From: Anaerolineaceae bacterium
GTDB lineage: Bacteria > Chloroflexota > Anaerolineae > Anaerolineales > Villigracilaceae
DNA: 64,000 bases
Direction: 5' to 3'
Assembly: GCA_009772985.1 (NCBI GenBank)
Contig: WOUS01000002.1
Coordinates: forward strand, 62,001-126,000
A model generated the notes under the pieces. That model saw only the letters and a list, made by a program, of their open reading frames with translations, searched no databases and had not been told where the DNA came from. Shown in pieces: positions 1 through 64,000 of the stretch. The position numbers were made by a program, and so were the translations under genes. Positions within the stretch are counted from its first letter, which is position 1; each line of letters starts with the position of its first letter.

Positions 1-17
1 ACCGCGAAGATGTTGTT

Positions 18-43
18 GGCCGCGAAGGGCTTTCTTCGCGGCC
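18..43. repeat. Perfect 10-bp stem-loop (GGCCGCGAAG-ggcttt-CTTCGCGGCC), intergenic palindromic repeat
   Basis: Inverted repeat read directly. Confidence 0.6.
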
Positions 44-86
44 TTCGCGTTAGAATTCCGCGGAAGCGAATCGTCGAGGCGCAGGG

Positions 87-1862
87 ATGAACGTTTTTCT
101 GGACGGCCTGTCTGAACTGGGAAGGAATGCCGGGGCGATCCTCCTGTTTTTCTCCGCCTCGCTCGGCGCGGGGGTCTGGCTGGCGCGCCTGTTCCCCGGC
201 GGGTGGAAGGAACAGGCCTGGCTGCTGGTTCCGTTCGGGCTGGCGGCGGGGCTTGTCCCGCTGGCGCTGCTCTCCATGCTGTTTGCCCTGCTGGGCTGGC
301 TCTGGCCGCCGATCCTGAAAATCGGGCACATCGGCATGGCGGCGCTGGCCGTGAGCGGATTGCTCGCCTGGATCGTGCGGGAGCGGAAGCGGGTCGCGCT
401 GGGCGTCCCGGCCTGGGCGGGGGCGCTGGGCGGGCTGGCCCTGTTCCTGCTGCTGGTCGTCCGGCTGGCGTTCCTGGAGGGACTGCTCCTGCCGCCGTAC
501 AGCGACGGGGCGGCGCATTACCTGATGGCGCGTGACCTGCTCGCGCCGGCCAGCGCGCCGCAAGGCTCGCACGCGCTGGTGGGCCTCCTCCAGCGGTACT
601 ACCATTTCGGATTCCACGGCCTGGCGGCCTGGCTGGTCAGCGTGACGGGGCTTCCGTTGGAGACGGCGCTCCCGCTGCTCGGCCAGTTGTTCCTCGTCAT
701 CGCCCCCCTGGCGGCGCTGTTCCTCTCCGGCGTGACAACGGGCAGCCGCAAGTTTGCTGCCTTTGCCTTCCTGCTGGCGGCCATCGGCTGGAAGATGCCC
801 GCCTTCGCCTCGAACTGGGCCAAGTACCCGACCGCGGCCGGGCTGGCGCTCCTGCCGGTTACGCTGGGCGCGCTGTACCTGCTGTGGAAATCCGGCCGGC
901 GCAGACCGGCGGCCTGGATCGGAGCGGCGCTGCTCGCGGCCGGGGTGGGCATTTTCCACGCCCGCACTCTCGTCTGCCTGCTCGTTGCCGGAGCGTGTTT
1001 CCTGCTCGTCCGTCTCCTGGACAGGTTCGCGCCGAAGAAGATCCTGCCGTGGCTGGCCGCGGCGGCGGGACTGCTGGCCGGGTATGCCCTGGTTTCCCAG
1101 CAGTACCTGATGCAGTTCTACTGCGGCGGGCAGTGTTACGCGCTCGGGGCGGCTGCGCTGCTGGCCCCCTTCGCGATCCTGTACGCCCCCGGTCTCTCGC
1201 TGGGAATTTTCCTGTACCTGGCGGGGACGATCGGGGCCTCGAAACTCCACCTGCCGGAGGCGCTGCGCTCCTACAGCGTCGTCTGGCTGGACGGCCCGTT
1301 CCTGGAGGTGGCCTGCTATCTCCCGCTGGCCTTCCTCGGCGGGCTGGGGATCGCCGGCCTGCTGGGCAGGCTGGAAGCCTGGCCGCGGAGGCTCAGGCCG
1401 ACGGTCCGGGCGTGGGTACGCCGCGCGGTCACTGCGCTAATCGTCCTCCTAGTCTTCTGGAATGTCACCCGGATCGACACGTTCCGCCCCAGTTCCTGCT
1501 GCAATTACGTTCACGCTGCCGACCTGGCAGCCATCCGCTGGATTGGGGAAAACACACCGCCTGATGCGGTTGTTTATGTTTCTGGCTACAAGACGGGCGG
1601 GAGCCGGGTTGCGATGGATGGCGGGATGTGGGTCACGGCGCTTGCTGGTCGGCGCAGTATCGTAGAGGAATACGATTACACCTGGGATACGCTCGAAATG
1701 CTGCGCCTTGCCTGTGCGCAGGGCGATGTTTATGTGTATGCCGGAGGCGCATATTACAGTTTTGAGATGGAACGGTTCAACCGCCCCGACTGGTATGATA
1801 TTGTCTTTGCAGAGGGGCCGGTGGCGATCTACCACGTGAGCGGCTGTATAGGTGGAAAGTAA
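87..1862 (+). CDS. Polytopic membrane protein, GT-C/GT39-like architecture
   Basis: 591-aa ORF with many hydrophobic segments; C-terminal soluble part with DLAAIRWIGENTPPDAVVYVSG as in GT-C-like membrane proteins. Confidence 0.7.
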   Translation: MNVFLDGLSELGRNAGAILLFFSASLGAGVWLARLFPGGWKEQAWLLVPFGLAAGLVPLALLSMLFALLGWLWPPILKIGHIGMAALAVSGLLAWIVRERKRVALGVPAWAGALGGLALFLLLVVRLAFLEGLLLPPYSDGAAHYLMARDLLAPASAPQGSHALVGLLQRYYHFGFHGLAAWLVSVTGLPLETALPLLGQLFLVIAPLAALFLSGVTTGSRKFAAFAFLLAAIGWKMPAFASNWAKYPTAAGLALLPVTLGALYLLWKSGRRRPAAWIGAALLAAGVGIFHARTLVCLLVAGACFLLVRLLDRFAPKKILPWLAAAAGLLAGYALVSQQYLMQFYCGGQCYALGAAALLAPFAILYAPGLSLGIFLYLAGTIGASKLHLPEALRSYSVVWLDGPFLEVACYLPLAFLGGLGIAGLLGRLEAWPRRLRPTVRAWVRRAVTALIVLLVFWNVTRIDTFRPSSCCNYVHAADLAAIRWIGENTPPDAVVYVSGYKTGGSRVAMDGGMWVTALAGRRSIVEEYDYTWDTLEMLRLACAQGDVYVYAGGAYYSFEMERFNRPDWYDIVFAEGPVAIYHVSGCIGGK

Positions 1863-1930
1863 TGCTTGTAATTGGGTAGCAGAAGCGCGAGAATGAGTTC
1901 GTCAACCCATTCAATCAAGGAGGTTTTCGT

Positions 1931-3073
1931 ATGAAATTCAAATTGCTTGCCGTTGTTCTGATCCTGTCCTTCCTGGTTGTTGCGCCGGGCTGCGGACCGG
2001 CAACGCCGCCGACCTGCACGCTCAGTCAATTGCAGAAGGCGCATCTGCTCTATCCCACCATGTGGGAGACTGTCTGGTCTTTGCAGCCGACGCTGACGTG
2101 GACGTACCCGGCGGGGCCAAATGGTGAATATCCCTCGCCGTATTACTACGGGGCGGAAGCATGCATCCCGGACAACTACCGGGTGACGTTGCGCACCGGT
2201 CCTTACTTCGCGGACAACTTGGGCGGCGACACGCCCGGACCGGCCGGCGTGTGGGTGCCTCCTTCGCCCCTCCAGCCGGCGACGGAATATATCTGGGCGG
2301 TCCAAGCGATGGTTGACGGCGTGCCCGGACCGATCACCAGTTATCGTACCTTCTTCACTGGCCCAAACTGTGCCGCTGCTACCCTCGTGGCGCCGGAACT
2401 GGTCGAGCCGGCAAACGGGGCGGTGGTCTCGAGCGACCAGCCGAAACTCATCTGGGACTACCCCGAAGACTGCGTCCCCGGCCGGTACCGAGTTGAGTGG
2501 TCCACCACTTCAAGTTTCACGCACATCGTCGGCGTCGAGTTGGCCAACCCCCGCAAGCATTATGAGATGGAAGCTGTCCTCGATAACTGCCAGACCTATT
2601 ATTGGAGAGTCACGCCACTCACCGGAACAACGGCAGGACCCACTTCGGAAGCATTCCACTTCCGTGTACAAAAGACCGGAACGTTGTGCGCGTTCCCCTG
2701 GCCCATCTACAAAGTCCTGACGAATCTCTCCTGCCGCTTCGGGCCGGGGATGGACTACAACATCATGGACTACCTGGCCGCCGGCGACGAACGCCAGGCC
2801 GAGGGCCGCAACGAGGACGGTTCCTGGCTGCTCCTGCGCCTGGACGCGGACCGCAGGTGCTGGGTCGCCCGCGACCTCGGCGAATTATTGCCAGACGACC
2901 CGTTTGGCCTGCCGTTGGCGGAATATCCCGCGCGGCCGCTGCCCGGTCCGACCGACACGCCGACCCCGGTGCCCAACTGCTCTGTGTATCAGGATGAGAA
3001 ATCCTGTGAATTGAATACCAATTGCAAGTGGGTAATCCTAGCCGGGGCAGCGCCTTATTGCACGAACAAGTAA
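1931..3073 (+). CDS. Secreted lipoprotein with SH3-like domain and C-terminal 4-Cys motif (tandem copy 1)
   Basis: Lipobox VVAPGC; Fn3-like Ig segments; GMDYNIMDYLAAGDERQAEGRNEDGSWLLLRLD SH3b-like; C-term CSVYQDEKSCELNTNCKWV...YCTNK; SD AGGAGG. Confidence 0.8.
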   Translation: MKFKLLAVVLILSFLVVAPGCGPATPPTCTLSQLQKAHLLYPTMWETVWSLQPTLTWTYPAGPNGEYPSPYYYGAEACIPDNYRVTLRTGPYFADNLGGDTPGPAGVWVPPSPLQPATEYIWAVQAMVDGVPGPITSYRTFFTGPNCAAATLVAPELVEPANGAVVSSDQPKLIWDYPEDCVPGRYRVEWSTTSSFTHIVGVELANPRKHYEMEAVLDNCQTYYWRVTPLTGTTAGPTSEAFHFRVQKTGTLCAFPWPIYKVLTNLSCRFGPGMDYNIMDYLAAGDERQAEGRNEDGSWLLLRLDADRRCWVARDLGELLPDDPFGLPLAEYPARPLPGPTDTPTPVPNCSVYQDEKSCELNTNCKWVILAGAAPYCTNK

Positions 3074-3093
3074 TTGGCAAGGCTGTCAAAAAA

Positions 3094-3127
3094 GACTTCC
3101 CGCAGGTTTCCTGCGGGAAGTCTTTTG
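3094..3127 (+). terminator. Rho-independent terminator after lipoprotein copy 1
   Basis: GACTTCCCGCAGG-ttt-CCTGCGGGAAGTC followed by TTTT. Confidence 0.85.
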
Positions 3128-3207
3128 GTTCTTTGGAATTCCGTGGGGCAAGCAACGCGGCTTGTTTCGAAAGACAGCGCGCAATCCGCAAAATTGGCGT
3201 CATCGGC

Positions 3208-3299
3208 GAGCGGTTCGTGCGCGCAGACTGGTACAACATTGTCTTCGCGGACGGGCCGGTGGCGGTTTACCACGCCCGCGGCTGTATAGGTGAAAGGTA
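3208..3299 (+). pseudogene. Duplicated 3' remnant of the 87..1862 membrane-protein gene
   Basis: Encodes ERFVRADWYNIVFADGPVAVYHARGCIGER, matching ERFNRPDWYDIVFAEGPVAIYHVSGCIGGK at the C-terminus of 87..1862. Confidence 0.8.
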
Positions 3300-3368
3300 A
3301 GGCTTGTAATTGGACCGCGGAAGCGCGAGAATGATTGTGTCAACCCATTCAATCGAGGAGGTTTTCGT

Positions 3369-4517
3369 ATGAAATTCAAATTGCTTGCCGCTGTTCTGAT
3401 CCTGAGTTTCCTGGTCATCGCTCCGGGCTGCGGGCCGGCAACCCTGCCGACCTGCACCCTCAGCCAATTGCAGAAGCCGTATCTGCTCTATCCCGCCATG
3501 TGGGCGACGGTCCCGTCGTGGCAGCCGACCCTCGTGTGGACGTACCCGGCCGGTCCGTACGGCGAATATCCCTCCCCGTATTACTACGGGGCGAGCGCCT
3601 GCATCCCAGAAAACTACCGGGTCACCCTTCGCACCGGCCCCTTCTTCACGGATAACCTGGGCGGCGACACGGCCAGCGCGGCCGGATCGTGGGTGCCGCC
3701 CACGGCGCTCCAGCCGGGGACGGAATACGCCTGGGCCATCCAGCCGCTGGTCGGCGGCGTGCCGGGACCGATTGCCGGCTACCGTTATTTCTTCACCGGG
3801 CCTACGTGCGAGACTGGCGCGCTGGTGGCCCCGAACCTGCTCGAACCGGCGAACGGCGCGGTGATCACCGACAACTGGCCAAGCCTGATCTGGGATTACC
3901 CGCTGGACTGCGTCCCGAGCGGGTACCGGATTGACCTGTCCACCACCTCCGACTTCTCCGACACCAGCCTGAGCGGCGGGACGGGCAACCCCTCCACGCG
4001 CTGGGGGGCGGGGCATCCGCTGGATGACTGCACGACCTACTACTGGAAGGTGGCGCCGATCAACGGGACCACGCTCGGCCCCGTCTCGTCCACCTTCCAT
4101 TTCCGCATCAACATGACCGGCATCTGTCCGCTCACGTTCGACTGGCCCATCTACAAGGTCCTGATGAATCTCTCCTGCCGCTTCGGGCCGGGGATGGACT
4201 ACAACATCATGGACTACCTGGCCGCCGGCGACGAGCGCCAGGCCGAGGGCCGCAACGAGGACGGCTCCTGGATACTCCTGCGCCTGGATGCGAACCGCAG
4301 GTGCTGGGCCGCCCGCAACCTCGGCGAATTATTGCCGGCAGACCCGCTTGACCTGCCGTTGGCGGAATATCCTCCGCCGCCGTTGCCCGGTCCGACCGAC
4401 ACGCCGACCCCGGTGCCCAACTGCTCTGTGTATCAGGATGAGAAGTCCTGTGAAGCGAATTCCGCCTGCAAGTGGGTAATCCCGGCCTCGGCAGCGCCTT
4501 ATTGCACGAACAAGTAA
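3369..4517 (+). CDS. Secreted lipoprotein with SH3-like domain (tandem copy 2)
   Basis: Close paralogue of 1931..3073; same lipobox, SH3-like block and C-terminal CSVYQDEKSCEANSACKWV...YCTNK. Confidence 0.8.
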   Translation: MKFKLLAAVLILSFLVIAPGCGPATLPTCTLSQLQKPYLLYPAMWATVPSWQPTLVWTYPAGPYGEYPSPYYYGASACIPENYRVTLRTGPFFTDNLGGDTASAAGSWVPPTALQPGTEYAWAIQPLVGGVPGPIAGYRYFFTGPTCETGALVAPNLLEPANGAVITDNWPSLIWDYPLDCVPSGYRIDLSTTSDFSDTSLSGGTGNPSTRWGAGHPLDDCTTYYWKVAPINGTTLGPVSSTFHFRINMTGICPLTFDWPIYKVLMNLSCRFGPGMDYNIMDYLAAGDERQAEGRNEDGSWILLRLDANRRCWAARNLGELLPADPLDLPLAEYPPPPLPGPTDTPTPVPNCSVYQDEKSCEANSACKWVIPASAAPYCTNK

Positions 4518-4535
4518 CTGGCAAGACTGTCAACA

Positions 4536-4569
4536 GACTTCCCGCAGGTTTCCTGCGGGAAGTCTTGTT
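4536..4569 (+). terminator. Rho-independent terminator after copy 2
   Basis: Identical GACTTCCCGCAGGTTTCCTGCGGGAAGTC stem-loop + T-tract. Confidence 0.85.
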
Positions 4570-4697
4570 TAATTGATGCTTGGAAAAACAGAGGTGCATC
4601 ACGCCACAGGTTGTATGGGTGGAAAGTAAGGCTTGTAATTGGAATACAAAGGCGCGAGAATTGAATCAGCAAGCCATTCTATTCAGGAGGTTTTCGC

Positions 4698-5819
4698 ATG
4701 AAATTCAAATTCCTTGCCGTCATTTTGGTCATGAGTATGCTCTTCGTCATTCCGGGCTGTGCGCCGAAGTTGCCGACCTGTTTAGCCAGTGAACTGCAGG
4801 CCGTGTCCCTTCTTGACCCGCCCGATGATGGGCGGGGCATTTCGCTGACGCCAACGCTGTCGTGGGAATATCCCACCAGCCCGGGCGGTTGTCTGCCCGA
4901 AAAGTATCGCGTCATGCTCCGCGTCGGTCCGTTTTTCGACGATGACCTGGGCGGTGATACGACCGGCCCGGTCACCTCGTGGACTCCTGCCGTACCCTTG
5001 CAGCCGGGGACGGAATACATGTGGAGTATCCAGCCAATTGTCGGCGGCGTTCCCGTACCCTATTTAGACCTCTCCTATGACACATTCAGATTCATCACCG
5101 GTCCCACCTGCGCTTCGGACGCGCTCGTCGCTTCAAACCTTCTCTACCCTGCGAACGGCGAGGTCATTACGGATAGCTGGCCGGAACTCCTCTGGGATTA
5201 CCCGCAGGATTGCACCCCGGAGGAGTACTTGATTAACCTGTCCACCACCGCGGACTTCTCCGATACCAGCCTGGGCGACTGGACGACGACGGGCAGCCAG
5301 TACCCGCGCTGGTTGATATGGCCTCCGCTGGATGACTGCACGACTTACTACTGGAAAGTCCGCCCGCTTAACGGGGATACGCCCGGTCCCGCCTCGTCCA
5401 CGTTCTCCTTCCGCCTCGACGAGACAGGCGCCTGTCAGCCCACAATCATGGACTGGCCCATCTTTCGCGTAAAGGTGAACGCCTCCTGCCGGTTCGGCCC
5501 AGGACTGGACTACAACATCATGGACTACCTGATGGCTGGCGATACCAGGCCGGCTGAAGGACGCAACGAGGACGGTTCCTGGCTTCTCCTGCGCCTGGAC
5601 GCGAGCCGCACGTGCTGGATCGCTCTGGGCACCGGCGAATTGGAGGACGACCCAATGATCCTGCCATTTGAACCCCCGCCTCCGCTGCCCCTGCCTGGAC
5701 CGACCGATACCCCGGTCCCCAACTGCTCTGCGTATCAGGATGAGAATTCCTGTGAAGCGAATTCCAGCTGCAAGTGGGTGCAGCAACCATCGGGAGCTGG
5801 TTATTGCACGAACAAGTAA
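4698..5819 (+). CDS. Secreted lipoprotein with SH3-like domain (tandem copy 3)
   Basis: Paralogue of copies 1 and 2; lipobox VIPGC; same C-terminal Cys motif. Confidence 0.8.
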   Translation: MKFKFLAVILVMSMLFVIPGCAPKLPTCLASELQAVSLLDPPDDGRGISLTPTLSWEYPTSPGGCLPEKYRVMLRVGPFFDDDLGGDTTGPVTSWTPAVPLQPGTEYMWSIQPIVGGVPVPYLDLSYDTFRFITGPTCASDALVASNLLYPANGEVITDSWPELLWDYPQDCTPEEYLINLSTTADFSDTSLGDWTTTGSQYPRWLIWPPLDDCTTYYWKVRPLNGDTPGPASSTFSFRLDETGACQPTIMDWPIFRVKVNASCRFGPGLDYNIMDYLMAGDTRPAEGRNEDGSWLLLRLDASRTCWIALGTGELEDDPMILPFEPPPPLPLPGPTDTPVPNCSAYQDENSCEANSSCKWVQQPSGAGYCTNK

Positions 5820-5836
5820 CCGGAAAGCGTTAGACA

Positions 5837-5873
5837 GACTTCCCGCAGGTTTCCTGCGGGAAGTCTTGTTTTG
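5837..5873 (+). terminator. Rho-independent terminator after copy 3
   Basis: Same GACTTCCCGCAGGTTTCCTGCGGGAAGTC stem-loop. Confidence 0.85.
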
Positions 5874-5926
5874 TCGAACCGACTCGAGCCATTAAATCAA
5901 AAAGGCCACAAAGGCCTCGTTGACTG

Positions 5927-6000
5927 TGGGCGCGGGGAGGCTCGAACTCTCGACCTCATCAATGTGAGTGATGCGCTCTAACCGACTGAGCTACGCGCCC
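5927..6000 (-). tRNA. tRNA-Val (anticodon CAC)
   Basis: Cloverleaf on minus strand: acceptor GGGCGCG/CGCGCCC, D arm GCTC..GAGC, anticodon stem CATCA/TGATG with loop CTCACAT, T loop TTCGAGC. Confidence 0.95.
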
Positions 6001-6064
6001 GGTGTTGCGGGACTTTCCCGACGAAGCGGGATTATAGCCGAGGTCACAACCTTTGACAAGGATT

Positions 6065-7309
6065 TTACGGCGGGGGTAAATAAAACCACGGATTGACCTT
6101 GCCGAGCGTGGTGCTCATCAACTCGAAGTGCAGGTGCGAACCGGAGGAGTTGCCGGTGCTGCCGAACGCGCCGATCACGTCACCCTGGCCCACGCTCTGT
6201 CCGCAGACCACGTTGAAGGCGCTCAGGTGGGCATACAGCGACTGCCAGCCGTTCCCGTGGTCAATCATGATCAGGTTGCCGTAGCCATAATCGTTCCAGC
6301 CCACATAGACGATGACGCCCGCGTCGGTGGCGTAGATGGCCTCGCCGGTGTCCCCGGCGATGTCGATGGCGCGGTGGTTCGTCTCGGGGGAATAGTCGTA
6401 GCCGGAAAGATAGTGCTTGTTCGCCGGCCAGATGTAGGTGCCGTACCCTATCGCACCGCCGGAGATGGCCCCGCACGAGCCTGCGCCCATCACGCGGGCA
6501 ATGGCCGGGTTGTCGCGCGTCACGCCGATGGGCGCGCTCCACGAGATGAACTCGCGTTTCCCGCCCGGGACGATGAGCATGGTTCCGGCGGCAATGCCCG
6601 GCGCGGCGTAGTCGGTGATGGCGTCGGGGTCGAGGTGGTTGCCGGGATAACTGACGATGGAGTCCGGCTCAACCCCGAAGAATTCGGCCACGCCGGTCAG
6701 GGTGTCGGTGGCGTTCCACTCATAGTACGTGCCGTCCACCGGCAGGATGACGAGTACCTGGCCGGGGCGCAGGCTGTGGGGCGTATCCTTGAGCACGGCG
6801 TAGTTGCCAAACAGGATGGTGCTCGGGTTCAGGCCGAACTTGGCGGCGATGCCGAAGACCGAATCACCCGGCTGAACCGTGTACTCGATCACCTCGATGC
6901 GCGGCCGGCTGGGAATGGATGTGTGCAGGGATGTTTCGCGAAAAATCCCGCCGGCCGACTCGGCTGTGGGGAGGGGCAGGGAGGCGGCAGAGAGTTCCGG
7001 CGTGGCGGTCGGCCCGGAAGCGGCCAGCGCGCTCCCGGTCCCGCCCGAAACGGCCTGGCTGTAGAATACCTGCATCAGCCAGACCACCAGCACGACCAGG
7101 GCGATGGCCAGCACGTTCGTCCCGACGCGCACGGTGACTTCGCCAAGGCCCAGGCGGGCCAGGGCATCCATCGTGCGTCCGAGCAAACTGACATGCGGGG
7201 CGGATTGTTCTTCCGGCGTTCCCTGTTCCCCTTCGGCAGGCCGGGAGAGATCGTCCGATTTTTGTGGTTCCATGCCGGTCATCATAACATGCCGGAAAAT
7301 GGGCGTCAA
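6065..7309 (-). CDS. LysM + M23-family peptidase, membrane-anchored
   Basis: YTVQPGDSVFGIAAKFGLNPSTI LysM; HRAIDIAGDTGEAIYATDAGVIVYVGWNDYGYGNLIMIDHGNGWQSLYAHLS and GSHLHFEL M23 motifs; TM near N-terminus. Confidence 0.92.
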   Translation of the reverse strand: MTPIFRHVMMTGMEPQKSDDLSRPAEGEQGTPEEQSAPHVSLLGRTMDALARLGLGEVTVRVGTNVLAIALVVLVVWLMQVFYSQAVSGGTGSALAASGPTATPELSAASLPLPTAESAGGIFRETSLHTSIPSRPRIEVIEYTVQPGDSVFGIAAKFGLNPSTILFGNYAVLKDTPHSLRPGQVLVILPVDGTYYEWNATDTLTGVAEFFGVEPDSIVSYPGNHLDPDAITDYAAPGIAAGTMLIVPGGKREFISWSAPIGVTRDNPAIARVMGAGSCGAISGGAIGYGTYIWPANKHYLSGYDYSPETNHRAIDIAGDTGEAIYATDAGVIVYVGWNDYGYGNLIMIDHGNGWQSLYAHLSAFNVVCGQSVGQGDVIGAFGSTGNSSGSHLHFELMSTTLGKVNPWFYLPPP

Positions 7310-7327
7310 GCGAAGGCTTAAAGGCGG

Positions 7328-8017
7328 TTAAGCGGCCGGCAGGAGGATTTCGGGGCGGTCGTTGGCGGGGCTGTTGACCAGCGCAGAGACCGGGCGGGCT
7401 TCCATTTCTTCGGCAGGGAAGGGGACGAGCAGGGGCTGGAGGCGCTGCGGGGACTGCGGCGCGGGATCGAGCCATTGCGTATAAGCATCACGAGGCAGGA
7501 TGACCGGCATCCGGTTGTGGATGGGGGCCATCAGCGCGTTCGGTTCGGTGGTGATGATCGCGGCGGTGCGGACCTCGGACCCGTCCGCCGATTGCCAGCA
7601 TTCCCACAGCCCGGCGAAGGCGAACGGCGCGCCCGATTTCAGGCGGATGAAGTGGGGGAGTTTGGTCTTCACGCCCGGCCGCGAAGCATTCGTTGTCGGC
7701 GTTTGCCATTCGTAGAAGCCGTCTGCAAAGATGAGACAGCGATGGTATTTGTACGCCGCCCGGAAGGCCGGTTTCTCCGCCAGTGTTTCGGCGCGGGCGT
7801 TGATGAGCCTGCCGCCGATGGATGGGTCTTTAGCCCACGAGGGGATGAGACCCCAGACGAAGAAACCGGCCGTGTGCGTGCCGTCATTGGGGAGGGCGAG
7901 AATGGGCTGGGATGGGGCGACGTTGTAGCGCGGCGCGCCCTGCGCCGGAAAGATGAATTCCGGGAAGGCGTCCTGCAGGTCGGCAGGGTCGAGGGTCAGG
8001 GCGAAGCGTCCGCACAT
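7328..8017 (-). CDS. SRAP / SOS response-associated peptidase (YedK/HMCES family)
   Basis: Starts MCGRFAL; FADGFYEWQ, NARAETLAEKPAFR, HNRMPVIL motifs. Confidence 0.95.
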   Translation of the reverse strand: MCGRFALTLDPADLQDAFPEFIFPAQGAPRYNVAPSQPILALPNDGTHTAGFFVWGLIPSWAKDPSIGGRLINARAETLAEKPAFRAAYKYHRCLIFADGFYEWQTPTTNASRPGVKTKLPHFIRLKSGAPFAFAGLWECWQSADGSEVRTAAIITTEPNALMAPIHNRMPVILPRDAYTQWLDPAPQSPQRLQPLLVPFPAEEMEARPVSALVNSPANDRPEILLPAA

Positions 8018-8095
8018 GGGGAATCCTTTTTCATGGCGGCTGCAGGGTTAACTTTCCTGCTTTTGCCCGCCTACCGGGGCATTTTCCCTTCTGAC

Positions 8096-8572
8096 TTATC
8101 CTCCCTCGTCCAGGAAGGCGGCAAAGGCGGTTAATTCGTCTTTGAGCGCCGCCAGCAGATTGGGGGCGGATACAGCCAGTTTTTCCACCCTGGCGGGATC
8201 GAAGCGATAGGTATAGACATTCCGGACGACGTGACGAAAGCCGCGATATTCATTCAGCCTCCGGGCGACCTTCGAAGAAAGCACAGCCGGGCGAACACGC
8301 GGGACTTCCTTCGTCATTTGTTCCAACAAGAGTGTATGCCAGTTTTCTCCCTGGGGCAGGTCGCCGTCTATGTTGGAAGCGATGAGTGTAAAGATGCGTT
8401 CCAGCCCAGAATAGAAGCCATGCAGATTCAGCGCGACACTGTCGAGATAGTAATCGTCGTTCGAGCGGCGAGCGCGCTGCCAACCTTCACTGATGCGTTC
8501 CTGCACGCGTTCGAGTTCGCTGAGTTCCTGGCGGATGCGAAAAGCCAACCCGCTCAAGCCGCCTTCTCTCAT
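8096..8572 (-). CDS. HepT-like HEPN ribonuclease toxin
   Basis: RGFRHVVRNVYTYRFD HEPN-type motif; 4-nt overlap with upstream MNT gene. Confidence 0.75.
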   Translation of the reverse strand: MREGGLSGLAFRIRQELSELERVQERISEGWQRARRSNDDYYLDSVALNLHGFYSGLERIFTLIASNIDGDLPQGENWHTLLLEQMTKEVPRVRPAVLSSKVARRLNEYRGFRHVVRNVYTYRFDPARVEKLAVSAPNLLAALKDELTAFAAFLDEGG

Positions 8573-8958
8573 AACGTTTTCCCCTCTGTTTCGATACGCT
8601 CACGCAGCGCGGCGGGACAAGTCTCCAGTTCGATCAGGTCGATCTTGAACTCGGCGCTCAATCCCGTAACCGCGCCAACGGCTTCGTACACGCGTTTCGG
8701 GGGAATGCCGCGCGCCGCGAGATCGATATCCGACCAGAGCGTGAAATCCCCGGCCCGGGCAAGGGAGCCGAACACGTACACTTCCTTTGCCGCAAACTCG
8801 CCGCGTAGAAGTCGGGCGGCCCTGCGCGCCGTCTGTATCGCCCGACGTCGGCGATTTAAGACGCTAACGCGCGTGGCCGCCCTCCTCCGTTGCGCAGCCT
8901 CCAGCGGATGGTATGTTCTCAGGATGTCGGGTGGTAGATCCAGCGCGGTCATGGACAT
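8569..8958 (-). CDS. MNT-type nucleotidyltransferase antitoxin
   Basis: VYVFGSLARAGDFTLWSDIDLAARG (GS-x-D-x-D nucleotidyltransferase signature). Confidence 0.85.
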   Translation of the reverse strand: MSMTALDLPPDILRTYHPLEAAQRRRAATRVSVLNRRRRAIQTARRAARLLRGEFAAKEVYVFGSLARAGDFTLWSDIDLAARGIPPKRVYEAVGAVTGLSAEFKIDLIELETCPAALRERIETEGKTL

Positions 8959-9022
8959 GTCTGGATTATAACTTCCTTTTCAGCGCCCGCGCAAACCCGA
9001 AACGTAGGCGACAGTCGGCGAA

Positions 9023-10024
9023 TCACTGCCCGGCGTAGAGGCACAGGCCGCCGAGGATGCTCTGGCGCAGGGCGACCAGTTCCGGGTAGTCATAGAAGAA
9101 CAGGATCTTCTGCTCGGCAACGGTGTCGCCGGCGGGCTTGGGGCCGAAGACGAAGTACAGGAAGGATTCGGCAATGTCCTCCTCCGGGCCGGTGGGGGCG
9201 TAGTCGGTCACGAACTGGTCGGGGTACATGTCGTAGAATTCGATCACCAGGTCTTCGTCGGGTTCGTCGCCGGTCATGACCATGCCGTACCACTCGTCGT
9301 AGATGTCGGTCCAGAAAGCGTTGTAGAAGGCGTTGATGTAGGAATCGCTGTTGCTGCAACCGTCTATGCTCATGTAGTCGGAGCAGGTGGATTTGTTGTT
9401 GATCTGGTCATCGTTGAGGGTGAGCATGTGGCCGAGTTCGTGGATCAGGGTGGTGGACATGGCGGCGATGTCCTGCGAGTCGATGATGTCCATTTCGAGG
9501 GTCCACTTGTTGCCGCGGTCGGCCGAGTCTACAGCACCCAAGACGTTGTCGTAGCCGTCGCTGAAGATGATGAATTCGCCGACGATGGTGCGGTTTTCGG
9601 TGGGGATCACGTCGGTGACGAATTTCCACAGGCGTGCGTGGCTGTCGAGGTCGTCCTGGTAGGGAAGCAGTTCGTCTGGCACGCTGCTCTCGAATTTCGG
9701 CGAGGAGATGTTGTCGCCGTCCACCTGGTAGGTGACGAGGATGTACTCCTCGTCCAGTTCGATGTCGGTGCCGGTGATGTCGGCGTCGCCGCCCTCGTCG
9801 TTGAGCCAGGCGTTGAGATCGGTCATGCAGACGGCGGTGACTTCGCCGCTGCCGCCGCCGGAGATGACCGGATCGTCGGTGGTCACCGGCTCGTCGGTCG
9901 CCAGGTAGGGTTCGTCGGTCGCGTAGTAATCGTCATCTGAGGCGGTCGAGCAGGCGCTGACCAGAATCAGGATGGTGAGGATGGCGACGAGGATGGTGAT
10001 GAGTTTCTTGTTTTTCTTGTTCAT
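9023..10024 (-). CDS. Lipoprotein with zinc-metalloprotease HExxH motif
   Basis: Lipobox LVSACS; LIHELGHMLTLND. Confidence 0.7.
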   Translation of the reverse strand: MNKKNKKLITILVAILTILILVSACSTASDDDYYATDEPYLATDEPVTTDDPVISGGGSGEVTAVCMTDLNAWLNDEGGDADITGTDIELDEEYILVTYQVDGDNISSPKFESSVPDELLPYQDDLDSHARLWKFVTDVIPTENRTIVGEFIIFSDGYDNVLGAVDSADRGNKWTLEMDIIDSQDIAAMSTTLIHELGHMLTLNDDQINNKSTCSDYMSIDGCSNSDSYINAFYNAFWTDIYDEWYGMVMTGDEPDEDLVIEFYDMYPDQFVTDYAPTGPEEDIAESFLYFVFGPKPAGDTVAEQKILFFYDYPELVALRQSILGGLCLYAGQ

Positions 10025-10043
10025 GTGGGTCTCCTTGTGAGGT

Positions 10044-10106
10044 GGGATGGGAATGGCTAATGGTAACTGGGAAATGGGGAATAGTGAATGGAGAATGGCA
10101 GGGATG
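10044..10106. repeat. Degenerate heptamer (period-7) repeat, locus A
   Basis: gggatgg gaatggc taatggt aactggg aaatggg gaatagt gaatgga gaatggc agggatg. Confidence 0.75.
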
Positions 10107-10108
10107 CC

Positions 10109-10948
10109 CTACTCCGCGGGGCGATACTGCTTTTTTGTCAGGTTGTATATGTATTGTGATCCGATGGCGATAAAGAAAGCGCCCAGGTAGATGCCCACGA
10201 TTTTGAGCAGCCATTCTGTCAGGGTGGATGGCAGTTCGTTGCTGTACCATCCCACGGGAAGCATGGTAATCGTATTCGGGTCAATCGTGACCTTGTCTCC
10301 TGTTTCCTTGGCCAAGGCCAGGAGTTCGGTATATTTCGATGTCTCCCAGAGGCGCAACGTGATGCTAATCACGTCAAAGTTGGCCACAACGGCCACGGCG
10401 AGACTGACCAAAAGGGTTTTGCCCTGGAGGCGTGCCCCGTAGACCGGTGACATTTGGTTCACCGCTTCGAGGAACCAAGCCTCCAAATCCTTCTGAAGCG
10501 CGTCCATGAATTCGGAAACCTTTTCCGATTTCATGTCTGCCTGAACCAGCATGGTTTGAAGAACATCGCCAAATTCGGCATTCTTTTTGGCAAGAGGCTT
10601 GATCCTATTCTGGATACTTTTATTTACAGCGGTTTTAGCCGGCTTTTTGGTTTGTGGCTGCGCGGCGGTTTTTGGCAGGATCCAATCCATGATCACTTTG
10701 GCAAACAGGGATTGGGATATATAAGAGGGCTTTACTTTTTCCAATGGATTGACCAGGGCGTGCTGGTAGAATTCTTTTGTCAACTCACGCCCCATCATTT
10801 TCCTGAGCACCTCCTCCAGGCCTTTCTGCCGGGACTTTTGAAATCTTTGAATGAATTCGATGATGGTCATCGTGATGAGGCTGAACAAGAACCAGAAGAA
10901 CAGGGCAGGAAGTATCCAGGCGGCGGCAACTTGCAGCAAGGTGTCCAT
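10109..10948 (-). CDS. Membrane-anchored hypothetical protein (two terminal TM regions, cytoplasmic coiled middle)
   Basis: 279-aa ORF, hydrophobic N-terminus (WILPALFFWFLFSLITMTII) and C-terminus. Confidence 0.6.
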   Translation of the reverse strand: MDTLLQVAAAWILPALFFWFLFSLITMTIIEFIQRFQKSRQKGLEEVLRKMMGRELTKEFYQHALVNPLEKVKPSYISQSLFAKVIMDWILPKTAAQPQTKKPAKTAVNKSIQNRIKPLAKKNAEFGDVLQTMLVQADMKSEKVSEFMDALQKDLEAWFLEAVNQMSPVYGARLQGKTLLVSLAVAVVANFDVISITLRLWETSKYTELLALAKETGDKVTIDPNTITMLPVGWYSNELPSTLTEWLLKIVGIYLGAFFIAIGSQYIYNLTKKQYRPAE

Positions 10949-11051
10949 TTTTTACTCCTTTGAGAATTAGAATGAAGCGGCCATCACTTCATCAACTTCG
11001 CCAGCGCTTGCGCGGGCAGCAGCCCGCGTTGCGCGTTGGCCTCTACTATCC

Positions 11052-11148
11052 GAGACCCTAAAGGTTTTCTTGTCTGACTCGCGCGCCGGTCTGCAAATCC
11101 ACTTTGCCAGATGAGACGAAAGTTCGCGGGAGAAACCTTTAGGGTCTC
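11052..11148. repeat. 97-bp element with perfect 16-bp terminal inverted repeats
   Basis: GAGACCCTAAAGGTTT ... AAACCTTTAGGGTCTC. Confidence 0.75.
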
Positions 11149-11663
11149 TCTTCCCGATCCGCTGGGATATAGGGAATCAGCCCTTTTTCAAACGCAACGA
11201 CCTGCGCTTCCCGCGGCATGCCACGGATATCCACAATATAGCCATTGACCTTCAGATACCAGATTATTGGATTGTCATCCACTCGACTGGGTAATGTCCA
11301 ATCGGGGTGCATTTGGAAGATATCCAGCATTTCGCGGATTTTCTGTGCGCGGCCGCCCGCCGTTTGTTGGGAGACGCCAATGCGTTTGCATAGTTCGTCG
11401 GCGCGCATGTGTGGGGACTGGGACTTGTCGAACAGAAAATTGACCTGTCCCAGGGTGTAAATGATACCCGCCGCCCATGAGTTGGCGCGTCCATTCACTA
11501 GCGGTGAGGGACGCTTGCGTGCCAATGTCGCGGCCATTTGACGCGCCAATTCGGCATACTCTTCGTTCAGGTGTTGTTTGCAGAAATCATTGCTGATGGC
11601 GACGACTTCGTTGAATACCGCCTGCATGGATTCAGGCACTTTCAATGTTTTACTTTTTGTCAT
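11139..11663 (-). CDS. DUF6398-like hypothetical protein
   Basis: 174-aa ORF; recalled similarity to the DUF6398 family (RADELCKRIGVSQQTAGGRAQKIREML). Confidence 0.6.
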   Translation of the reverse strand: MTKSKTLKVPESMQAVFNEVVAISNDFCKQHLNEEYAELARQMAATLARKRPSPLVNGRANSWAAGIIYTLGQVNFLFDKSQSPHMRADELCKRIGVSQQTAGGRAQKIREMLDIFQMHPDWTLPSRVDDNPIIWYLKVNGYIVDIRGMPREAQVVAFEKGLIPYIPADREERP

Positions 11664-11780
11664 TTCACAACTCTCCCTTGAATGCTTTATCTAAAACACT
11701 CGGCAGCAACGCGGATTGCGTAGTATCCCGTAGGGACAATTCCTCCCCCGCAGCGGAGCAGAACCCGGAGGCCTGGATTC

Positions 11781-13646
11781 TCACTTCAACTTCCTCGCCT
11801 CCCCCATGCGCACCGTCACCCCCTCCGCGTCCAGATATTCCAGCAATGCCTGCACGTACTTGCGGCTGGTGCCGAGCAGGTCACGCACTTCGGCCAGGGT
11901 GACCGGTCCCTTCTGCGTGATGGCCTGGCGCACCTTCTCCACCATCGCCTCGTAGTCCTGCCGGCGGAAGACGACCTCCGCCGAAGCCTGCACCAGGTCG
12001 CCGCCCTCGAGCAGGACGGCGTACACGTCCTCGCCCGCCTCGGCCTGGCATTCCTTGACCGACGGCGGGGCGGTCGGCGCGGCGGCGAACATGCCCATCA
12101 ACCGGTCGGCTTTCACCTGCTGGGGCGGCGAAAAACGGACCTTGTGCCCCGGCAGGGCGGCCCATTTCGGAGCCTCGACCAGCGCGCCCTCCTGCGCCAG
12201 CCGCGGCAGGATCAGGTTGAACACGCGCGGCGGGAGTTTGAGTTTCGATTTCAATTCCTCGCGCGGCATGCCGCGCCGCAGGGGATAGGTCTGGTGATAA
12301 GCGGCCAAAGCCGTGACCATGGCATCCCGGATGGCGGACCACTGCGCGGCGGCGATGACCACGTCTTCGAGCCGCACGACCTGCCCGGTGTCCACCAGTT
12401 CCTGCAAGGCGGATTTGGCCGCGGTCTCCTCCAGCCGCGAACGGGTGAGCAGATCCCGTTCGGGTGCTGGACCGAGAGCCTGCGCGGCCTGCAGGAGCAC
12501 TTCGGCCGGCGAGCCTTGCGCCAGCGATTCCAGGCCCTTGATGACCGCCGCGTCGAAACGCTTATGCCGCCGCTTCGGGCTGGGGTCCACCACCGTGCCG
12601 CCGCCGAGCGTCTCGCCGGGGGAGGGGCGGCGCAGGATGTAGCGGTCGCCGCGCACGGCCACGATGGGCGTGCGCAGTTCGAGTTGCAGCCAGCCGGACG
12701 CGCCGGCCTCGAGCGTTTCCACGCCGAGCAGGCGCACGTCGGCCAGCGTCTCGGTTGCGCCGATGAAGAGTTTGACTTCGGTGTTGTGCCGCAGGGGGGC
12801 GGAAATGCCGGGCAGCAGGCGGACGCGCACGTCCACGCGCTGGGAGGGGCGGTACTGGCCGGGGGAGGCGATCACGTCCCCGCGGCGGACCTGCTCCAGG
12901 TCCACGCCCGACAGGTTGACGGCGGTGCGCGACCCTGGCACGGCACGCGTCTCTTTCTGCTTGTGCGTCTGCAGGCCGCGGATGCGCGCCCGCGTCCCGG
13001 CGGGCAGGATCTCCACTTCGTCGCCGGCCTCCAGCGTCCCATCTGATAGTGTGCCGGTGACGACGGTGCCGAATCCGGCGATGGTGAAGACCCGGTCCAC
13101 GGGCAGGCGCGGGCGGGCCAGGTCGGGGCGGGCGGGGACGTTTTGCAGGAGCAGGTCGAGGGTCCGCAAAAGGTCCGGGAAGCCGGCCTTGGTGCGGGAG
13201 GAGACGCGCACGATGGGAGCATCCTGCAACACAGTGCCGCGCAGGACGGTGCGGATGTCCGCCTCGACCAGGTCCAGCCAGGTCGGGTCGTCCACCAAAT
13301 CAATCTTGGTCAGCACGACAATGCCAGACTGGATTTGCAGGAGGTCGAGGATGGCGAGGTGTTCGCGGGTCTGGGGCATCACGCCTTCGTCGGCGGCGAT
13401 GACGAGCAGGGCGGCGTCGATGCCCCCGATGCCGGCCAGCATGTTCTCGATGAAGTCGCGGTGGCCTGGCACGTCCACGATGCCGACCTCTTCGCCGGAG
13501 GGCAGGGTCAGCCAGGCGAAGCCGAGTTCAATCGTCATCTCGCGCTCCTGTTCCTCTTTCAGGCGGTCAGGGTTGATGCCTGTGAGGGAGGAGACGAGAG
13601 TGGTCTTGCCGTGGTCCACGTGGCCGGCGGTGCCGATGACGCGCAT
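11781..13646 (-). CDS. selB: Selenocysteine-specific translation elongation factor SelB
   Basis: MRVIGTAGHVDHGKTTLVSSLTG, DVPGHRDFIENML, LTKIDLV; C-terminal winged-helix segments. Confidence 0.93.
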   Translation of the reverse strand: MRVIGTAGHVDHGKTTLVSSLTGINPDRLKEEQEREMTIELGFAWLTLPSGEEVGIVDVPGHRDFIENMLAGIGGIDAALLVIAADEGVMPQTREHLAILDLLQIQSGIVVLTKIDLVDDPTWLDLVEADIRTVLRGTVLQDAPIVRVSSRTKAGFPDLLRTLDLLLQNVPARPDLARPRLPVDRVFTIAGFGTVVTGTLSDGTLEAGDEVEILPAGTRARIRGLQTHKQKETRAVPGSRTAVNLSGVDLEQVRRGDVIASPGQYRPSQRVDVRVRLLPGISAPLRHNTEVKLFIGATETLADVRLLGVETLEAGASGWLQLELRTPIVAVRGDRYILRRPSPGETLGGGTVVDPSPKRRHKRFDAAVIKGLESLAQGSPAEVLLQAAQALGPAPERDLLTRSRLEETAAKSALQELVDTGQVVRLEDVVIAAAQWSAIRDAMVTALAAYHQTYPLRRGMPREELKSKLKLPPRVFNLILPRLAQEGALVEAPKWAALPGHKVRFSPPQQVKADRLMGMFAAAPTAPPSVKECQAEAGEDVYAVLLEGGDLVQASAEVVFRRQDYEAMVEKVRQAITQKGPVTLAEVRDLLGTSRKYVQALLEYLDAEGVTVRMGEARKLK

Positions 13647-13864
13647 GGTTCCTCAGTTGTTTTGCATCGAATTATGCGAATAAGTCGAAAGGGTCAGGTT
13701 AGGGCGTTAATGGGACGCGGATAAACGCGGAAGAACACGAATTTTTTTCTGCGTCTACCACCAAGGCCCGAAGGCACAAAGATTCATGGTGGGAGTTCGC
13801 GGCTTTGTGCCTTTGTGGTCAAGGGCGGAACCAAGAGGGCGGGCACAAGTCCCGCCCCTACCGA

Positions 13865-15040
13865 TTATTTGGAGGTGCCCATGATGCGGTCGTAGGACGA
13901 GAGCAGTTCGTGGACCTGGGCCAGGAGGGCCTGGAGCAGCTGCTCGTTGGCCTCGCGGGTCTGCTGGAGGATGTCCTGCTGGGTCTGGGTCAGGTCTTCG
14001 ATAGTGGTGACGCGCTCGTCCATCTTTGCCACGTCGCCGTGCGTGTCTTTGCGGAATTCGTCCTGCGAGAGGGTGAAACTGGTCCAGCGTTTCTGGTCGT
14101 CGGCCTTGAACGTGACCCACTCCTGGCGGAAGCGGTCCTCGGCCAGGCGCTGGATCTCGGTAATCTCGTTGATGCGCCGCTCGAACTTGGTGGTGATCTC
14201 CTCGTAGGCTTCCTGGGCGCGCTTGACGGAACGCTGGGCGGAGTCCCAGGCTTGCAACTGGGCGTCGAGGGTTTCGGTCTGTTTGGCAAGGGTGTCGAAA
14301 CTCTCCTGCCAGCCTTTCCAGGCGCGGTCGCGCTCCACCTGCAGGCGGGCCTGTGTTTCGACGAAATTGGTCTGCGACTGGCGGCGGTCGGACTCGCTTG
14401 CCAGGATCTCATTCAGGCGCACTTCGGTGCGGCGCATCGCGTCGGCGAGCACGTCGGTCTTTTCGCGCACCTCGTCCTGGCGTTTGCGCATGGCCGAGAC
14501 TTCGCCGTGCAGGTCGGCCACGCGTTTGCTCTCCTGGCGGCGGCTCTCATCTGATGAGCGGATGGCGCGCTGCGACTCCTCGGCGGAGCGGAGCATCTCC
14601 TCCGTTTTGGCCTGCGACTCAGACATGGCGCGGCTGCGGCGCATGTCCTCTTCGTTGAGAACTTTCACATCCCTCTTGAGTTCGTTGAGCGTGTCTTTAA
14701 TTTTCTTCGCATCGAGAGATTTGTTGATCCCTTCGAATTCCAGGCGGTAGCGTTTGTCAATCTCGGCCTGGTTCACCTCGCGGCGTTTTTCCACGTCGGC
14801 GATGAACAGCGAGATTTCCTTGCGGTGCTGGGTCAGGGTGGTGTCGAATTCCGCCATCCGCCCGGCGGCGGTGGACAGGCGTGACATCTCGGTGGTCAGT
14901 TCCTTGACCTTTTTGCGGAGCGCCTTGTTCTCGCTTTCCAGGCTGTCCAGTTGGGTTTTGGCGTCGGCCAGGGCGGTTTTGTTCTTGCGGTGATCCTCGT
15001 CCAGCCAGTCGAGGCGTTTGACAATTTGATCGAATTCCAT
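13865..15040 (-). CDS. Long coiled-coil protein of unknown function
   Basis: 391 aa, continuous heptad-like charged helices. Confidence 0.6.
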   Translation of the reverse strand: MEFDQIVKRLDWLDEDHRKNKTALADAKTQLDSLESENKALRKKVKELTTEMSRLSTAAGRMAEFDTTLTQHRKEISLFIADVEKRREVNQAEIDKRYRLEFEGINKSLDAKKIKDTLNELKRDVKVLNEEDMRRSRAMSESQAKTEEMLRSAEESQRAIRSSDESRRQESKRVADLHGEVSAMRKRQDEVREKTDVLADAMRRTEVRLNEILASESDRRQSQTNFVETQARLQVERDRAWKGWQESFDTLAKQTETLDAQLQAWDSAQRSVKRAQEAYEEITTKFERRINEITEIQRLAEDRFRQEWVTFKADDQKRWTSFTLSQDEFRKDTHGDVAKMDERVTTIEDLTQTQQDILQQTREANEQLLQALLAQVHELLSSYDRIMGTSK

Positions 15041-15187
15041 GGGGGAACCCTCCGGGGGATGAAAAACGTACCGGTCAGATTATAGCATGTCCGTGTGGAC
15101 GGCATTAGGAGACTGGACGCGGAAGACACGGAAATCACGAACGAATATCCGCAAGGGAACGGAAAAATCCGTGTCCAAAACCTTCGG

Positions 15188-16585
15188 TCACTGCCCGAGG
15201 TGCTGGAACACAACCGGCAGCCGGTCCATGACGAGCGTGACCCATTGCGGGAACAGGCCGAGCAGCGCCAGCAGCGCCCAGCCGATGCCCAGGATAATCT
15301 TTTGCGGCTGGGATTCGCGCGCCTCCCAGTTCGTCCCATCGGGGGCCATGGCCAGTGCCGCCAGTGTGCGGACGATGGCGATGGTCAGCCCCAGGCTCCC
15401 CAGGAAGATCCAGCCAATCGTCCCGGAGGCGGAGCGGGCCAGCGCCTCGGCCAGCGCCTGCCGGATCGGGAACCCGGCCAGCAGGGGCAGTCCCACCAGG
15501 GCCAGCCCCGCCAGCGTCACGCCGATGGAAGCGTACGGCCAGGCGCGCCCCAGCCCCTTCACCTGCCGGAATTCCAGGCCGGGGGCCTGCTGCCGGAGGA
15601 CGGTCAGGGCATATGACCAGGCCGCCAGCGAGATCAGCCGCGGCGCGAACAGGGCCAGGAACAAGCCCGCGCCGGTCAGGGTGTTCAGGCTCAGCGCCAG
15701 CAGCGAGATGCCGGTCTCCACCATGACGGCATACGCCATGATGCGTCCCAGGTGGCGCTGGAACGCCGCCAGGATGCCCCCGGCCGCCACCATCAGGACT
15801 CCGGCAAAGGCGAGCACGGTCGGCAGGGCCGAGGCGGTCCGCAGCCAGGTATAGCGTTCGAGGAAGCCGGTCAGGAAGAGCAGGCCGGCGGTCGGGAAGG
15901 TCCAGAAGATGAAGCCGGCCAGATAGGGCGGCGCCTCCCCGGCCAGGAGCGGGATCCAGGTAGAGAAGGGGAACAGCGCCAGCAGGAAGGTGAACCCCAG
16001 CCCGAGCAGGATGGCGGCCTGCAGGACCAGCGCCATGTCGCCGGGGTTGGCCTCGATGCCCGCCAGCAGCCAGCCGGAGAACAGGATGAACGGCATGGCG
16101 AACGTCTGGAAGATGAGAAACCGCAGCGCACCTCGACCGGGAGCCTGCCCCGGCGTGGTCAGCATCGGCACGGCGAACAGCACGGCCATCTCGATGAGCA
16201 GGGCGGCGTAGAGGAACGGTTCCACTGCCAGCGAGGCCACCAGCAGGGCGGTGAGGCCCAGTCCCAGCGGCGCCAGCCTGCGGCTGAGGTCGAGGGAGGC
16301 CGAGGCCGCAAACCAGACCGCCGCCGCGCCGTAGATCAGGGCCAGCAGCGGCTGGTCGGCGGCCGTCAGCGACAGGCGGCGGCCCAGGATCTCGAAGGAG
16401 GGGGAGAGTTTTAACACCAGTGCGCCGAGGGTGTAGACCGAGTCTATGGGCAGGAGCCAGGCGGTGAGCGCCAGCAGGGCGGAGAAGAGGCTGCCGGCGA
16501 TGGCGGTGATGCGCTCGTCCCGCGGGATGAGCAGCAGGGCGGCCGCGGCGAGCGGGATGGCGATCCACAAGATGGGCGCGCTCAT
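15188..16585 (-). CDS. Proton-conducting antiporter-like membrane subunit (NuoN/L-MrpD family)
   Basis: Polytopic; PYLAGFIFWTFPTAGLLFLTGFLERYTW and MAYAVMVETGISLLALS motifs. Confidence 0.75.
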   Translation of the reverse strand: MSAPILWIAIPLAAAALLLIPRDERITAIAGSLFSALLALTAWLLPIDSVYTLGALVLKLSPSFEILGRRLSLTAADQPLLALIYGAAAVWFAASASLDLSRRLAPLGLGLTALLVASLAVEPFLYAALLIEMAVLFAVPMLTTPGQAPGRGALRFLIFQTFAMPFILFSGWLLAGIEANPGDMALVLQAAILLGLGFTFLLALFPFSTWIPLLAGEAPPYLAGFIFWTFPTAGLLFLTGFLERYTWLRTASALPTVLAFAGVLMVAAGGILAAFQRHLGRIMAYAVMVETGISLLALSLNTLTGAGLFLALFAPRLISLAAWSYALTVLRQQAPGLEFRQVKGLGRAWPYASIGVTLAGLALVGLPLLAGFPIRQALAEALARSASGTIGWIFLGSLGLTIAIVRTLAALAMAPDGTNWEARESQPQKIILGIGWALLALLGLFPQWVTLVMDRLPVVFQHLGQ

Positions 16586-17169
16586 TCCGTCTCCTCCGGC
16601 GTCCCGGCGTTAATCAAGTACGCGCCCGCCAGCGCCAGCCCGAGCGTGATCGCGGCCAGCAGGGCGGCGACCAGGGCCGAGGTCTCGACTGCCGCGTAGA
16701 GGATCTCGAATCCCGCCAGCAGGGTCAACAGCCCGATGACGATGCGCAGGGGCTGGGCGGTCAGTCCCAGGATGAGCATTCCCATGCCCATCAGGAGCAG
16801 GCTGCCCCAGGCGACGGGCAGGTTAATGCCGAGCCAGGCGGAGGTCTGGAAGGCGAGGGCCAGGGAGGTCGTCCAGACCAGGCCGGCGGCGGCCACCCGG
16901 AACAGGCGGCTCTGCGGCCAGGCGGTCTCGCCGGAGGCGGGTTCGGCCAGGCCGACCTGCGTCATGCCCAGCGCGGCGCACGCCATCCAGCCGGTGACCA
17001 GTTTGACGGAGGCCATGGCGATGGGCCAGTGGGCGTAGGTCAGCCAGAAGACGCCCAGGTACTGCGCGGCCAGCAGGCCGAGGTTCCAGCGCCAGTCGCG
17101 GCTGAGGAGCAGGCCGGCGCCGGAGGCCAGCAGGAGCAGCACGGCGATCCAGTTCAGGATGTTCAGCAT
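16582..17169 (-). CDS. NuoK/MnhC-like small membrane subunit
   Basis: Starts MLNILNWIAVLLLLASGAGLLLSRDWRWNLGLLAAQYLGVFW; C-term LLTLLAGFEILYAAVETSALVAALLAAITLGLALAGAYLI; overlaps neighbours. Confidence 0.55.
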   Translation of the reverse strand: MLNILNWIAVLLLLASGAGLLLSRDWRWNLGLLAAQYLGVFWLTYAHWPIAMASVKLVTGWMACAALGMTQVGLAEPASGETAWPQSRLFRVAAAGLVWTTSLALAFQTSAWLGINLPVAWGSLLLMGMGMLILGLTAQPLRIVIGLLTLLAGFEILYAAVETSALVAALLAAITLGLALAGAYLINAGTPEETE

Positions 17170-17173
17170 CGCG

Positions 17174-18721
17174 TCACCGCAGGCTCGAAAATACGGAAAG
17201 GAGCAGGACCAGCAGCAGGAACGACCAGAGGATGCCTCCTTCGCCTTCGAGGGCATTCGTGATGATGCGGCTGGCGCGGCCCAGGAACCGGTAGAATGCC
17301 CAGACGGAACGGTAGAGCCAGCCCAGGCGCAGCGCCTCGCTCCACTGGCCGGGACTCCCGCCGCCCGAAGCGAGCCGCGGCAGGACCGTCAACGCGAGCG
17401 CGGCCAGCCCGGCGGCCAGTGCAGCCGCGACGAGGGCGGCCCACCACACGCCGATGACGGCCGCGCCGTCCCAGCCCCAGACGCCGAGCAGGAGCAGGAT
17501 GGCGGCCGGGAGCAGCAGCCCCGCCGGGTAGAGCGCCTGCACCCAGCGCGGCTGGGATTCGAGGCTGCTTTCGCCGGGATGGAGGGCGTGGCGGAAGAAT
17601 CCGGCGGCCAGTAGCGCCTGCGCCGGCAGGAGGATGATCCAGAACAGGGGAAAGATTTCCATTCCGCTCTGCCAGCCGGAGGCGGTGGCGGTGAAGGGCA
17701 GGGCCGAAAGCCCCAGCAGGCCGAGGAAGGGGATCCAGAGCAGGGTGCGCTGGCGCGCCGAATACAGGAAGATGATGCCGCCGCCCAGCACCAGCGCCAG
17801 GCCCCAGGCGGCGCTCCCGAGCGGACTGCCGCGCAGGGCGGCGGCCACCGCCAGCGAAGCCATGCCCAGCACCCAGAACGGACGCCCGGTCAGTTCGTCG
17901 GAGGCGCGCAGCCACATCCAGCCGGCGTACAGTCCGGCCAGCGCGGCCAGCACGAGCAGGAGCGGGGTGAACGGGGAGGCGATTGCGCCCGGCGGGATGC
18001 GCGCCAGCAGCGCCAGGCTGGAGGCGGCGGAGACCAGCCGCAAGGTGGTGCCAAAGCCGCGCCGCAGGACGTTTTCCTGCCGGTAGGGGAGGTGCAGCGG
18101 CAGGACGCCCAGGCGCAGCCCCGCGGCCAGCAGCAGGTACAGCCCGGCCTGGGCGGGCGCGGCGTTGAAATCGGCCCACGGTCCCGAGGCCGCTCCGGCC
18201 CACAATGCCAGGCCGATGCCGCTCAGACGGGCGGCGAACGCCACCACCACCCCCTCGCTGTGCCGTTCGCCTTCGGTGGAGCGCAACATGATGACCAGTT
18301 CGGCCAGGTCGAGCGCGGCCCAGATCAGCACCAGGGTGAGCAGGTTGGCGGCTGAGACGGAGGCGATGCCCAGCGCGCACAGGATCAGGGTCCCGGCCCA
18401 GGCCGCCGGGTCGCGTTCGCTGCGGGCAACGGAGGTCAGGATGACAGCCGCTGCCAGCGCCGTCAGCGCCAGCGCGTACGGCCAGGAGACGCCGTCCGCC
18501 AGCCAGGCGGGGGTGCTGGAAAAGACGGTGCGCGGCTGCCAGGCGAACAGGGAGAAGGTCTGCGGCATTTTGACCTGCCACAGGAAGACGCCGCCCAGCG
18601 CCAGCAGGCTCCCGCCGGCTGCGATCAGCCAGGCGTACTGGAATTTTGGGCGGGCGCGGCGCAGGATGAACAGCGTCAGCGCGGTGGCAAGCATCAGGAT
18701 GATTGGAACGGGAAATAGCAT
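17174..18721 (-). CDS. Proton-conducting antiporter-like membrane subunit (NuoL/MrpD family)
   Basis: 515-aa polytopic ORF; co-oriented with two similar subunits. Confidence 0.7.
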   Translation of the reverse strand: MLFPVPIILMLATALTLFILRRARPKFQYAWLIAAGGSLLALGGVFLWQVKMPQTFSLFAWQPRTVFSSTPAWLADGVSWPYALALTALAAAVILTSVARSERDPAAWAGTLILCALGIASVSAANLLTLVLIWAALDLAELVIMLRSTEGERHSEGVVVAFAARLSGIGLALWAGAASGPWADFNAAPAQAGLYLLLAAGLRLGVLPLHLPYRQENVLRRGFGTTLRLVSAASSLALLARIPPGAIASPFTPLLLVLAALAGLYAGWMWLRASDELTGRPFWVLGMASLAVAAALRGSPLGSAAWGLALVLGGGIIFLYSARQRTLLWIPFLGLLGLSALPFTATASGWQSGMEIFPLFWIILLPAQALLAAGFFRHALHPGESSLESQPRWVQALYPAGLLLPAAILLLLGVWGWDGAAVIGVWWAALVAAALAAGLAALALTVLPRLASGGGSPGQWSEALRLGWLYRSVWAFYRFLGRASRIITNALEGEGGILWSFLLLVLLLSVFSSLR

Positions 18722-18802
18722 GGCGGGGTTATTTTATCAGAACGCTGTTCGTTTCGGGGTGTTCTCATGTAAAATAGAGTATCTTGTCGAGAGGAGCATA
18801 AT

Positions 18803-19729
18803 ATGGCGCGATATCTGGTGATCATCAATCCGACCGCCGGGCGGGGTTTTGCCGGCCGGTCCATCCCGCTGATCGAGGCGGAACTCAGGAAACACAAACT
18901 GGATTACAAAGTCGTGCAGACCGAGCGTCCCTGGCACTCGGCGGAACTGGCCGAGCGCGGCGCGCAGGCCGGGTACGATGTGGTCGTGGCGGCCAGCGGC
19001 GACGGGACCGCCAACGAGGTGCTGAACGGGCTGATGCGGGCGAAGAAGGCCGGGCACACCAAAGCCGCCATGGGCATCATTGCCATCGGCACCGGCAACG
19101 ACTTTGCCTACGGCATGGGCATCCCCGGCGGGGTCGAGGTGGGCGTGAAGATCCTGGCGGAGGATTACCGCCGCCGCATGGACGTGGGCCTGCTCAAGGG
19201 CGGCGACTATCCGGACGGGCGCTATTTCGGCAACGGCGTGGGCATCGGCTTCGACGCCGCCACCGGGTTCGTGGCGGCCAAGATCCGCTGGATGCGCGGC
19301 CTGCTGCTCTATCTCATCGCGGCCATCGAGACCATCTTTATCTACTACAAACCGCCGACGGTCAAACTGGTCTACGATGACCAGGAACTGACCCAGCCAT
19401 CCCTGATGATCTCGATCATGAACGGGCGGCGCATGGGCGGCGGGTTCTACTTCGCCCCGAACGGCAACCCGGCGGACGGGACCTTCGACCTGTGCATCGC
19501 CGCGTCCGCCAGTCGGGCGCGTATCTTTGGCCTGATCCCGTATTTTATGAAAGGCACGCAGGCCACGCAAAAGGAAGTGAAGATGGCGCAGGCGCACAAA
19601 GTGACCGCGACGGCGCTCAAAGGCACGCTGCCGGTCCACTGCGACGGCGAGACGGTGGCCTTTGAGACCGGCGAAATTGCGGTCGAGATGCTCCCGCAGC
19701 AGATCGAGTTCGTCACCCAGAAGGCTTGA
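18803..19729 (+). CDS. Diacylglycerol/lipid kinase (YegS/DagK family)
   Basis: IINPTAGRGFAG, VVVAASGDGTANEVLNGLM, IGTGNDFAYGMGIP. Confidence 0.92.
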   Translation: MARYLVIINPTAGRGFAGRSIPLIEAELRKHKLDYKVVQTERPWHSAELAERGAQAGYDVVVAASGDGTANEVLNGLMRAKKAGHTKAAMGIIAIGTGNDFAYGMGIPGGVEVGVKILAEDYRRRMDVGLLKGGDYPDGRYFGNGVGIGFDAATGFVAAKIRWMRGLLLYLIAAIETIFIYYKPPTVKLVYDDQELTQPSLMISIMNGRRMGGGFYFAPNGNPADGTFDLCIAASASRARIFGLIPYFMKGTQATQKEVKMAQAHKVTATALKGTLPVHCDGETVAFETGEIAVEMLPQQIEFVTQKA

Positions 19730-20400
19730 ACCGCATCATCGGCTGGTTCCTGAACGTTGTCATCCGGCTGGGGACTTCCATTCTCTGCCGGATCGAACGC
19801 GCCCCGCTCGAGCAGGTTCCGAAACACGGAGCGTTGATCCTGGCGGTCAACCACATCGGCTCGCTCGAAGTCCCGCTGATGTTCGCCCACCTCCAGCCGC
19901 GCAAGTTGACCGGGCTGGCGAAGGTCGAGACGTGGGACAACAAGTTCATGGGCTGGCTGTTCACCCTGTGGGAGGCCATTCCCGTCCGGCGCGGCGAAGC
20001 GGACCTGGATGCCATCCGCCGCTGCCTGGACGTGCTCGCGGCCGGGAACATCCTGGCGCTCGCCCCGGAGGGGACGCGCTCCGGGCATGGCCGGCTCCTG
20101 CGCGCCGAGCCGGGGATCGCGCTGATTGCCCTGCGCTCCGGCGCGCCGATCCTGCCGCTGGTCCACTGGGGCGGGGAGAAGTTCTCCGCCAATCTTAAAC
20201 TCCGCAAGCGGACCGATTTCCACATCCGCGTCGGGAAGCAATTCCATCTCGACGCGGGCGGCGGGAAGGTGACGGGCGAGGTCCGGCAGGCGATGGCGGA
20301 CGAGATCATGTGCCAGATGGCGGCGCTGATGCCGGAGGAGTATCGCGGCGAGTACAGCGACACGTCGAAGGCAACGACGAAGTATTTGCGGTTCGATTGA
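19726..20400 (+). CDS. 1-acyl-sn-glycerol-3-phosphate acyltransferase (PlsC family)
   Basis: LILAVNHIGSLEVPLM, LAPEGTRSGHGRLLRAEPGIALIA; TTG start overlapping upstream stop. Confidence 0.88.
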   Translation: MNRIIGWFLNVVIRLGTSILCRIERAPLEQVPKHGALILAVNHIGSLEVPLMFAHLQPRKLTGLAKVETWDNKFMGWLFTLWEAIPVRRGEADLDAIRRCLDVLAAGNILALAPEGTRSGHGRLLRAEPGIALIALRSGAPILPLVHWGGEKFSANLKLRKRTDFHIRVGKQFHLDAGGGKVTGEVRQAMADEIMCQMAALMPEEYRGEYSDTSKATTKYLRFD

Positions 20401-20433
20401 TACCATATTCAGGAAAGCCAAAAAGGAGGCCGC

Positions 20434-20799
20434 ATGAACACCCCCAAAGACACCTACCAAAAACTGGACCGCGCCGCGCTTTGGCTGCTGGTTGGCGAAT
20501 TCGGCCTGGCCGGGTTGCTGCTGATCTTGACCATTGTGATGACGGTCGGCGGCCTGATCTCTTATGACTCCTACTACCTCGATTACGGCACGAGCGAGAT
20601 CATCGCGTTGGTCGTCGTGCTGGTTTATGGCCTGGCGTACCTGGGCAACCTGTCCATCGGCGTGCTGGGGTTGGCGCTCTCCGCGCTCGATGCTCGCGAG
20701 GGCTATCCCGGCACCGGCCATTTGATCAACTGGGTCTTCCTGTCGGCCACGCTGGTGATCGTGCTGTTCGTATTCGTGATGGTATTCTTGAGCATGTAG
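20434..20799 (+). CDS. Small integral membrane protein of unknown function
   Basis: 121-aa ORF, ~3 TM segments, good SD (AGGAGG). Confidence 0.6.
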   Translation: MNTPKDTYQKLDRAALWLLVGEFGLAGLLLILTIVMTVGGLISYDSYYLDYGTSEIIALVVVLVYGLAYLGNLSIGVLGLALSALDAREGYPGTGHLINWVFLSATLVIVLFVFVMVFLSM

Positions 20800-20813
20800 A
20801 AATCTGCCGGGCG

Positions 20814-21245
20814 TCAAAACTTGTAGAAATACAGATTTGTCTCCCACCGCTTGAATCCCATTTTTTGATACAGCCGGTTCGCCGCCTCCCGGCGCGGGCT
20901 GGAGGTCAGCGCCACCCCGTCCGCGCCGGATGCGCGGGCGAGGCGCAGGGCTTCACGCGTCAGCGCTTCGCCGATGCCGAGGCCGCGCGCCGACTCGTCC
21001 ACGACCACGTCTTCGAGCCGGGCGCGGATGCCGGTCGGGACGCGGTACACGATCAGCGCGGCCGCGCCGACGATGGGACCGTCGTCCGGATGGCGGGCGA
21101 TGAGCAGGATGGTGCCGGGGGAGGCGGCCAGCGCGTCCACGTCCGCGCGGGTGGGGGGCGGATGGTTGGCGGTCAGTTGCGGGACGAGATGCTGGAAAGC
21201 GCGGAACAGGTCATCGGTCCCGGCGGCGATGCGTTCGATTTTCAT
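20814..21245 (-). CDS. GNAT-family N-acetyltransferase
   Basis: LEDVVVDESARGLGIGEALTREALRLARASGADGVALTS. Confidence 0.85.
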   Translation of the reverse strand: MKIERIAAGTDDLFRAFQHLVPQLTANHPPPTRADVDALAASPGTILLIARHPDDGPIVGAAALIVYRVPTGIRARLEDVVVDESARGLGIGEALTREALRLARASGADGVALTSSPRREAANRLYQKMGFKRWETNLYFYKF

Positions 21246-21410
21246 GGTCGGGATTATAGCATGTGAGATTTCCAAATCGCTCTCGCGGGATTTGTAATCC
21301 CGCAGGCGGGGATTGCAAATCCCCGCCGAACAAAAAAAACGGAGGGAGATTGCAGATCCCCGCCGAGCAAAGATGCAGCATGTGGTAGAATGTCGCCGCC
21401 TGGAGCAAGA

Positions 21411-22115
21411 ATGAAACGATACCGTTATCTCGACCTGATCATGGCCGCCTTCATCACGGTGCTGATCGTCAGCAACATCGCCTCGTCCGCCAAGATCGTG
21501 GACTGGGGGTTCAGCATTTTCGGCATCCGCATGGCGTTCGACGCCGGGACGCTGCTGTTCCCGCTCAGTTACATCTTCGGCGACATCCTGACCGAAGTGT
21601 ACGGCTACAAGGCTTCGCGGCGCGTCATCTGGGCCGGGTTTGCCTGCCTGGCGTTGAGCGCGGGCGTGTTCGCGCTGGTGCGCGTCCTGCCGGGCGAGTC
21701 CCAGTGGCAGCAGTATGCCGGGGACGCGGCCTACTTTGCCATTTTAGGCGGGATGGCCAGCGGGGGGATCGTGCTGGCCAGTTTGGCCGGCTACTGGTCG
21801 GGGGAATTCACCAACTCGTTCACGCTGGCGAAGATGAAAATCCTGACCGGGGGCCGCTGGCTGTGGATGCGGACGATTGGCAGCACCATCGTTGGTCAAC
21901 TGGTGGATACGGTCGTGTTTGTGGTCATCGCGTCGCTGTTCCGCGTTTTCCCCTGGGAGTTGTTCCTGACGCTGACGCTCACGAATTACGTTTTCAAGGT
22001 GGGCGTGGAGACGTTGATGACGCCGGTCACGTATGCGGTGGTCGCCGCATTGAAATATGCCGAGGAAGAGGATTATTACGACCGGGGGACGGATTTCAAT
22101 CCGTTTCAGGTCTGA
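21411..22115 (+). CDS. Queuosine precursor transporter (YhhQ/QPTR family)
   Basis: VSNIASSAKIVDWG..FDAGTLLFPLSYIFGDILTEVYGYKASRRVIW; FTNSFTLAKMK..GSTIVGQLVDTVVFV. Confidence 0.9.
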   Translation: MKRYRYLDLIMAAFITVLIVSNIASSAKIVDWGFSIFGIRMAFDAGTLLFPLSYIFGDILTEVYGYKASRRVIWAGFACLALSAGVFALVRVLPGESQWQQYAGDAAYFAILGGMASGGIVLASLAGYWSGEFTNSFTLAKMKILTGGRWLWMRTIGSTIVGQLVDTVVFVVIASLFRVFPWELFLTLTLTNYVFKVGVETLMTPVTYAVVAALKYAEEEDYYDRGTDFNPFQV

Positions 22116-22142
22116 CAGGTCGAATAGGTCGCCCAGAATTTG

Positions 22143-22176
22143 ACGAGCCTGGCAATAAACGCCAGGCTCGTGGTTT
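22143..22176 (+). terminator. Rho-independent terminator
   Basis: ACGAGCCTGGC-aataaac-GCCAGGCTCGT-GGTTTTG. Confidence 0.8.
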
Positions 22177-22200
22177 TGCTTTGGGGAACTTTCTATTGCG

Positions 22201-23826
22201 CTACTTTACATCCACCAGAACGGCGCGGACGATGAGCCGCTTGTCGTACTGCCCGGTGGCATCGTTGTAGGATTTGCAGGTCAGCAGGGTGAGCCAGGCC
22301 GCTTCCTCGTGCTTCAAGGCAGAGTTGATGTTGTTCGGCGCAATCGTCCTGACCGAACGCACTTCGTAGGTGTATTCCGCTCCAAAGGCCCGGATGATGA
22401 TCTTGTCTCCCCAGCGCAAGTTGCCGAGGTTGATGAACGGCCCGGGCTGGTTGGAGGCATTCCACACGTGGCTGGTGAGCACACTGTTGCCCGCGTGGGA
22501 CGGGAACGCGGTTCCCTGCAGCCAGCCGGCCTGGTTGGAGAGCCAGGAAACATCCCAATTCCCTCCGGTGACGGGGACGCCAACAATGGGCATCTTCAAG
22601 CCGAGGCTGGGAATTTCAAGCGTCAGGTCGGTATTGCTGTAGGCGGAAGCAGCCGGCTGGACCGGCAGCATGGTGACCTGGCCCGGAGCAAAGCCGGTCG
22701 CAGGCAGGGCGGCGGGAATGGGAGCGGGGGTGCAATTCAGGAGTTCGCCGCTGTAGACGCTGACGCGGATCACGCCGCCGGCCGCATCCTGGTAGGCAAC
22801 CACAATATCATAATTGGACGGGTTGATGGCGACACTCTGGTTCTGGGAAGCGCCGGTGTTGACAGCGCCGGCAAAGGTGGCAGCCAGATCCTGGCTGGCG
22901 CGATAGTGGACCTGACCGCCAGTGGTGTAACTGTCCAAGACATTCCCACATGGATCGGCAGCCAGGGAGCGTCCCTGAAACGTATCAACGTTTCCAAATG
23001 TCAACGATGTTATAGCGCTGGTGTCCAGGTTGATCTGGTATGCCTGAGTGGTCTGCCCGCTGACGTACACAAAGCGCCCGGCGGTGCTGAATGAAGCAGC
23101 GGTGGTGGAGTAGAAGATGTTGCCTGCCAAGTTGACGACAGCGCCGAAGGTGGCGCCGTGATTGGTGCTGACCGTGTATTTCAAAGCGGGGTCATCGGCA
23201 ATGACGAACACATCTCCGCTGGCGGGGTCCACGTGCACATCGGCAAATGCCTGCCCGCCAAGCCCGGTGGAGTTGATGGAAAAAGCCCCGACGCCGTTGG
23301 CGCTGTTCACCAGCAGGTTGGCGCCGTCCTGGGGCACGAGATAGACATACGGGGGATCGGTGGCAATGTGAACATTGGTGGATCCGATGGCTGCCGCAAT
23401 TGCCGGGGCGGAAAAGGTCTGGCCGTTATTGGTGCTGCGGCTGATTATGACGCCGGGCGCATCCACATAGGCCACATAGACGACGCCGTTGCTGTCCACG
23501 GCGACTTCAACGATTTGATTGGATACCGTGATCTGCACACTCGGCTGGAAGGTGGCGCCCCGGTCCAGACTGCGCGCCACCCGGATGCCGCTTGGGCCGT
23601 GATAAGCGACGTAGATGATCCCGGTGGGGGATACGGCCACTGTCCGGCTGGTATTGGGATTGGTGATTAAGGAACCGGCCGTATCGCTGGCCTGCACCGC
23701 CGTATAAAGGGGGGCGGCTGCGGGGCCGGCAAGAACGCGCGCGGGGGCGCCGGTCAGCAGCAGGGATGCCAGCAGGAACGCAAGGACCGTGACATGTATT
23801 GCCCGGGATGGAATATTCGATTTCAT
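22201..23826 (-). CDS. Secreted BNR/sialidase-like beta-propeller with C-terminal sortase domain
   Basis: Signal peptide MKSNIPSRAIHVTVLAFLLASLLLTG; repeated SxDxGxTF-like motifs; C-term sortase: NSVLTSHVWN...GDKIIIRAFGAEYTYEVRSV...LTLLTCKSYND..YDKRLIVRAVLV. Confidence 0.8.
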   Translation of the reverse strand: MKSNIPSRAIHVTVLAFLLASLLLTGAPARVLAGPAAAPLYTAVQASDTAGSLITNPNTSRTVAVSPTGIIYVAYHGPSGIRVARSLDRGATFQPSVQITVSNQIVEVAVDSNGVVYVAYVDAPGVIISRSTNNGQTFSAPAIAAAIGSTNVHIATDPPYVYLVPQDGANLLVNSANGVGAFSINSTGLGGQAFADVHVDPASGDVFVIADDPALKYTVSTNHGATFGAVVNLAGNIFYSTTAASFSTAGRFVYVSGQTTQAYQINLDTSAITSLTFGNVDTFQGRSLAADPCGNVLDSYTTGGQVHYRASQDLAATFAGAVNTGASQNQSVAINPSNYDIVVAYQDAAGGVIRVSVYSGELLNCTPAPIPAALPATGFAPGQVTMLPVQPAASAYSNTDLTLEIPSLGLKMPIVGVPVTGGNWDVSWLSNQAGWLQGTAFPSHAGNSVLTSHVWNASNQPGPFINLGNLRWGDKIIIRAFGAEYTYEVRSVRTIAPNNINSALKHEEAAWLTLLTCKSYNDATGQYDKRLIVRAVLVDVK

Positions 23827-23956
23827 TGCTTTCTCCTCTTGAGAATGATGGGACATGAACATTTGCAACGGCGTGATTAATATTGGCCTTATTATAGGAA
23901 AAAGAGGCGATGTGGTCAAGTGATTTCAGGCACTTGTTTCACGGTTTTCACAAAGT

Positions 23957-24078
23957 CGCGTGTCGTTGCGAGGAGGGCGTTCCCCTGCCCCCGATCTGTG
24001 GGGGTTGCCCGATGAAGCAGTCTCCTCGCAGGCTGGGAGATTGCTTCACCGCCTTCGGCGGTTCGCAATGACACAATA
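23957..24078. repeat. GTCRTTGCGAG...CGCAATGACA palindromic interspersed repeat (copy 1)
   Basis: gtcgttgcgagg...gaagcagtctcc...ggagattgcttca...gttcgcaatgacac. Confidence 0.65.
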
Positions 24079-24084
24079 ATCCTG

Positions 24085-24118
24085 GAGCGCTGATTGCTAA
24101 CCGCTAATTGCTGCTCTT
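24085..24118. repeat. Degenerate heptamer repeat, locus B
   Basis: gagcgct gattgct aaccgct aattgct gctctta. Confidence 0.6.
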
Positions 24119-25454
24119 ACGCCACTTCCAGATAGCGTTCCACTTCCCAATCCGTGACGTGGATGCGGAACTCGTCCCACTCGGCCCACTTGGCGCGGAC
24201 GAAGGCCTCGTAGATGGTGTCGCCCAGCGCGGCTTTCAGCACCTCATCCCGGTCCAGTTCGACTAGCGCCTCGGCCAGCGAGCCGGGCAGTTCGCCCACG
24301 CCCATCTTGCGGCGTTCTTCCGCGTCGAGGTGGTACAGGTTGATGTTGTTCAGCGGAGCGGGCGGGGTCATTTTGTTGTCAATCCCGTCCAGCGCGGCAG
24401 ACAGGATGGCCGCGAAGGCCAGGTACGGATTGGCCGACGGGTCGGGGAAGCGCAGTTCGGCGCGGGCGGCCTTGTCGCGGCCTTCGGTGTAACGCGGGAT
24501 GCGGATGAGCGCCGAACGGTTGGTCTGCGCCCAGCCGATGTAGACGGGGGCTTCGTAGCCCGGCACCAGCCGCTTGTACGAGTTGACGGTCGGGGCGACG
24601 ATGGCGGCCAGGGCGCGGGCGTGCGCCAGTTGACCGGCGATGAACCCGTAGGCGAGTTTCGAAAGATGGAACTCGTCCTTTTCATCGTGGAACAGGTTGC
24701 TGCCTTTGGCGTCGAACAAAGACTGATGGCAGTGCATCCCGGAGCCGTTGATGCCGAAGACCGGCTTGGGCATGAACGAAGCCACCAGGTCGTGCTTGGC
24801 GGCGATGGCCTTGACCGTGTACTTGAGCGTCAGCACGTTGTCGGCGGTGCGCAGGGCGTCCGCAAAGCGGAAGTCAATCTCGTGCTGGCCGAGCGCCACT
24901 TCGTGGTGGCCGATTTCCACTTCCAGGCCCATGCCGGAGAGTGCGTCCATCAGTTCTGTGCGGACGCGCACCGCCTCGTCGTCGGCGGAAAAATCGAAGT
25001 AGCCGCCCACGTCGTGCGGGACCGGGTGGATGCCCTCGCCGCCGTTGCGGCGGAAGAGGAAGAACTCGGGTTCGGGGCCTACGTTGTAGGTCCAGCCCCG
25101 CTCCGCCACGTTTGCAAGGGCGCGCTTCAAGACGCCGCGCGGGTCGCCCTCGAACGGTTTCCCGTCTGGCGTGTAGATGTCGCAGAAGACGCGGGCGCGG
25201 CGCGATTCGGCGGGCGACCAGGGCAGGACGGCATAGGTGGCAGGGTCAATCACCAGGCGCATGTCGCTTTCCTGGATGCGGGCAAAGCCCTCCACCGACG
25301 AGCCATCGAACCAGACGCCGTCTTCCAGCGCGACCTCCAGCCGGTCAATCGGCGCGTCCACGCTTTTGACCGCGCCGGTCACGTCGGTGAACTGGTAGGA
25401 AATGAACTTGACGTGGTCTTCTTTTACGCGGGCGAGCAATTCCTTTGGATTCAT
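24117..25454 (-). CDS. glnA: Glutamine synthetase
   Basis: WFDGSSVEGFARIQESDM, GPEPEFFLFR, NGSGMHCHQSLFD, NRSALIRIPRY. Confidence 0.95.
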   Translation of the reverse strand: MNPKELLARVKEDHVKFISYQFTDVTGAVKSVDAPIDRLEVALEDGVWFDGSSVEGFARIQESDMRLVIDPATYAVLPWSPAESRRARVFCDIYTPDGKPFEGDPRGVLKRALANVAERGWTYNVGPEPEFFLFRRNGGEGIHPVPHDVGGYFDFSADDEAVRVRTELMDALSGMGLEVEIGHHEVALGQHEIDFRFADALRTADNVLTLKYTVKAIAAKHDLVASFMPKPVFGINGSGMHCHQSLFDAKGSNLFHDEKDEFHLSKLAYGFIAGQLAHARALAAIVAPTVNSYKRLVPGYEAPVYIGWAQTNRSALIRIPRYTEGRDKAARAELRFPDPSANPYLAFAAILSAALDGIDNKMTPPAPLNNINLYHLDAEERRKMGVGELPGSLAEALVELDRDEVLKAALGDTIYEAFVRAKWAEWDEFRIHVTDWEVERYLEVA

Positions 25455-25468
25455 TTTTTCTCCTTTTG

Positions 25469-26398
25469 CTATTCAGCAGCCGGTGATGTGGTTTCGTCTT
25501 GTTGGATGATTTTTGACTGTCTGGACGTATTGATGAGAACGACCGAACTGATGATGACCAGCGCGGCGGCGAGGGTGCGGGCATCCAGGACCTCGCGCCC
25601 GATCCACGCGCCGAGCAGGATCGCCACGACCGGGTTGACGTAGGCGTAGGTGGCGACGAGCGAGACCGGGGCATGGTGCAGCAGCCAGGTGTAGGCGACG
25701 AATCCCATCATGGATCCGAACACAACCAGGTATGCCAGCGCGATCCAGGACTGGGGCGTGATGGCCGAAAAATGTACGGCCTGCCATTCCCCGGCCAGCG
25801 TGCCGGCGAGATATAGCCCGATCCCGCCGCACAGCATCTCCATGCCGGTGCCCATCAGGGACGAGGCGGGCAGGTCGGCGGTCCGGCTGTAGACCGAGCC
25901 GATGGACCAGAGCAGGGCGGCCAGGAGCAGCGCGCCGACTGCCAGCGGGGCGAACTGCATCCCTTTCCCGCTCAGTTCCGACGGTCCGACCAGCAGCGCA
26001 ATCCCGCCGAAGCCGGTCGCCAGCCCGAGGATGGACTGCCAGCCGGGCTTGACCCCGCCGCGCCGGAGCGCCTCGACGACGACCATGAAGAGCGGCACCG
26101 CGCCGATGAGCAGCGCGGCGATCCCGGAGTCCACGTGCTGTTCGGCCCACGAGACCAGCCCGTTCCCGCCGAGCAGGAGCAGCAGGCCGACGACCGCCGC
26201 GGAGCGCCACTGGCGCGCGGTTGGGAGCGGGTCCCCGGCGAGACGCCGCCAGGCGAGGAGGACCGCCCCGGAGATGAGGAAACGCGTCCCGGCCATCAGG
26301 AACGGCGGGATGGTCTCGACCGCCAGGCGGATGGCGAGGTAGGTCGAGCCCCAGATGACGTAAATGGCGATCAAGGCAATCCAGATTTTTGTTTTCAT
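25469..26398 (-). CDS. EamA/DMT-family transporter
   Basis: YVIWGSTYLAIRLAVETIPPFLMAGTRFLISG; SLVATYAYVNPVVAILLGAWIGRE. Confidence 0.93.
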   Translation of the reverse strand: MKTKIWIALIAIYVIWGSTYLAIRLAVETIPPFLMAGTRFLISGAVLLAWRRLAGDPLPTARQWRSAAVVGLLLLLGGNGLVSWAEQHVDSGIAALLIGAVPLFMVVVEALRRGGVKPGWQSILGLATGFGGIALLVGPSELSGKGMQFAPLAVGALLLAALLWSIGSVYSRTADLPASSLMGTGMEMLCGGIGLYLAGTLAGEWQAVHFSAITPQSWIALAYLVVFGSMMGFVAYTWLLHHAPVSLVATYAYVNPVVAILLGAWIGREVLDARTLAAALVIISSVVLINTSRQSKIIQQDETTSPAAE

Positions 26399-26410
26399 GG
26401 CTCCTATCAT

Positions 26411-26438
26411 AAAACAAAAAGACACGCCGGGGCGTGCC
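26411..26438 (-). terminator. Intrinsic terminator ending 12 nt before the EamA start codon
   Basis: Minus strand GGCACGC-CCCG-GCGTGTC-TTTTTGTTTT. Confidence 0.75.
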
Positions 26439-26591
26439 TTTGATACAGCAAAATATCAGGCTGGCTGCCCTTCCGCATTGCAGACCGGCGAATCGTTCCG
26501 CCGGGACCCTGCGCCTGCTTTTCGACCGTCCGTTGGCCCCCGGTGTTCGGGGGTTGCCGGGCGGGTTTGTGCGTGCGCTTTTTTGGAAGGG

Positions 26592-26615
26592 AAAAAGGAG
26601 CCTGGATCTGGCTCC
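26592..26615 (-). terminator. Intrinsic terminator with no upstream ORF
   Basis: Minus strand GGAGCC-AGATCCA-GGCTCC-TTTTT. Confidence 0.7.
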
Positions 26616-26762
26616 GGAGGCATCCGCTGATCAATCCGATTTTCGGACCCCTCCCCGGCCCTCCCCTGAAGGGAAGGGGAAAAGTCCTTAGCGCGTCCCT
26701 CGCGGGACAGAACCTCCACCTCGTCGCCCTGTCCATCGAGACAGACAGGGTTCAGCCGCTAT
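26616..26762 (-). ncRNA. Candidate glmS-ribozyme-like RNA (partial/degenerate)
   Basis: Minus strand has AGCGGCUGAAC, then a P2-like stem CCCUGUC/GACAGGG, then GACGAGGUGGAGGUU and later GCGGAUGCCUCC; matches remembered glmS ribozyme core segments, but the middle holds a ~80-nt insertion. Confidence 0.3.
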
Positions 26763-26782
26763 TTTCCTGATATTCAGTTATT

Positions 26783-26958
26783 AAAAATACCCCGCTCGTG
26801 CCGTGTGCTGCAAGGTTCTGAACCTGCTTTCGCAGGTTAGGTCCGCCCCGGCACCTCCGCCTTGGCTCGGGCCTATCGCGTAATGCGCCGTGAGATGGGA
26901 CCTTTTGTGAGGGTGTTGGTTCAGGACGGTGGATGCAGCATCGCGAGCACAGCAGGGC
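26783..26958 (-). ncRNA. Structured non-coding RNA, 6S-like rod (candidate)
   Basis: CCCUGCU-GUGCU..UGCUGCA pairs with UGCAGCA..AGCGGGG near the two ends; internal GNRA hairpin AACCUGC-GAAA-GCAGGUU; inner stem AGGUCC/GGACCU; -10 TATAAA at 26965-26970; 3' AUUUUU. Confidence 0.4.
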
Positions 26959-27033
26959 ATTTGTTTTATACCATAGAGTCAAGGGCAGTGGTAGGGAAAA
27001 ATTAACAGGAGCGGCTAACTGTTAGGTTTTCGC

Positions 27034-27082
27034 GGTTGGCTGTTAGCGGTTGGCTATTGGCGATTGGCTTTTAGCCGTTGGA
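27034..27082. repeat. Degenerate heptamer repeat, locus C
   Basis: ggttggc tgttagc ggttggc tattggc gattggc ttttagc cgttgga. Confidence 0.8.
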
Positions 27083-27416
27083 TGAGGGCGTTGAGCATTT
27101 TGCGGATTTCGATAAGGTTGCCGGCCAGGTCGTTGTGAGCCTCGTTATTGAGGTAGTTCAAGTCATGTGCGAGCAGGAGCAGGTATTCCAGTTCGCTGGA
27201 AGATCCCATTGCGATCTGGAGATAACGGCCAAAATCGGCGTCGCCGCTCTTTCCGCAGCCTTCTGCTATGTTGGCCGGGACCGAAACAGCGGCGCGTTGA
27301 ATCTGGTTGGTCAGGCTGTAAAGTTCCTGGCGTGGGAAGCCTTCCGTGGCTTTGTAAATCGCCAACGTCAAGGCGTGTGCCTTCTCCCACACCTTCAACT
27401 CGCGAAAATCCTTCAT
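27054..27416 (-). CDS. Four-helix-bundle protein (23S rRNA intervening-sequence protein family)
   Basis: MKDFRELKVWEKAHALTLAIYKATEGFPRQELYSLTNQIQRAAVSVPANIAEGCGK. Confidence 0.92.
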   Translation of the reverse strand: MKDFRELKVWEKAHALTLAIYKATEGFPRQELYSLTNQIQRAAVSVPANIAEGCGKSGDADFGRYLQIAMGSSSELEYLLLLAHDLNYLNNEAHNDLAGNLIEIRKMLNALIQRLKANRQ

Positions 27417-27427
27417 GCGTCCTCTTT

Positions 27428-27460
27428 CGCTAATCGCTAATTGCCAACCGCTAATCGCTA
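27428..27460. repeat. Degenerate heptamer repeat, locus D
   Basis: ctaatcg ctaattg ccaaccg ctaatcg ctatgga. Confidence 0.7.
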
Positions 27461-28798
27461 TGGATACACCCGCTTGATCGTCCTCGGGAAGGCAATCGCC
27501 TCGCGGATGTGTTCGATGCCGCACAGCCAGGCCACGGTCCGCTCGACGCCCATCCCGAAGCCGGAGTGGGGGACCGATCCGAACTTGCGCAAGTCGAGAT
27601 ACCATTTGAAGGCTTCCTCCGGCAGGTTGTGTTCGTGGATGCGCTGCAGGAGCAGGTCGTGGCTCGACATGCGCTCGGAGCCGCCGATGATCTCGCCATA
27701 GCCTTCCGGGGCGAGCAGGTCCACGGACTTGCAGACTTCGGGACGCCCCGGCCAGGGTTCCATGTAGAAGGCCTTGACCGCGGTCGGGTAGCCGTAGACG
27801 AAGACCGGCTTCTCGTACAGGGCGGTCAGGGCGGTCTCGTGCGGCGCGCCGAAATCCATACCCCAGTCGAATTTGAGCAGTTCCTTCTTCTCGGGATCGG
27901 TTTCGGCTTCGTAGAGTTCTTTTAGTTTTTTTGCGGCATCATCGTAGGAGATGCGCGGGAAGGGCGGCGCGATCTTTTCCAACCGGCCGAGGTCGCGGCC
28001 CAGGGATTTCAACTCGGGTCCCCGGTCCCGCAGGACGCGCTGGACGATGTGCGTCACCATCTGCTCTTCGATTTCCATCATCCCGTCGAGGTTGCAGAAA
28101 GCGATTTCGGGTTCGAGCATCCAGAACTCGGTCAGGTGACGGCGGGTCTTGGATTTCTCGGCGCGGAAGGTGGGACCGAAGCAGTAAACTTTGCCGAAGG
28201 CCATGATGTTGGCTTCGTTGTAGAGTTGGCCGGACTGGGCCAGGTAGGCCTTGCCCTCGTCGAAGTATTCGGTCTCGAAGAGCGTGCTCGTCCCTTCGCA
28301 GGCGGCGGGGGTCAGGATGGGCGTGTCCATGTTGACGAAGCCGTTGGAATCCAGCCACTCGCGCATGGCGGCGATGACCGCGGCGCGCACGCGCAGCACC
28401 GCCCACTGGCTCTGCATTCGGATCCACAGGTGACGGTGGTCGAGGGCGAAGTCCACGCCGTGGTCTTTGAGCGCCATCGGGTAGTCGGCGTCGGCGGCCT
28501 GGATGATTTCCACGTGCTTGACGCCGATCTCGTACCCGCCGGGAATGCCGGGGGCGCGCTTGTCTTCGCGCACCGGGCCGGTGATGACCACCGACGATTC
28601 CTGCGGCAGGCGGACGAGTTGATCGAAGGTTGCCTCGTCCAGGTCGCCCTTGAAGGCCACGCACTGGACAAAGCCCGAGCCGTCGCGCACCAGCAGGAAG
28701 ACCAGTTTACCCTTGTCGGTGCGGTTGTAGACCCAGCCTTGAATCGTTGCTTCTTGACCAACAAAATTAGAGATTTCCTCAACTCTGATAATAGCCAT
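27458..28798 (-). CDS. asnS: Asparaginyl-tRNA synthetase
   Basis: [42 protein letters not shown]; class II motifs [21 protein letters not shown] and [15 protein letters not shown]. Confidence 0.95.
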
Positions 28799-28814
28799 GA
28801 TTTTGCTCCTTCGA

Positions 28815-28877
28815 GAGAGAAGAGAACAGAGAGTAGAGAGTAGTGACTGCTCTCCGTTCTCTATTCTCTGATAACTA
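28815..28877. repeat. Degenerate heptamer repeat, locus E
   Basis: gagagaa gagaaca gagagta gagagta gtgactg ctctccg ttctcta ttctctg ataacta. Confidence 0.8.
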
Positions 28878-30627
28878 TGTGTAATTCCTTCAACTGCCGC
28901 TCATCGGGGTACGATGGGGCATCGGCCATCACGTCGCGCCCGGCCTGGTTCTTCGGGAAGGCGATCACTTCGCGGATGTTGGGCTCGTCCGCCAGGAGCA
29001 TGACCAGCCGGTCGATGCCGGGGGCCATGCCGCCGTGCGGCGGCGCGCCGTACTCGAAGGCTTCCAGCATGTGCCCGAACTTGAACTGGGCTTCCTCTTC
29101 TTCGATGCCAAGCAGGTTGAACACCTTCGATTGGATGTCGCGCCGGTGGATACGGATCGAACCCGAAGCCATCTCGTAACCGTTGCAGACCATGTCGTAA
29201 GCGTCCGAGAGAATCGAGCCGGGATCGGTCTCGAAGCGGTCGAGGTGTTCCACCTGCGGCATGGTGAACGGGTGGTGGGCGGCGTCCCATTTTTTGAACT
29301 CCTCGCTCCACTCGAACATCGGGAAATCCACAATGAAGGCAAAAGCCATCATGTCTTTGTCCACGAGTTTCAACGCGTCGCGGAACCAGACCCGCAGGGC
29401 GGATAAAACTTTATTGACCATTTTCGGCTGATCGGCGACAAACAGGACCAGGTCGCCGGTCGCCGCGCCGGTAAGTTTCGACAACGCTGCGATTTCCGTT
29501 TCGCCGATGAACCTGGCCCCGGAGCCTTTCGGACCGTCAGCCGTCAGCGCCAGCGTGACCAGTCCCTTCGCCCCGAGTTCTTTCGCCGTGGCGGTCAGGT
29601 CGTCGAGCTGCTTGCGGGTGTACCCGGCACAGCCCGGCGCGACCAGACACTTGATGATGCCTCCAGATTTGAGCGCAGACTGGAAGACGATGAACTCACT
29701 TTTCTCGAAAATCTTGCCAACGTCGTGAAGTTCCATCCCGAAGCGCAGGTCAGGCTTGTCGGTCCCGAACCGTTCCATGGACTCGGCGTACGTCAGCCGC
29801 GGCCAGGGGGAGGCCAGCAGTTTCTTGTGAGGGGCCACTGCCGGGAGCATCTCGGTGAAGAGACTTTCCACCAGCGCCAGCACGTCGTCGCGTTCGACGA
29901 AGGACATTTCCAGGTCCAGTTGGGTGAACTCCGGCTGGCGGTCGCCGCGCGCGTCTTCGTCACGGAAGCAGCGCGCGATCTGGAAGTAGCGTTCGATCCC
30001 GGCCACCATCAGCAATTGCTTGAGTTGCTGGGGGCTTTGGGGCAGGGCGTAGAACTGGCCGGGGTAGACGCGCGACGGCACGAGATAGTCGCGCGCCCCT
30101 TCGGGCGTGGTCTTGAACATCATCGGCGTCTCCACCTCGATGAAGCCGCGGTCGGACAAGTACTTGCGCATGAACAACACCACTTCGTGGCGCAGGATCA
30201 GGTTGCGCTTCATGCGCTCACGCCGCAGGTCGAGGTAGCGATACTTGAGCCGCAGGTTTTCGTCCACTTCTTCGTCGTCGCGGCTGACCACGAACGGCAT
30301 GGCCTTGGCCGGGTTCAGCACCGTGACCTTTTGCGCCACCAGTTCGATCTCGCCGGTGGGCATCTTCGGATTGAACTGGTCGGCCGGGCGCATCCGCACC
30401 AGCCCCTCCACCTGGACGACCCACTCGTTCTTCAGTCCCTCGACGGCTTTGGCCGCTTCGGGAAACTTGTCCGGGTTGGTGACGATCTGGGTGATGCCGA
30501 AGCGGTCGCGCAGGACGAGAAAGACCACCCCGCCGAAGGTGCGGAAATTGTGCACCCATCCGGCCAGGGACACAGTCTGCCCGGCGTGGGTGGCGCGTAA
30601 TTCGCCGCAAGTGTGAGTTTTGTACAT
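28861..30627 (-). CDS. aspS: Aspartyl-tRNA synthetase (bacterial type)
   Basis: [79 protein letters not shown]. Confidence 0.97.
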
Positions 30628-30648
30628 AAAAGCCTCCGTTGACTGGTG

Positions 30649-30742
30649 TCATTGCGAGGAGGACGTTTTTTGTCCGACGAAGCAATCTCCGACTCGCGAG
30701 GGGATTGCTTCGCCGCCAAAGAGCGGCGGCTCGCAATGACAC
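30649..30742. repeat. GTCATTGCGAG...CTCGCAATGACA palindromic interspersed repeat (copy 2)
   Basis: gtcattgcgagg...gaagcaatctcc...gggattgcttcg...ctcgcaatgacac. Confidence 0.75.
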
Positions 30743-30750
30743 AGATTACT

Positions 30751-30789
30751 TACAAAACAAATCGCCCTCCGCTGCTGCGTTGGGCGATT
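30751..30789 (-). terminator. Attenuator terminator upstream of aspS
   Basis: Minus strand AATCGCCC-AA-CGC-AGCA-GCG-GA-GGGCGATT followed by TTGTTTTGTA. Confidence 0.75.
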
Positions 30790-30808
30790 GATGGTCTGGT
30801 GTGCTTTA

Positions 30809-30892
30809 TCAACCTGCAAGGCTTCGCCCAACGCTCCGGGAGGGATCGTTATTATCATTATCATTGTTGTTGGCGAAGCGGAACCTTGTCAT
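30809..30892 (-). CDS. Leader peptide MTRFRFANNNDNDNNDPSRSVGRSLAG (Asn/Asp-rich)
   Basis: 28 codons including stop; GAGG SD 6 nt upstream of ATG; codons 8-16 AAC AAC AAT GAT AAT GAT AAT AAC GAT; upstream of aspS-asnS. Confidence 0.8.
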   Translation of the reverse strand: MTRFRFANNNDNDNNDPSRSVGRSLAG

Positions 30893-30945
30893 TCTTGCCT
30901 CAGGTTGGCGGTATTATAGCATAAATCCTTCCGGTTGCCCCGGCT

Positions 30946-31020
30946 GTCATTGTAAGGTAGAATTCTCCCAACATTGACCTGCCTGCTGAAACCATGTCCC
31001 GCAAACTGACCGTCATCACC
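30946..31020. repeat. 75-bp direct repeat, copy 1
   Basis: gtcattgtaaggtagaattctcccaacattgacctgcctgctgaaaccatgtcccgcaa... repeated at 32854-32928. Confidence 0.95.
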
Positions 31021-31042
31021 GGAGTCTTGTTAGGAACCCCTG

Positions 31043-32767
31043 ATGAAAAAAAGCCTGAAAGTCCTTTCCCTGCTCGCTTTTATCGAAGGCTTGCTGGCCA
31101 TCCTCTGGATCTGGGTGGACAGATTCCTGACCGGCCGCGGCCGCTTGACGCCTTTTCTTGCCAGCGGCGGATGTATCATCCTGATTGCTGCCTTGGGGGT
31201 TTTCCTCGTCCGCCTCTCCCGTTCTCCGCAATGGGCCGAGCGGACGGCTTCCCGACTCGAAGCGTGGCTGCGGCACGGGGAGCGCCTGTTCGTCGTCAAG
31301 GATGCCCTGGTGGTTGGCCTGATCTTCTCCATCGAAGGCTTCCTGCTCACGCATCTCTGGTTCCCGCTTGCCACACGTCCCGTGACGATCTGGGGCATTT
31401 TCTTCTTTGCGCAGGCCTGGTTCGTATTGGCGAGGATATACCGGGATGCTTTTCGCAGCCGTCCGGGAGGACAGCGCCTCCTGAGACTGAAATGGGGCGG
31501 ACTCGACCCGGTCCAGAAAAAGACGCTCCTTGTTTTGTTGGTGATCGCGGCGGTGTATTTCGGCTTTTTTTCCTGGGTCAACTGGCACGGCATCAGTGAA
31601 AGCGCTGAAACGTTCTTCGGGGGCGCCGGGGACGAGGTGGTCATTTACCCGGTGGTTGTGGAAATGGTTTCTTCCGGACCGACCTTTGCTGCTAATAGTT
31701 ACCGCTTCCTCATCCACGAAGATTACCATTATGGGTACCCATACTTTTACCTTAATGCCCTGGTGCTGTTCTTCTCCCGCCTGGTTTTTGGATCCGATTT
31801 TGCCAATCACACCCAGATCAACTTGTTTATCCTGCGCCAGTTTGTCAGTGTCCTGCCGATGATGCTGGCAATTCTGGTGTTCGTTTATATCGTCACGAAG
31901 TTCAAGTCGGTGCTGTATTCGGCGGGCATGTTTATCGTTATGCTGTTCATCCCGGGCGTGATCCGCTATAACCAGCGTTTCTGGCACCCGGATGCGCTCA
32001 TGATCCTGTTCATCGCCCTGACCTTTTACTGCCTCCAGCGTGACCGGCTGCGCTTCGGGCGGGATTTTTATTATGCAGCCGTCATGTGCGCCCTGGCAAC
32101 GGCTGTTAAACTATATGGCTTTTTCTTCTTCCTTGCCATTGCCGGCTATTTGCTGGCGGGGCTATCCGGGAAGGTCTTGACCCTCAAGAAAATGATCCTG
32201 GCGGGACTGGCGTTTCTCCTGGTGATGGGGATGGCGTTGATTGCCTCCAGTCCCTTCCTGCTCGTGCCAACTGCAAATCAATCCATGATCAGGATATTGA
32301 AGGAGAAAAGTTATGAAATGTCCCACGGATATGATGAACCCGACCCGCAGCATATCTATCGGACCGGCCTGGATATCTGGCTGCAGTTTTTCGACATGCA
32401 TTACACCAGGCCCTATTTCTTCTTTTTCCTTCTCGGCGCGTTGGCCCTGGGCTCCCTGCTCGGGTCCGAGAAGTATTTGAACCGGCTGATCCTGGCATGG
32501 TGCCTGGTGGTGGGGGGCTACCTGGTTTTTTTTGTGGCCGCAAAATCTTATCAGTATCCCCTGCCCCTGATGCTGCCTTTTTATGCCGGAGGCTTCCTGT
32601 TCCCGGCGATCCTGAATACCAATTCATCTTCCCTTGTGCGGGGCTTTTTCAATAAGCCGGCGGTTCGCCTGGTTGTCCGGGGACTGGGCTTTGTTATGAT
32701 CAGCAGCCAATTCTTGTACAATGGTTGGCTAATCCTGATATCTCCGAATGTGCGTGTCTTTTTTTAG
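31043..32767 (+). CDS. Polytopic membrane protein, GT-C/GT39-like
   Basis: 574-aa ORF, >10 hydrophobic segments, ATGAAAAAAAGC start. Confidence 0.65.
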   Translation: MKKSLKVLSLLAFIEGLLAILWIWVDRFLTGRGRLTPFLASGGCIILIAALGVFLVRLSRSPQWAERTASRLEAWLRHGERLFVVKDALVVGLIFSIEGFLLTHLWFPLATRPVTIWGIFFFAQAWFVLARIYRDAFRSRPGGQRLLRLKWGGLDPVQKKTLLVLLVIAAVYFGFFSWVNWHGISESAETFFGGAGDEVVIYPVVVEMVSSGPTFAANSYRFLIHEDYHYGYPYFYLNALVLFFSRLVFGSDFANHTQINLFILRQFVSVLPMMLAILVFVYIVTKFKSVLYSAGMFIVMLFIPGVIRYNQRFWHPDALMILFIALTFYCLQRDRLRFGRDFYYAAVMCALATAVKLYGFFFFLAIAGYLLAGLSGKVLTLKKMILAGLAFLLVMGMALIASSPFLLVPTANQSMIRILKEKSYEMSHGYDEPDPQHIYRTGLDIWLQFFDMHYTRPYFFFFLLGALALGSLLGSEKYLNRLILAWCLVVGGYLVFFVAAKSYQYPLPLMLPFYAGGFLFPAILNTNSSSLVRGFFNKPAVRLVVRGLGFVMISSQFLYNGWLILISPNVRVFF

Positions 32768-32853
32768 GAACTGCCTCCTGAAAGCGTGTTTTGGATGGCT
32801 TCGGTACGGGCATGCGCAGCCTGCGAGGCCGCCTGGTTGCCCCTGCCGTCATT

Positions 32854-32928
32854 GTCATTGTAAGGTAGAATTCTCCCAACATTGACCTGCCTGCTGAAAC
32901 CATGTCCCGCAACCTGACCGTCGTCACC
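32854..32928. repeat. 75-bp direct repeat, copy 2 (spans start codon of 32902 gene)
   Basis: Two mismatches relative to 30946-31020. Confidence 0.95.
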
Positions 32929-34116
32929 ATCATCTTCACGATCTGCCTCGCCCTCGCCATCCTCGGCGGACTGGTGTGGGCGAACACGCTCTACGTCCGC
33001 GCCCAGCCGGTCGAGAAACAGTTCCTCGTCCCCTGGCTGGCCGCGCGGACGTATATCACCTACGGCATCAGCCCCTACGACGATCAGTCCACACAGCGCG
33101 CCCAGGTCGTCTACTACGGACGGCTGGCCGCCGAAGATGAAGACCCGCTGCGGCTGTCCGTCATGCTCCCGGTGGAACTGCTCTACTTTCCCTTCGCCTT
33201 CGTCACGGATTACCCTCTTGCCCGCGGTCTGTGGATGACGCTCGGCGAGATCGCCCTGGCGGCGGTCGCCTTCCTCTGCCTCTCCCTGACCGGCTGGAAA
33301 CCGCGCCGCTTCCTCCTGCCGGTTGTCCTGCTCTTTGGCGTCTTCTGGACCTACGCCTTTTTTGCCCTGCGCGGCGGCAGTCCGGCGCCCTTCGTCGTTC
33401 TCGGCCTGCTTGGCGCGTTCGCCGCCCTGCGCGCCGAACGGGACGAACTGGCCGGCGCGTTCCTGTCCCTCTTCCTCTTCGAGCCGGGCCTCGCTCCCGT
33501 CTTCCTGTTCTTCCTGCTCTGGTGGACGGCCTCCCAGCGCCGCTGGCGGGTCTGGCTTGGCTTCCTGATGGCGGCCGGATTCCTTGCCATCGTTTCCTTC
33601 TTCCTCGTGCCAGACTGGTTCCTGCCCTGGGCGCGCGGCGTTTATTCCCATTCCCAGCATAATCCCGGCTTGACCGTTGCCGGTCTCCTGGCCGACTGGT
33701 GGCCTGCCCTCGGCCTGAAACTCAGCCTGGCGCTGACGGCCGTTCTCGGCCTGATGCTCTTCCTCGAATGGCGCGCCCTGCGCGGCGCGGACTCCCGTCA
33801 CTTCCTCTGGACCGCCAGCCTGACCCTCGCCGCCGCGCCGCTCCTCGGCCTGCCGACCTCCCTCGACGCGTACCTGCTCCTGCTCCTCCCGCTGACGCTG
33901 CTCCTCAGCGTCGCCTCCGAACGCTGGACCGGCATGCGGGCCGCGCTCGTGAGCGGCGGCATCCTGCTCGGCGTGTTCGCCATCCTCTGGCTGGCCTCCG
34001 GCAGCGTCCATGCCTTGTTCCTCGTCCTGCCGTTCCTGCTCCTTGCCGGCCTCTACTGGATGCGCTGGTGGGCGGTCCACCCGCCGCGCACCTGGGTGGA
34101 AACCCTCCCGAAATGA
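32902..34116 (+). CDS. Polytopic membrane protein (DUF2029/GT87-like)
   Basis: 404-aa hydrophobic ORF MSRNLTVVTIIFTICLALAILGGLVWANTLY. Confidence 0.65.
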   Translation: MSRNLTVVTIIFTICLALAILGGLVWANTLYVRAQPVEKQFLVPWLAARTYITYGISPYDDQSTQRAQVVYYGRLAAEDEDPLRLSVMLPVELLYFPFAFVTDYPLARGLWMTLGEIALAAVAFLCLSLTGWKPRRFLLPVVLLFGVFWTYAFFALRGGSPAPFVVLGLLGAFAALRAERDELAGAFLSLFLFEPGLAPVFLFFLLWWTASQRRWRVWLGFLMAAGFLAIVSFFLVPDWFLPWARGVYSHSQHNPGLTVAGLLADWWPALGLKLSLALTAVLGLMLFLEWRALRGADSRHFLWTASLTLAAAPLLGLPTSLDAYLLLLLPLTLLLSVASERWTGMRAALVSGGILLGVFAILWLASGSVHALFLVLPFLLLAGLYWMRWWAVHPPRTWVETLPK

Positions 34117-35708
34117 CCCGGCGGCAGTACCTCCTCCTCGCCCTGCTTGGCCTGCTCGCCGCGGCCATCGCCGCCGCCTTCCAGCCCGCGCCCGGTTACA
34201 TGGACGCGGACTATTATTACGCCGGGGGACTGCAACTCGCCGCCGGGCGCGGCTTCACCGAACCCTATCTCTGGAATTATCTGGACGATCCTGTCGGACT
34301 GCCGCACCCGTCGCACGGCTACTGGATGCCGCTGGCCTCGCTCCTCGCCGCCGCCGGTGCGCTCCTTTTCGGACCGTCATCCTGGCTCGCCGCCCGGACC
34401 GGATTCCTGGCCGTGGCCGCGTCCATCCCGCCGCTGACGGCGGCCCTGGCCTGGTCTTTCACCTCCCGCCGCGGTCTTGCTCTCGCCTCCGGCCTGCTGG
34501 CCGTCTTCTCCGGCTTCTACCTGGTCTACCTGCCCATCACCGACACCTTCGGCCTCTACATGCTTTTCGGCGGACTCTTTTTCTTGATTATTAATCGTCA
34601 AGCCTCAATCGTAAATCGTCAATACCCTTCGGGTACGATGTCGTCAATCGTAAATCCCATCCTCCTCGGCCTCCTCTCCGGCCTGATGCACCTCTCCCGC
34701 GCCGACGGCCTGCTCTGGCTTCTTTTGGCTTTCGCGTCTGTGCTCTATTTCCGCAAGCCAAACCAGTCACTGCTCTCTATTTTCTATTCCCTGCTTTCTG
34801 TTCTTGCCGGTTACCTGCTCGTCATGGCTCCCTGGTTCGCCCGCAACTACGCCGCCTTCGGCAGTTTCCTCGCCCCCGGCGGATCGAAAACGCTCTGGCT
34901 CACTTCCTACGACCAGATTTTTTCCTATCCCGCCGGCCGGATCACGTTTGCAGACTGGTGGCAGTCCGGGCTGGGCGCCATCCTGAAAGCCCGCCTCTGG
35001 GCGCTGGGACTGAACCTGGCGAACGCGATTTCCGTGCAGGGCGGGATATTCCTCTGGCCGCTGGGACTGTTCGGCGTTTGGCATCTTCGCCGCGACCGGC
35101 GCGTCCGGCTGGCGCTGCTGGCCTGGCTGTTGACCCTCGCGGCGATGACGGTCGTCTTCCCGTTTGCCGGGGCGCGCGGCGGATTCCTGCATTCCGGCGC
35201 GGCCGTGCAGACGGTCTGGTGGGCGCTCGTGCCGATTGGATTGGACCGCGTCATCGAGTGGGGCGTCCGCGTGCGCGGCTGGAAGCCGGAGCGCGCCCGT
35301 CTCGTTTTCCCGGCCATCTTCATTGCCCTCGCCGCGCTGCTGACGGGCATCGTCGCGGCCGGTCGGCTGGGGGCAGGCTCGGGGTCCGGGTGGGGAAGCG
35401 AATATTCTGCGCATAGCCAGATAAATGAGTATTTGGTCTTGCAAGGGATGCCGGACGAGGCGGTTGTCATCGTCGCCAACCCGCCGGGGTTCTGGCTGGC
35501 GTCCGGTCATCCCGCGATTGCCCTTCCCGACGGCGACGCGCAAACCGTGCTGGCGCTGGCGCGGCGGTACGGGGCGCGCTACCTAATCCTGGAGCAGGGG
35601 AGCGTGACGAAGGGGTTGATGGACGTGTACGACCATCCGGCGGATTTTCCCGGCCTGGTCTATCTCGGCGAAGTGGAGGGCGCGCGTGTCTTCGAACTCC
35701 AGCCCTGA
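34113..35708 (+). CDS. Polytopic GT-C-like glycosyltransferase
   Basis: MTRRQYLLLALLGLL; YMDADYYYAGGLQLAAGRGFTEPYLWNYLDDP; ATGA overlap with upstream gene; track start 33699 is an over-extension. Confidence 0.7.
   Translation: MTRRQYLLLALLGLLAAAIAAAFQPAPGYMDADYYYAGGLQLAAGRGFTEPYLWNYLDDPVGLPHPSHGYWMPLASLLAAAGALLFGPSSWLAARTGFLAVAASIPPLTAALAWSFTSRRGLALASGLLAVFSGFYLVYLPITDTFGLYMLFGGLFFLIINRQASIVNRQYPSGTMSSIVNPILLGLLSGLMHLSRADGLLWLLLAFASVLYFRKPNQSLLSIFYSLLSVLAGYLLVMAPWFARNYAAFGSFLAPGGSKTLWLTSYDQIFSYPAGRITFADWWQSGLGAILKARLWALGLNLANAISVQGGIFLWPLGLFGVWHLRRDRRVRLALLAWLLTLAAMTVVFPFAGARGGFLHSGAAVQTVWWALVPIGLDRVIEWGVRVRGWKPERARLVFPAIFIALAALLTGIVAAGRLGAGSGSGWGSEYSAHSQINEYLVLQGMPDEAVVIVANPPGFWLASGHPAIALPDGDAQTVLALARRYGARYLILEQGSVTKGLMDVYDHPADFPGLVYLGEVEGARVFELQP
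34584..34657. repeat. Heptamer repeat inside a CDS, locus F
   Basis: ttgatta ttaatcg tcaagcc tcaatcg taaatcg tcaatac ... tcaatcg taaatcc. Confidence 0.75.
34766..34807. repeat. Heptamer repeat inside a CDS, locus G
   Basis: gtcactg ctctcta ttttcta ttccctg ctttctg ttcttgc, in phase with locus E. Confidence 0.7.
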
Positions 35709-37167
35709 CCGCCCGGTTCGGCGGGCGTTGATCCTGGCGGGCGTTGTGATTTTCTCGGCGGGCGCGTACCTGCTGGCGAGCCGGTTCTACTATGGCATCG
35801 GCTTCCCGCTCGACGATGCCTGGATCCACCAGACGTATGCGCGCAACCTGGCCGTGTACGGCGAGTGGGCATTTATCCACGGACAGCCGTCCGCCGGTTC
35901 GACCGCGCCGCTCTGGTCGGCGCTGCTGGCGGTGGGATTCCTTCTGCATCTTGGCCCGTATATCTGGACGTATTTCCTCGGCGCGCTGCTGCTCTGGGCG
36001 CTGGCGGTGCTGGCCGAAACCGCGCTGCGGGCATGGGTCCCGGCGTACCGGCCGCGCTTCCCGTGGGCCGGCGCGCTGATGGCGCTGGAGTGGCACCTGG
36101 TCTGGTCGTCGGCCTCCGGTATGGAGACGTTGCTTTCCGGTTTCCTGGCGATGTTGGCGCTGGTGATGATCATCTCGAAGACGCGGCGCTGGTTCAGCCT
36201 CGGCGCGCTGATCGGGCTTTCGGTCTGGGTGCGGCCAGACGGCATCACCCTGCTCGGTCCGGCGCTGCTGGCGGCGGTCCTGTCTGAACCGGCGTGGAAG
36301 AAAAAGGTCCGGCCGGCGGCAAATGTCATCATCGGCTTCGGCGGTCTGTTCGCCCTGTACCTGTTGTTCAACCTGCGGCTGGCGGGGTCGCCCTGGCCGA
36401 ATACCTTCTATGCCAAGCAGTCGGAATATGCCATTCTATTGAGCCAGCCGATTTGGGTCCGGCTTGTCAACGAGCCGGTTCAATTGCTGAGGGGGGCGGG
36501 CCTCCTGCTCCTGCCGGGCGTGGCGCTGGCGCTGGTTTCCGCAGTCCGCCGCCGGGATTGGGGCATGTTGGCGGCCGCGGCCTGGATCGCCGGTTTCCTG
36601 GCCTTGTATGCCTGGAAACTCCCGGCCACGTACCAGTATGGACGCTACATCATGCCGGTCATGCCGATTTACTTTTTGATGGGGCTGGCAGGGCTGGCGA
36701 ATTTCCTCCAGGCGCACGGTCCGCGCTGGCGCTGGGTGATCGCGACTTCCTGGAAACTGGCGACGGGCCTGACCCTGATGATTTTCTGGGGGCGCGGCGC
36801 GGCCGCTTATGCGGGCGACGTGGCGATCATCGAAAGCGAGATGGTGACGACCGCCCGCTGGGTTTCGGCCAACCTTCCGCCGGACGCGCGGGTGGCGGCG
36901 CACGACATTGGCGCGCTGGGCTATTTCGGGGACCACGACCTGGTGGACCTGGCCGGGCTGGTGTCGCCGGACGTGATCCCGTTCCTCCGGGATGAGGTCC
37001 GGCTGGCCGCGTACCTGGACGAGCGGAGCGTGGACTATCTCGTCACCTTCCCGGACTGGTATCCGCTCCTGACCTCGGACCTAGATCCGGTTTTCACAAC
37101 CGGCGCGCCCTACGCCCCGGCGCTGGGCGAGACCAATATGGCGGTGTACCCGTGGCCGGGACCGTGA
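35686..37167 (+). CDS. Polytopic GT-C-like glycosyltransferase
   Basis: GFPLDDAWIHQTYARNLAVYGEWAFIHGQPSAGSTAPLWSALLA (GT-C-like DD motif). Confidence 0.72.
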   Translation: MSSNSSPDRPVRRALILAGVVIFSAGAYLLASRFYYGIGFPLDDAWIHQTYARNLAVYGEWAFIHGQPSAGSTAPLWSALLAVGFLLHLGPYIWTYFLGALLLWALAVLAETALRAWVPAYRPRFPWAGALMALEWHLVWSSASGMETLLSGFLAMLALVMIISKTRRWFSLGALIGLSVWVRPDGITLLGPALLAAVLSEPAWKKKVRPAANVIIGFGGLFALYLLFNLRLAGSPWPNTFYAKQSEYAILLSQPIWVRLVNEPVQLLRGAGLLLLPGVALALVSAVRRRDWGMLAAAAWIAGFLALYAWKLPATYQYGRYIMPVMPIYFLMGLAGLANFLQAHGPRWRWVIATSWKLATGLTLMIFWGRGAAAYAGDVAIIESEMVTTARWVSANLPPDARVAAHDIGALGYFGDHDLVDLAGLVSPDVIPFLRDEVRLAAYLDERSVDYLVTFPDWYPLLTSDLDPVFTTGAPYAPALGETNMAVYPWPGP

Positions 37168-37235
37168 TAAGCGCATGTTAAAATTGCCCGCCGGGGCGGA
37201 CTGTGCTATACTCATGACAAGGATAACGTACGCAC

Positions 37236-37946
37236 ATGTCCCAGCCGACGCCAATCACCATCATAATCGTGGACGACCACCCAATTTTCCTGCAAGGGGT
37301 GGCGAATGCGTTGTCGCTGGAGCCGGGCTTCGAGATCGTCGGCCAGGCCGCCGACGGTGAGGCGGCGATCAACCTGATCCGTTCGCTGCGTCCGGCGGTG
37401 GCGGTAGTGGATATCAATCTGCCCATTATGAACGGCCAGCAGGTCACCCACCTCGTTATCCAGGAGAAACTCCCGACGCGCGTGATCCTGTTGACCGCCT
37501 ACGACGACAGTGAGCAGATCCTTCATGCAGCCTGGGCGGGAGCGGCGGGGTATTGCGCCAAGGAAGTGGATCCGGGTTGCCTGGTCAGCGCCATCACGAA
37601 TGTGGCCCAGGGGAAATTTGTGATTGGCGACCAGGTTTTCGGAGATAAGGAATTCAAGCAGTGGATGGAAGTACAGATGGAGAAGGCCCGGCATTCCTAC
37701 AGCGAACCTGGCAGCCCCTTCCACCCGCTGTCGGACCGTGAGATGGAAGTCCTTTCCTGTGTCGTCAGGGGGATGAGCAACAAGGAGATCGCCGCCAGTT
37801 TGGGCATCAGCCACCAGACGGTCAAGAACCACGTCACGTCCATATTGCGGAAATTCGGCGTCGAAGACAGGACCCAGGCGGTTGTCTATGCCCTCAAGCG
37901 CGGCTGGGTGCAACTGCGCGGCGCCGATTCAAAACTCCAGGAGTAA
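37236..37946 (+). CDS. LuxR/NarL-family response regulator
   Basis: IIVDDHPIFLQGV receiver domain; LSDREMEVLSCVVRGMSNKEIAASLGISHQTVKNHVTSIL HTH. Confidence 0.95.
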   Translation: MSQPTPITIIIVDDHPIFLQGVANALSLEPGFEIVGQAADGEAAINLIRSLRPAVAVVDINLPIMNGQQVTHLVIQEKLPTRVILLTAYDDSEQILHAAWAGAAGYCAKEVDPGCLVSAITNVAQGKFVIGDQVFGDKEFKQWMEVQMEKARHSYSEPGSPFHPLSDREMEVLSCVVRGMSNKEIAASLGISHQTVKNHVTSILRKFGVEDRTQAVVYALKRGWVQLRGADSKLQE

Positions 37947-37949
37947 TGT

Positions 37950-38990
37950 ATGCCCCTGATTGAAGGAACGAAAAGCGCGAGCGCAGATCCTTTGCAAAGC
38001 ATCCAATCGGAATTGGATGAGACCTATCGCGGGTTGAAAGAGATCAACCTGATGCTGGAACAAAGCCGGGTGGAGGTCAACAAACTGACCCAGCGCAACG
38101 CGGCCATCACGGCGCATTTGCAGCAGATCCAGGGGAATCTGGCGCAGATGCCAGCCGAAGAGGTGCGCTTGGCGTACGACTCGGCCCTCGACGCCCAGCA
38201 GCGCTTGTTTGTGATGCGCGGCCAATTGGAGAAACTGCAAGGCGACCAGTCCCATCTCGAGCGGTACAAGGCGAACCTGGAGCGGCTCAGGGATACGTTC
38301 TCCGCGAGCGGGAATGGCGGAGCCGCCAAAGAGAAGGGCGCGCTGGCCAGCGTCGAAATGCTTGTCAATGCCCAGGAGGCCGAACGGCAGCGCCTGTCGC
38401 GCCAGATGCACGACGGTCCCGCCCAGGCCCTGTCGAATTTCATCCTCCAGACCGAGATCGCCATGCGCCTGCTGGATGTGGACGCGGAACAGGCGCGGAC
38501 TGAACTGGGGAATTTGAAGGCTGCGGCCATGAGCACGTTCCAAAAAGTGCGCAACTTCATTTTCGAACTGCGTCCCATGATGCTGGATGACCTCGGCCTG
38601 GTTCCCACCATCCGCCGGTATGCCGAGACGTTTAAGGAACAGGCCGGCATGGAGTTGAACGTGACCGTCACGGGCAATGAGCGCCGGATGGAGCCTTATC
38701 TGGAAGTTCTTGTTTTCCGCGCAATGCAGGAACTCTTGGGGAATTCCGCCCGTTACAGCCAGGCCAGCCTTGTGAAAATACAGGTGGATATGGGCGACAG
38801 CGTGGTCAAGTTGAATGTGGATGACAACGGGAAGGGATTTGATCCGGAAGCGATCGGGAAGGAACATGGCCTGGGGCTGAAATTGATCAAGGAGCGGGTC
38901 GAACTTCTGGGCGGCAATTTCGAAATAGACAGCGTACCCGGAAAGGGCGCGCGCGTGATGCTGGCTGTCCCCGCCCGAACCGGGTCCTGA
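37950..38990 (+). CDS. Soluble DegS-like sensor histidine kinase (HisKA_3)
   Basis: EAERQRLSRQMHDGPAQALSNFILQ; DDNGKGFD, HGLGLKLIKERVELLGG; no TM segment. Confidence 0.93.
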   Translation: MPLIEGTKSASADPLQSIQSELDETYRGLKEINLMLEQSRVEVNKLTQRNAAITAHLQQIQGNLAQMPAEEVRLAYDSALDAQQRLFVMRGQLEKLQGDQSHLERYKANLERLRDTFSASGNGGAAKEKGALASVEMLVNAQEAERQRLSRQMHDGPAQALSNFILQTEIAMRLLDVDAEQARTELGNLKAAAMSTFQKVRNFIFELRPMMLDDLGLVPTIRRYAETFKEQAGMELNVTVTGNERRMEPYLEVLVFRAMQELLGNSARYSQASLVKIQVDMGDSVVKLNVDDNGKGFDPEAIGKEHGLGLKLIKERVELLGGNFEIDSVPGKGARVMLAVPARTGS

Positions 38991-39074
38991 CGCCGGGCGG
39001 GCGGTAATTCGGCAGTTGACTTTTACTGTATAATGCAATTGTAGACTATCCATTTTGGGAAAAAGGAGAATGCT

Positions 39075-40172
39075 ATGCGCCGAGGAAGAACCATACTTGT
39101 CATTTTGCTGGTGGTGGTTGTCGTCATTGTCGGAGGCGTACTCGCTGTCCGGTTGTTAGGCGGAACAACGGGCGGCCAAACAGCGGCAACCCCCACGCCG
39201 GAAGTTCGGTATGTGGAAGTCATCGTTGCCGGTCAGAACATCTCCTCCGGGCAGCAAATCGAGGAAGGGATGCTGTCAACCATGCACATCCCGGAAACCT
39301 ATCAGGCCGCAGGGTACATCACTGACAGGAATCTGGTGGTAGGCAAGTTTTCCAAAATCCAGATCCTCCAGGACTGGCCTATCATGACCACGATGTTGTC
39401 AGATAAACCCTCGGATCTGCCCGGTTCGTCCTGGGCAACCACGATCAACCCTGGCTTGACCGCCGTTTCCATTCCCATTACCCGCCTGAGCGCGGCGGCC
39501 TACGGGATTCGTGACAACGACTGGGTGAACGTGATCGTCACCATGCTGCTGGTGGATGTTGACGCAAGTTACCAGACAATCCTGCCGAATTACACCGCCA
39601 CTGTCACCGGCGCGGGTGCGCTGCCCGGGGCGCTTCCCGTGCTGACCGTGCAGATCGGCTCCGGCGGAGAGGCGTCTACGCAGGGGCGCGCCGAACTGGA
39701 CCCGACCCTCAATAACGCAATCTACGTTGTCCCCTCTGAACTTCAGCGCCCGCGCATGGTCTCCCAGATGATTATGCAGAATATCCAGGTCCTGCACGTG
39801 GGCACCTTCCCGCTTCCCGGCGAGGCGACTGAAACGCCGGTTGCAACGCCGGGCGGGACAACGCCGATCGCGGGAGTTCAGGTGCAGCAGACCCAGGTGA
39901 CGCGCCCCGACATCATCACCCTGATGGTTACCCCGCAGGATGCCGTGGTGCTGACGTACCTGGTTTACAGCGGTTCGCAGATCACATTGACCCTGCGCAA
40001 CCCGGACGACTATGACTTCAAGACAACCACCGACGCCACCAACCTGCAATACCTGTTGAGCCAGTACGACATCCCGGTGCCTGCCAAGTTGCCGTATTCG
40101 CTGCAGCCGCGTATTGATGAACTGATCCAGCCATCGCTGCCGAATGACGTGATCATTGCGCCGGCGCAATAG
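39075..40172 (+). CDS. cpaB: Flp pilus assembly protein CpaB (RcpC/SAF domain)
   Basis: N-terminal TM; VIVAGQNISSGQQIEEGML SAF; gene order before cpaE/cpaF/tadBC. Confidence 0.85.
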   Translation: MRRGRTILVILLVVVVVIVGGVLAVRLLGGTTGGQTAATPTPEVRYVEVIVAGQNISSGQQIEEGMLSTMHIPETYQAAGYITDRNLVVGKFSKIQILQDWPIMTTMLSDKPSDLPGSSWATTINPGLTAVSIPITRLSAAAYGIRDNDWVNVIVTMLLVDVDASYQTILPNYTATVTGAGALPGALPVLTVQIGSGGEASTQGRAELDPTLNNAIYVVPSELQRPRMVSQMIMQNIQVLHVGTFPLPGEATETPVATPGGTTPIAGVQVQQTQVTRPDIITLMVTPQDAVVLTYLVYSGSQITLTLRNPDDYDFKTTTDATNLQYLLSQYDIPVPAKLPYSLQPRIDELIQPSLPNDVIIAPAQ

Positions 40173-40269
40173 CGGTGGGGCAGGTCGTATCCCGATTTTT
40201 AATGGCCGAGGACGCCCTCAGGGAATCTCCTGACAGGCTCCGCGAACAGTATCTTAATGGAGTTAATGC

Positions 40270-41508
40270 ATGGCTGAAGGCGAAAAGATCCGCGTGCTGA
40301 TTGTGGACGATGTTGCCGAGACGCGCGAGAATATTCGGAAGTTGTTGCAATTCGAGGCCGATCTCGAGGTTGTCGGGACGGCGAAGACCGGTCGGGAGGC
40401 TATCCAATTCAGCCAGGAGATGAACCCGGATGTGGTCTTGATGGACATCAACATGCCGGACATGGATGGCATTGCTGCCACCGAGCAGATCCGGCAGAAG
40501 ATGCCTCACGTCCAGGTGGTGATCCTCACCGTGCAGGGAGATGCGAATTACATGCGGCGCGCCCTGCAGGTGGGCGCGCGCGATTTCCTCACCAAGCCTC
40601 CCATGGCCGACGAACTGACCGCCGCCATCCGCCGCGCCGGTGTTGTAGCCAAGGAAGAACGCGTCAAGAATGTACAGCCCCACAGCGTCCCTGCCGGGAC
40701 GGCGGCGCACGCTGTTTTTGCCGGCCGGGCAAGCCAGGGGAAGATCATCATGCTTTACAGCCCGAAGGGCGGAACCGGATGCACTACCCTGGCTGTGAAC
40801 CTGGCGCTGGCATTGCACAACGAAGAAACCCGGACAGCGCTGATTGATACCAACCTGCAATTTGGCGATGTGGCGGTTTTCCTCAACGAGCAGGGAAAGA
40901 ACACGATCCTGGACCTCGCCCCCCGCGCCGAGGAACTTGACCCCGAAATGGTCGAGGAGGTCATGATCCGTCATGCGGCCTCCGGCATGCACATCCTGGC
41001 GGCCCCCTCGAAACCCGAACACGCGGACAAAATCACGGCGGAGCAGGTTTCCAGATTGCTCCAATACTTGCGCCAGATCTACGCCTATGTGGTTGTGGAT
41101 ACGACTTCCTACCTCACCGATGTGACCCTGAGCGTTCTTGACGTGTGCGACACGATCGTTCTCGTAGTGACGCAGGATATTCCGGCGATCAAGGATGGCC
41201 GGCTGTTCCTGGATTTGCTGCTGACACTGGGGGTGTCACAATCCAAGGTCGCTTTTGTGATGAACCGCTACGACAAGCGGATCACCATCACTCCCGAAAA
41301 AGTGGGCGAAAATCTCAAGCAGGAAGTGGTGGCCGTCATTCCTCTGGACGAGCGCGTTGTCATTCCTTCTGTCAATCGCGGCGTCCCGTTCATGCTGGAC
41401 AACAAGACCCAGCCTGCGGCGCGCGGCATTTTTTCGCTGGCAGAAGCATTGCGCGCCAGGTTGACTGCCCAGGAGTCGGGCGACGCCGATCAGCCGGCAA
41501 AACGGTAA
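40270..41508 (+). CDS. cpaE: Receiver-domain + ParA-like ATPase (CpaE/TadZ)
   Basis: VLIVDDVAETRENIRKLL...DVVLMDINMPDMDG; YSPKGGTGCTTLAVNLALAL deviant Walker A. Confidence 0.9.
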   Translation: MAEGEKIRVLIVDDVAETRENIRKLLQFEADLEVVGTAKTGREAIQFSQEMNPDVVLMDINMPDMDGIAATEQIRQKMPHVQVVILTVQGDANYMRRALQVGARDFLTKPPMADELTAAIRRAGVVAKEERVKNVQPHSVPAGTAAHAVFAGRASQGKIIMLYSPKGGTGCTTLAVNLALALHNEETRTALIDTNLQFGDVAVFLNEQGKNTILDLAPRAEELDPEMVEEVMIRHAASGMHILAAPSKPEHADKITAEQVSRLLQYLRQIYAYVVVDTTSYLTDVTLSVLDVCDTIVLVVTQDIPAIKDGRLFLDLLLTLGVSQSKVAFVMNRYDKRITITPEKVGENLKQEVVAVIPLDERVVIPSVNRGVPFMLDNKTQPAARGIFSLAEALRARLTAQESGDADQPAKR

Positions 41509-41526
41509 TCTTCAAGGAGACAGGCG

Positions 41527-42942
41527 ATGTCCTTGCTAAAACGAATCGAACAGGGGCAGGGCAAGCCCGCGGAGCCGCAGAGTCCGGCCTCCGGCCAGCA
41601 GGCCGGTGACGGGTCCCGGCTGGCGTCGCTCCAGGCGCGGCGGGTGAGCGCGCCGAGCGCGGCCCCGCAAGCCGGAACTTATTTCGACCTCAAGACCCGC
41701 GTTCAGAACAAGCTCCTGGCGGAACTTGACCCCTCGATGGATATCACCAAGACCGACGAGGTCCGCCGGACGATCCAGGATTTGTTCGAGCAAATCCTGG
41801 GCGAGGAGAATATTGTCCTTTCCCGGCCCGAGCGGGCGCGCCTGTTCGAGCAGATCGCGGCGGAGATCCTGGGCTTCGGCCCGCTCCAGCCGTTGCTCGA
41901 CGATGAGTCTGTCACGGAAATCATGGTCAACGGGGCCAAAAATATTTATATCGAGCGCAAAGGGAAGATCCACCGCGTGCCTGTGACGTTCGAGAGCAAC
42001 GAGCACGTTATGCGCATCATTGACCGCATCGTTGCCCCGCTGGGCCGGCGTATTGACGAGTCCAGCCCGTACGTGGATGCGCGTTTGCCGGATGGCTCCC
42101 GCGTGAACGCGGTCATTCCTCCGGTTTCGCTGGTGGGACCGACGCTGACCATCCGTAAATTCTTCAAGAACCCGATCACGATCGAGCAAATGGTCCAGTA
42201 TGGGACGTTGACGCCGGAATCGTTGCAGCTCCTGAAGGCGTGCGTGGAGGCGAGGCTCAACATTGTCATCTCCGGCGGTACCGGTTCCGGGAAGACCACG
42301 CTGTTGAACGTCCTTTCCGGTTTTATCCCGAACGACGAGCGCATCCTGACCATCGAAAATGCCGCCGAGCTCCAGCTGCGCCAGGAGCACGTGGTTACGC
42401 TGGAATCGCGCCCGCCCAATATCGAGGGCCGCGGCGAGATCACCATTCGGCAACTGGTGATCAACGCGTTGCGCATGCGTCCCGACCGGATCATCGTCGG
42501 CGAAATCCGCGACGATGCGGCGCTGGACATGCTGCAGGCCATGAATACCGGCCACGATGGTTCCATGACCACGCTGCACTCCAACTCGCCGCGCGATACC
42601 CTGTCCCGCCTCGAAACGATGGTCATGATGGCCGGGATGGACCTGCCGGTGCGCGCCATCCGGGAACAGGTCTCATCGGCGATTGACTTGATTGTCCACG
42701 AAGAGCGCTTGCGGGACGGGTCGCGCAAGGTGGTCAACGTTACCGAGGTCAGCGGCATGGAGGGCGACGTTATCACCATGACGGATGTCTTTGTCTTTGA
42801 GCAGACCGGCATCGAAGACGGTAAAGTGGTCGGGCGCATACGCCCAACCGGCCTGCGTCCGAAGTTCATGGACAAGATCGAAGCCTCCGGCATCCATTTG
42901 CCTCCCTCGATCTTCGGCGTGGGCGAGCGGCGGCGGTACTAA
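41527..42942 (+). CDS. cpaF: CpaF/TadA secretion ATPase
   Basis: ISGGTGSGKTTLLNVLSGFIPNDERILTIEN; GEIRDDAALDMLQAMNTGHDGSMTTLHSNS. Confidence 0.96.
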   Translation: MSLLKRIEQGQGKPAEPQSPASGQQAGDGSRLASLQARRVSAPSAAPQAGTYFDLKTRVQNKLLAELDPSMDITKTDEVRRTIQDLFEQILGEENIVLSRPERARLFEQIAAEILGFGPLQPLLDDESVTEIMVNGAKNIYIERKGKIHRVPVTFESNEHVMRIIDRIVAPLGRRIDESSPYVDARLPDGSRVNAVIPPVSLVGPTLTIRKFFKNPITIEQMVQYGTLTPESLQLLKACVEARLNIVISGGTGSGKTTLLNVLSGFIPNDERILTIENAAELQLRQEHVVTLESRPPNIEGRGEITIRQLVINALRMRPDRIIVGEIRDDAALDMLQAMNTGHDGSMTTLHSNSPRDTLSRLETMVMMAGMDLPVRAIREQVSSAIDLIVHEERLRDGSRKVVNVTEVSGMEGDVITMTDVFVFEQTGIEDGKVVGRIRPTGLRPKFMDKIEASGIHLPPSIFGVGERRRY

Positions 42943-42946
42943 TTTC

Positions 42947-43026
42947 GGTAATGGTGCAAAGTACATGATGTAGAGCGAGATAGTATCTCGCTCTACGGTG
43001 AAAATCATGTAACTCGACCCACTACC
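42947..43026. repeat. 80-bp nested-palindrome MITE-like element, single copy
   Basis: GGTAATGGTGCAAAGTACATGAT-GTAGAGCGAGATA-G-TATCTCGCTCTAC-GGTGAAAATCATGTAACTCGACCCACTACC. Confidence 0.85.
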
Positions 43027-43051
43027 CTGATTTCTTCTTGGCATCGGGCAG

Positions 43052-44023
43052 GTGTTATCCATGGATCTGACAACGATCTTGCTGGTTGGCGGTGGCATCG
43101 TACTGGTCTTGCTGATCATCGGCGTGGTGATCACGTCGAAGAGCGATCGGACCATGGTCGAAGAGCGGCTGGGGAAATATCTCGAGGAAGAGAAAGCCCC
43201 GGGGGCCAAGGAAGCCGGGAGCACAGCGCTGACCGACTGGGTCAACAAGCGCGTCGAGAAGTCTTCCATCGGTGAGCGGATCGCGCGGGACCTGGCGCGC
43301 GCCGATTTGAAATTGAAACCCGGCGAGTATATTGCCTTATACGTAATCACCACTATGGGCGGGGCGTTGATTGCCTTTATGCTGGGCGGCAGGAATCCAG
43401 TTTCGGCCATCATCGGGGCGGCGCTGGGTGCGCTGGTGCCTCGGTGGTATGTCAGGCGTCAAAAAGGCAGGAGGTTGATCAGGTTCAATGACCAATTGCC
43501 TGATATGCTCAACCTGATGGTGAATGGCTTGCGCGCCGGCTACTCCACGATGCAGGCCATGGAGGCGATCAGCAAGGAAATGCCAGCGCCCATCTGCGAC
43601 GAGTTCCGCCGCGTGGTGCAGGAAATGCAGCTGGGGATCCCGATGGAACGCGCCCTGGCGAATCTCCTGCGCCGCATCCCGAGCGAAGACCTGGATTTTG
43701 TCATCACGGCAGTCAATGTTCAGCGCGAGGTCGGCGGCAACCTGGCGGAGATCCTGGACGTGATTTCGTACACCATCCGGGAACGCATCCGCATCAAAGG
43801 GGAAATCCGTGTGCTGACTTCGCAGGTGATGTACTCCGGGAAACTCCTGGCGCTGATGCCCATCGCTTTGCTGATCTTGCTGTGGTTTATCAACCCGGGT
43901 TACATGATGACGTTCTTTACGGACGGGAATCTCGTTTGCGGCGTTGCCTCGCTCGTGACAGCCGGTTTCCTGATCGCCATCGGTTATTTTGTAATGACCC
44001 GTATCGCCAATATCGAGGTGTGA
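43052..44023 (+). CDS. tadB: TadB (type II secretion F-domain)
   Basis: FNDQLPDMLNLMVNGLRAGYSTMQAMEAISKEMPAPICDEFRRVVQEMQLG. Confidence 0.9.
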   Translation: MLSMDLTTILLVGGGIVLVLLIIGVVITSKSDRTMVEERLGKYLEEEKAPGAKEAGSTALTDWVNKRVEKSSIGERIARDLARADLKLKPGEYIALYVITTMGGALIAFMLGGRNPVSAIIGAALGALVPRWYVRRQKGRRLIRFNDQLPDMLNLMVNGLRAGYSTMQAMEAISKEMPAPICDEFRRVVQEMQLGIPMERALANLLRRIPSEDLDFVITAVNVQREVGGNLAEILDVISYTIRERIRIKGEIRVLTSQVMYSGKLLALMPIALLILLWFINPGYMMTFFTDGNLVCGVASLVTAGFLIAIGYFVMTRIANIEV

Positions 44024-44024
44024 G

Positions 44025-44966
44025 ATGTGGACTGCCATTATTATCGCGGTTGTTGTGGTTGGAGCCGGCGTTCTGATCTATTTTGGCGCGCGGCGGTTCA
44101 AGTCCCCCGAAGAAGACGAAGACCCATTGGCCGCCCGGCTGGCAGAATTCAGCCAGCGCGGCGATGCGTTCAGCCTGGAGGATATCGAGCTTTCGCAGCC
44201 GTTCACCGACCGGGTGGTCTACCCGTTGATGAAAAGACTGGGCGAAATTTCGTCCCGGTTTACGCCCCAGCACGTGCTGCAATCCACCGAGAAGAAACTC
44301 GAACTCGCCGGCAATCCCGGCCGCATGGACGCGTCCGCCTTTCTGTCGCTGCGATTTGTCGCCGCAGCCGGACTGGGCGGCTTCTTGTTCGTGATCTTCC
44401 TGATTTCCAAGACATGGCCTATAAGCCGGGAACTCCTGGTCGTGGCGCTGTTTGTTGTTTTAGGCTTTTTCTTCCCCGCCCTGTGGCTGAAGAGCAAGAT
44501 TGACAACCGCCAGAAACAGGTCCGCAAGGCCATGCCCGACGCCCTCGACCTGCTGACGATCTGTGTGGAGGCCGGTCTTGGGTTCGACGCGGCCATGTCG
44601 AAGGTCAACGAAAAATGGGAAAACGAACTGTCCCTCGCCTTTGGGCGCGCCATCCGCGAAATCCAACTTGGGAAATTGCGCCGCGAGGCTCTGAAAGACA
44701 TGGCTGACCGGATTGGCATCGCGGAGATGACCAGTTTTACCGCTGCGATCATCCAGAGTGAAGTCCTGGGCGTCAGCATGTCCAAGGTGCTGCGCATCCA
44801 GGCGGACCAGATGCGCATGAAACGGCGTCAGAGGGCAGAGGAAGAAGCGCACAAGGCCCCGATCAAAATGATCCTGCCGATGGGAATTTTCATTTTCCCC
44901 TCGATCCTGATTGTGCTATTGGTGCCGGCAGGCCTGAGTATTTCGAAGAACCTCGGCGGTCTGTAG
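44025..44966 (+). CDS. tadC: TadC (type II secretion F-domain)
   Basis: KAMPDALDLLTICVEAGLGFDAAMSKV..; KMILPMGIFIFPSILIVLLVPAGL. Confidence 0.9.
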   Translation: MWTAIIIAVVVVGAGVLIYFGARRFKSPEEDEDPLAARLAEFSQRGDAFSLEDIELSQPFTDRVVYPLMKRLGEISSRFTPQHVLQSTEKKLELAGNPGRMDASAFLSLRFVAAAGLGGFLFVIFLISKTWPISRELLVVALFVVLGFFFPALWLKSKIDNRQKQVRKAMPDALDLLTICVEAGLGFDAAMSKVNEKWENELSLAFGRAIREIQLGKLRREALKDMADRIGIAEMTSFTAAIIQSEVLGVSMSKVLRIQADQMRMKRRQRAEEEAHKAPIKMILPMGIFIFPSILIVLLVPAGLSISKNLGGL

Positions 44967-44980
44967 AACCCGGTTGACCT

Positions 44981-45709
44981 GTGGACTGGACATATCGCCC
45001 GACGCAATGGTTTTGGGACGGTCTTGACTGGCTTTACCCGCCGGTCTGCGGGGGATGCGGCCGGCCCGGGTTTCGCTGGTGCCCGGACTGTCAGGAACAG
45101 GTGGTGCGCGTACCGGAACCTGTTTGTGAAATCTGCGGCCTGCCTCAAAAAAGAGCGGGGATTTGCGCGGCCTGTTCGACAAAAAGCCCCCCCTATCGCG
45201 CCCTGCGTTCCTGGGTCGCCTTCGATGGCCCGATCCGGCAAGCGCTGCACCAGCTGAAATACCGGCGCAACATTGCCCTCGGCGATGCGCTTGCATACCC
45301 GCTGACCGAATACCTTGCCGGCTTGAATTGGCCGGTGGAAGCGGTCGTCCCTGTGCCGCTGGGAGCGAAACGGATGCGGGAGCGCGGCTACAACCAGGTC
45401 GGGCTGGTGGCGCGCCCGCTGGCGGCGCTGGCCGGCTGGCGGTACGCGCCCGGCGCTCTGGCCCGCTCACGCGAAACCAGGTCCCAGGTCGGGCTGACTG
45501 CTGCCGAGCGTCAGGAGAACATGCGCGACGCGTTCCATTCGGCCTCGCGCCTGGTCGCCGGGCGGACGGTCCTGCTGATGGACGATGTCGCCACCACCGG
45601 CTCGACTCTACGGTCCGGCGCCGAAGCGCTCCTTTCGTCGGGAGCGCGGGAAGTCTATGCCCTGACGATTGCCCGCGCCCTCCCGCATCATGGTTTAAAG
45701 ATCGTTTAA
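44981..45709 (+). CDS. ComF-family amidophosphoribosyltransferase
   Basis: CxxC zinc motifs near N-term; YNQVGLVARPLA; VLLMDDVATTGSTLRSGAEAL. Confidence 0.93.
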   Translation: MDWTYRPTQWFWDGLDWLYPPVCGGCGRPGFRWCPDCQEQVVRVPEPVCEICGLPQKRAGICAACSTKSPPYRALRSWVAFDGPIRQALHQLKYRRNIALGDALAYPLTEYLAGLNWPVEAVVPVPLGAKRMRERGYNQVGLVARPLAALAGWRYAPGALARSRETRSQVGLTAAERQENMRDAFHSASRLVAGRTVLLMDDVATTGSTLRSGAEALLSSGAREVYALTIARALPHHGLKIV

Positions 45710-45745
45710 CGGTTGGCCCTAATCCCATTCCTGAAGGAGGAACCC

Positions 45746-46309
45746 ATGGCTGTGAAAGTAGAAATAACCGCTCGTAACCTGGATGTGACCGACACGATCC
45801 GTGACTACGTGACGAAAAAGGCCTCCAAACTCGATCGTTACCTGGGCGAGTTGGAAGAGGTGCGGGTGGACCTCGCCTACGTGAAATCTGCGCGCAGCGC
45901 CAACGACCGGATGGTGGCGCAGATCACCGGCCGCGCCCGCAAGGCCATCCTCCGCACCGAGGAGCGCGCCGACGAACTGTTGGCCGCCTTCGACAACGCA
46001 ATTGATAAAATGCAGCGCCATCTGGAACGCTACAAAGGCCGGCGTCGCCACGGCCGCGGAGACGGGCGCTCTGCCGCGGAAGTGGCCGTTCCCATGCCGG
46101 AGGAATCTCCCGAGGCCGAACTCCCGATCATCGTCCGCCGCAAGCAGATCAAAGTGACGCCCATGAAAGAGGCCGATGCCCTGGAACAGATGCGCATGCT
46201 CGGGCACGACAACTTTTTCATCTTCTTCGACGTGGAGACCAACGCCACCGCCGTCCTGTACCGCCGCCGCGATGGGACGTACGGCGTTATTGAAGCGAAG
46301 GCCGGATAG
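45746..46309 (+). CDS. hpf: Long-form ribosome hibernation-promoting factor
   Basis: [34 protein letters not shown]-term [30 protein letters not shown]. Confidence 0.95.
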
Positions 46310-46368
46310 CCGCCTGCGACAACGATACAACCGCCCCGGCTGTGTCCGGTCCGGTTGTGGGAGTCTGT

Positions 46369-47004
46369 ATGCAACCGACAGAATTTGACGACGATTTGAA
46401 TGACGAAGCGCTTGCCGCCAGCGGGATTGATCTCCAGGCAGTGGAAGACGCCATCCCGGCCATCCTGCGCGCCATCGGCGAAAACCCCGAGCGTCACGGC
46501 CTGGCCGCCACACCCCGCCGCGTGGCCCACATGTACGCCGAATTATTTTCCGGCTACCGGGCCGACCCGGAAACGCTGGTGAACGGCGCCCTCTTCGACG
46601 TGAAATACGATGAGATGGTCATTGTGCGCGACATCGAATTTTACAGCCTGTGCGAGCACCACTTGCTGCCGTTCATGGGCCGGGTCCACGTGGCCTACAT
46701 CCCCAGCGGCAAAGTGCTCGGCCTTTCGAAAATCCCCCGCATCGTCGACATGTTCGCCCGGCGGCTGCAGGTGCAGGAACGCATGACCCGCCAGGTCGCC
46801 GACTTCATCCGCGACGTGCTCCACCCGCAGGGAGTGGCCGTTGTCGTGGAAGGCCTGCACCTGTGCATGATGATGCGCGGCGTCCGCAAGCACAATGCCC
46901 GCATGACCACTTCGGCCATGCACGGCGCATTCCGGTCGAACCCGGCCACCCGCCAGGAATTTCTGGATAACATCAGCCGCGGCGCCTCGCCGCTGCAAAT
47001 TTAG
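46369..47004 (+). CDS. folE: GTP cyclohydrolase I
   Basis: [55 protein letters not shown]. Confidence 0.97.
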
Positions 47005-47384
47005 GATTGACCGCGTTCGATTTCCACCCCGACGGATTCGGCTCCCGCGACCGCTTCCGGCTTCTCGACCCGCACCGTCACCTTCTGGACCGTTTGCCTG
47101 CCGAGACATAAACCGGCAATTTCCTCCGCCAGCGCCTCCACCGTGAACATCCGCGCCTCCTCAACCAGGGTGCGGATTTTTTTCGCCAGGTCGGCATAAT
47201 CAATGCAAACGGACAGATCGTCCGGCGCGCCGGCAGGACGCGGGTCGGTGAACACGGTCACGTTGACGAGCACCTCCTGCGGCGTCTCGCGCTCCCGCTC
47301 CAGGATGCCGAGGATGGCGCGGATGCGCAGGTTTCTGATGAATACTTTATCCACAACTGCCACCTTTGGCCAAGGGAATGTCAA
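47001..47384 (-). CDS. folB: Dihydroneopterin aldolase
   Basis: [59 protein letters not shown]. Confidence 0.9.
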
Positions 47385-47462
47385 TGAAAATTCGACGCGG
47401 AATCGGTTGCATTGGAATCGATTTTGGTCTAAACTAATGGTGGCAGTTTACCACAATCCTTT

Positions 47463-48239
47463 ATGGTGACACCCATGCCATCCAAACCTGAAACTTTCAT
47501 CGGCATTGATCCTTCCGGCGGGCGCAGTCCTTTCACGTATGCGGCCCTGGACCGGGAGCGGCGGCTACTGGCGCTGGGCGCCGGCGAGCTGGAGGACGTG
47601 CTGGCTTTTGCCGGCGGGCAGGCGGCGGCCATCGCGGCGGTCAACGCGCCGGCTGGCCCGAACCTGGGACTGGTGCGAAAAAAACTGGAGCGGCAGGCTC
47701 CGGGTCCCGGCCACTCGCGCGGCCTTGAGATGCGGCTGGCGGAGTACCTCCTGCGGGAACGCGGCATCAACGTCTCGCCGACGCCGTCCCGGCGCGAACT
47801 GTGTCCGGCCTGGATGCAGATGGGGTTTGCTCTCTATCAACAGTTGGGGAAAATGGGCTACAAGCCGTACCCGTCTGCTTCGGCCCCCCGGCAGTGGCTG
47901 GAGACGCATCCGCATGCCGCGTTCTGCGCGCTGCTGGGGCGGAGGCTGCTTCCCAAGCCGACGCTCGAAGGCCGGTTGCAGCGGCAGTTGGCCCTGCATG
48001 CGGCAGGTTTGGGGATCAAAGACCCGATGGATTTCTTCGAGGAAATCACCCGCCATAAAATTCTGGGCGGGAACCTGCCGATGGAATTCATCTACCTGCC
48101 CGAAGAACTGGATGCACTGGCGGCGGCATACGTTGCCTTTCTTGCGGCTATGCAGCCAGAAGATGTTGTTACAGTGGGGGATAGACGGGAGGGACAGTTC
48201 GCGTTGCCCTCCTCGGAAATGAAAGAAAACTACTCCTAG
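47463..48239 (+). CDS. DUF429-family protein
   Basis: FIGIDPSGGRSPFTYAALDRERRLLALGAG. Confidence 0.75.
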   Translation: MVTPMPSKPETFIGIDPSGGRSPFTYAALDRERRLLALGAGELEDVLAFAGGQAAAIAAVNAPAGPNLGLVRKKLERQAPGPGHSRGLEMRLAEYLLRERGINVSPTPSRRELCPAWMQMGFALYQQLGKMGYKPYPSASAPRQWLETHPHAAFCALLGRRLLPKPTLEGRLQRQLALHAAGLGIKDPMDFFEEITRHKILGGNLPMEFIYLPEELDALAAAYVAFLAAMQPEDVVTVGDRREGQFALPSSEMKENYS

Positions 48240-48262
48240 GACTTTGAGCTCTTCAAGCGATG

Positions 48263-48290
48263 AGCGCCGGTGCATTCCGGCGCTTTTTTA
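48263..48290 (+). terminator. Rho-independent terminator
   Basis: AGCGCCGG-tgcatt-CCGGCGCT-TTTTTA. Confidence 0.9.
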
Positions 48291-48359
48291 TTGTGCTAAT
48301 CACGGTGTAAATTGGCTTATAAGACCGACTATATCTTGTTACATTAATCGTAGCACATT

Positions 48360-48373
48360 GTGATATGTATCAC
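48360..48373. promoter_or_regulatory. Candidate operator palindrome upstream of arsR1
   Basis: GTGATA-TG-TATCAC perfect inverted repeat in AT-rich promoter region. Confidence 0.4.
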
Positions 48374-48449
48374 TATATCGTCTATTAAATAGTTGCTATT
48401 ATTGTTCATGGAGTTATGCGGATATACACATATTCTATAAGGATTGTCT

Positions 48450-48782
48450 ATGAATTCTGACTTGGAAACCGAAGTACTTCAACTGCATGCAGAAATCTGC
48501 GCAGGGCTGGCCGATCCTAGCCGGATCATGATTTTGTATGAGTTGTCATCCAACCCGAGGAATGTGACCGAGTTGGCCGCCGGATTGAAAATGCCTCAAC
48601 CGATGGTTTCGCGTCACTTGAAGGTTCTGCGCGATCGCGGCATGGTGGTTGCTGAACGGCAGGGGGCTGTGGTGTTGTACACACTGGCCGACAGGCGGTT
48701 GATCCAGGCATTGGATTTGCTGCGGGCCGTATTGCGCGATGGCCTTGCCAGGCGCGCTGCACTTGCTGGTGCAATTGCTTAG
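48450..48782 (+). CDS. ArsR-family transcriptional regulator (1)
   Basis: wHTH: RNVTELAAGLKMPQPMVSRHLKVLRDRGMVVAERQGAVVLYTLADRR. Confidence 0.93.
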   Translation: MNSDLETEVLQLHAEICAGLADPSRIMILYELSSNPRNVTELAAGLKMPQPMVSRHLKVLRDRGMVVAERQGAVVLYTLADRRLIQALDLLRAVLRDGLARRAALAGAIA

Positions 48783-48826
48783 AGTATCTGTGCAGAATAA
48801 GAAAACCTGAATAGCGGAGAAGTATC

Positions 48827-50080
48827 ATGAAAACTCTACTTATCTTGGGCGCTGGCACGGGCGGCACGATGGTTGCCAATAAAATGTCGAAGTGCCTTGA
48901 CTCGCGCGAGTGGCGCATTATCATTGTTGACAAGGATGAGACTCACTACTACCAGCCGGGCTTCCTGTTCATCCCGTTTGGGATCTACTCTCCGTCTGAT
49001 GTAGTGAAGCCAAAACGCAAATTCCTGCCGGGTGGCGTCGAAATCATCTTCTCAGATATTGAGTTGGTTGAGCCGGAAAGGAACCGTGTCCGGCTCGGCG
49101 GCGGCAAAGAGATCAACTATGACTATCTCGTCGTTGCCACCGGCAGCCACACTCACCCGGAACAGACGCCCGGCCTGACCGATGCCTGGCATCAAAATGT
49201 GTTCGATTTCTACACGCTGGAAGGCGCGACCAATCTGGGCAGCTACTTGGAAACCTGGAAGGGCGGTCGTATGGTTCTCAGTATCACCGAGATGCCCATC
49301 AAGTGCCCGGTTGCCCCGCTGGAATTCCTGTTTCTGGCCGATTGGTACTTCCACAAGCGCGGCATGCGCGACAAAGTTGAAATAGTGCTGGCTACGCCTC
49401 TGCCCGGCGCGTTCACCAAGCCGCAGGCCTCGGCAATGCTGGGCGGGATGCTCGAAAGGAAGGGCATTTCTGTCGAACCGGAATTCGCCATCATGGAAGT
49501 GGACAACGGCAAGCAGGTCATCCGCTCTTACGATGAGCGCGAAGTTCCCTATGATTTGCTCGTTTCCATCCCCCTGAATATGGGCGCGGATGTTATTCGA
49601 AACTCAGGCATGGGCGATGAACTGGGCTTTATCCCCACTCACAAGAATACCCTCCAGACGGTCAAGTGGCCGAACGTTTTCATCATCGGCGATGCCGGAA
49701 ATGTCCCCTCCTCAAAGGCTGGGTCGGTGGCGCATTTCATGCTGGATATTTTGGTGGAGAATCTGTCGGATCACATGAAAGGCCGCGAAATGAAAGCCAG
49801 TTTCGATGGTCATGCGAATTGCTTCATCGAGACCGGTTTCGACAAGGGGCTGCTGATTGACTTCAATTTCGATGTCGAGCCGCTGCCCGGTCAATTTCCA
49901 TTCCCGGTGATTGGCCCCTTCTCACTGCTGAAGGAAAGCACCCTCGATCATATCGGCAAAATGGGCTTCCGCTGGATTTACTGGAACGTTCTCTTGAAAG
50001 GTCTGCCGATACCTTTCGTTGAATCCCATATGTCCATGAGCGGCAAAAAGATGTTGAGCAAGGCACCTGCTCGGGCATGA
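48827..50080 (+). CDS. Sulfide:quinone oxidoreductase-like FAD/NAD(P) oxidoreductase
   Basis: LILGAGTGGTMVANKM; TEMPIKCPVAPLEFLFLADWYF; FIIGDAGNVPSSKAGSVAHFM; GHANCFIETG. Confidence 0.85.
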   Translation: MKTLLILGAGTGGTMVANKMSKCLDSREWRIIIVDKDETHYYQPGFLFIPFGIYSPSDVVKPKRKFLPGGVEIIFSDIELVEPERNRVRLGGGKEINYDYLVVATGSHTHPEQTPGLTDAWHQNVFDFYTLEGATNLGSYLETWKGGRMVLSITEMPIKCPVAPLEFLFLADWYFHKRGMRDKVEIVLATPLPGAFTKPQASAMLGGMLERKGISVEPEFAIMEVDNGKQVIRSYDEREVPYDLLVSIPLNMGADVIRNSGMGDELGFIPTHKNTLQTVKWPNVFIIGDAGNVPSSKAGSVAHFMLDILVENLSDHMKGREMKASFDGHANCFIETGFDKGLLIDFNFDVEPLPGQFPFPVIGPFSLLKESTLDHIGKMGFRWIYWNVLLKGLPIPFVESHMSMSGKKMLSKAPARA

Positions 50081-50119
50081 TAACACCTCAATTTCATTTC
50101 ATTACCAAGGAGTAGAAAA

Positions 50120-50431
50120 ATGGCTGATGCAACTCTTGCAAGTGTTTCTTTCGATGCCGAGGGGTATATGACAGACCCCAACCAGTGGAGCAAGGAAATT
50201 TCCGAAACTCTCGCCAGACAGGAGGGCCTCGCGGCTCTGACGGCGGAACACTGGAAGATCATTGACTTCTGCCGCCAGACCGGCCTGGCTTCCGGCAAGG
50301 CACCCACGCTGCGCCAGATCACCACTGGCACCGGCATCTCCACCAAGGACCTGTTCGCCCTGTTCCCGAAGGGACCGGCGAAGAAAGTCGCCAAGATTGC
50401 CGGCCTTGGCAAACCCGAAGGCTGCGTCTAA
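50120..50431 (+). CDS. TusE/DsrC-family sulfur-relay protein
   Basis: DPNQWSKEISETLARQEG; LFALFPKGPAKKVAKIAGLGKPEGCV. Confidence 0.9.
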   Translation: MADATLASVSFDAEGYMTDPNQWSKEISETLARQEGLAALTAEHWKIIDFCRQTGLASGKAPTLRQITTGTGISTKDLFALFPKGPAKKVAKIAGLGKPEGCV

Positions 50432-50486
50432 TAAGCGCGGCTTCACGCAATGAGCGACTACAAACTTTTCAGAAAAGGAGATTGAA

Positions 50487-50990
50487 ATGGCTGAGAAAAA
50501 TCGTCACATCGCATTCATCTGCTCCAAAGGCGACCTGGATATGGCTTATCCCGCGTTGATCATGGGCTGGGCCGCCCTCGGCAACGGCGTTGATGTAACC
50601 ATATTTTTCACGTTCTGGGGGCTGGACCTGGTCACCAAAAAGCGCGTGGATAAACTGGAAATTGCGCCTGTCGCCAACACCAGCTTCAAGATGAGCATGA
50701 TGGGCCTACCGACCGGCAATTTGGGCATTCCGAACCTCATGGGCATTATCCCAGGCATGACAGCCTTTGCCAGTTGGTTCATGAAATCGAAGATGAAGGC
50801 ATTGGGCACTCCTACCGTGCGTGAATATCTGGAAATGCTCTCGGATGGCGGCGCGAAGATGTACGGTTGCAAGATGACCGTGGATATGTTCGGCATCAAG
50901 AGGGACGAGTTCCTGCCCTGCATCAAAGACGTGGTTACCGCCAGCGACTTCATTGACATGACCGAAGGCGCGCAGATCATTTTCATCTAG
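50487..50990 (+). CDS. DsrE2-type DsrE/F family sulfur carrier
   Basis: AFICSKGDLDMAYPALIMGWAALGNGVDVTIFFTFWGLDLV; YGCKMTVDMFG; CIKDVVTASDFIDM. Confidence 0.88.
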   Translation: MAEKNRHIAFICSKGDLDMAYPALIMGWAALGNGVDVTIFFTFWGLDLVTKKRVDKLEIAPVANTSFKMSMMGLPTGNLGIPNLMGIIPGMTAFASWFMKSKMKALGTPTVREYLEMLSDGGAKMYGCKMTVDMFGIKRDEFLPCIKDVVTASDFIDMTEGAQIIFI

Positions 50991-51007
50991 CCCATCCAAC
51001 CAGACAG

Positions 51008-51040
51008 ACGCCCGGTGTCGTAAAGGCACCGGGCGTTTTC
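51008..51040 (+). terminator. Rho-independent terminator of operon 1
   Basis: ACGCCCGGTG-tcgtaaagg-CACCGGGCGT-TTTCG. Confidence 0.85.
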
Positions 51041-51065
51041 GTTTGCAGAAGTGCGTTTCCCTTAA

Positions 51066-51704
51066 TCATTGATTTTGAGGATCAACCTGTTCTTTGTTCT
51101 CTTCCGTTATATGAATTGCGGCCGGATGATCGCCTTCCGAAAAATCGGACAGGACGATCAACGCGTTGGTTACGGTGTTCCCCGGATTCCGCCAGCGATG
51201 GCGCAGATGCGCCGAGAACAGCAGGCTGTCTCCTGCCTCCAGGTCATACACCTGGTTTTCAACTTGATATTCCAGCCCCCCGCGCAGGCAAAAGACAAAT
51301 TCATGACCGGTGTGAACGATGCTGTGAATACCGCTGCTCGCGCCGCTTTCCAGGGTGAGCATGAATGGTTCGACGCGCCCGAGGAACTGCTCGCCGCCCA
51401 GTCCCTCCCAGACACCGCGCAGGAAAGGGACACGGGTGCGCTGATTGGCTTTGACGAATACCGCCCGGGTGCGGGGGGACTGGGGACCGAAGAAGGCCGT
51501 TATGGGTACGCCAAGCGCATCGGCAAGTTTATACAACGTACTGACGGAGGGGGATGTTTTGCCGCGCTCGATCACGCTCAAGGCATTTGCCGATAATCCG
51601 CTTTTTTGCGCCAGAGCGCGCATGGACATTTTCCGCTCCTCGCGGAGTTCACGCAACCGGGCAGCCACATTGACGGATAGCGCTTCTTTATCAAATAGAC
51701 TCAT
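51066..51704 (-). CDS. XRE-family regulator with C-terminal cupin domain
   Basis: LRELREERKMSMRALAQKSGLSANALSVIERGKTSPSVSTLYKLADAL; cupin GASSGIHSIVHTGHEFVFCLRGGLEYQVENQVYDLEAGDSLLF. Confidence 0.93.
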   Translation of the reverse strand: MSLFDKEALSVNVAARLRELREERKMSMRALAQKSGLSANALSVIERGKTSPSVSTLYKLADALGVPITAFFGPQSPRTRAVFVKANQRTRVPFLRGVWEGLGGEQFLGRVEPFMLTLESGASSGIHSIVHTGHEFVFCLRGGLEYQVENQVYDLEAGDSLLFSAHLRHRWRNPGNTVTNALIVLSDFSEGDHPAAIHITEENKEQVDPQNQ

Positions 51705-51779
51705 AGGTTCCTCGATAGCTTATCATTTGCCCAATCGTAACACACCTTCAACAATAAAAAACGCCCCGGCGCAACATAT

Positions 51780-51809
51780 ATGTGACAGACTGCACATATT
51801 CATGTGACA
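51780..51809. promoter_or_regulatory. Candidate operator region between xre-cupin and arsR2
   Basis: ATGTGACA at 51780-51787 and 51802-51809 (22-bp spacing); CACATATTC also upstream of arsR1. Confidence 0.35.
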
Positions 51810-51888
51810 CTTGTTACTAGAGATGATGTTATCTGTCATGTATTATGTATTTTAACACATATACGCTTATCCGAATGAGGCTATAGAA

Positions 51889-52224
51889 ATGATCTCTACA
51901 ACCCTTGCCCAAGAAATAACGCAACTACACGCGGACCTGTGTTCTGCCCTGGCCGACCCGACGCGGCTTATCTTGTTGTATGCTCTGGCCGATCAGTCTC
52001 GCAACGTCACCGAGTTGACACAGGAGCTCAATCTTCCGCAGCCAACCGTCTCGCGCCATCTCAAGGTTTTGCGAGATAGTGGGTTGGTCAGCGCGGCGCG
52101 CCAGGGGACGAACGTGCAGTATGCGCTTGTTGATCATCGCGTGATCGATGCTCTGGATATGTTGCGCGCGATCCTGCGCGACCGCATCGAGCATCACGCC
52201 CGCCTGATTGTAAACAACGGATAA
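51889..52224 (+). CDS. ArsR-family transcriptional regulator (2), paralogue of arsR1
   Basis: RNVTELTQELNLPQPTVSRHLKVLRDSGLVSAARQGTNVQYALVDHRVIDALDMLRAILRD. Confidence 0.93.
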   Translation: MISTTLAQEITQLHADLCSALADPTRLILLYALADQSRNVTELTQELNLPQPTVSRHLKVLRDSGLVSAARQGTNVQYALVDHRVIDALDMLRAILRDRIEHHARLIVNNG

Positions 52225-52247
52225 TCTTTCCCGACGGAGGAGAAGGT

Positions 52248-53693
52248 ATGAGGAAAATAAAGCCATTCTGGATCGTTGGGGCGGTTGGCATCCTGCTCGT
52301 TCTTGTGGTGCCAATCGTGTATTTCTGGCCGCGCCCGGTCGAGGCGAAGACTCAGGACCCGTGGAGTTTCGTCCCGGCGCATGCCACGCATACCGACCAC
52401 GCGAACATCGTTTCGGGGGAATTCGCGACCGGCTCGGACGTGACGCGTGCCTGCCTCGATTGCCACGCGGAGGCCGCCGACCAGGTGATGCACACCACGC
52501 ATTTCACCTGGCAGAGCGAACCGTTCACCGTCCCCGGACGTGACGGCCCGGTGACCATCGGCAAGGCGAACCAGATCAACAACTTTTGCATCAGCGCACA
52601 GGGCAACCAGAAGCGTTGCATGACCTGCCATGCCGGCTACAACTGGCAGGAAGACCAGCCCTACGATTTCTCCAACCCGGAAAACGTGGACTGCCTGGTC
52701 TGCCATGCCGATACCAACCTGTATGCCAAGGGCAGTTACGGCGACCCGGCCGAGGGTGTGGATCTGCTGGCCGCGGCGCGCTCGGTGCGCGCTCCCAACC
52801 GCGAGAATTGCGGCTCCTGCCACTTCAATGGCGGCGGCGGCGACAACGTCAAGCACGGCGACCTGGCCCAGGGACTGAACTTCCCGCCCTCCGACCTCGA
52901 CGTTCACATGGGCGCGAACGATTTTGTATGCACCGACTGCCACACGACCAGCGACCACAATATCAAAGGCCGCCTGGTGGCCGATAACTACGTGGTGGAC
53001 CCCAAAGAACAGGTGGCCTGCACCGACTGCCATGCCGCGAACCTGCACGCCGACGAGCGCATTAATGCCCACGTCCAGACCGTGGCTTGCCAGACTTGCC
53101 ATGTTCCGGCGGTGGCGCTCGACGAACCGACCAAAGTGTCCTGGGATTGGTCCACGGCCGGGCAGGACCTGCCCGAGGATCACTTCACCTACCTGCGCAT
53201 CAAGGGGACGTTCGTCTACGAGAAGAATGTCGTGCCGCAATACCTGTGGTACAACGGCAGTCTGAGTTACCGTTACCTGCTGGGCGACAAGATAGATCCG
53301 AATGGCGTCACCGTGATGGATATGCCCGCCGGGAACATCGAAGACCCGACGGCGAAGATCTTCCCGTTCAAATTGCACGTCGCCATGCAGCCTTACGACA
53401 CGGTCAATAACTATCTCCTGGCCCCCATCACGGCGGGGGATGGCGGCTACTGGACGACCTTCGACTGGAACAGCGCGTTTACGCTCGCCGAACCGATTAC
53501 CGGCCTGGATTACAGCGGCCAGTACGGGTTTGCCGAAACCTGGATGTACTGGCCCAGCACGCACATGGTCCAGCCGGCGGCGAGCGCGCTCCAGTGCAAC
53601 GATTGCCACAGCGCGGATGGACGCATTGACTGGAAAGCCCTCGGCTATCCCGGCGACCCGATGGTCTGGGGCGGCCGTTTCCAGAGGAAATAA
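52248..53693 (+). CDS. Octaheme c-type cytochrome, tetrathionate reductase (OTR) family
   Basis: N-terminal TM/signal; eight CxxCH (CLDCH, CMTCH, CLVCH, CGSCH, CTDCH, CTDCH, CQTCH, CNDCH); HTDHANIVSGEFATGSDVTRACLDCHAEAADQVMHTTHFTW. Confidence 0.87.
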   Translation: MRKIKPFWIVGAVGILLVLVVPIVYFWPRPVEAKTQDPWSFVPAHATHTDHANIVSGEFATGSDVTRACLDCHAEAADQVMHTTHFTWQSEPFTVPGRDGPVTIGKANQINNFCISAQGNQKRCMTCHAGYNWQEDQPYDFSNPENVDCLVCHADTNLYAKGSYGDPAEGVDLLAAARSVRAPNRENCGSCHFNGGGGDNVKHGDLAQGLNFPPSDLDVHMGANDFVCTDCHTTSDHNIKGRLVADNYVVDPKEQVACTDCHAANLHADERINAHVQTVACQTCHVPAVALDEPTKVSWDWSTAGQDLPEDHFTYLRIKGTFVYEKNVVPQYLWYNGSLSYRYLLGDKIDPNGVTVMDMPAGNIEDPTAKIFPFKLHVAMQPYDTVNNYLLAPITAGDGGYWTTFDWNSAFTLAEPITGLDYSGQYGFAETWMYWPSTHMVQPAASALQCNDCHSADGRIDWKALGYPGDPMVWGGRFQRK

Positions 53694-53706
53694 CGGGAGG
53701 GATGAC

Positions 53707-56325
53707 ATGATGAAGCGTTTGCAGAATCTCAAATTCCATACCTGGGGGATCGCGGGCGGCGTCCTGCTGGCCGCGCTCGCGCTGGGGCTGGGCATCCGCC
53801 TGGCATCGGCGGGCAGGCTCACGGTCCAGGAAGCGCAAATCTCGCCCCTGCATCCCACCTTCGCCCTGCTGGACACGGACGGGGCCAACGTCCTCGAGAG
53901 CGGCAGCCCCGTCTCCACGATGAAGACCTGCGGCAAATGCCACGACACGGCCTTCATCGCCAGTCACAGTTTCCACGTTGACCTGGGCATGTCGGATATT
54001 CAGGCGGGAAATTCGGATGCCGGTCGCTGGGATCCGCTGACCTATCGCTATCTCCTGCCCCCGGCCGGGAGCCGTTCCGGCGCAGCCGACTGGCTCAGGC
54101 AGAACACCGACCGCGTCGTCGGCGGCGGACCGGGCGCGGTTGCGCAATTAGTGGAAATGGATTGCTTCCTGTGCCACACGCCCAACCCGAACAACGCGGC
54201 GCGCGTCGAAGCGCTGGCCGCCGGGGAGTTTGGGATGGCGAACACGGCCACCCTGTTTGGCACCGGGATCGTCGCCGTCGGCGAAGACGGCATGCTGGCC
54301 TGGAACACCGCAGCGTTCGACGCGGACGGCGAACTGCTGGCCGATTACGTCGCCATCCAGGCCCCGGCCAATGACAACTGCGCCCAGTGCCACGGGCTGG
54401 TGCATACCGGCAGCGACCCGCTGGTTGTCACTTCGTGCAGCCTCGACAACCCGCAGACGGCCGTTACCGGGCAGGTCATCTCCGGCGACAAGATCTCCGA
54501 GTCGGGCGTCAACCTGAGCGGCAAGAGCGCGCTCGCCCGCCCGTGGGACATCCACGCCGAGCGCGGCCTGGCCTGCGTGGACTGCCACTATTCGCTCAAC
54601 AATCCGATTGCCTACCAGGAAAGCGCGGCCACCAAACCGGAAGGGCTTGTTTTCGATCCGCGCCGCCTGGACTTTGGCGAATACCTGAAATATCCCGACC
54701 ACAACTTTGCCCGCGGCGAGAGCGCCCAGTATAACGTGGCGCCCGAACTCAAGGGCACCATGCGCCGCTGCGAATCCTGCCACGACGCGCAGGCCATCCA
54801 CGCGGACTGGCTGCCTTATATCGACACACACATGAGCACCGTGGCCTGCGAAACCTGCCATATCCCGCAGATGTACGCGCCCGCCATCCAGGCTTATGAC
54901 TGGACGGTGCTGACTCTGGACGACACCGCGGCCTCCTCCTGCCGCGGCGTGGAGGGCATCGGCGGCTCGGTCACGGACCTGGTGACCGGCTTCCAGCCCG
55001 TGCTGATGATGCGCAAGAATGTGGACGGGGATACCCTGATCGCCCCGTATAACCTGATTACCACCTGGTACTGGATCTACGACGACGCGCAGGGCAACAC
55101 GCGCCCGGTCCGTCTCGTAGACCTGGAGGCGGTCTATTTTGCGGGCGGTCAGTACGCCTCGAAGATCATGGACGCCTTCGATTACGACGGGGACGGCGCG
55201 CTCTCGGAGACCGAACTGCGCATTGACACCGCCGACAAGCAGGCGCTGATCGCCGCGCGGCTGGCGGCCCTCGGGCTGGGCAATCCCCGCATCGTCGGCG
55301 AAATCCAGCCGTACAGCATCAACCACAACGTGGCCGGAGCCGGATATGCCATCAGCGCCTGCCGCGCCTGCCACGCCGATGGCTCGCGGCTGTCCCAATC
55401 CATGCAACTGGCCGATTACGTCCCCGGCGGCGTGACGCCCGAATTTGTGGATGATACCAACGTCACCGCCAGCGGGACCGTCTACCAGTCCGGCGCGGCG
55501 CTGTACTACCAGCCCGACCCGGCGGCCGACAAACTGTACATCTTCGGCTACAGCCGCTACGGCTGGGTGGACTGGCTCGGCGGGCTGTTCTTCCTCGGCA
55601 CACTGGTTGGCGTGGTGGGACACGGCACACTGCGTTACATTTTAGCGCGCAGACGCGGTAAGCCCACTGTCGAAACGAAACCCGTCTACATGTACGAAGC
55701 CTACGAGCGCTTCTGGCACTGGCTCCAGACCAGCGCCATCGTCGTGCTCCTGCTGACGGGCCTCATCATCCATCGCCCCGACCTGTTCGGCGGACTCTCG
55801 TTCCGCGGACTGGTTGTCATTCACAACGTGCTGGCTGCCCTGCTTGCCATCAACGCCCTGCTCTCGATTTTCTGGCACTTCATCAGCGGCGAGATCCAGC
55901 AGTATATCCCGCATCCCTACGGCTTCATTGACCAGGCAATCGTGCAGGCGAAATACTACATCCAGGGCGTCTTCAGGCACGAGCCTCATCCGTTCAACAA
56001 GACGAAGGATCGGAAATTCAACCCATTACAGAAGATCACCTATTTGGGCCTGCTGGCCGTCCTGTTCCCCCTGCAGGGAATCACCGGCATTCTGATGTGG
56101 GGCGCGCAGCAGTGGCCGCAGTACGCCAAATTCCTGGGCGGGCTGCCCGTCCTGGCCGCGTTCCACACCCTGGTGGCCTGGCTGTTCGCGACTTTCATTA
56201 TCGGCCACGTCTACCTGACCACCACCGGAGGGCCGAAGGCGCTCGACAGCATCAAGGCCATGGTCACCGGCTGGGAAGATGTGGAAGTCCACGAGGCGGT
56301 CGAGACGCCTCAGAAGAAGAAATAA
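53707..56325 (+). CDS. Heptaheme cytochrome c - EF-hand - cytochrome b561-like fusion
   Basis: Seven CxxCH (CGKCH, CFLCH, CAQCH, CVDCH, CESCH, CETCH, CRACH); EF-hand DYDGDGALSETE; C-terminal TMs YERFWHWLQTSAIVVLLLTGLIIHRPDLFGG...VIHNVLAALLAINALLSIFWHFISGEIQQYIP. Confidence 0.85.
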   Translation: MMKRLQNLKFHTWGIAGGVLLAALALGLGIRLASAGRLTVQEAQISPLHPTFALLDTDGANVLESGSPVSTMKTCGKCHDTAFIASHSFHVDLGMSDIQAGNSDAGRWDPLTYRYLLPPAGSRSGAADWLRQNTDRVVGGGPGAVAQLVEMDCFLCHTPNPNNAARVEALAAGEFGMANTATLFGTGIVAVGEDGMLAWNTAAFDADGELLADYVAIQAPANDNCAQCHGLVHTGSDPLVVTSCSLDNPQTAVTGQVISGDKISESGVNLSGKSALARPWDIHAERGLACVDCHYSLNNPIAYQESAATKPEGLVFDPRRLDFGEYLKYPDHNFARGESAQYNVAPELKGTMRRCESCHDAQAIHADWLPYIDTHMSTVACETCHIPQMYAPAIQAYDWTVLTLDDTAASSCRGVEGIGGSVTDLVTGFQPVLMMRKNVDGDTLIAPYNLITTWYWIYDDAQGNTRPVRLVDLEAVYFAGGQYASKIMDAFDYDGDGALSETELRIDTADKQALIAARLAALGLGNPRIVGEIQPYSINHNVAGAGYAISACRACHADGSRLSQSMQLADYVPGGVTPEFVDDTNVTASGTVYQSGAALYYQPDPAADKLYIFGYSRYGWVDWLGGLFFLGTLVGVVGHGTLRYILARRRGKPTVETKPVYMYEAYERFWHWLQTSAIVVLLLTGLIIHRPDLFGGLSFRGLVVIHNVLAALLAINALLSIFWHFISGEIQQYIPHPYGFIDQAIVQAKYYIQGVFRHEPHPFNKTKDRKFNPLQKITYLGLLAVLFPLQGITGILMWGAQQWPQYAKFLGGLPVLAAFHTLVAWLFATFIIGHVYLTTTGGPKALDSIKAMVTGWEDVEVHEAVETPQKKK

Positions 56326-56329
56326 TCAA

Positions 56330-56516
56330 CAAACGTGTCGTTGCGAGCGAGCGTCCTGAGCGGAGGCGCGGTTTGTGCGCCGTAGTCGAAGGACAGCAAG
56401 CGAAGCAACCCCCTCGCTGGCGAGGAGATGGCTTTGTGTCGCACACCGTCCCGGTGTCCTTCCGGGAAAGACCGCTCCTCGCACATCGTCCCCGTAAGGG
56501 GAATGACACAATGGAA
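56330..56516. repeat. GTCRTTGCGAG-type interspersed repeat, degenerate copy 3
   Basis: gtcgttgcgagcgagcgtcc...gcgaagcaaccccctcgc...gggaatgacacaatgg. Confidence 0.5.
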
Positions 56517-56530
56517 AAGGAGATGAACCT

Positions 56531-64000: not shown

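Follow-up and report, generated by a model that had tools for sequence, protein, structure and literature searches.

What would nine consecutive codons for asparagine and aspartate be doing just ahead of the genes for the two enzymes that attach these amino acids to tRNA? The question is raised by a locus in the DNA of an uncultured Chloroflexota bacterium analysed here (a stretch of 64,000 nt, called the window below), where a short open reading frame (ORF) with such a run precedes aspS and asnS. A preliminary description suggested that the ORF encodes a leader peptide and that a switchable terminator lies behind it. We consider it highly probable (about 0.9) that aspS-asnS is controlled by a ribosome-mediated transcription attenuator.

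Parts of the leader

The preliminary description had listed an extended -10 element, a GAGG, an ORF of 28 codons (27 residues and a stop) and three helices, 1:2, 2:3 and 3:4, ending in a U-rich tract. All are in the sequence, position for position (Table 1), helix 2:3 being a perfect duplex of 11 bp. The nine consecutive Asn/Asp codons turn out to be codons 8-16, and the names given to the two downstream genes are borne out by the NCBIfam models. Helix 3:4 is lengthened by CGC-AGCA-GCG, after which comes TGTTTTGT. The U tract itself (UGUUUUGU) is moderate. Hairpin and tract together form a predicted intrinsic terminator before the first gene (30751-30789, approximately 123 nt upstream of aspS), and this is conserved in relatives. 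aspS has a GGAG of its own, and a divergent ORF flanks the leader region on the side away from aspS.

Table 1. Features of the leader and of the genes behind it, in window positions
Feature	Position	Strand	Basis or remark
Extended -10 promoter element TGCTATAAT	30913-30921	minus	sequence; TATAAT at 30913-30918
Shine-Dalgarno GAGG of the leader ORF	30898-30901	minus	sequence
Leader ORF, 27 aa and stop, MTRFRFANNNDNDNNDPSRSVGRSLAG	30809-30892	minus	sequence; homologous ORFs in relatives
Regulatory run of nine Asn/Asp codons (codons 8-16)	30845-30871	minus	sequence
Segment 1	30872-30879	minus	pairs with 30821-30828 (helix 1:2)
Segment 2	30821-30834	minus	30821-30828 with segment 1; 30824-30834 with segment 3 (helix 2:3)
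Segment 3	30777-30789	minus	30777-30787 with segment 2; 30782-30789 with segment 4
Segment 4, 3' arm of the terminator	30760-30767	minus	pairs with 30782-30789
U-rich tract of the terminator (UGUUUUGUA)	30751-30759	minus	sequence; U-rich in nearly all relatives
aspS, aspartate--tRNA ligase	28861-30627	minus	NF001750 827.8 bits, TIGR00459 729.6 bits, both above the NCBIfam cut-off
asnS, asparagine--tRNA ligase	27458-28798	minus	NF003037 531.1 bits, TIGR00457 450.5 bits, both above the NCBIfam cut-off

Two other elements lie nearby. A palindromic dispersed repeat (GTCATTGCGAG ... CTCGCAATGAC) occupies 30640-30742, between the attenuator and aspS; the genome has about 52 copies of its 11-mer, and several relatives (L016, L021, L115, L118 and L119) have a similar repeat at the same position. 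Downstream of asnS, at 26785-26961 on the minus strand, there is a 6S RNA gene (RF00013, 55.5 bits).

Could such a leader arise by chance? Within the 3.03 Mb genome, read in six frames, its Asn/Asp run is the only one of at least seven N/D residues. The whole of this genome gave 1146 combinations of short ORF and terminator-like hairpin, among which the leader alone has nine N/D in ten codons (the next best has four), and its exact 11-nt antiterminator complement, between ORF and terminator arm, ranks fourth longest. The leader fold has z = -3.2 against dinucleotide shuffles. A scan of the same genome for short ORFs with a residue run, a terminator and an antiterminator complement gave no second attenuator as convincing.

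The predicted switch

As isolated hairpins, 1:2, 2:3 and 3:4 fold with -18.1, -23.9 and -18.3 kcal/mol. Folding with a ribosome placed on the leader, assumed to cover 11 nt past the A-site codon and describing equilibrium rather than kinetics, predicts a switch between the helices. Without a ribosome P(1:2) is 0.97 and P(3:4) is 0.98. With the A site at codons 8-13, P(2:3) is at least 0.97 and 3:4 does not form; with it at codons 14-15 the folding passes from one state to the other, and P(3:4) is approximately 0.95-0.98 once it stands anywhere between codon 16 and the stop. The three mutually exclusive helices are placed such that, in these foldings, a stalled ribosome selects 2:3.

The earlier proposal that a ribosome stalled on the run covers segment 1 and allows 2:3 holds in this model for codons 8-13 rather than for codons 14-16; its other half, that a ribosome at the stop lets 3:4 form, agrees with the folding. 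Stalls at codons 8-13 are therefore probably what acts as the sensor: a ribosome at codons 14-15 gives an intermediate picture, and one at codon 16 tips the balance to the terminator. The model suggests that codons 14-16 lie too near segment 2, with the terminator favoured at equilibrium.

If correct, events would run as follows. The promoter at about 30913-30921 would give a transcript beginning with the 27-residue leader ORF. Under poor charging of Asn-tRNA or Asp-tRNA, the first ribosome would stall in codons 8-13 and cover segment 1, so that segment 2 could pair with the newly made segment 3; no terminator would form and RNA polymerase would continue into aspS-asnS. With adequate charging the ribosome would reach the stop, segment 2 would be unavailable, 3:4 would form and transcription would end at about 30751. 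If the leader is left untranslated, 1:2 would form and 3:4 would again be permitted. Translation of the leader, termination and a response to each amino acid are what such a layout would lead one to expect.

Conservation among relatives

The assembly clusters with metagenome-assembled genomes (MAGs) of Anaerolineales, and the leader design is kept in 70 aspS leaders of this order. The preliminary description had proposed a check on the aspS upstream regions of related Chloroflexota, and its outcome is positive: the run of Asn/Asp codons is conserved there, and so are the helices that exclude one another. Within the family the peptides take the form FAN-run-VGRS; in other families of the order they are more varied. 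Of 401 genomes of the order, 186 have a match to a covariance model of the leader, R1, and these take in nearly all of family f1. Across the phylum (401 genomes drawn) strong matches occur only in f1, with a few weak ones elsewhere. A few aspS copies (L020, L039, L117 and L120) have no leader, and MAG assemblies may lose some. Given that relatives in Anaerolineales keep both the Asn/Asp ORF and the RNA switch, it is most likely, as far as comparison of sequences can tell, that stalling at these codons signals the cell to make more of the AspRS and AsnRS enzymes.

Leader stop and terminator stem lie a narrowly constrained distance apart (median 20 nt), while the distance from terminator to aspS varies (9-200 nt), which fits control of termination and not control at the aspS start codon.

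Some matches to R1 were set aside. Some that precede unrelated genes (L221, L225, L230 and L231) resemble Asn runs of low complexity or ordinary terminators. The other matches in the genome studied here are weak: one is the terminator described above, read on its opposite strand, and two lie at sites that lack a leader. A Tyr/Phe-like leader before a transporter gene (L194) was left as chance or unrelated.

Covariation in the helices

Helices 3:4 and 1:2 remain supported when tested against column shuffles. For 2:3, the pair count in an unanchored MAFFT alignment gave no excess over shuffles; this count is uninformative because near relatives barely vary and distant ones misalign. We also ran a leave-one-position-out test on 2:3. 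The base of segment 3 that follows CGCCC is A or G; it is unpaired in the terminator and pairs only in 2:3, and it covaries with its partner in segment 2 (U-A 42, C-G 20, U-G 10, C-A 4; Fisher p 1.4e-7, relatedness of the sequences making such p-values too small). Leaders with the C-G pair, e.g. L121, L043, L174, L178 and L184, span several genera and families. In a per-leader test, the 2:3 duplex is better than shuffles in 63 of the 70 aspS leaders. Covariation of the antiterminator is thus seen in one base specific to 2:3, together with these 63 duplexes. The conserved Asn/Asp run, the mutually exclusive helices and the compensatory change in 2:3 are what the trp/pheST logic proposed for this locus would entail.

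The seven leaders in which no 2:3 duplex was better than shuffles belong mostly to one subgroup (L024, L028, L031 and L032). These and L199 have a different leader RNA, with a GC-rich palindrome inside the ORF and a weak 2:3. Segment 3 may extend 5' into CCAG there, with the antiterminator built differently.

Codons as the probable signal: one amino acid or two?

The ORF is short and rich in codons for the amino acids of the genes behind it. In the densest ten codons of 69 leaders there are 481 Asn and Asp codons against 7 for Lys and Glu, a ratio inflated by the choice of these ten codons for Asn/Asp density. AAY and GAY differ from AAR and GAR at the third base only, where C and T alternate freely in the run, which points to selection at the amino-acid level. 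Codons 2-5 vary freely among close relatives. In L029 and L041 the RNA of segment 2 is kept and read in another frame (YRWAKPC), so VGRS is a signal of RNA rather than of protein.

R1 leaders also stand before asnA (L166, L167, L168, L170, L172, L173 and L222-L224) and, in one case, before asnB (L171). A TIGR00669 match of the L172 protein confirms asnA; for asnB, the piece present scores with models of asparagine synthase. Runs in these leaders are mostly Asn, with a mean D/(N+D) of 0.14 against 0.34 before aspS (p about 2e-4); which codons a run contains depends on the gene behind it. Genome G008, with one leader in front of asnA and an aspS leader after that gene, gives the strongest natural indication, at the level of sequence, that the signal lies in the codons: the two leader RNAs have 72% identity, and where one has Asp codons the other has Asn codons at the aligned places. 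This division has exceptions: L173 and L223, asnA leaders from that genus, still have Asp.

Might the same attenuator sense the charging of Asn-tRNA only, its Asp codons being spacers or the product of drift (AAY and GAY are one base apart)? Asn codons are about twice as numerous as Asp codons in aspS leaders (362 vs 183), and the run usually opens with Asn. However, Asp codons accompany Asn in all 70 aspS leaders and are missing from four of nine asnA leaders, the difference in Asp share just given is hard to reconcile with this idea, and drift should yield Lys, Ser, Thr or His as readily as Asp. We regard an Asn-only sensor as unlikely. From codon content we infer that Asp is sensed too, and that the attenuator reports the charging of both tRNAs, the support being better for Asn than for Asp.

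Several other leaders, from further Anaerolineales genomes, may be mentioned here. In L169, L216, L217, L218 and L220 a leader ORF with Thr and Asn (and in some Asp) codons and a terminator precede a class I aminotransferase-like gene (e.g. MLELLFCTNNNTTTNNTNRRWTTIGRWCANVRA) that scores below all NCBIfam cut-offs. L219 (G042:C24:183405-183550) has an alternating Met/Thr leader ORF (MSHPTFGMTMTMTTLRPARRVRLVGQA) before an aspartokinase gene, with a strong alternative 2:3 helix of unrelated sequence.

Start of the leader ORF

TGNTATAAT is present at the start of the leader in nearly all of 48 relatives. The GAGG is kept in the genus of the organism studied here (with a 20-nt spacer) and is absent in many relatives. 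In 22 of the 48 leaders the ATG lies at most 9 nt after the -10 box, and in nine more 10-14 nt after it. With a transcript start about 7 nt past the -10 box, the leader ORF would open on the first base or very close to it, and about half of the ORFs in relatives are apparently leaderless.

Re-initiation may be the role of short leader ORFs in some bacteria (PMC4833913). Could the terminator be constitutive, or the leader processed, with the ORF merely aiding coupling or re-initiation and sensing no amino acid? Termination at the leader is, after all, a prediction. Such an arrangement would leave unexplained the codon specificity and its change before asnA and asnB, as well as the mutually exclusive helices with their compensatory change, and the leader stop, 60 to 300 nt from aspS, is far for re-initiation. 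We hold it to be very improbable.

Operon context

In relatives the operon reads aspS-gatC-gatA-gatB-asnS (L228), and in genome G023 leader-aspS-gatCAB-leader-aspS-asnS (L226), the gat genes being named by eye from the sequence. In the genome studied here, the assembly of which is 93% complete, we found neither a GatB match nor asnA, so that both charged tRNAs are probably made there by AspRS and AsnRS alone.

L226, L118 and L119 (G023:C10 and G042:C23) come from genomes in which aspS occurs twice, both times behind a leader. In them the leader of the copy before gatCAB is richer in Asn than that of the copy before asnS.

Comparison with known systems

The mechanism is that of trp and pheST; we found no description of it for these amino acids, genes and phylum. 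Leaders of Proteobacteria (pheST, trp, his, thr) have the same short ORF with cognate codons, the same 1:2, 2:3 and 3:4 helices and an intrinsic terminator. The pheST attenuator also controls a tRNA synthetase, and the thr and ilv leaders also read more than one amino acid. What differs here is the combination of Asn and Asp codons, the targets (aspS-asnS, with gatCAB in relatives, asnA and asnB), the phylum, the many apparently leaderless ORFs and the lack of homology in Rfam. The Rfam leader families (His, Leu, Thr, Trp, Phe) work alike and are, by this search, not homologous. We know of no leader-peptide attenuator in Chloroflexota. The preliminary description knew of no Asn and Asp leader peptide for a joint aspS-asnS operon; in the literature searched, which included few subscription papers, we too found none, nor any Asn/Asp leader-peptide attenuator. 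A survey by Lopatovskaya et al. (2010), reportedly on attenuation of amino acid and aminoacyl-tRNA operons, could describe one.

Charging control of the genes for tRNA-dependent Asn formation in Clostridium acetobutylicum is reportedly exerted by a two-codon T-box riboswitch (Saad et al. 2013). Such an RNA binds tRNA directly, with neither leader peptide nor translation, and we found no similarity to the present leader. Control of our operon by a T-box, or by some other RNA that binds tRNA or a metabolite, the ORF being incidental, is scarcely credible, even though T-boxes control some asnS or aspS genes of Firmicutes and occur in some Chloroflexota, where they are reported for ileS and trp genes (PMC2494555): the leader has no match to the T-box model or to any other Rfam family at gathering score, nor any at E of 5 or less except a meaningless miRNA match, and the most conserved upstream feature is the in-frame codon run.

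Candidate leader-peptide attenuators have been described in Actinobacteria for trp, trpS, leuS and ilvB (PMC1262725), and a His leader in bacilli (PMC2965389). They resemble the present one in being predicted outside Proteobacteria, some before synthetase genes; they concern other amino acids, genes and phyla, and no Asn/Asp leader is reported there. According to a 2010 survey, leader-peptide attenuators were known only in Proteobacteria and Actinobacteria, to which it added bacilli (PMC2965389).

Implications

We would give an even chance to a broader reading, in which one scaffold was copied and re-coded in Anaerolineales to make an aspartate-family leader-peptide regulon in Chloroflexota, in which many leader ORFs would be leaderless, their translation starting at the very beginning of the transcript. 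It would comprise Asn and Asp codons before aspS(-gatCAB)-asnS and Asn codons before asnA and asnB, and would possibly extend to Thr and Asn before the class I aminotransferase gene and Met and Thr before the aspartokinase gene.

With so many leader ORFs apparently leaderless, one has to ask how a ribosome can load soon enough to match the pace of RNA polymerase. Relatives with Asn and Asp codons before aspS and Asn-richer runs before asnA are close to natural codon-swap controls, which makes the rule that codons define the signal directly testable. Leader-peptide attenuation, known mostly from Proteobacteria and Actinobacteria, is here predicted, with strong backing from the comparison of relatives, to govern the formation of Asn-tRNA and Asp-tRNA in a mainly uncultured order of Chloroflexota.
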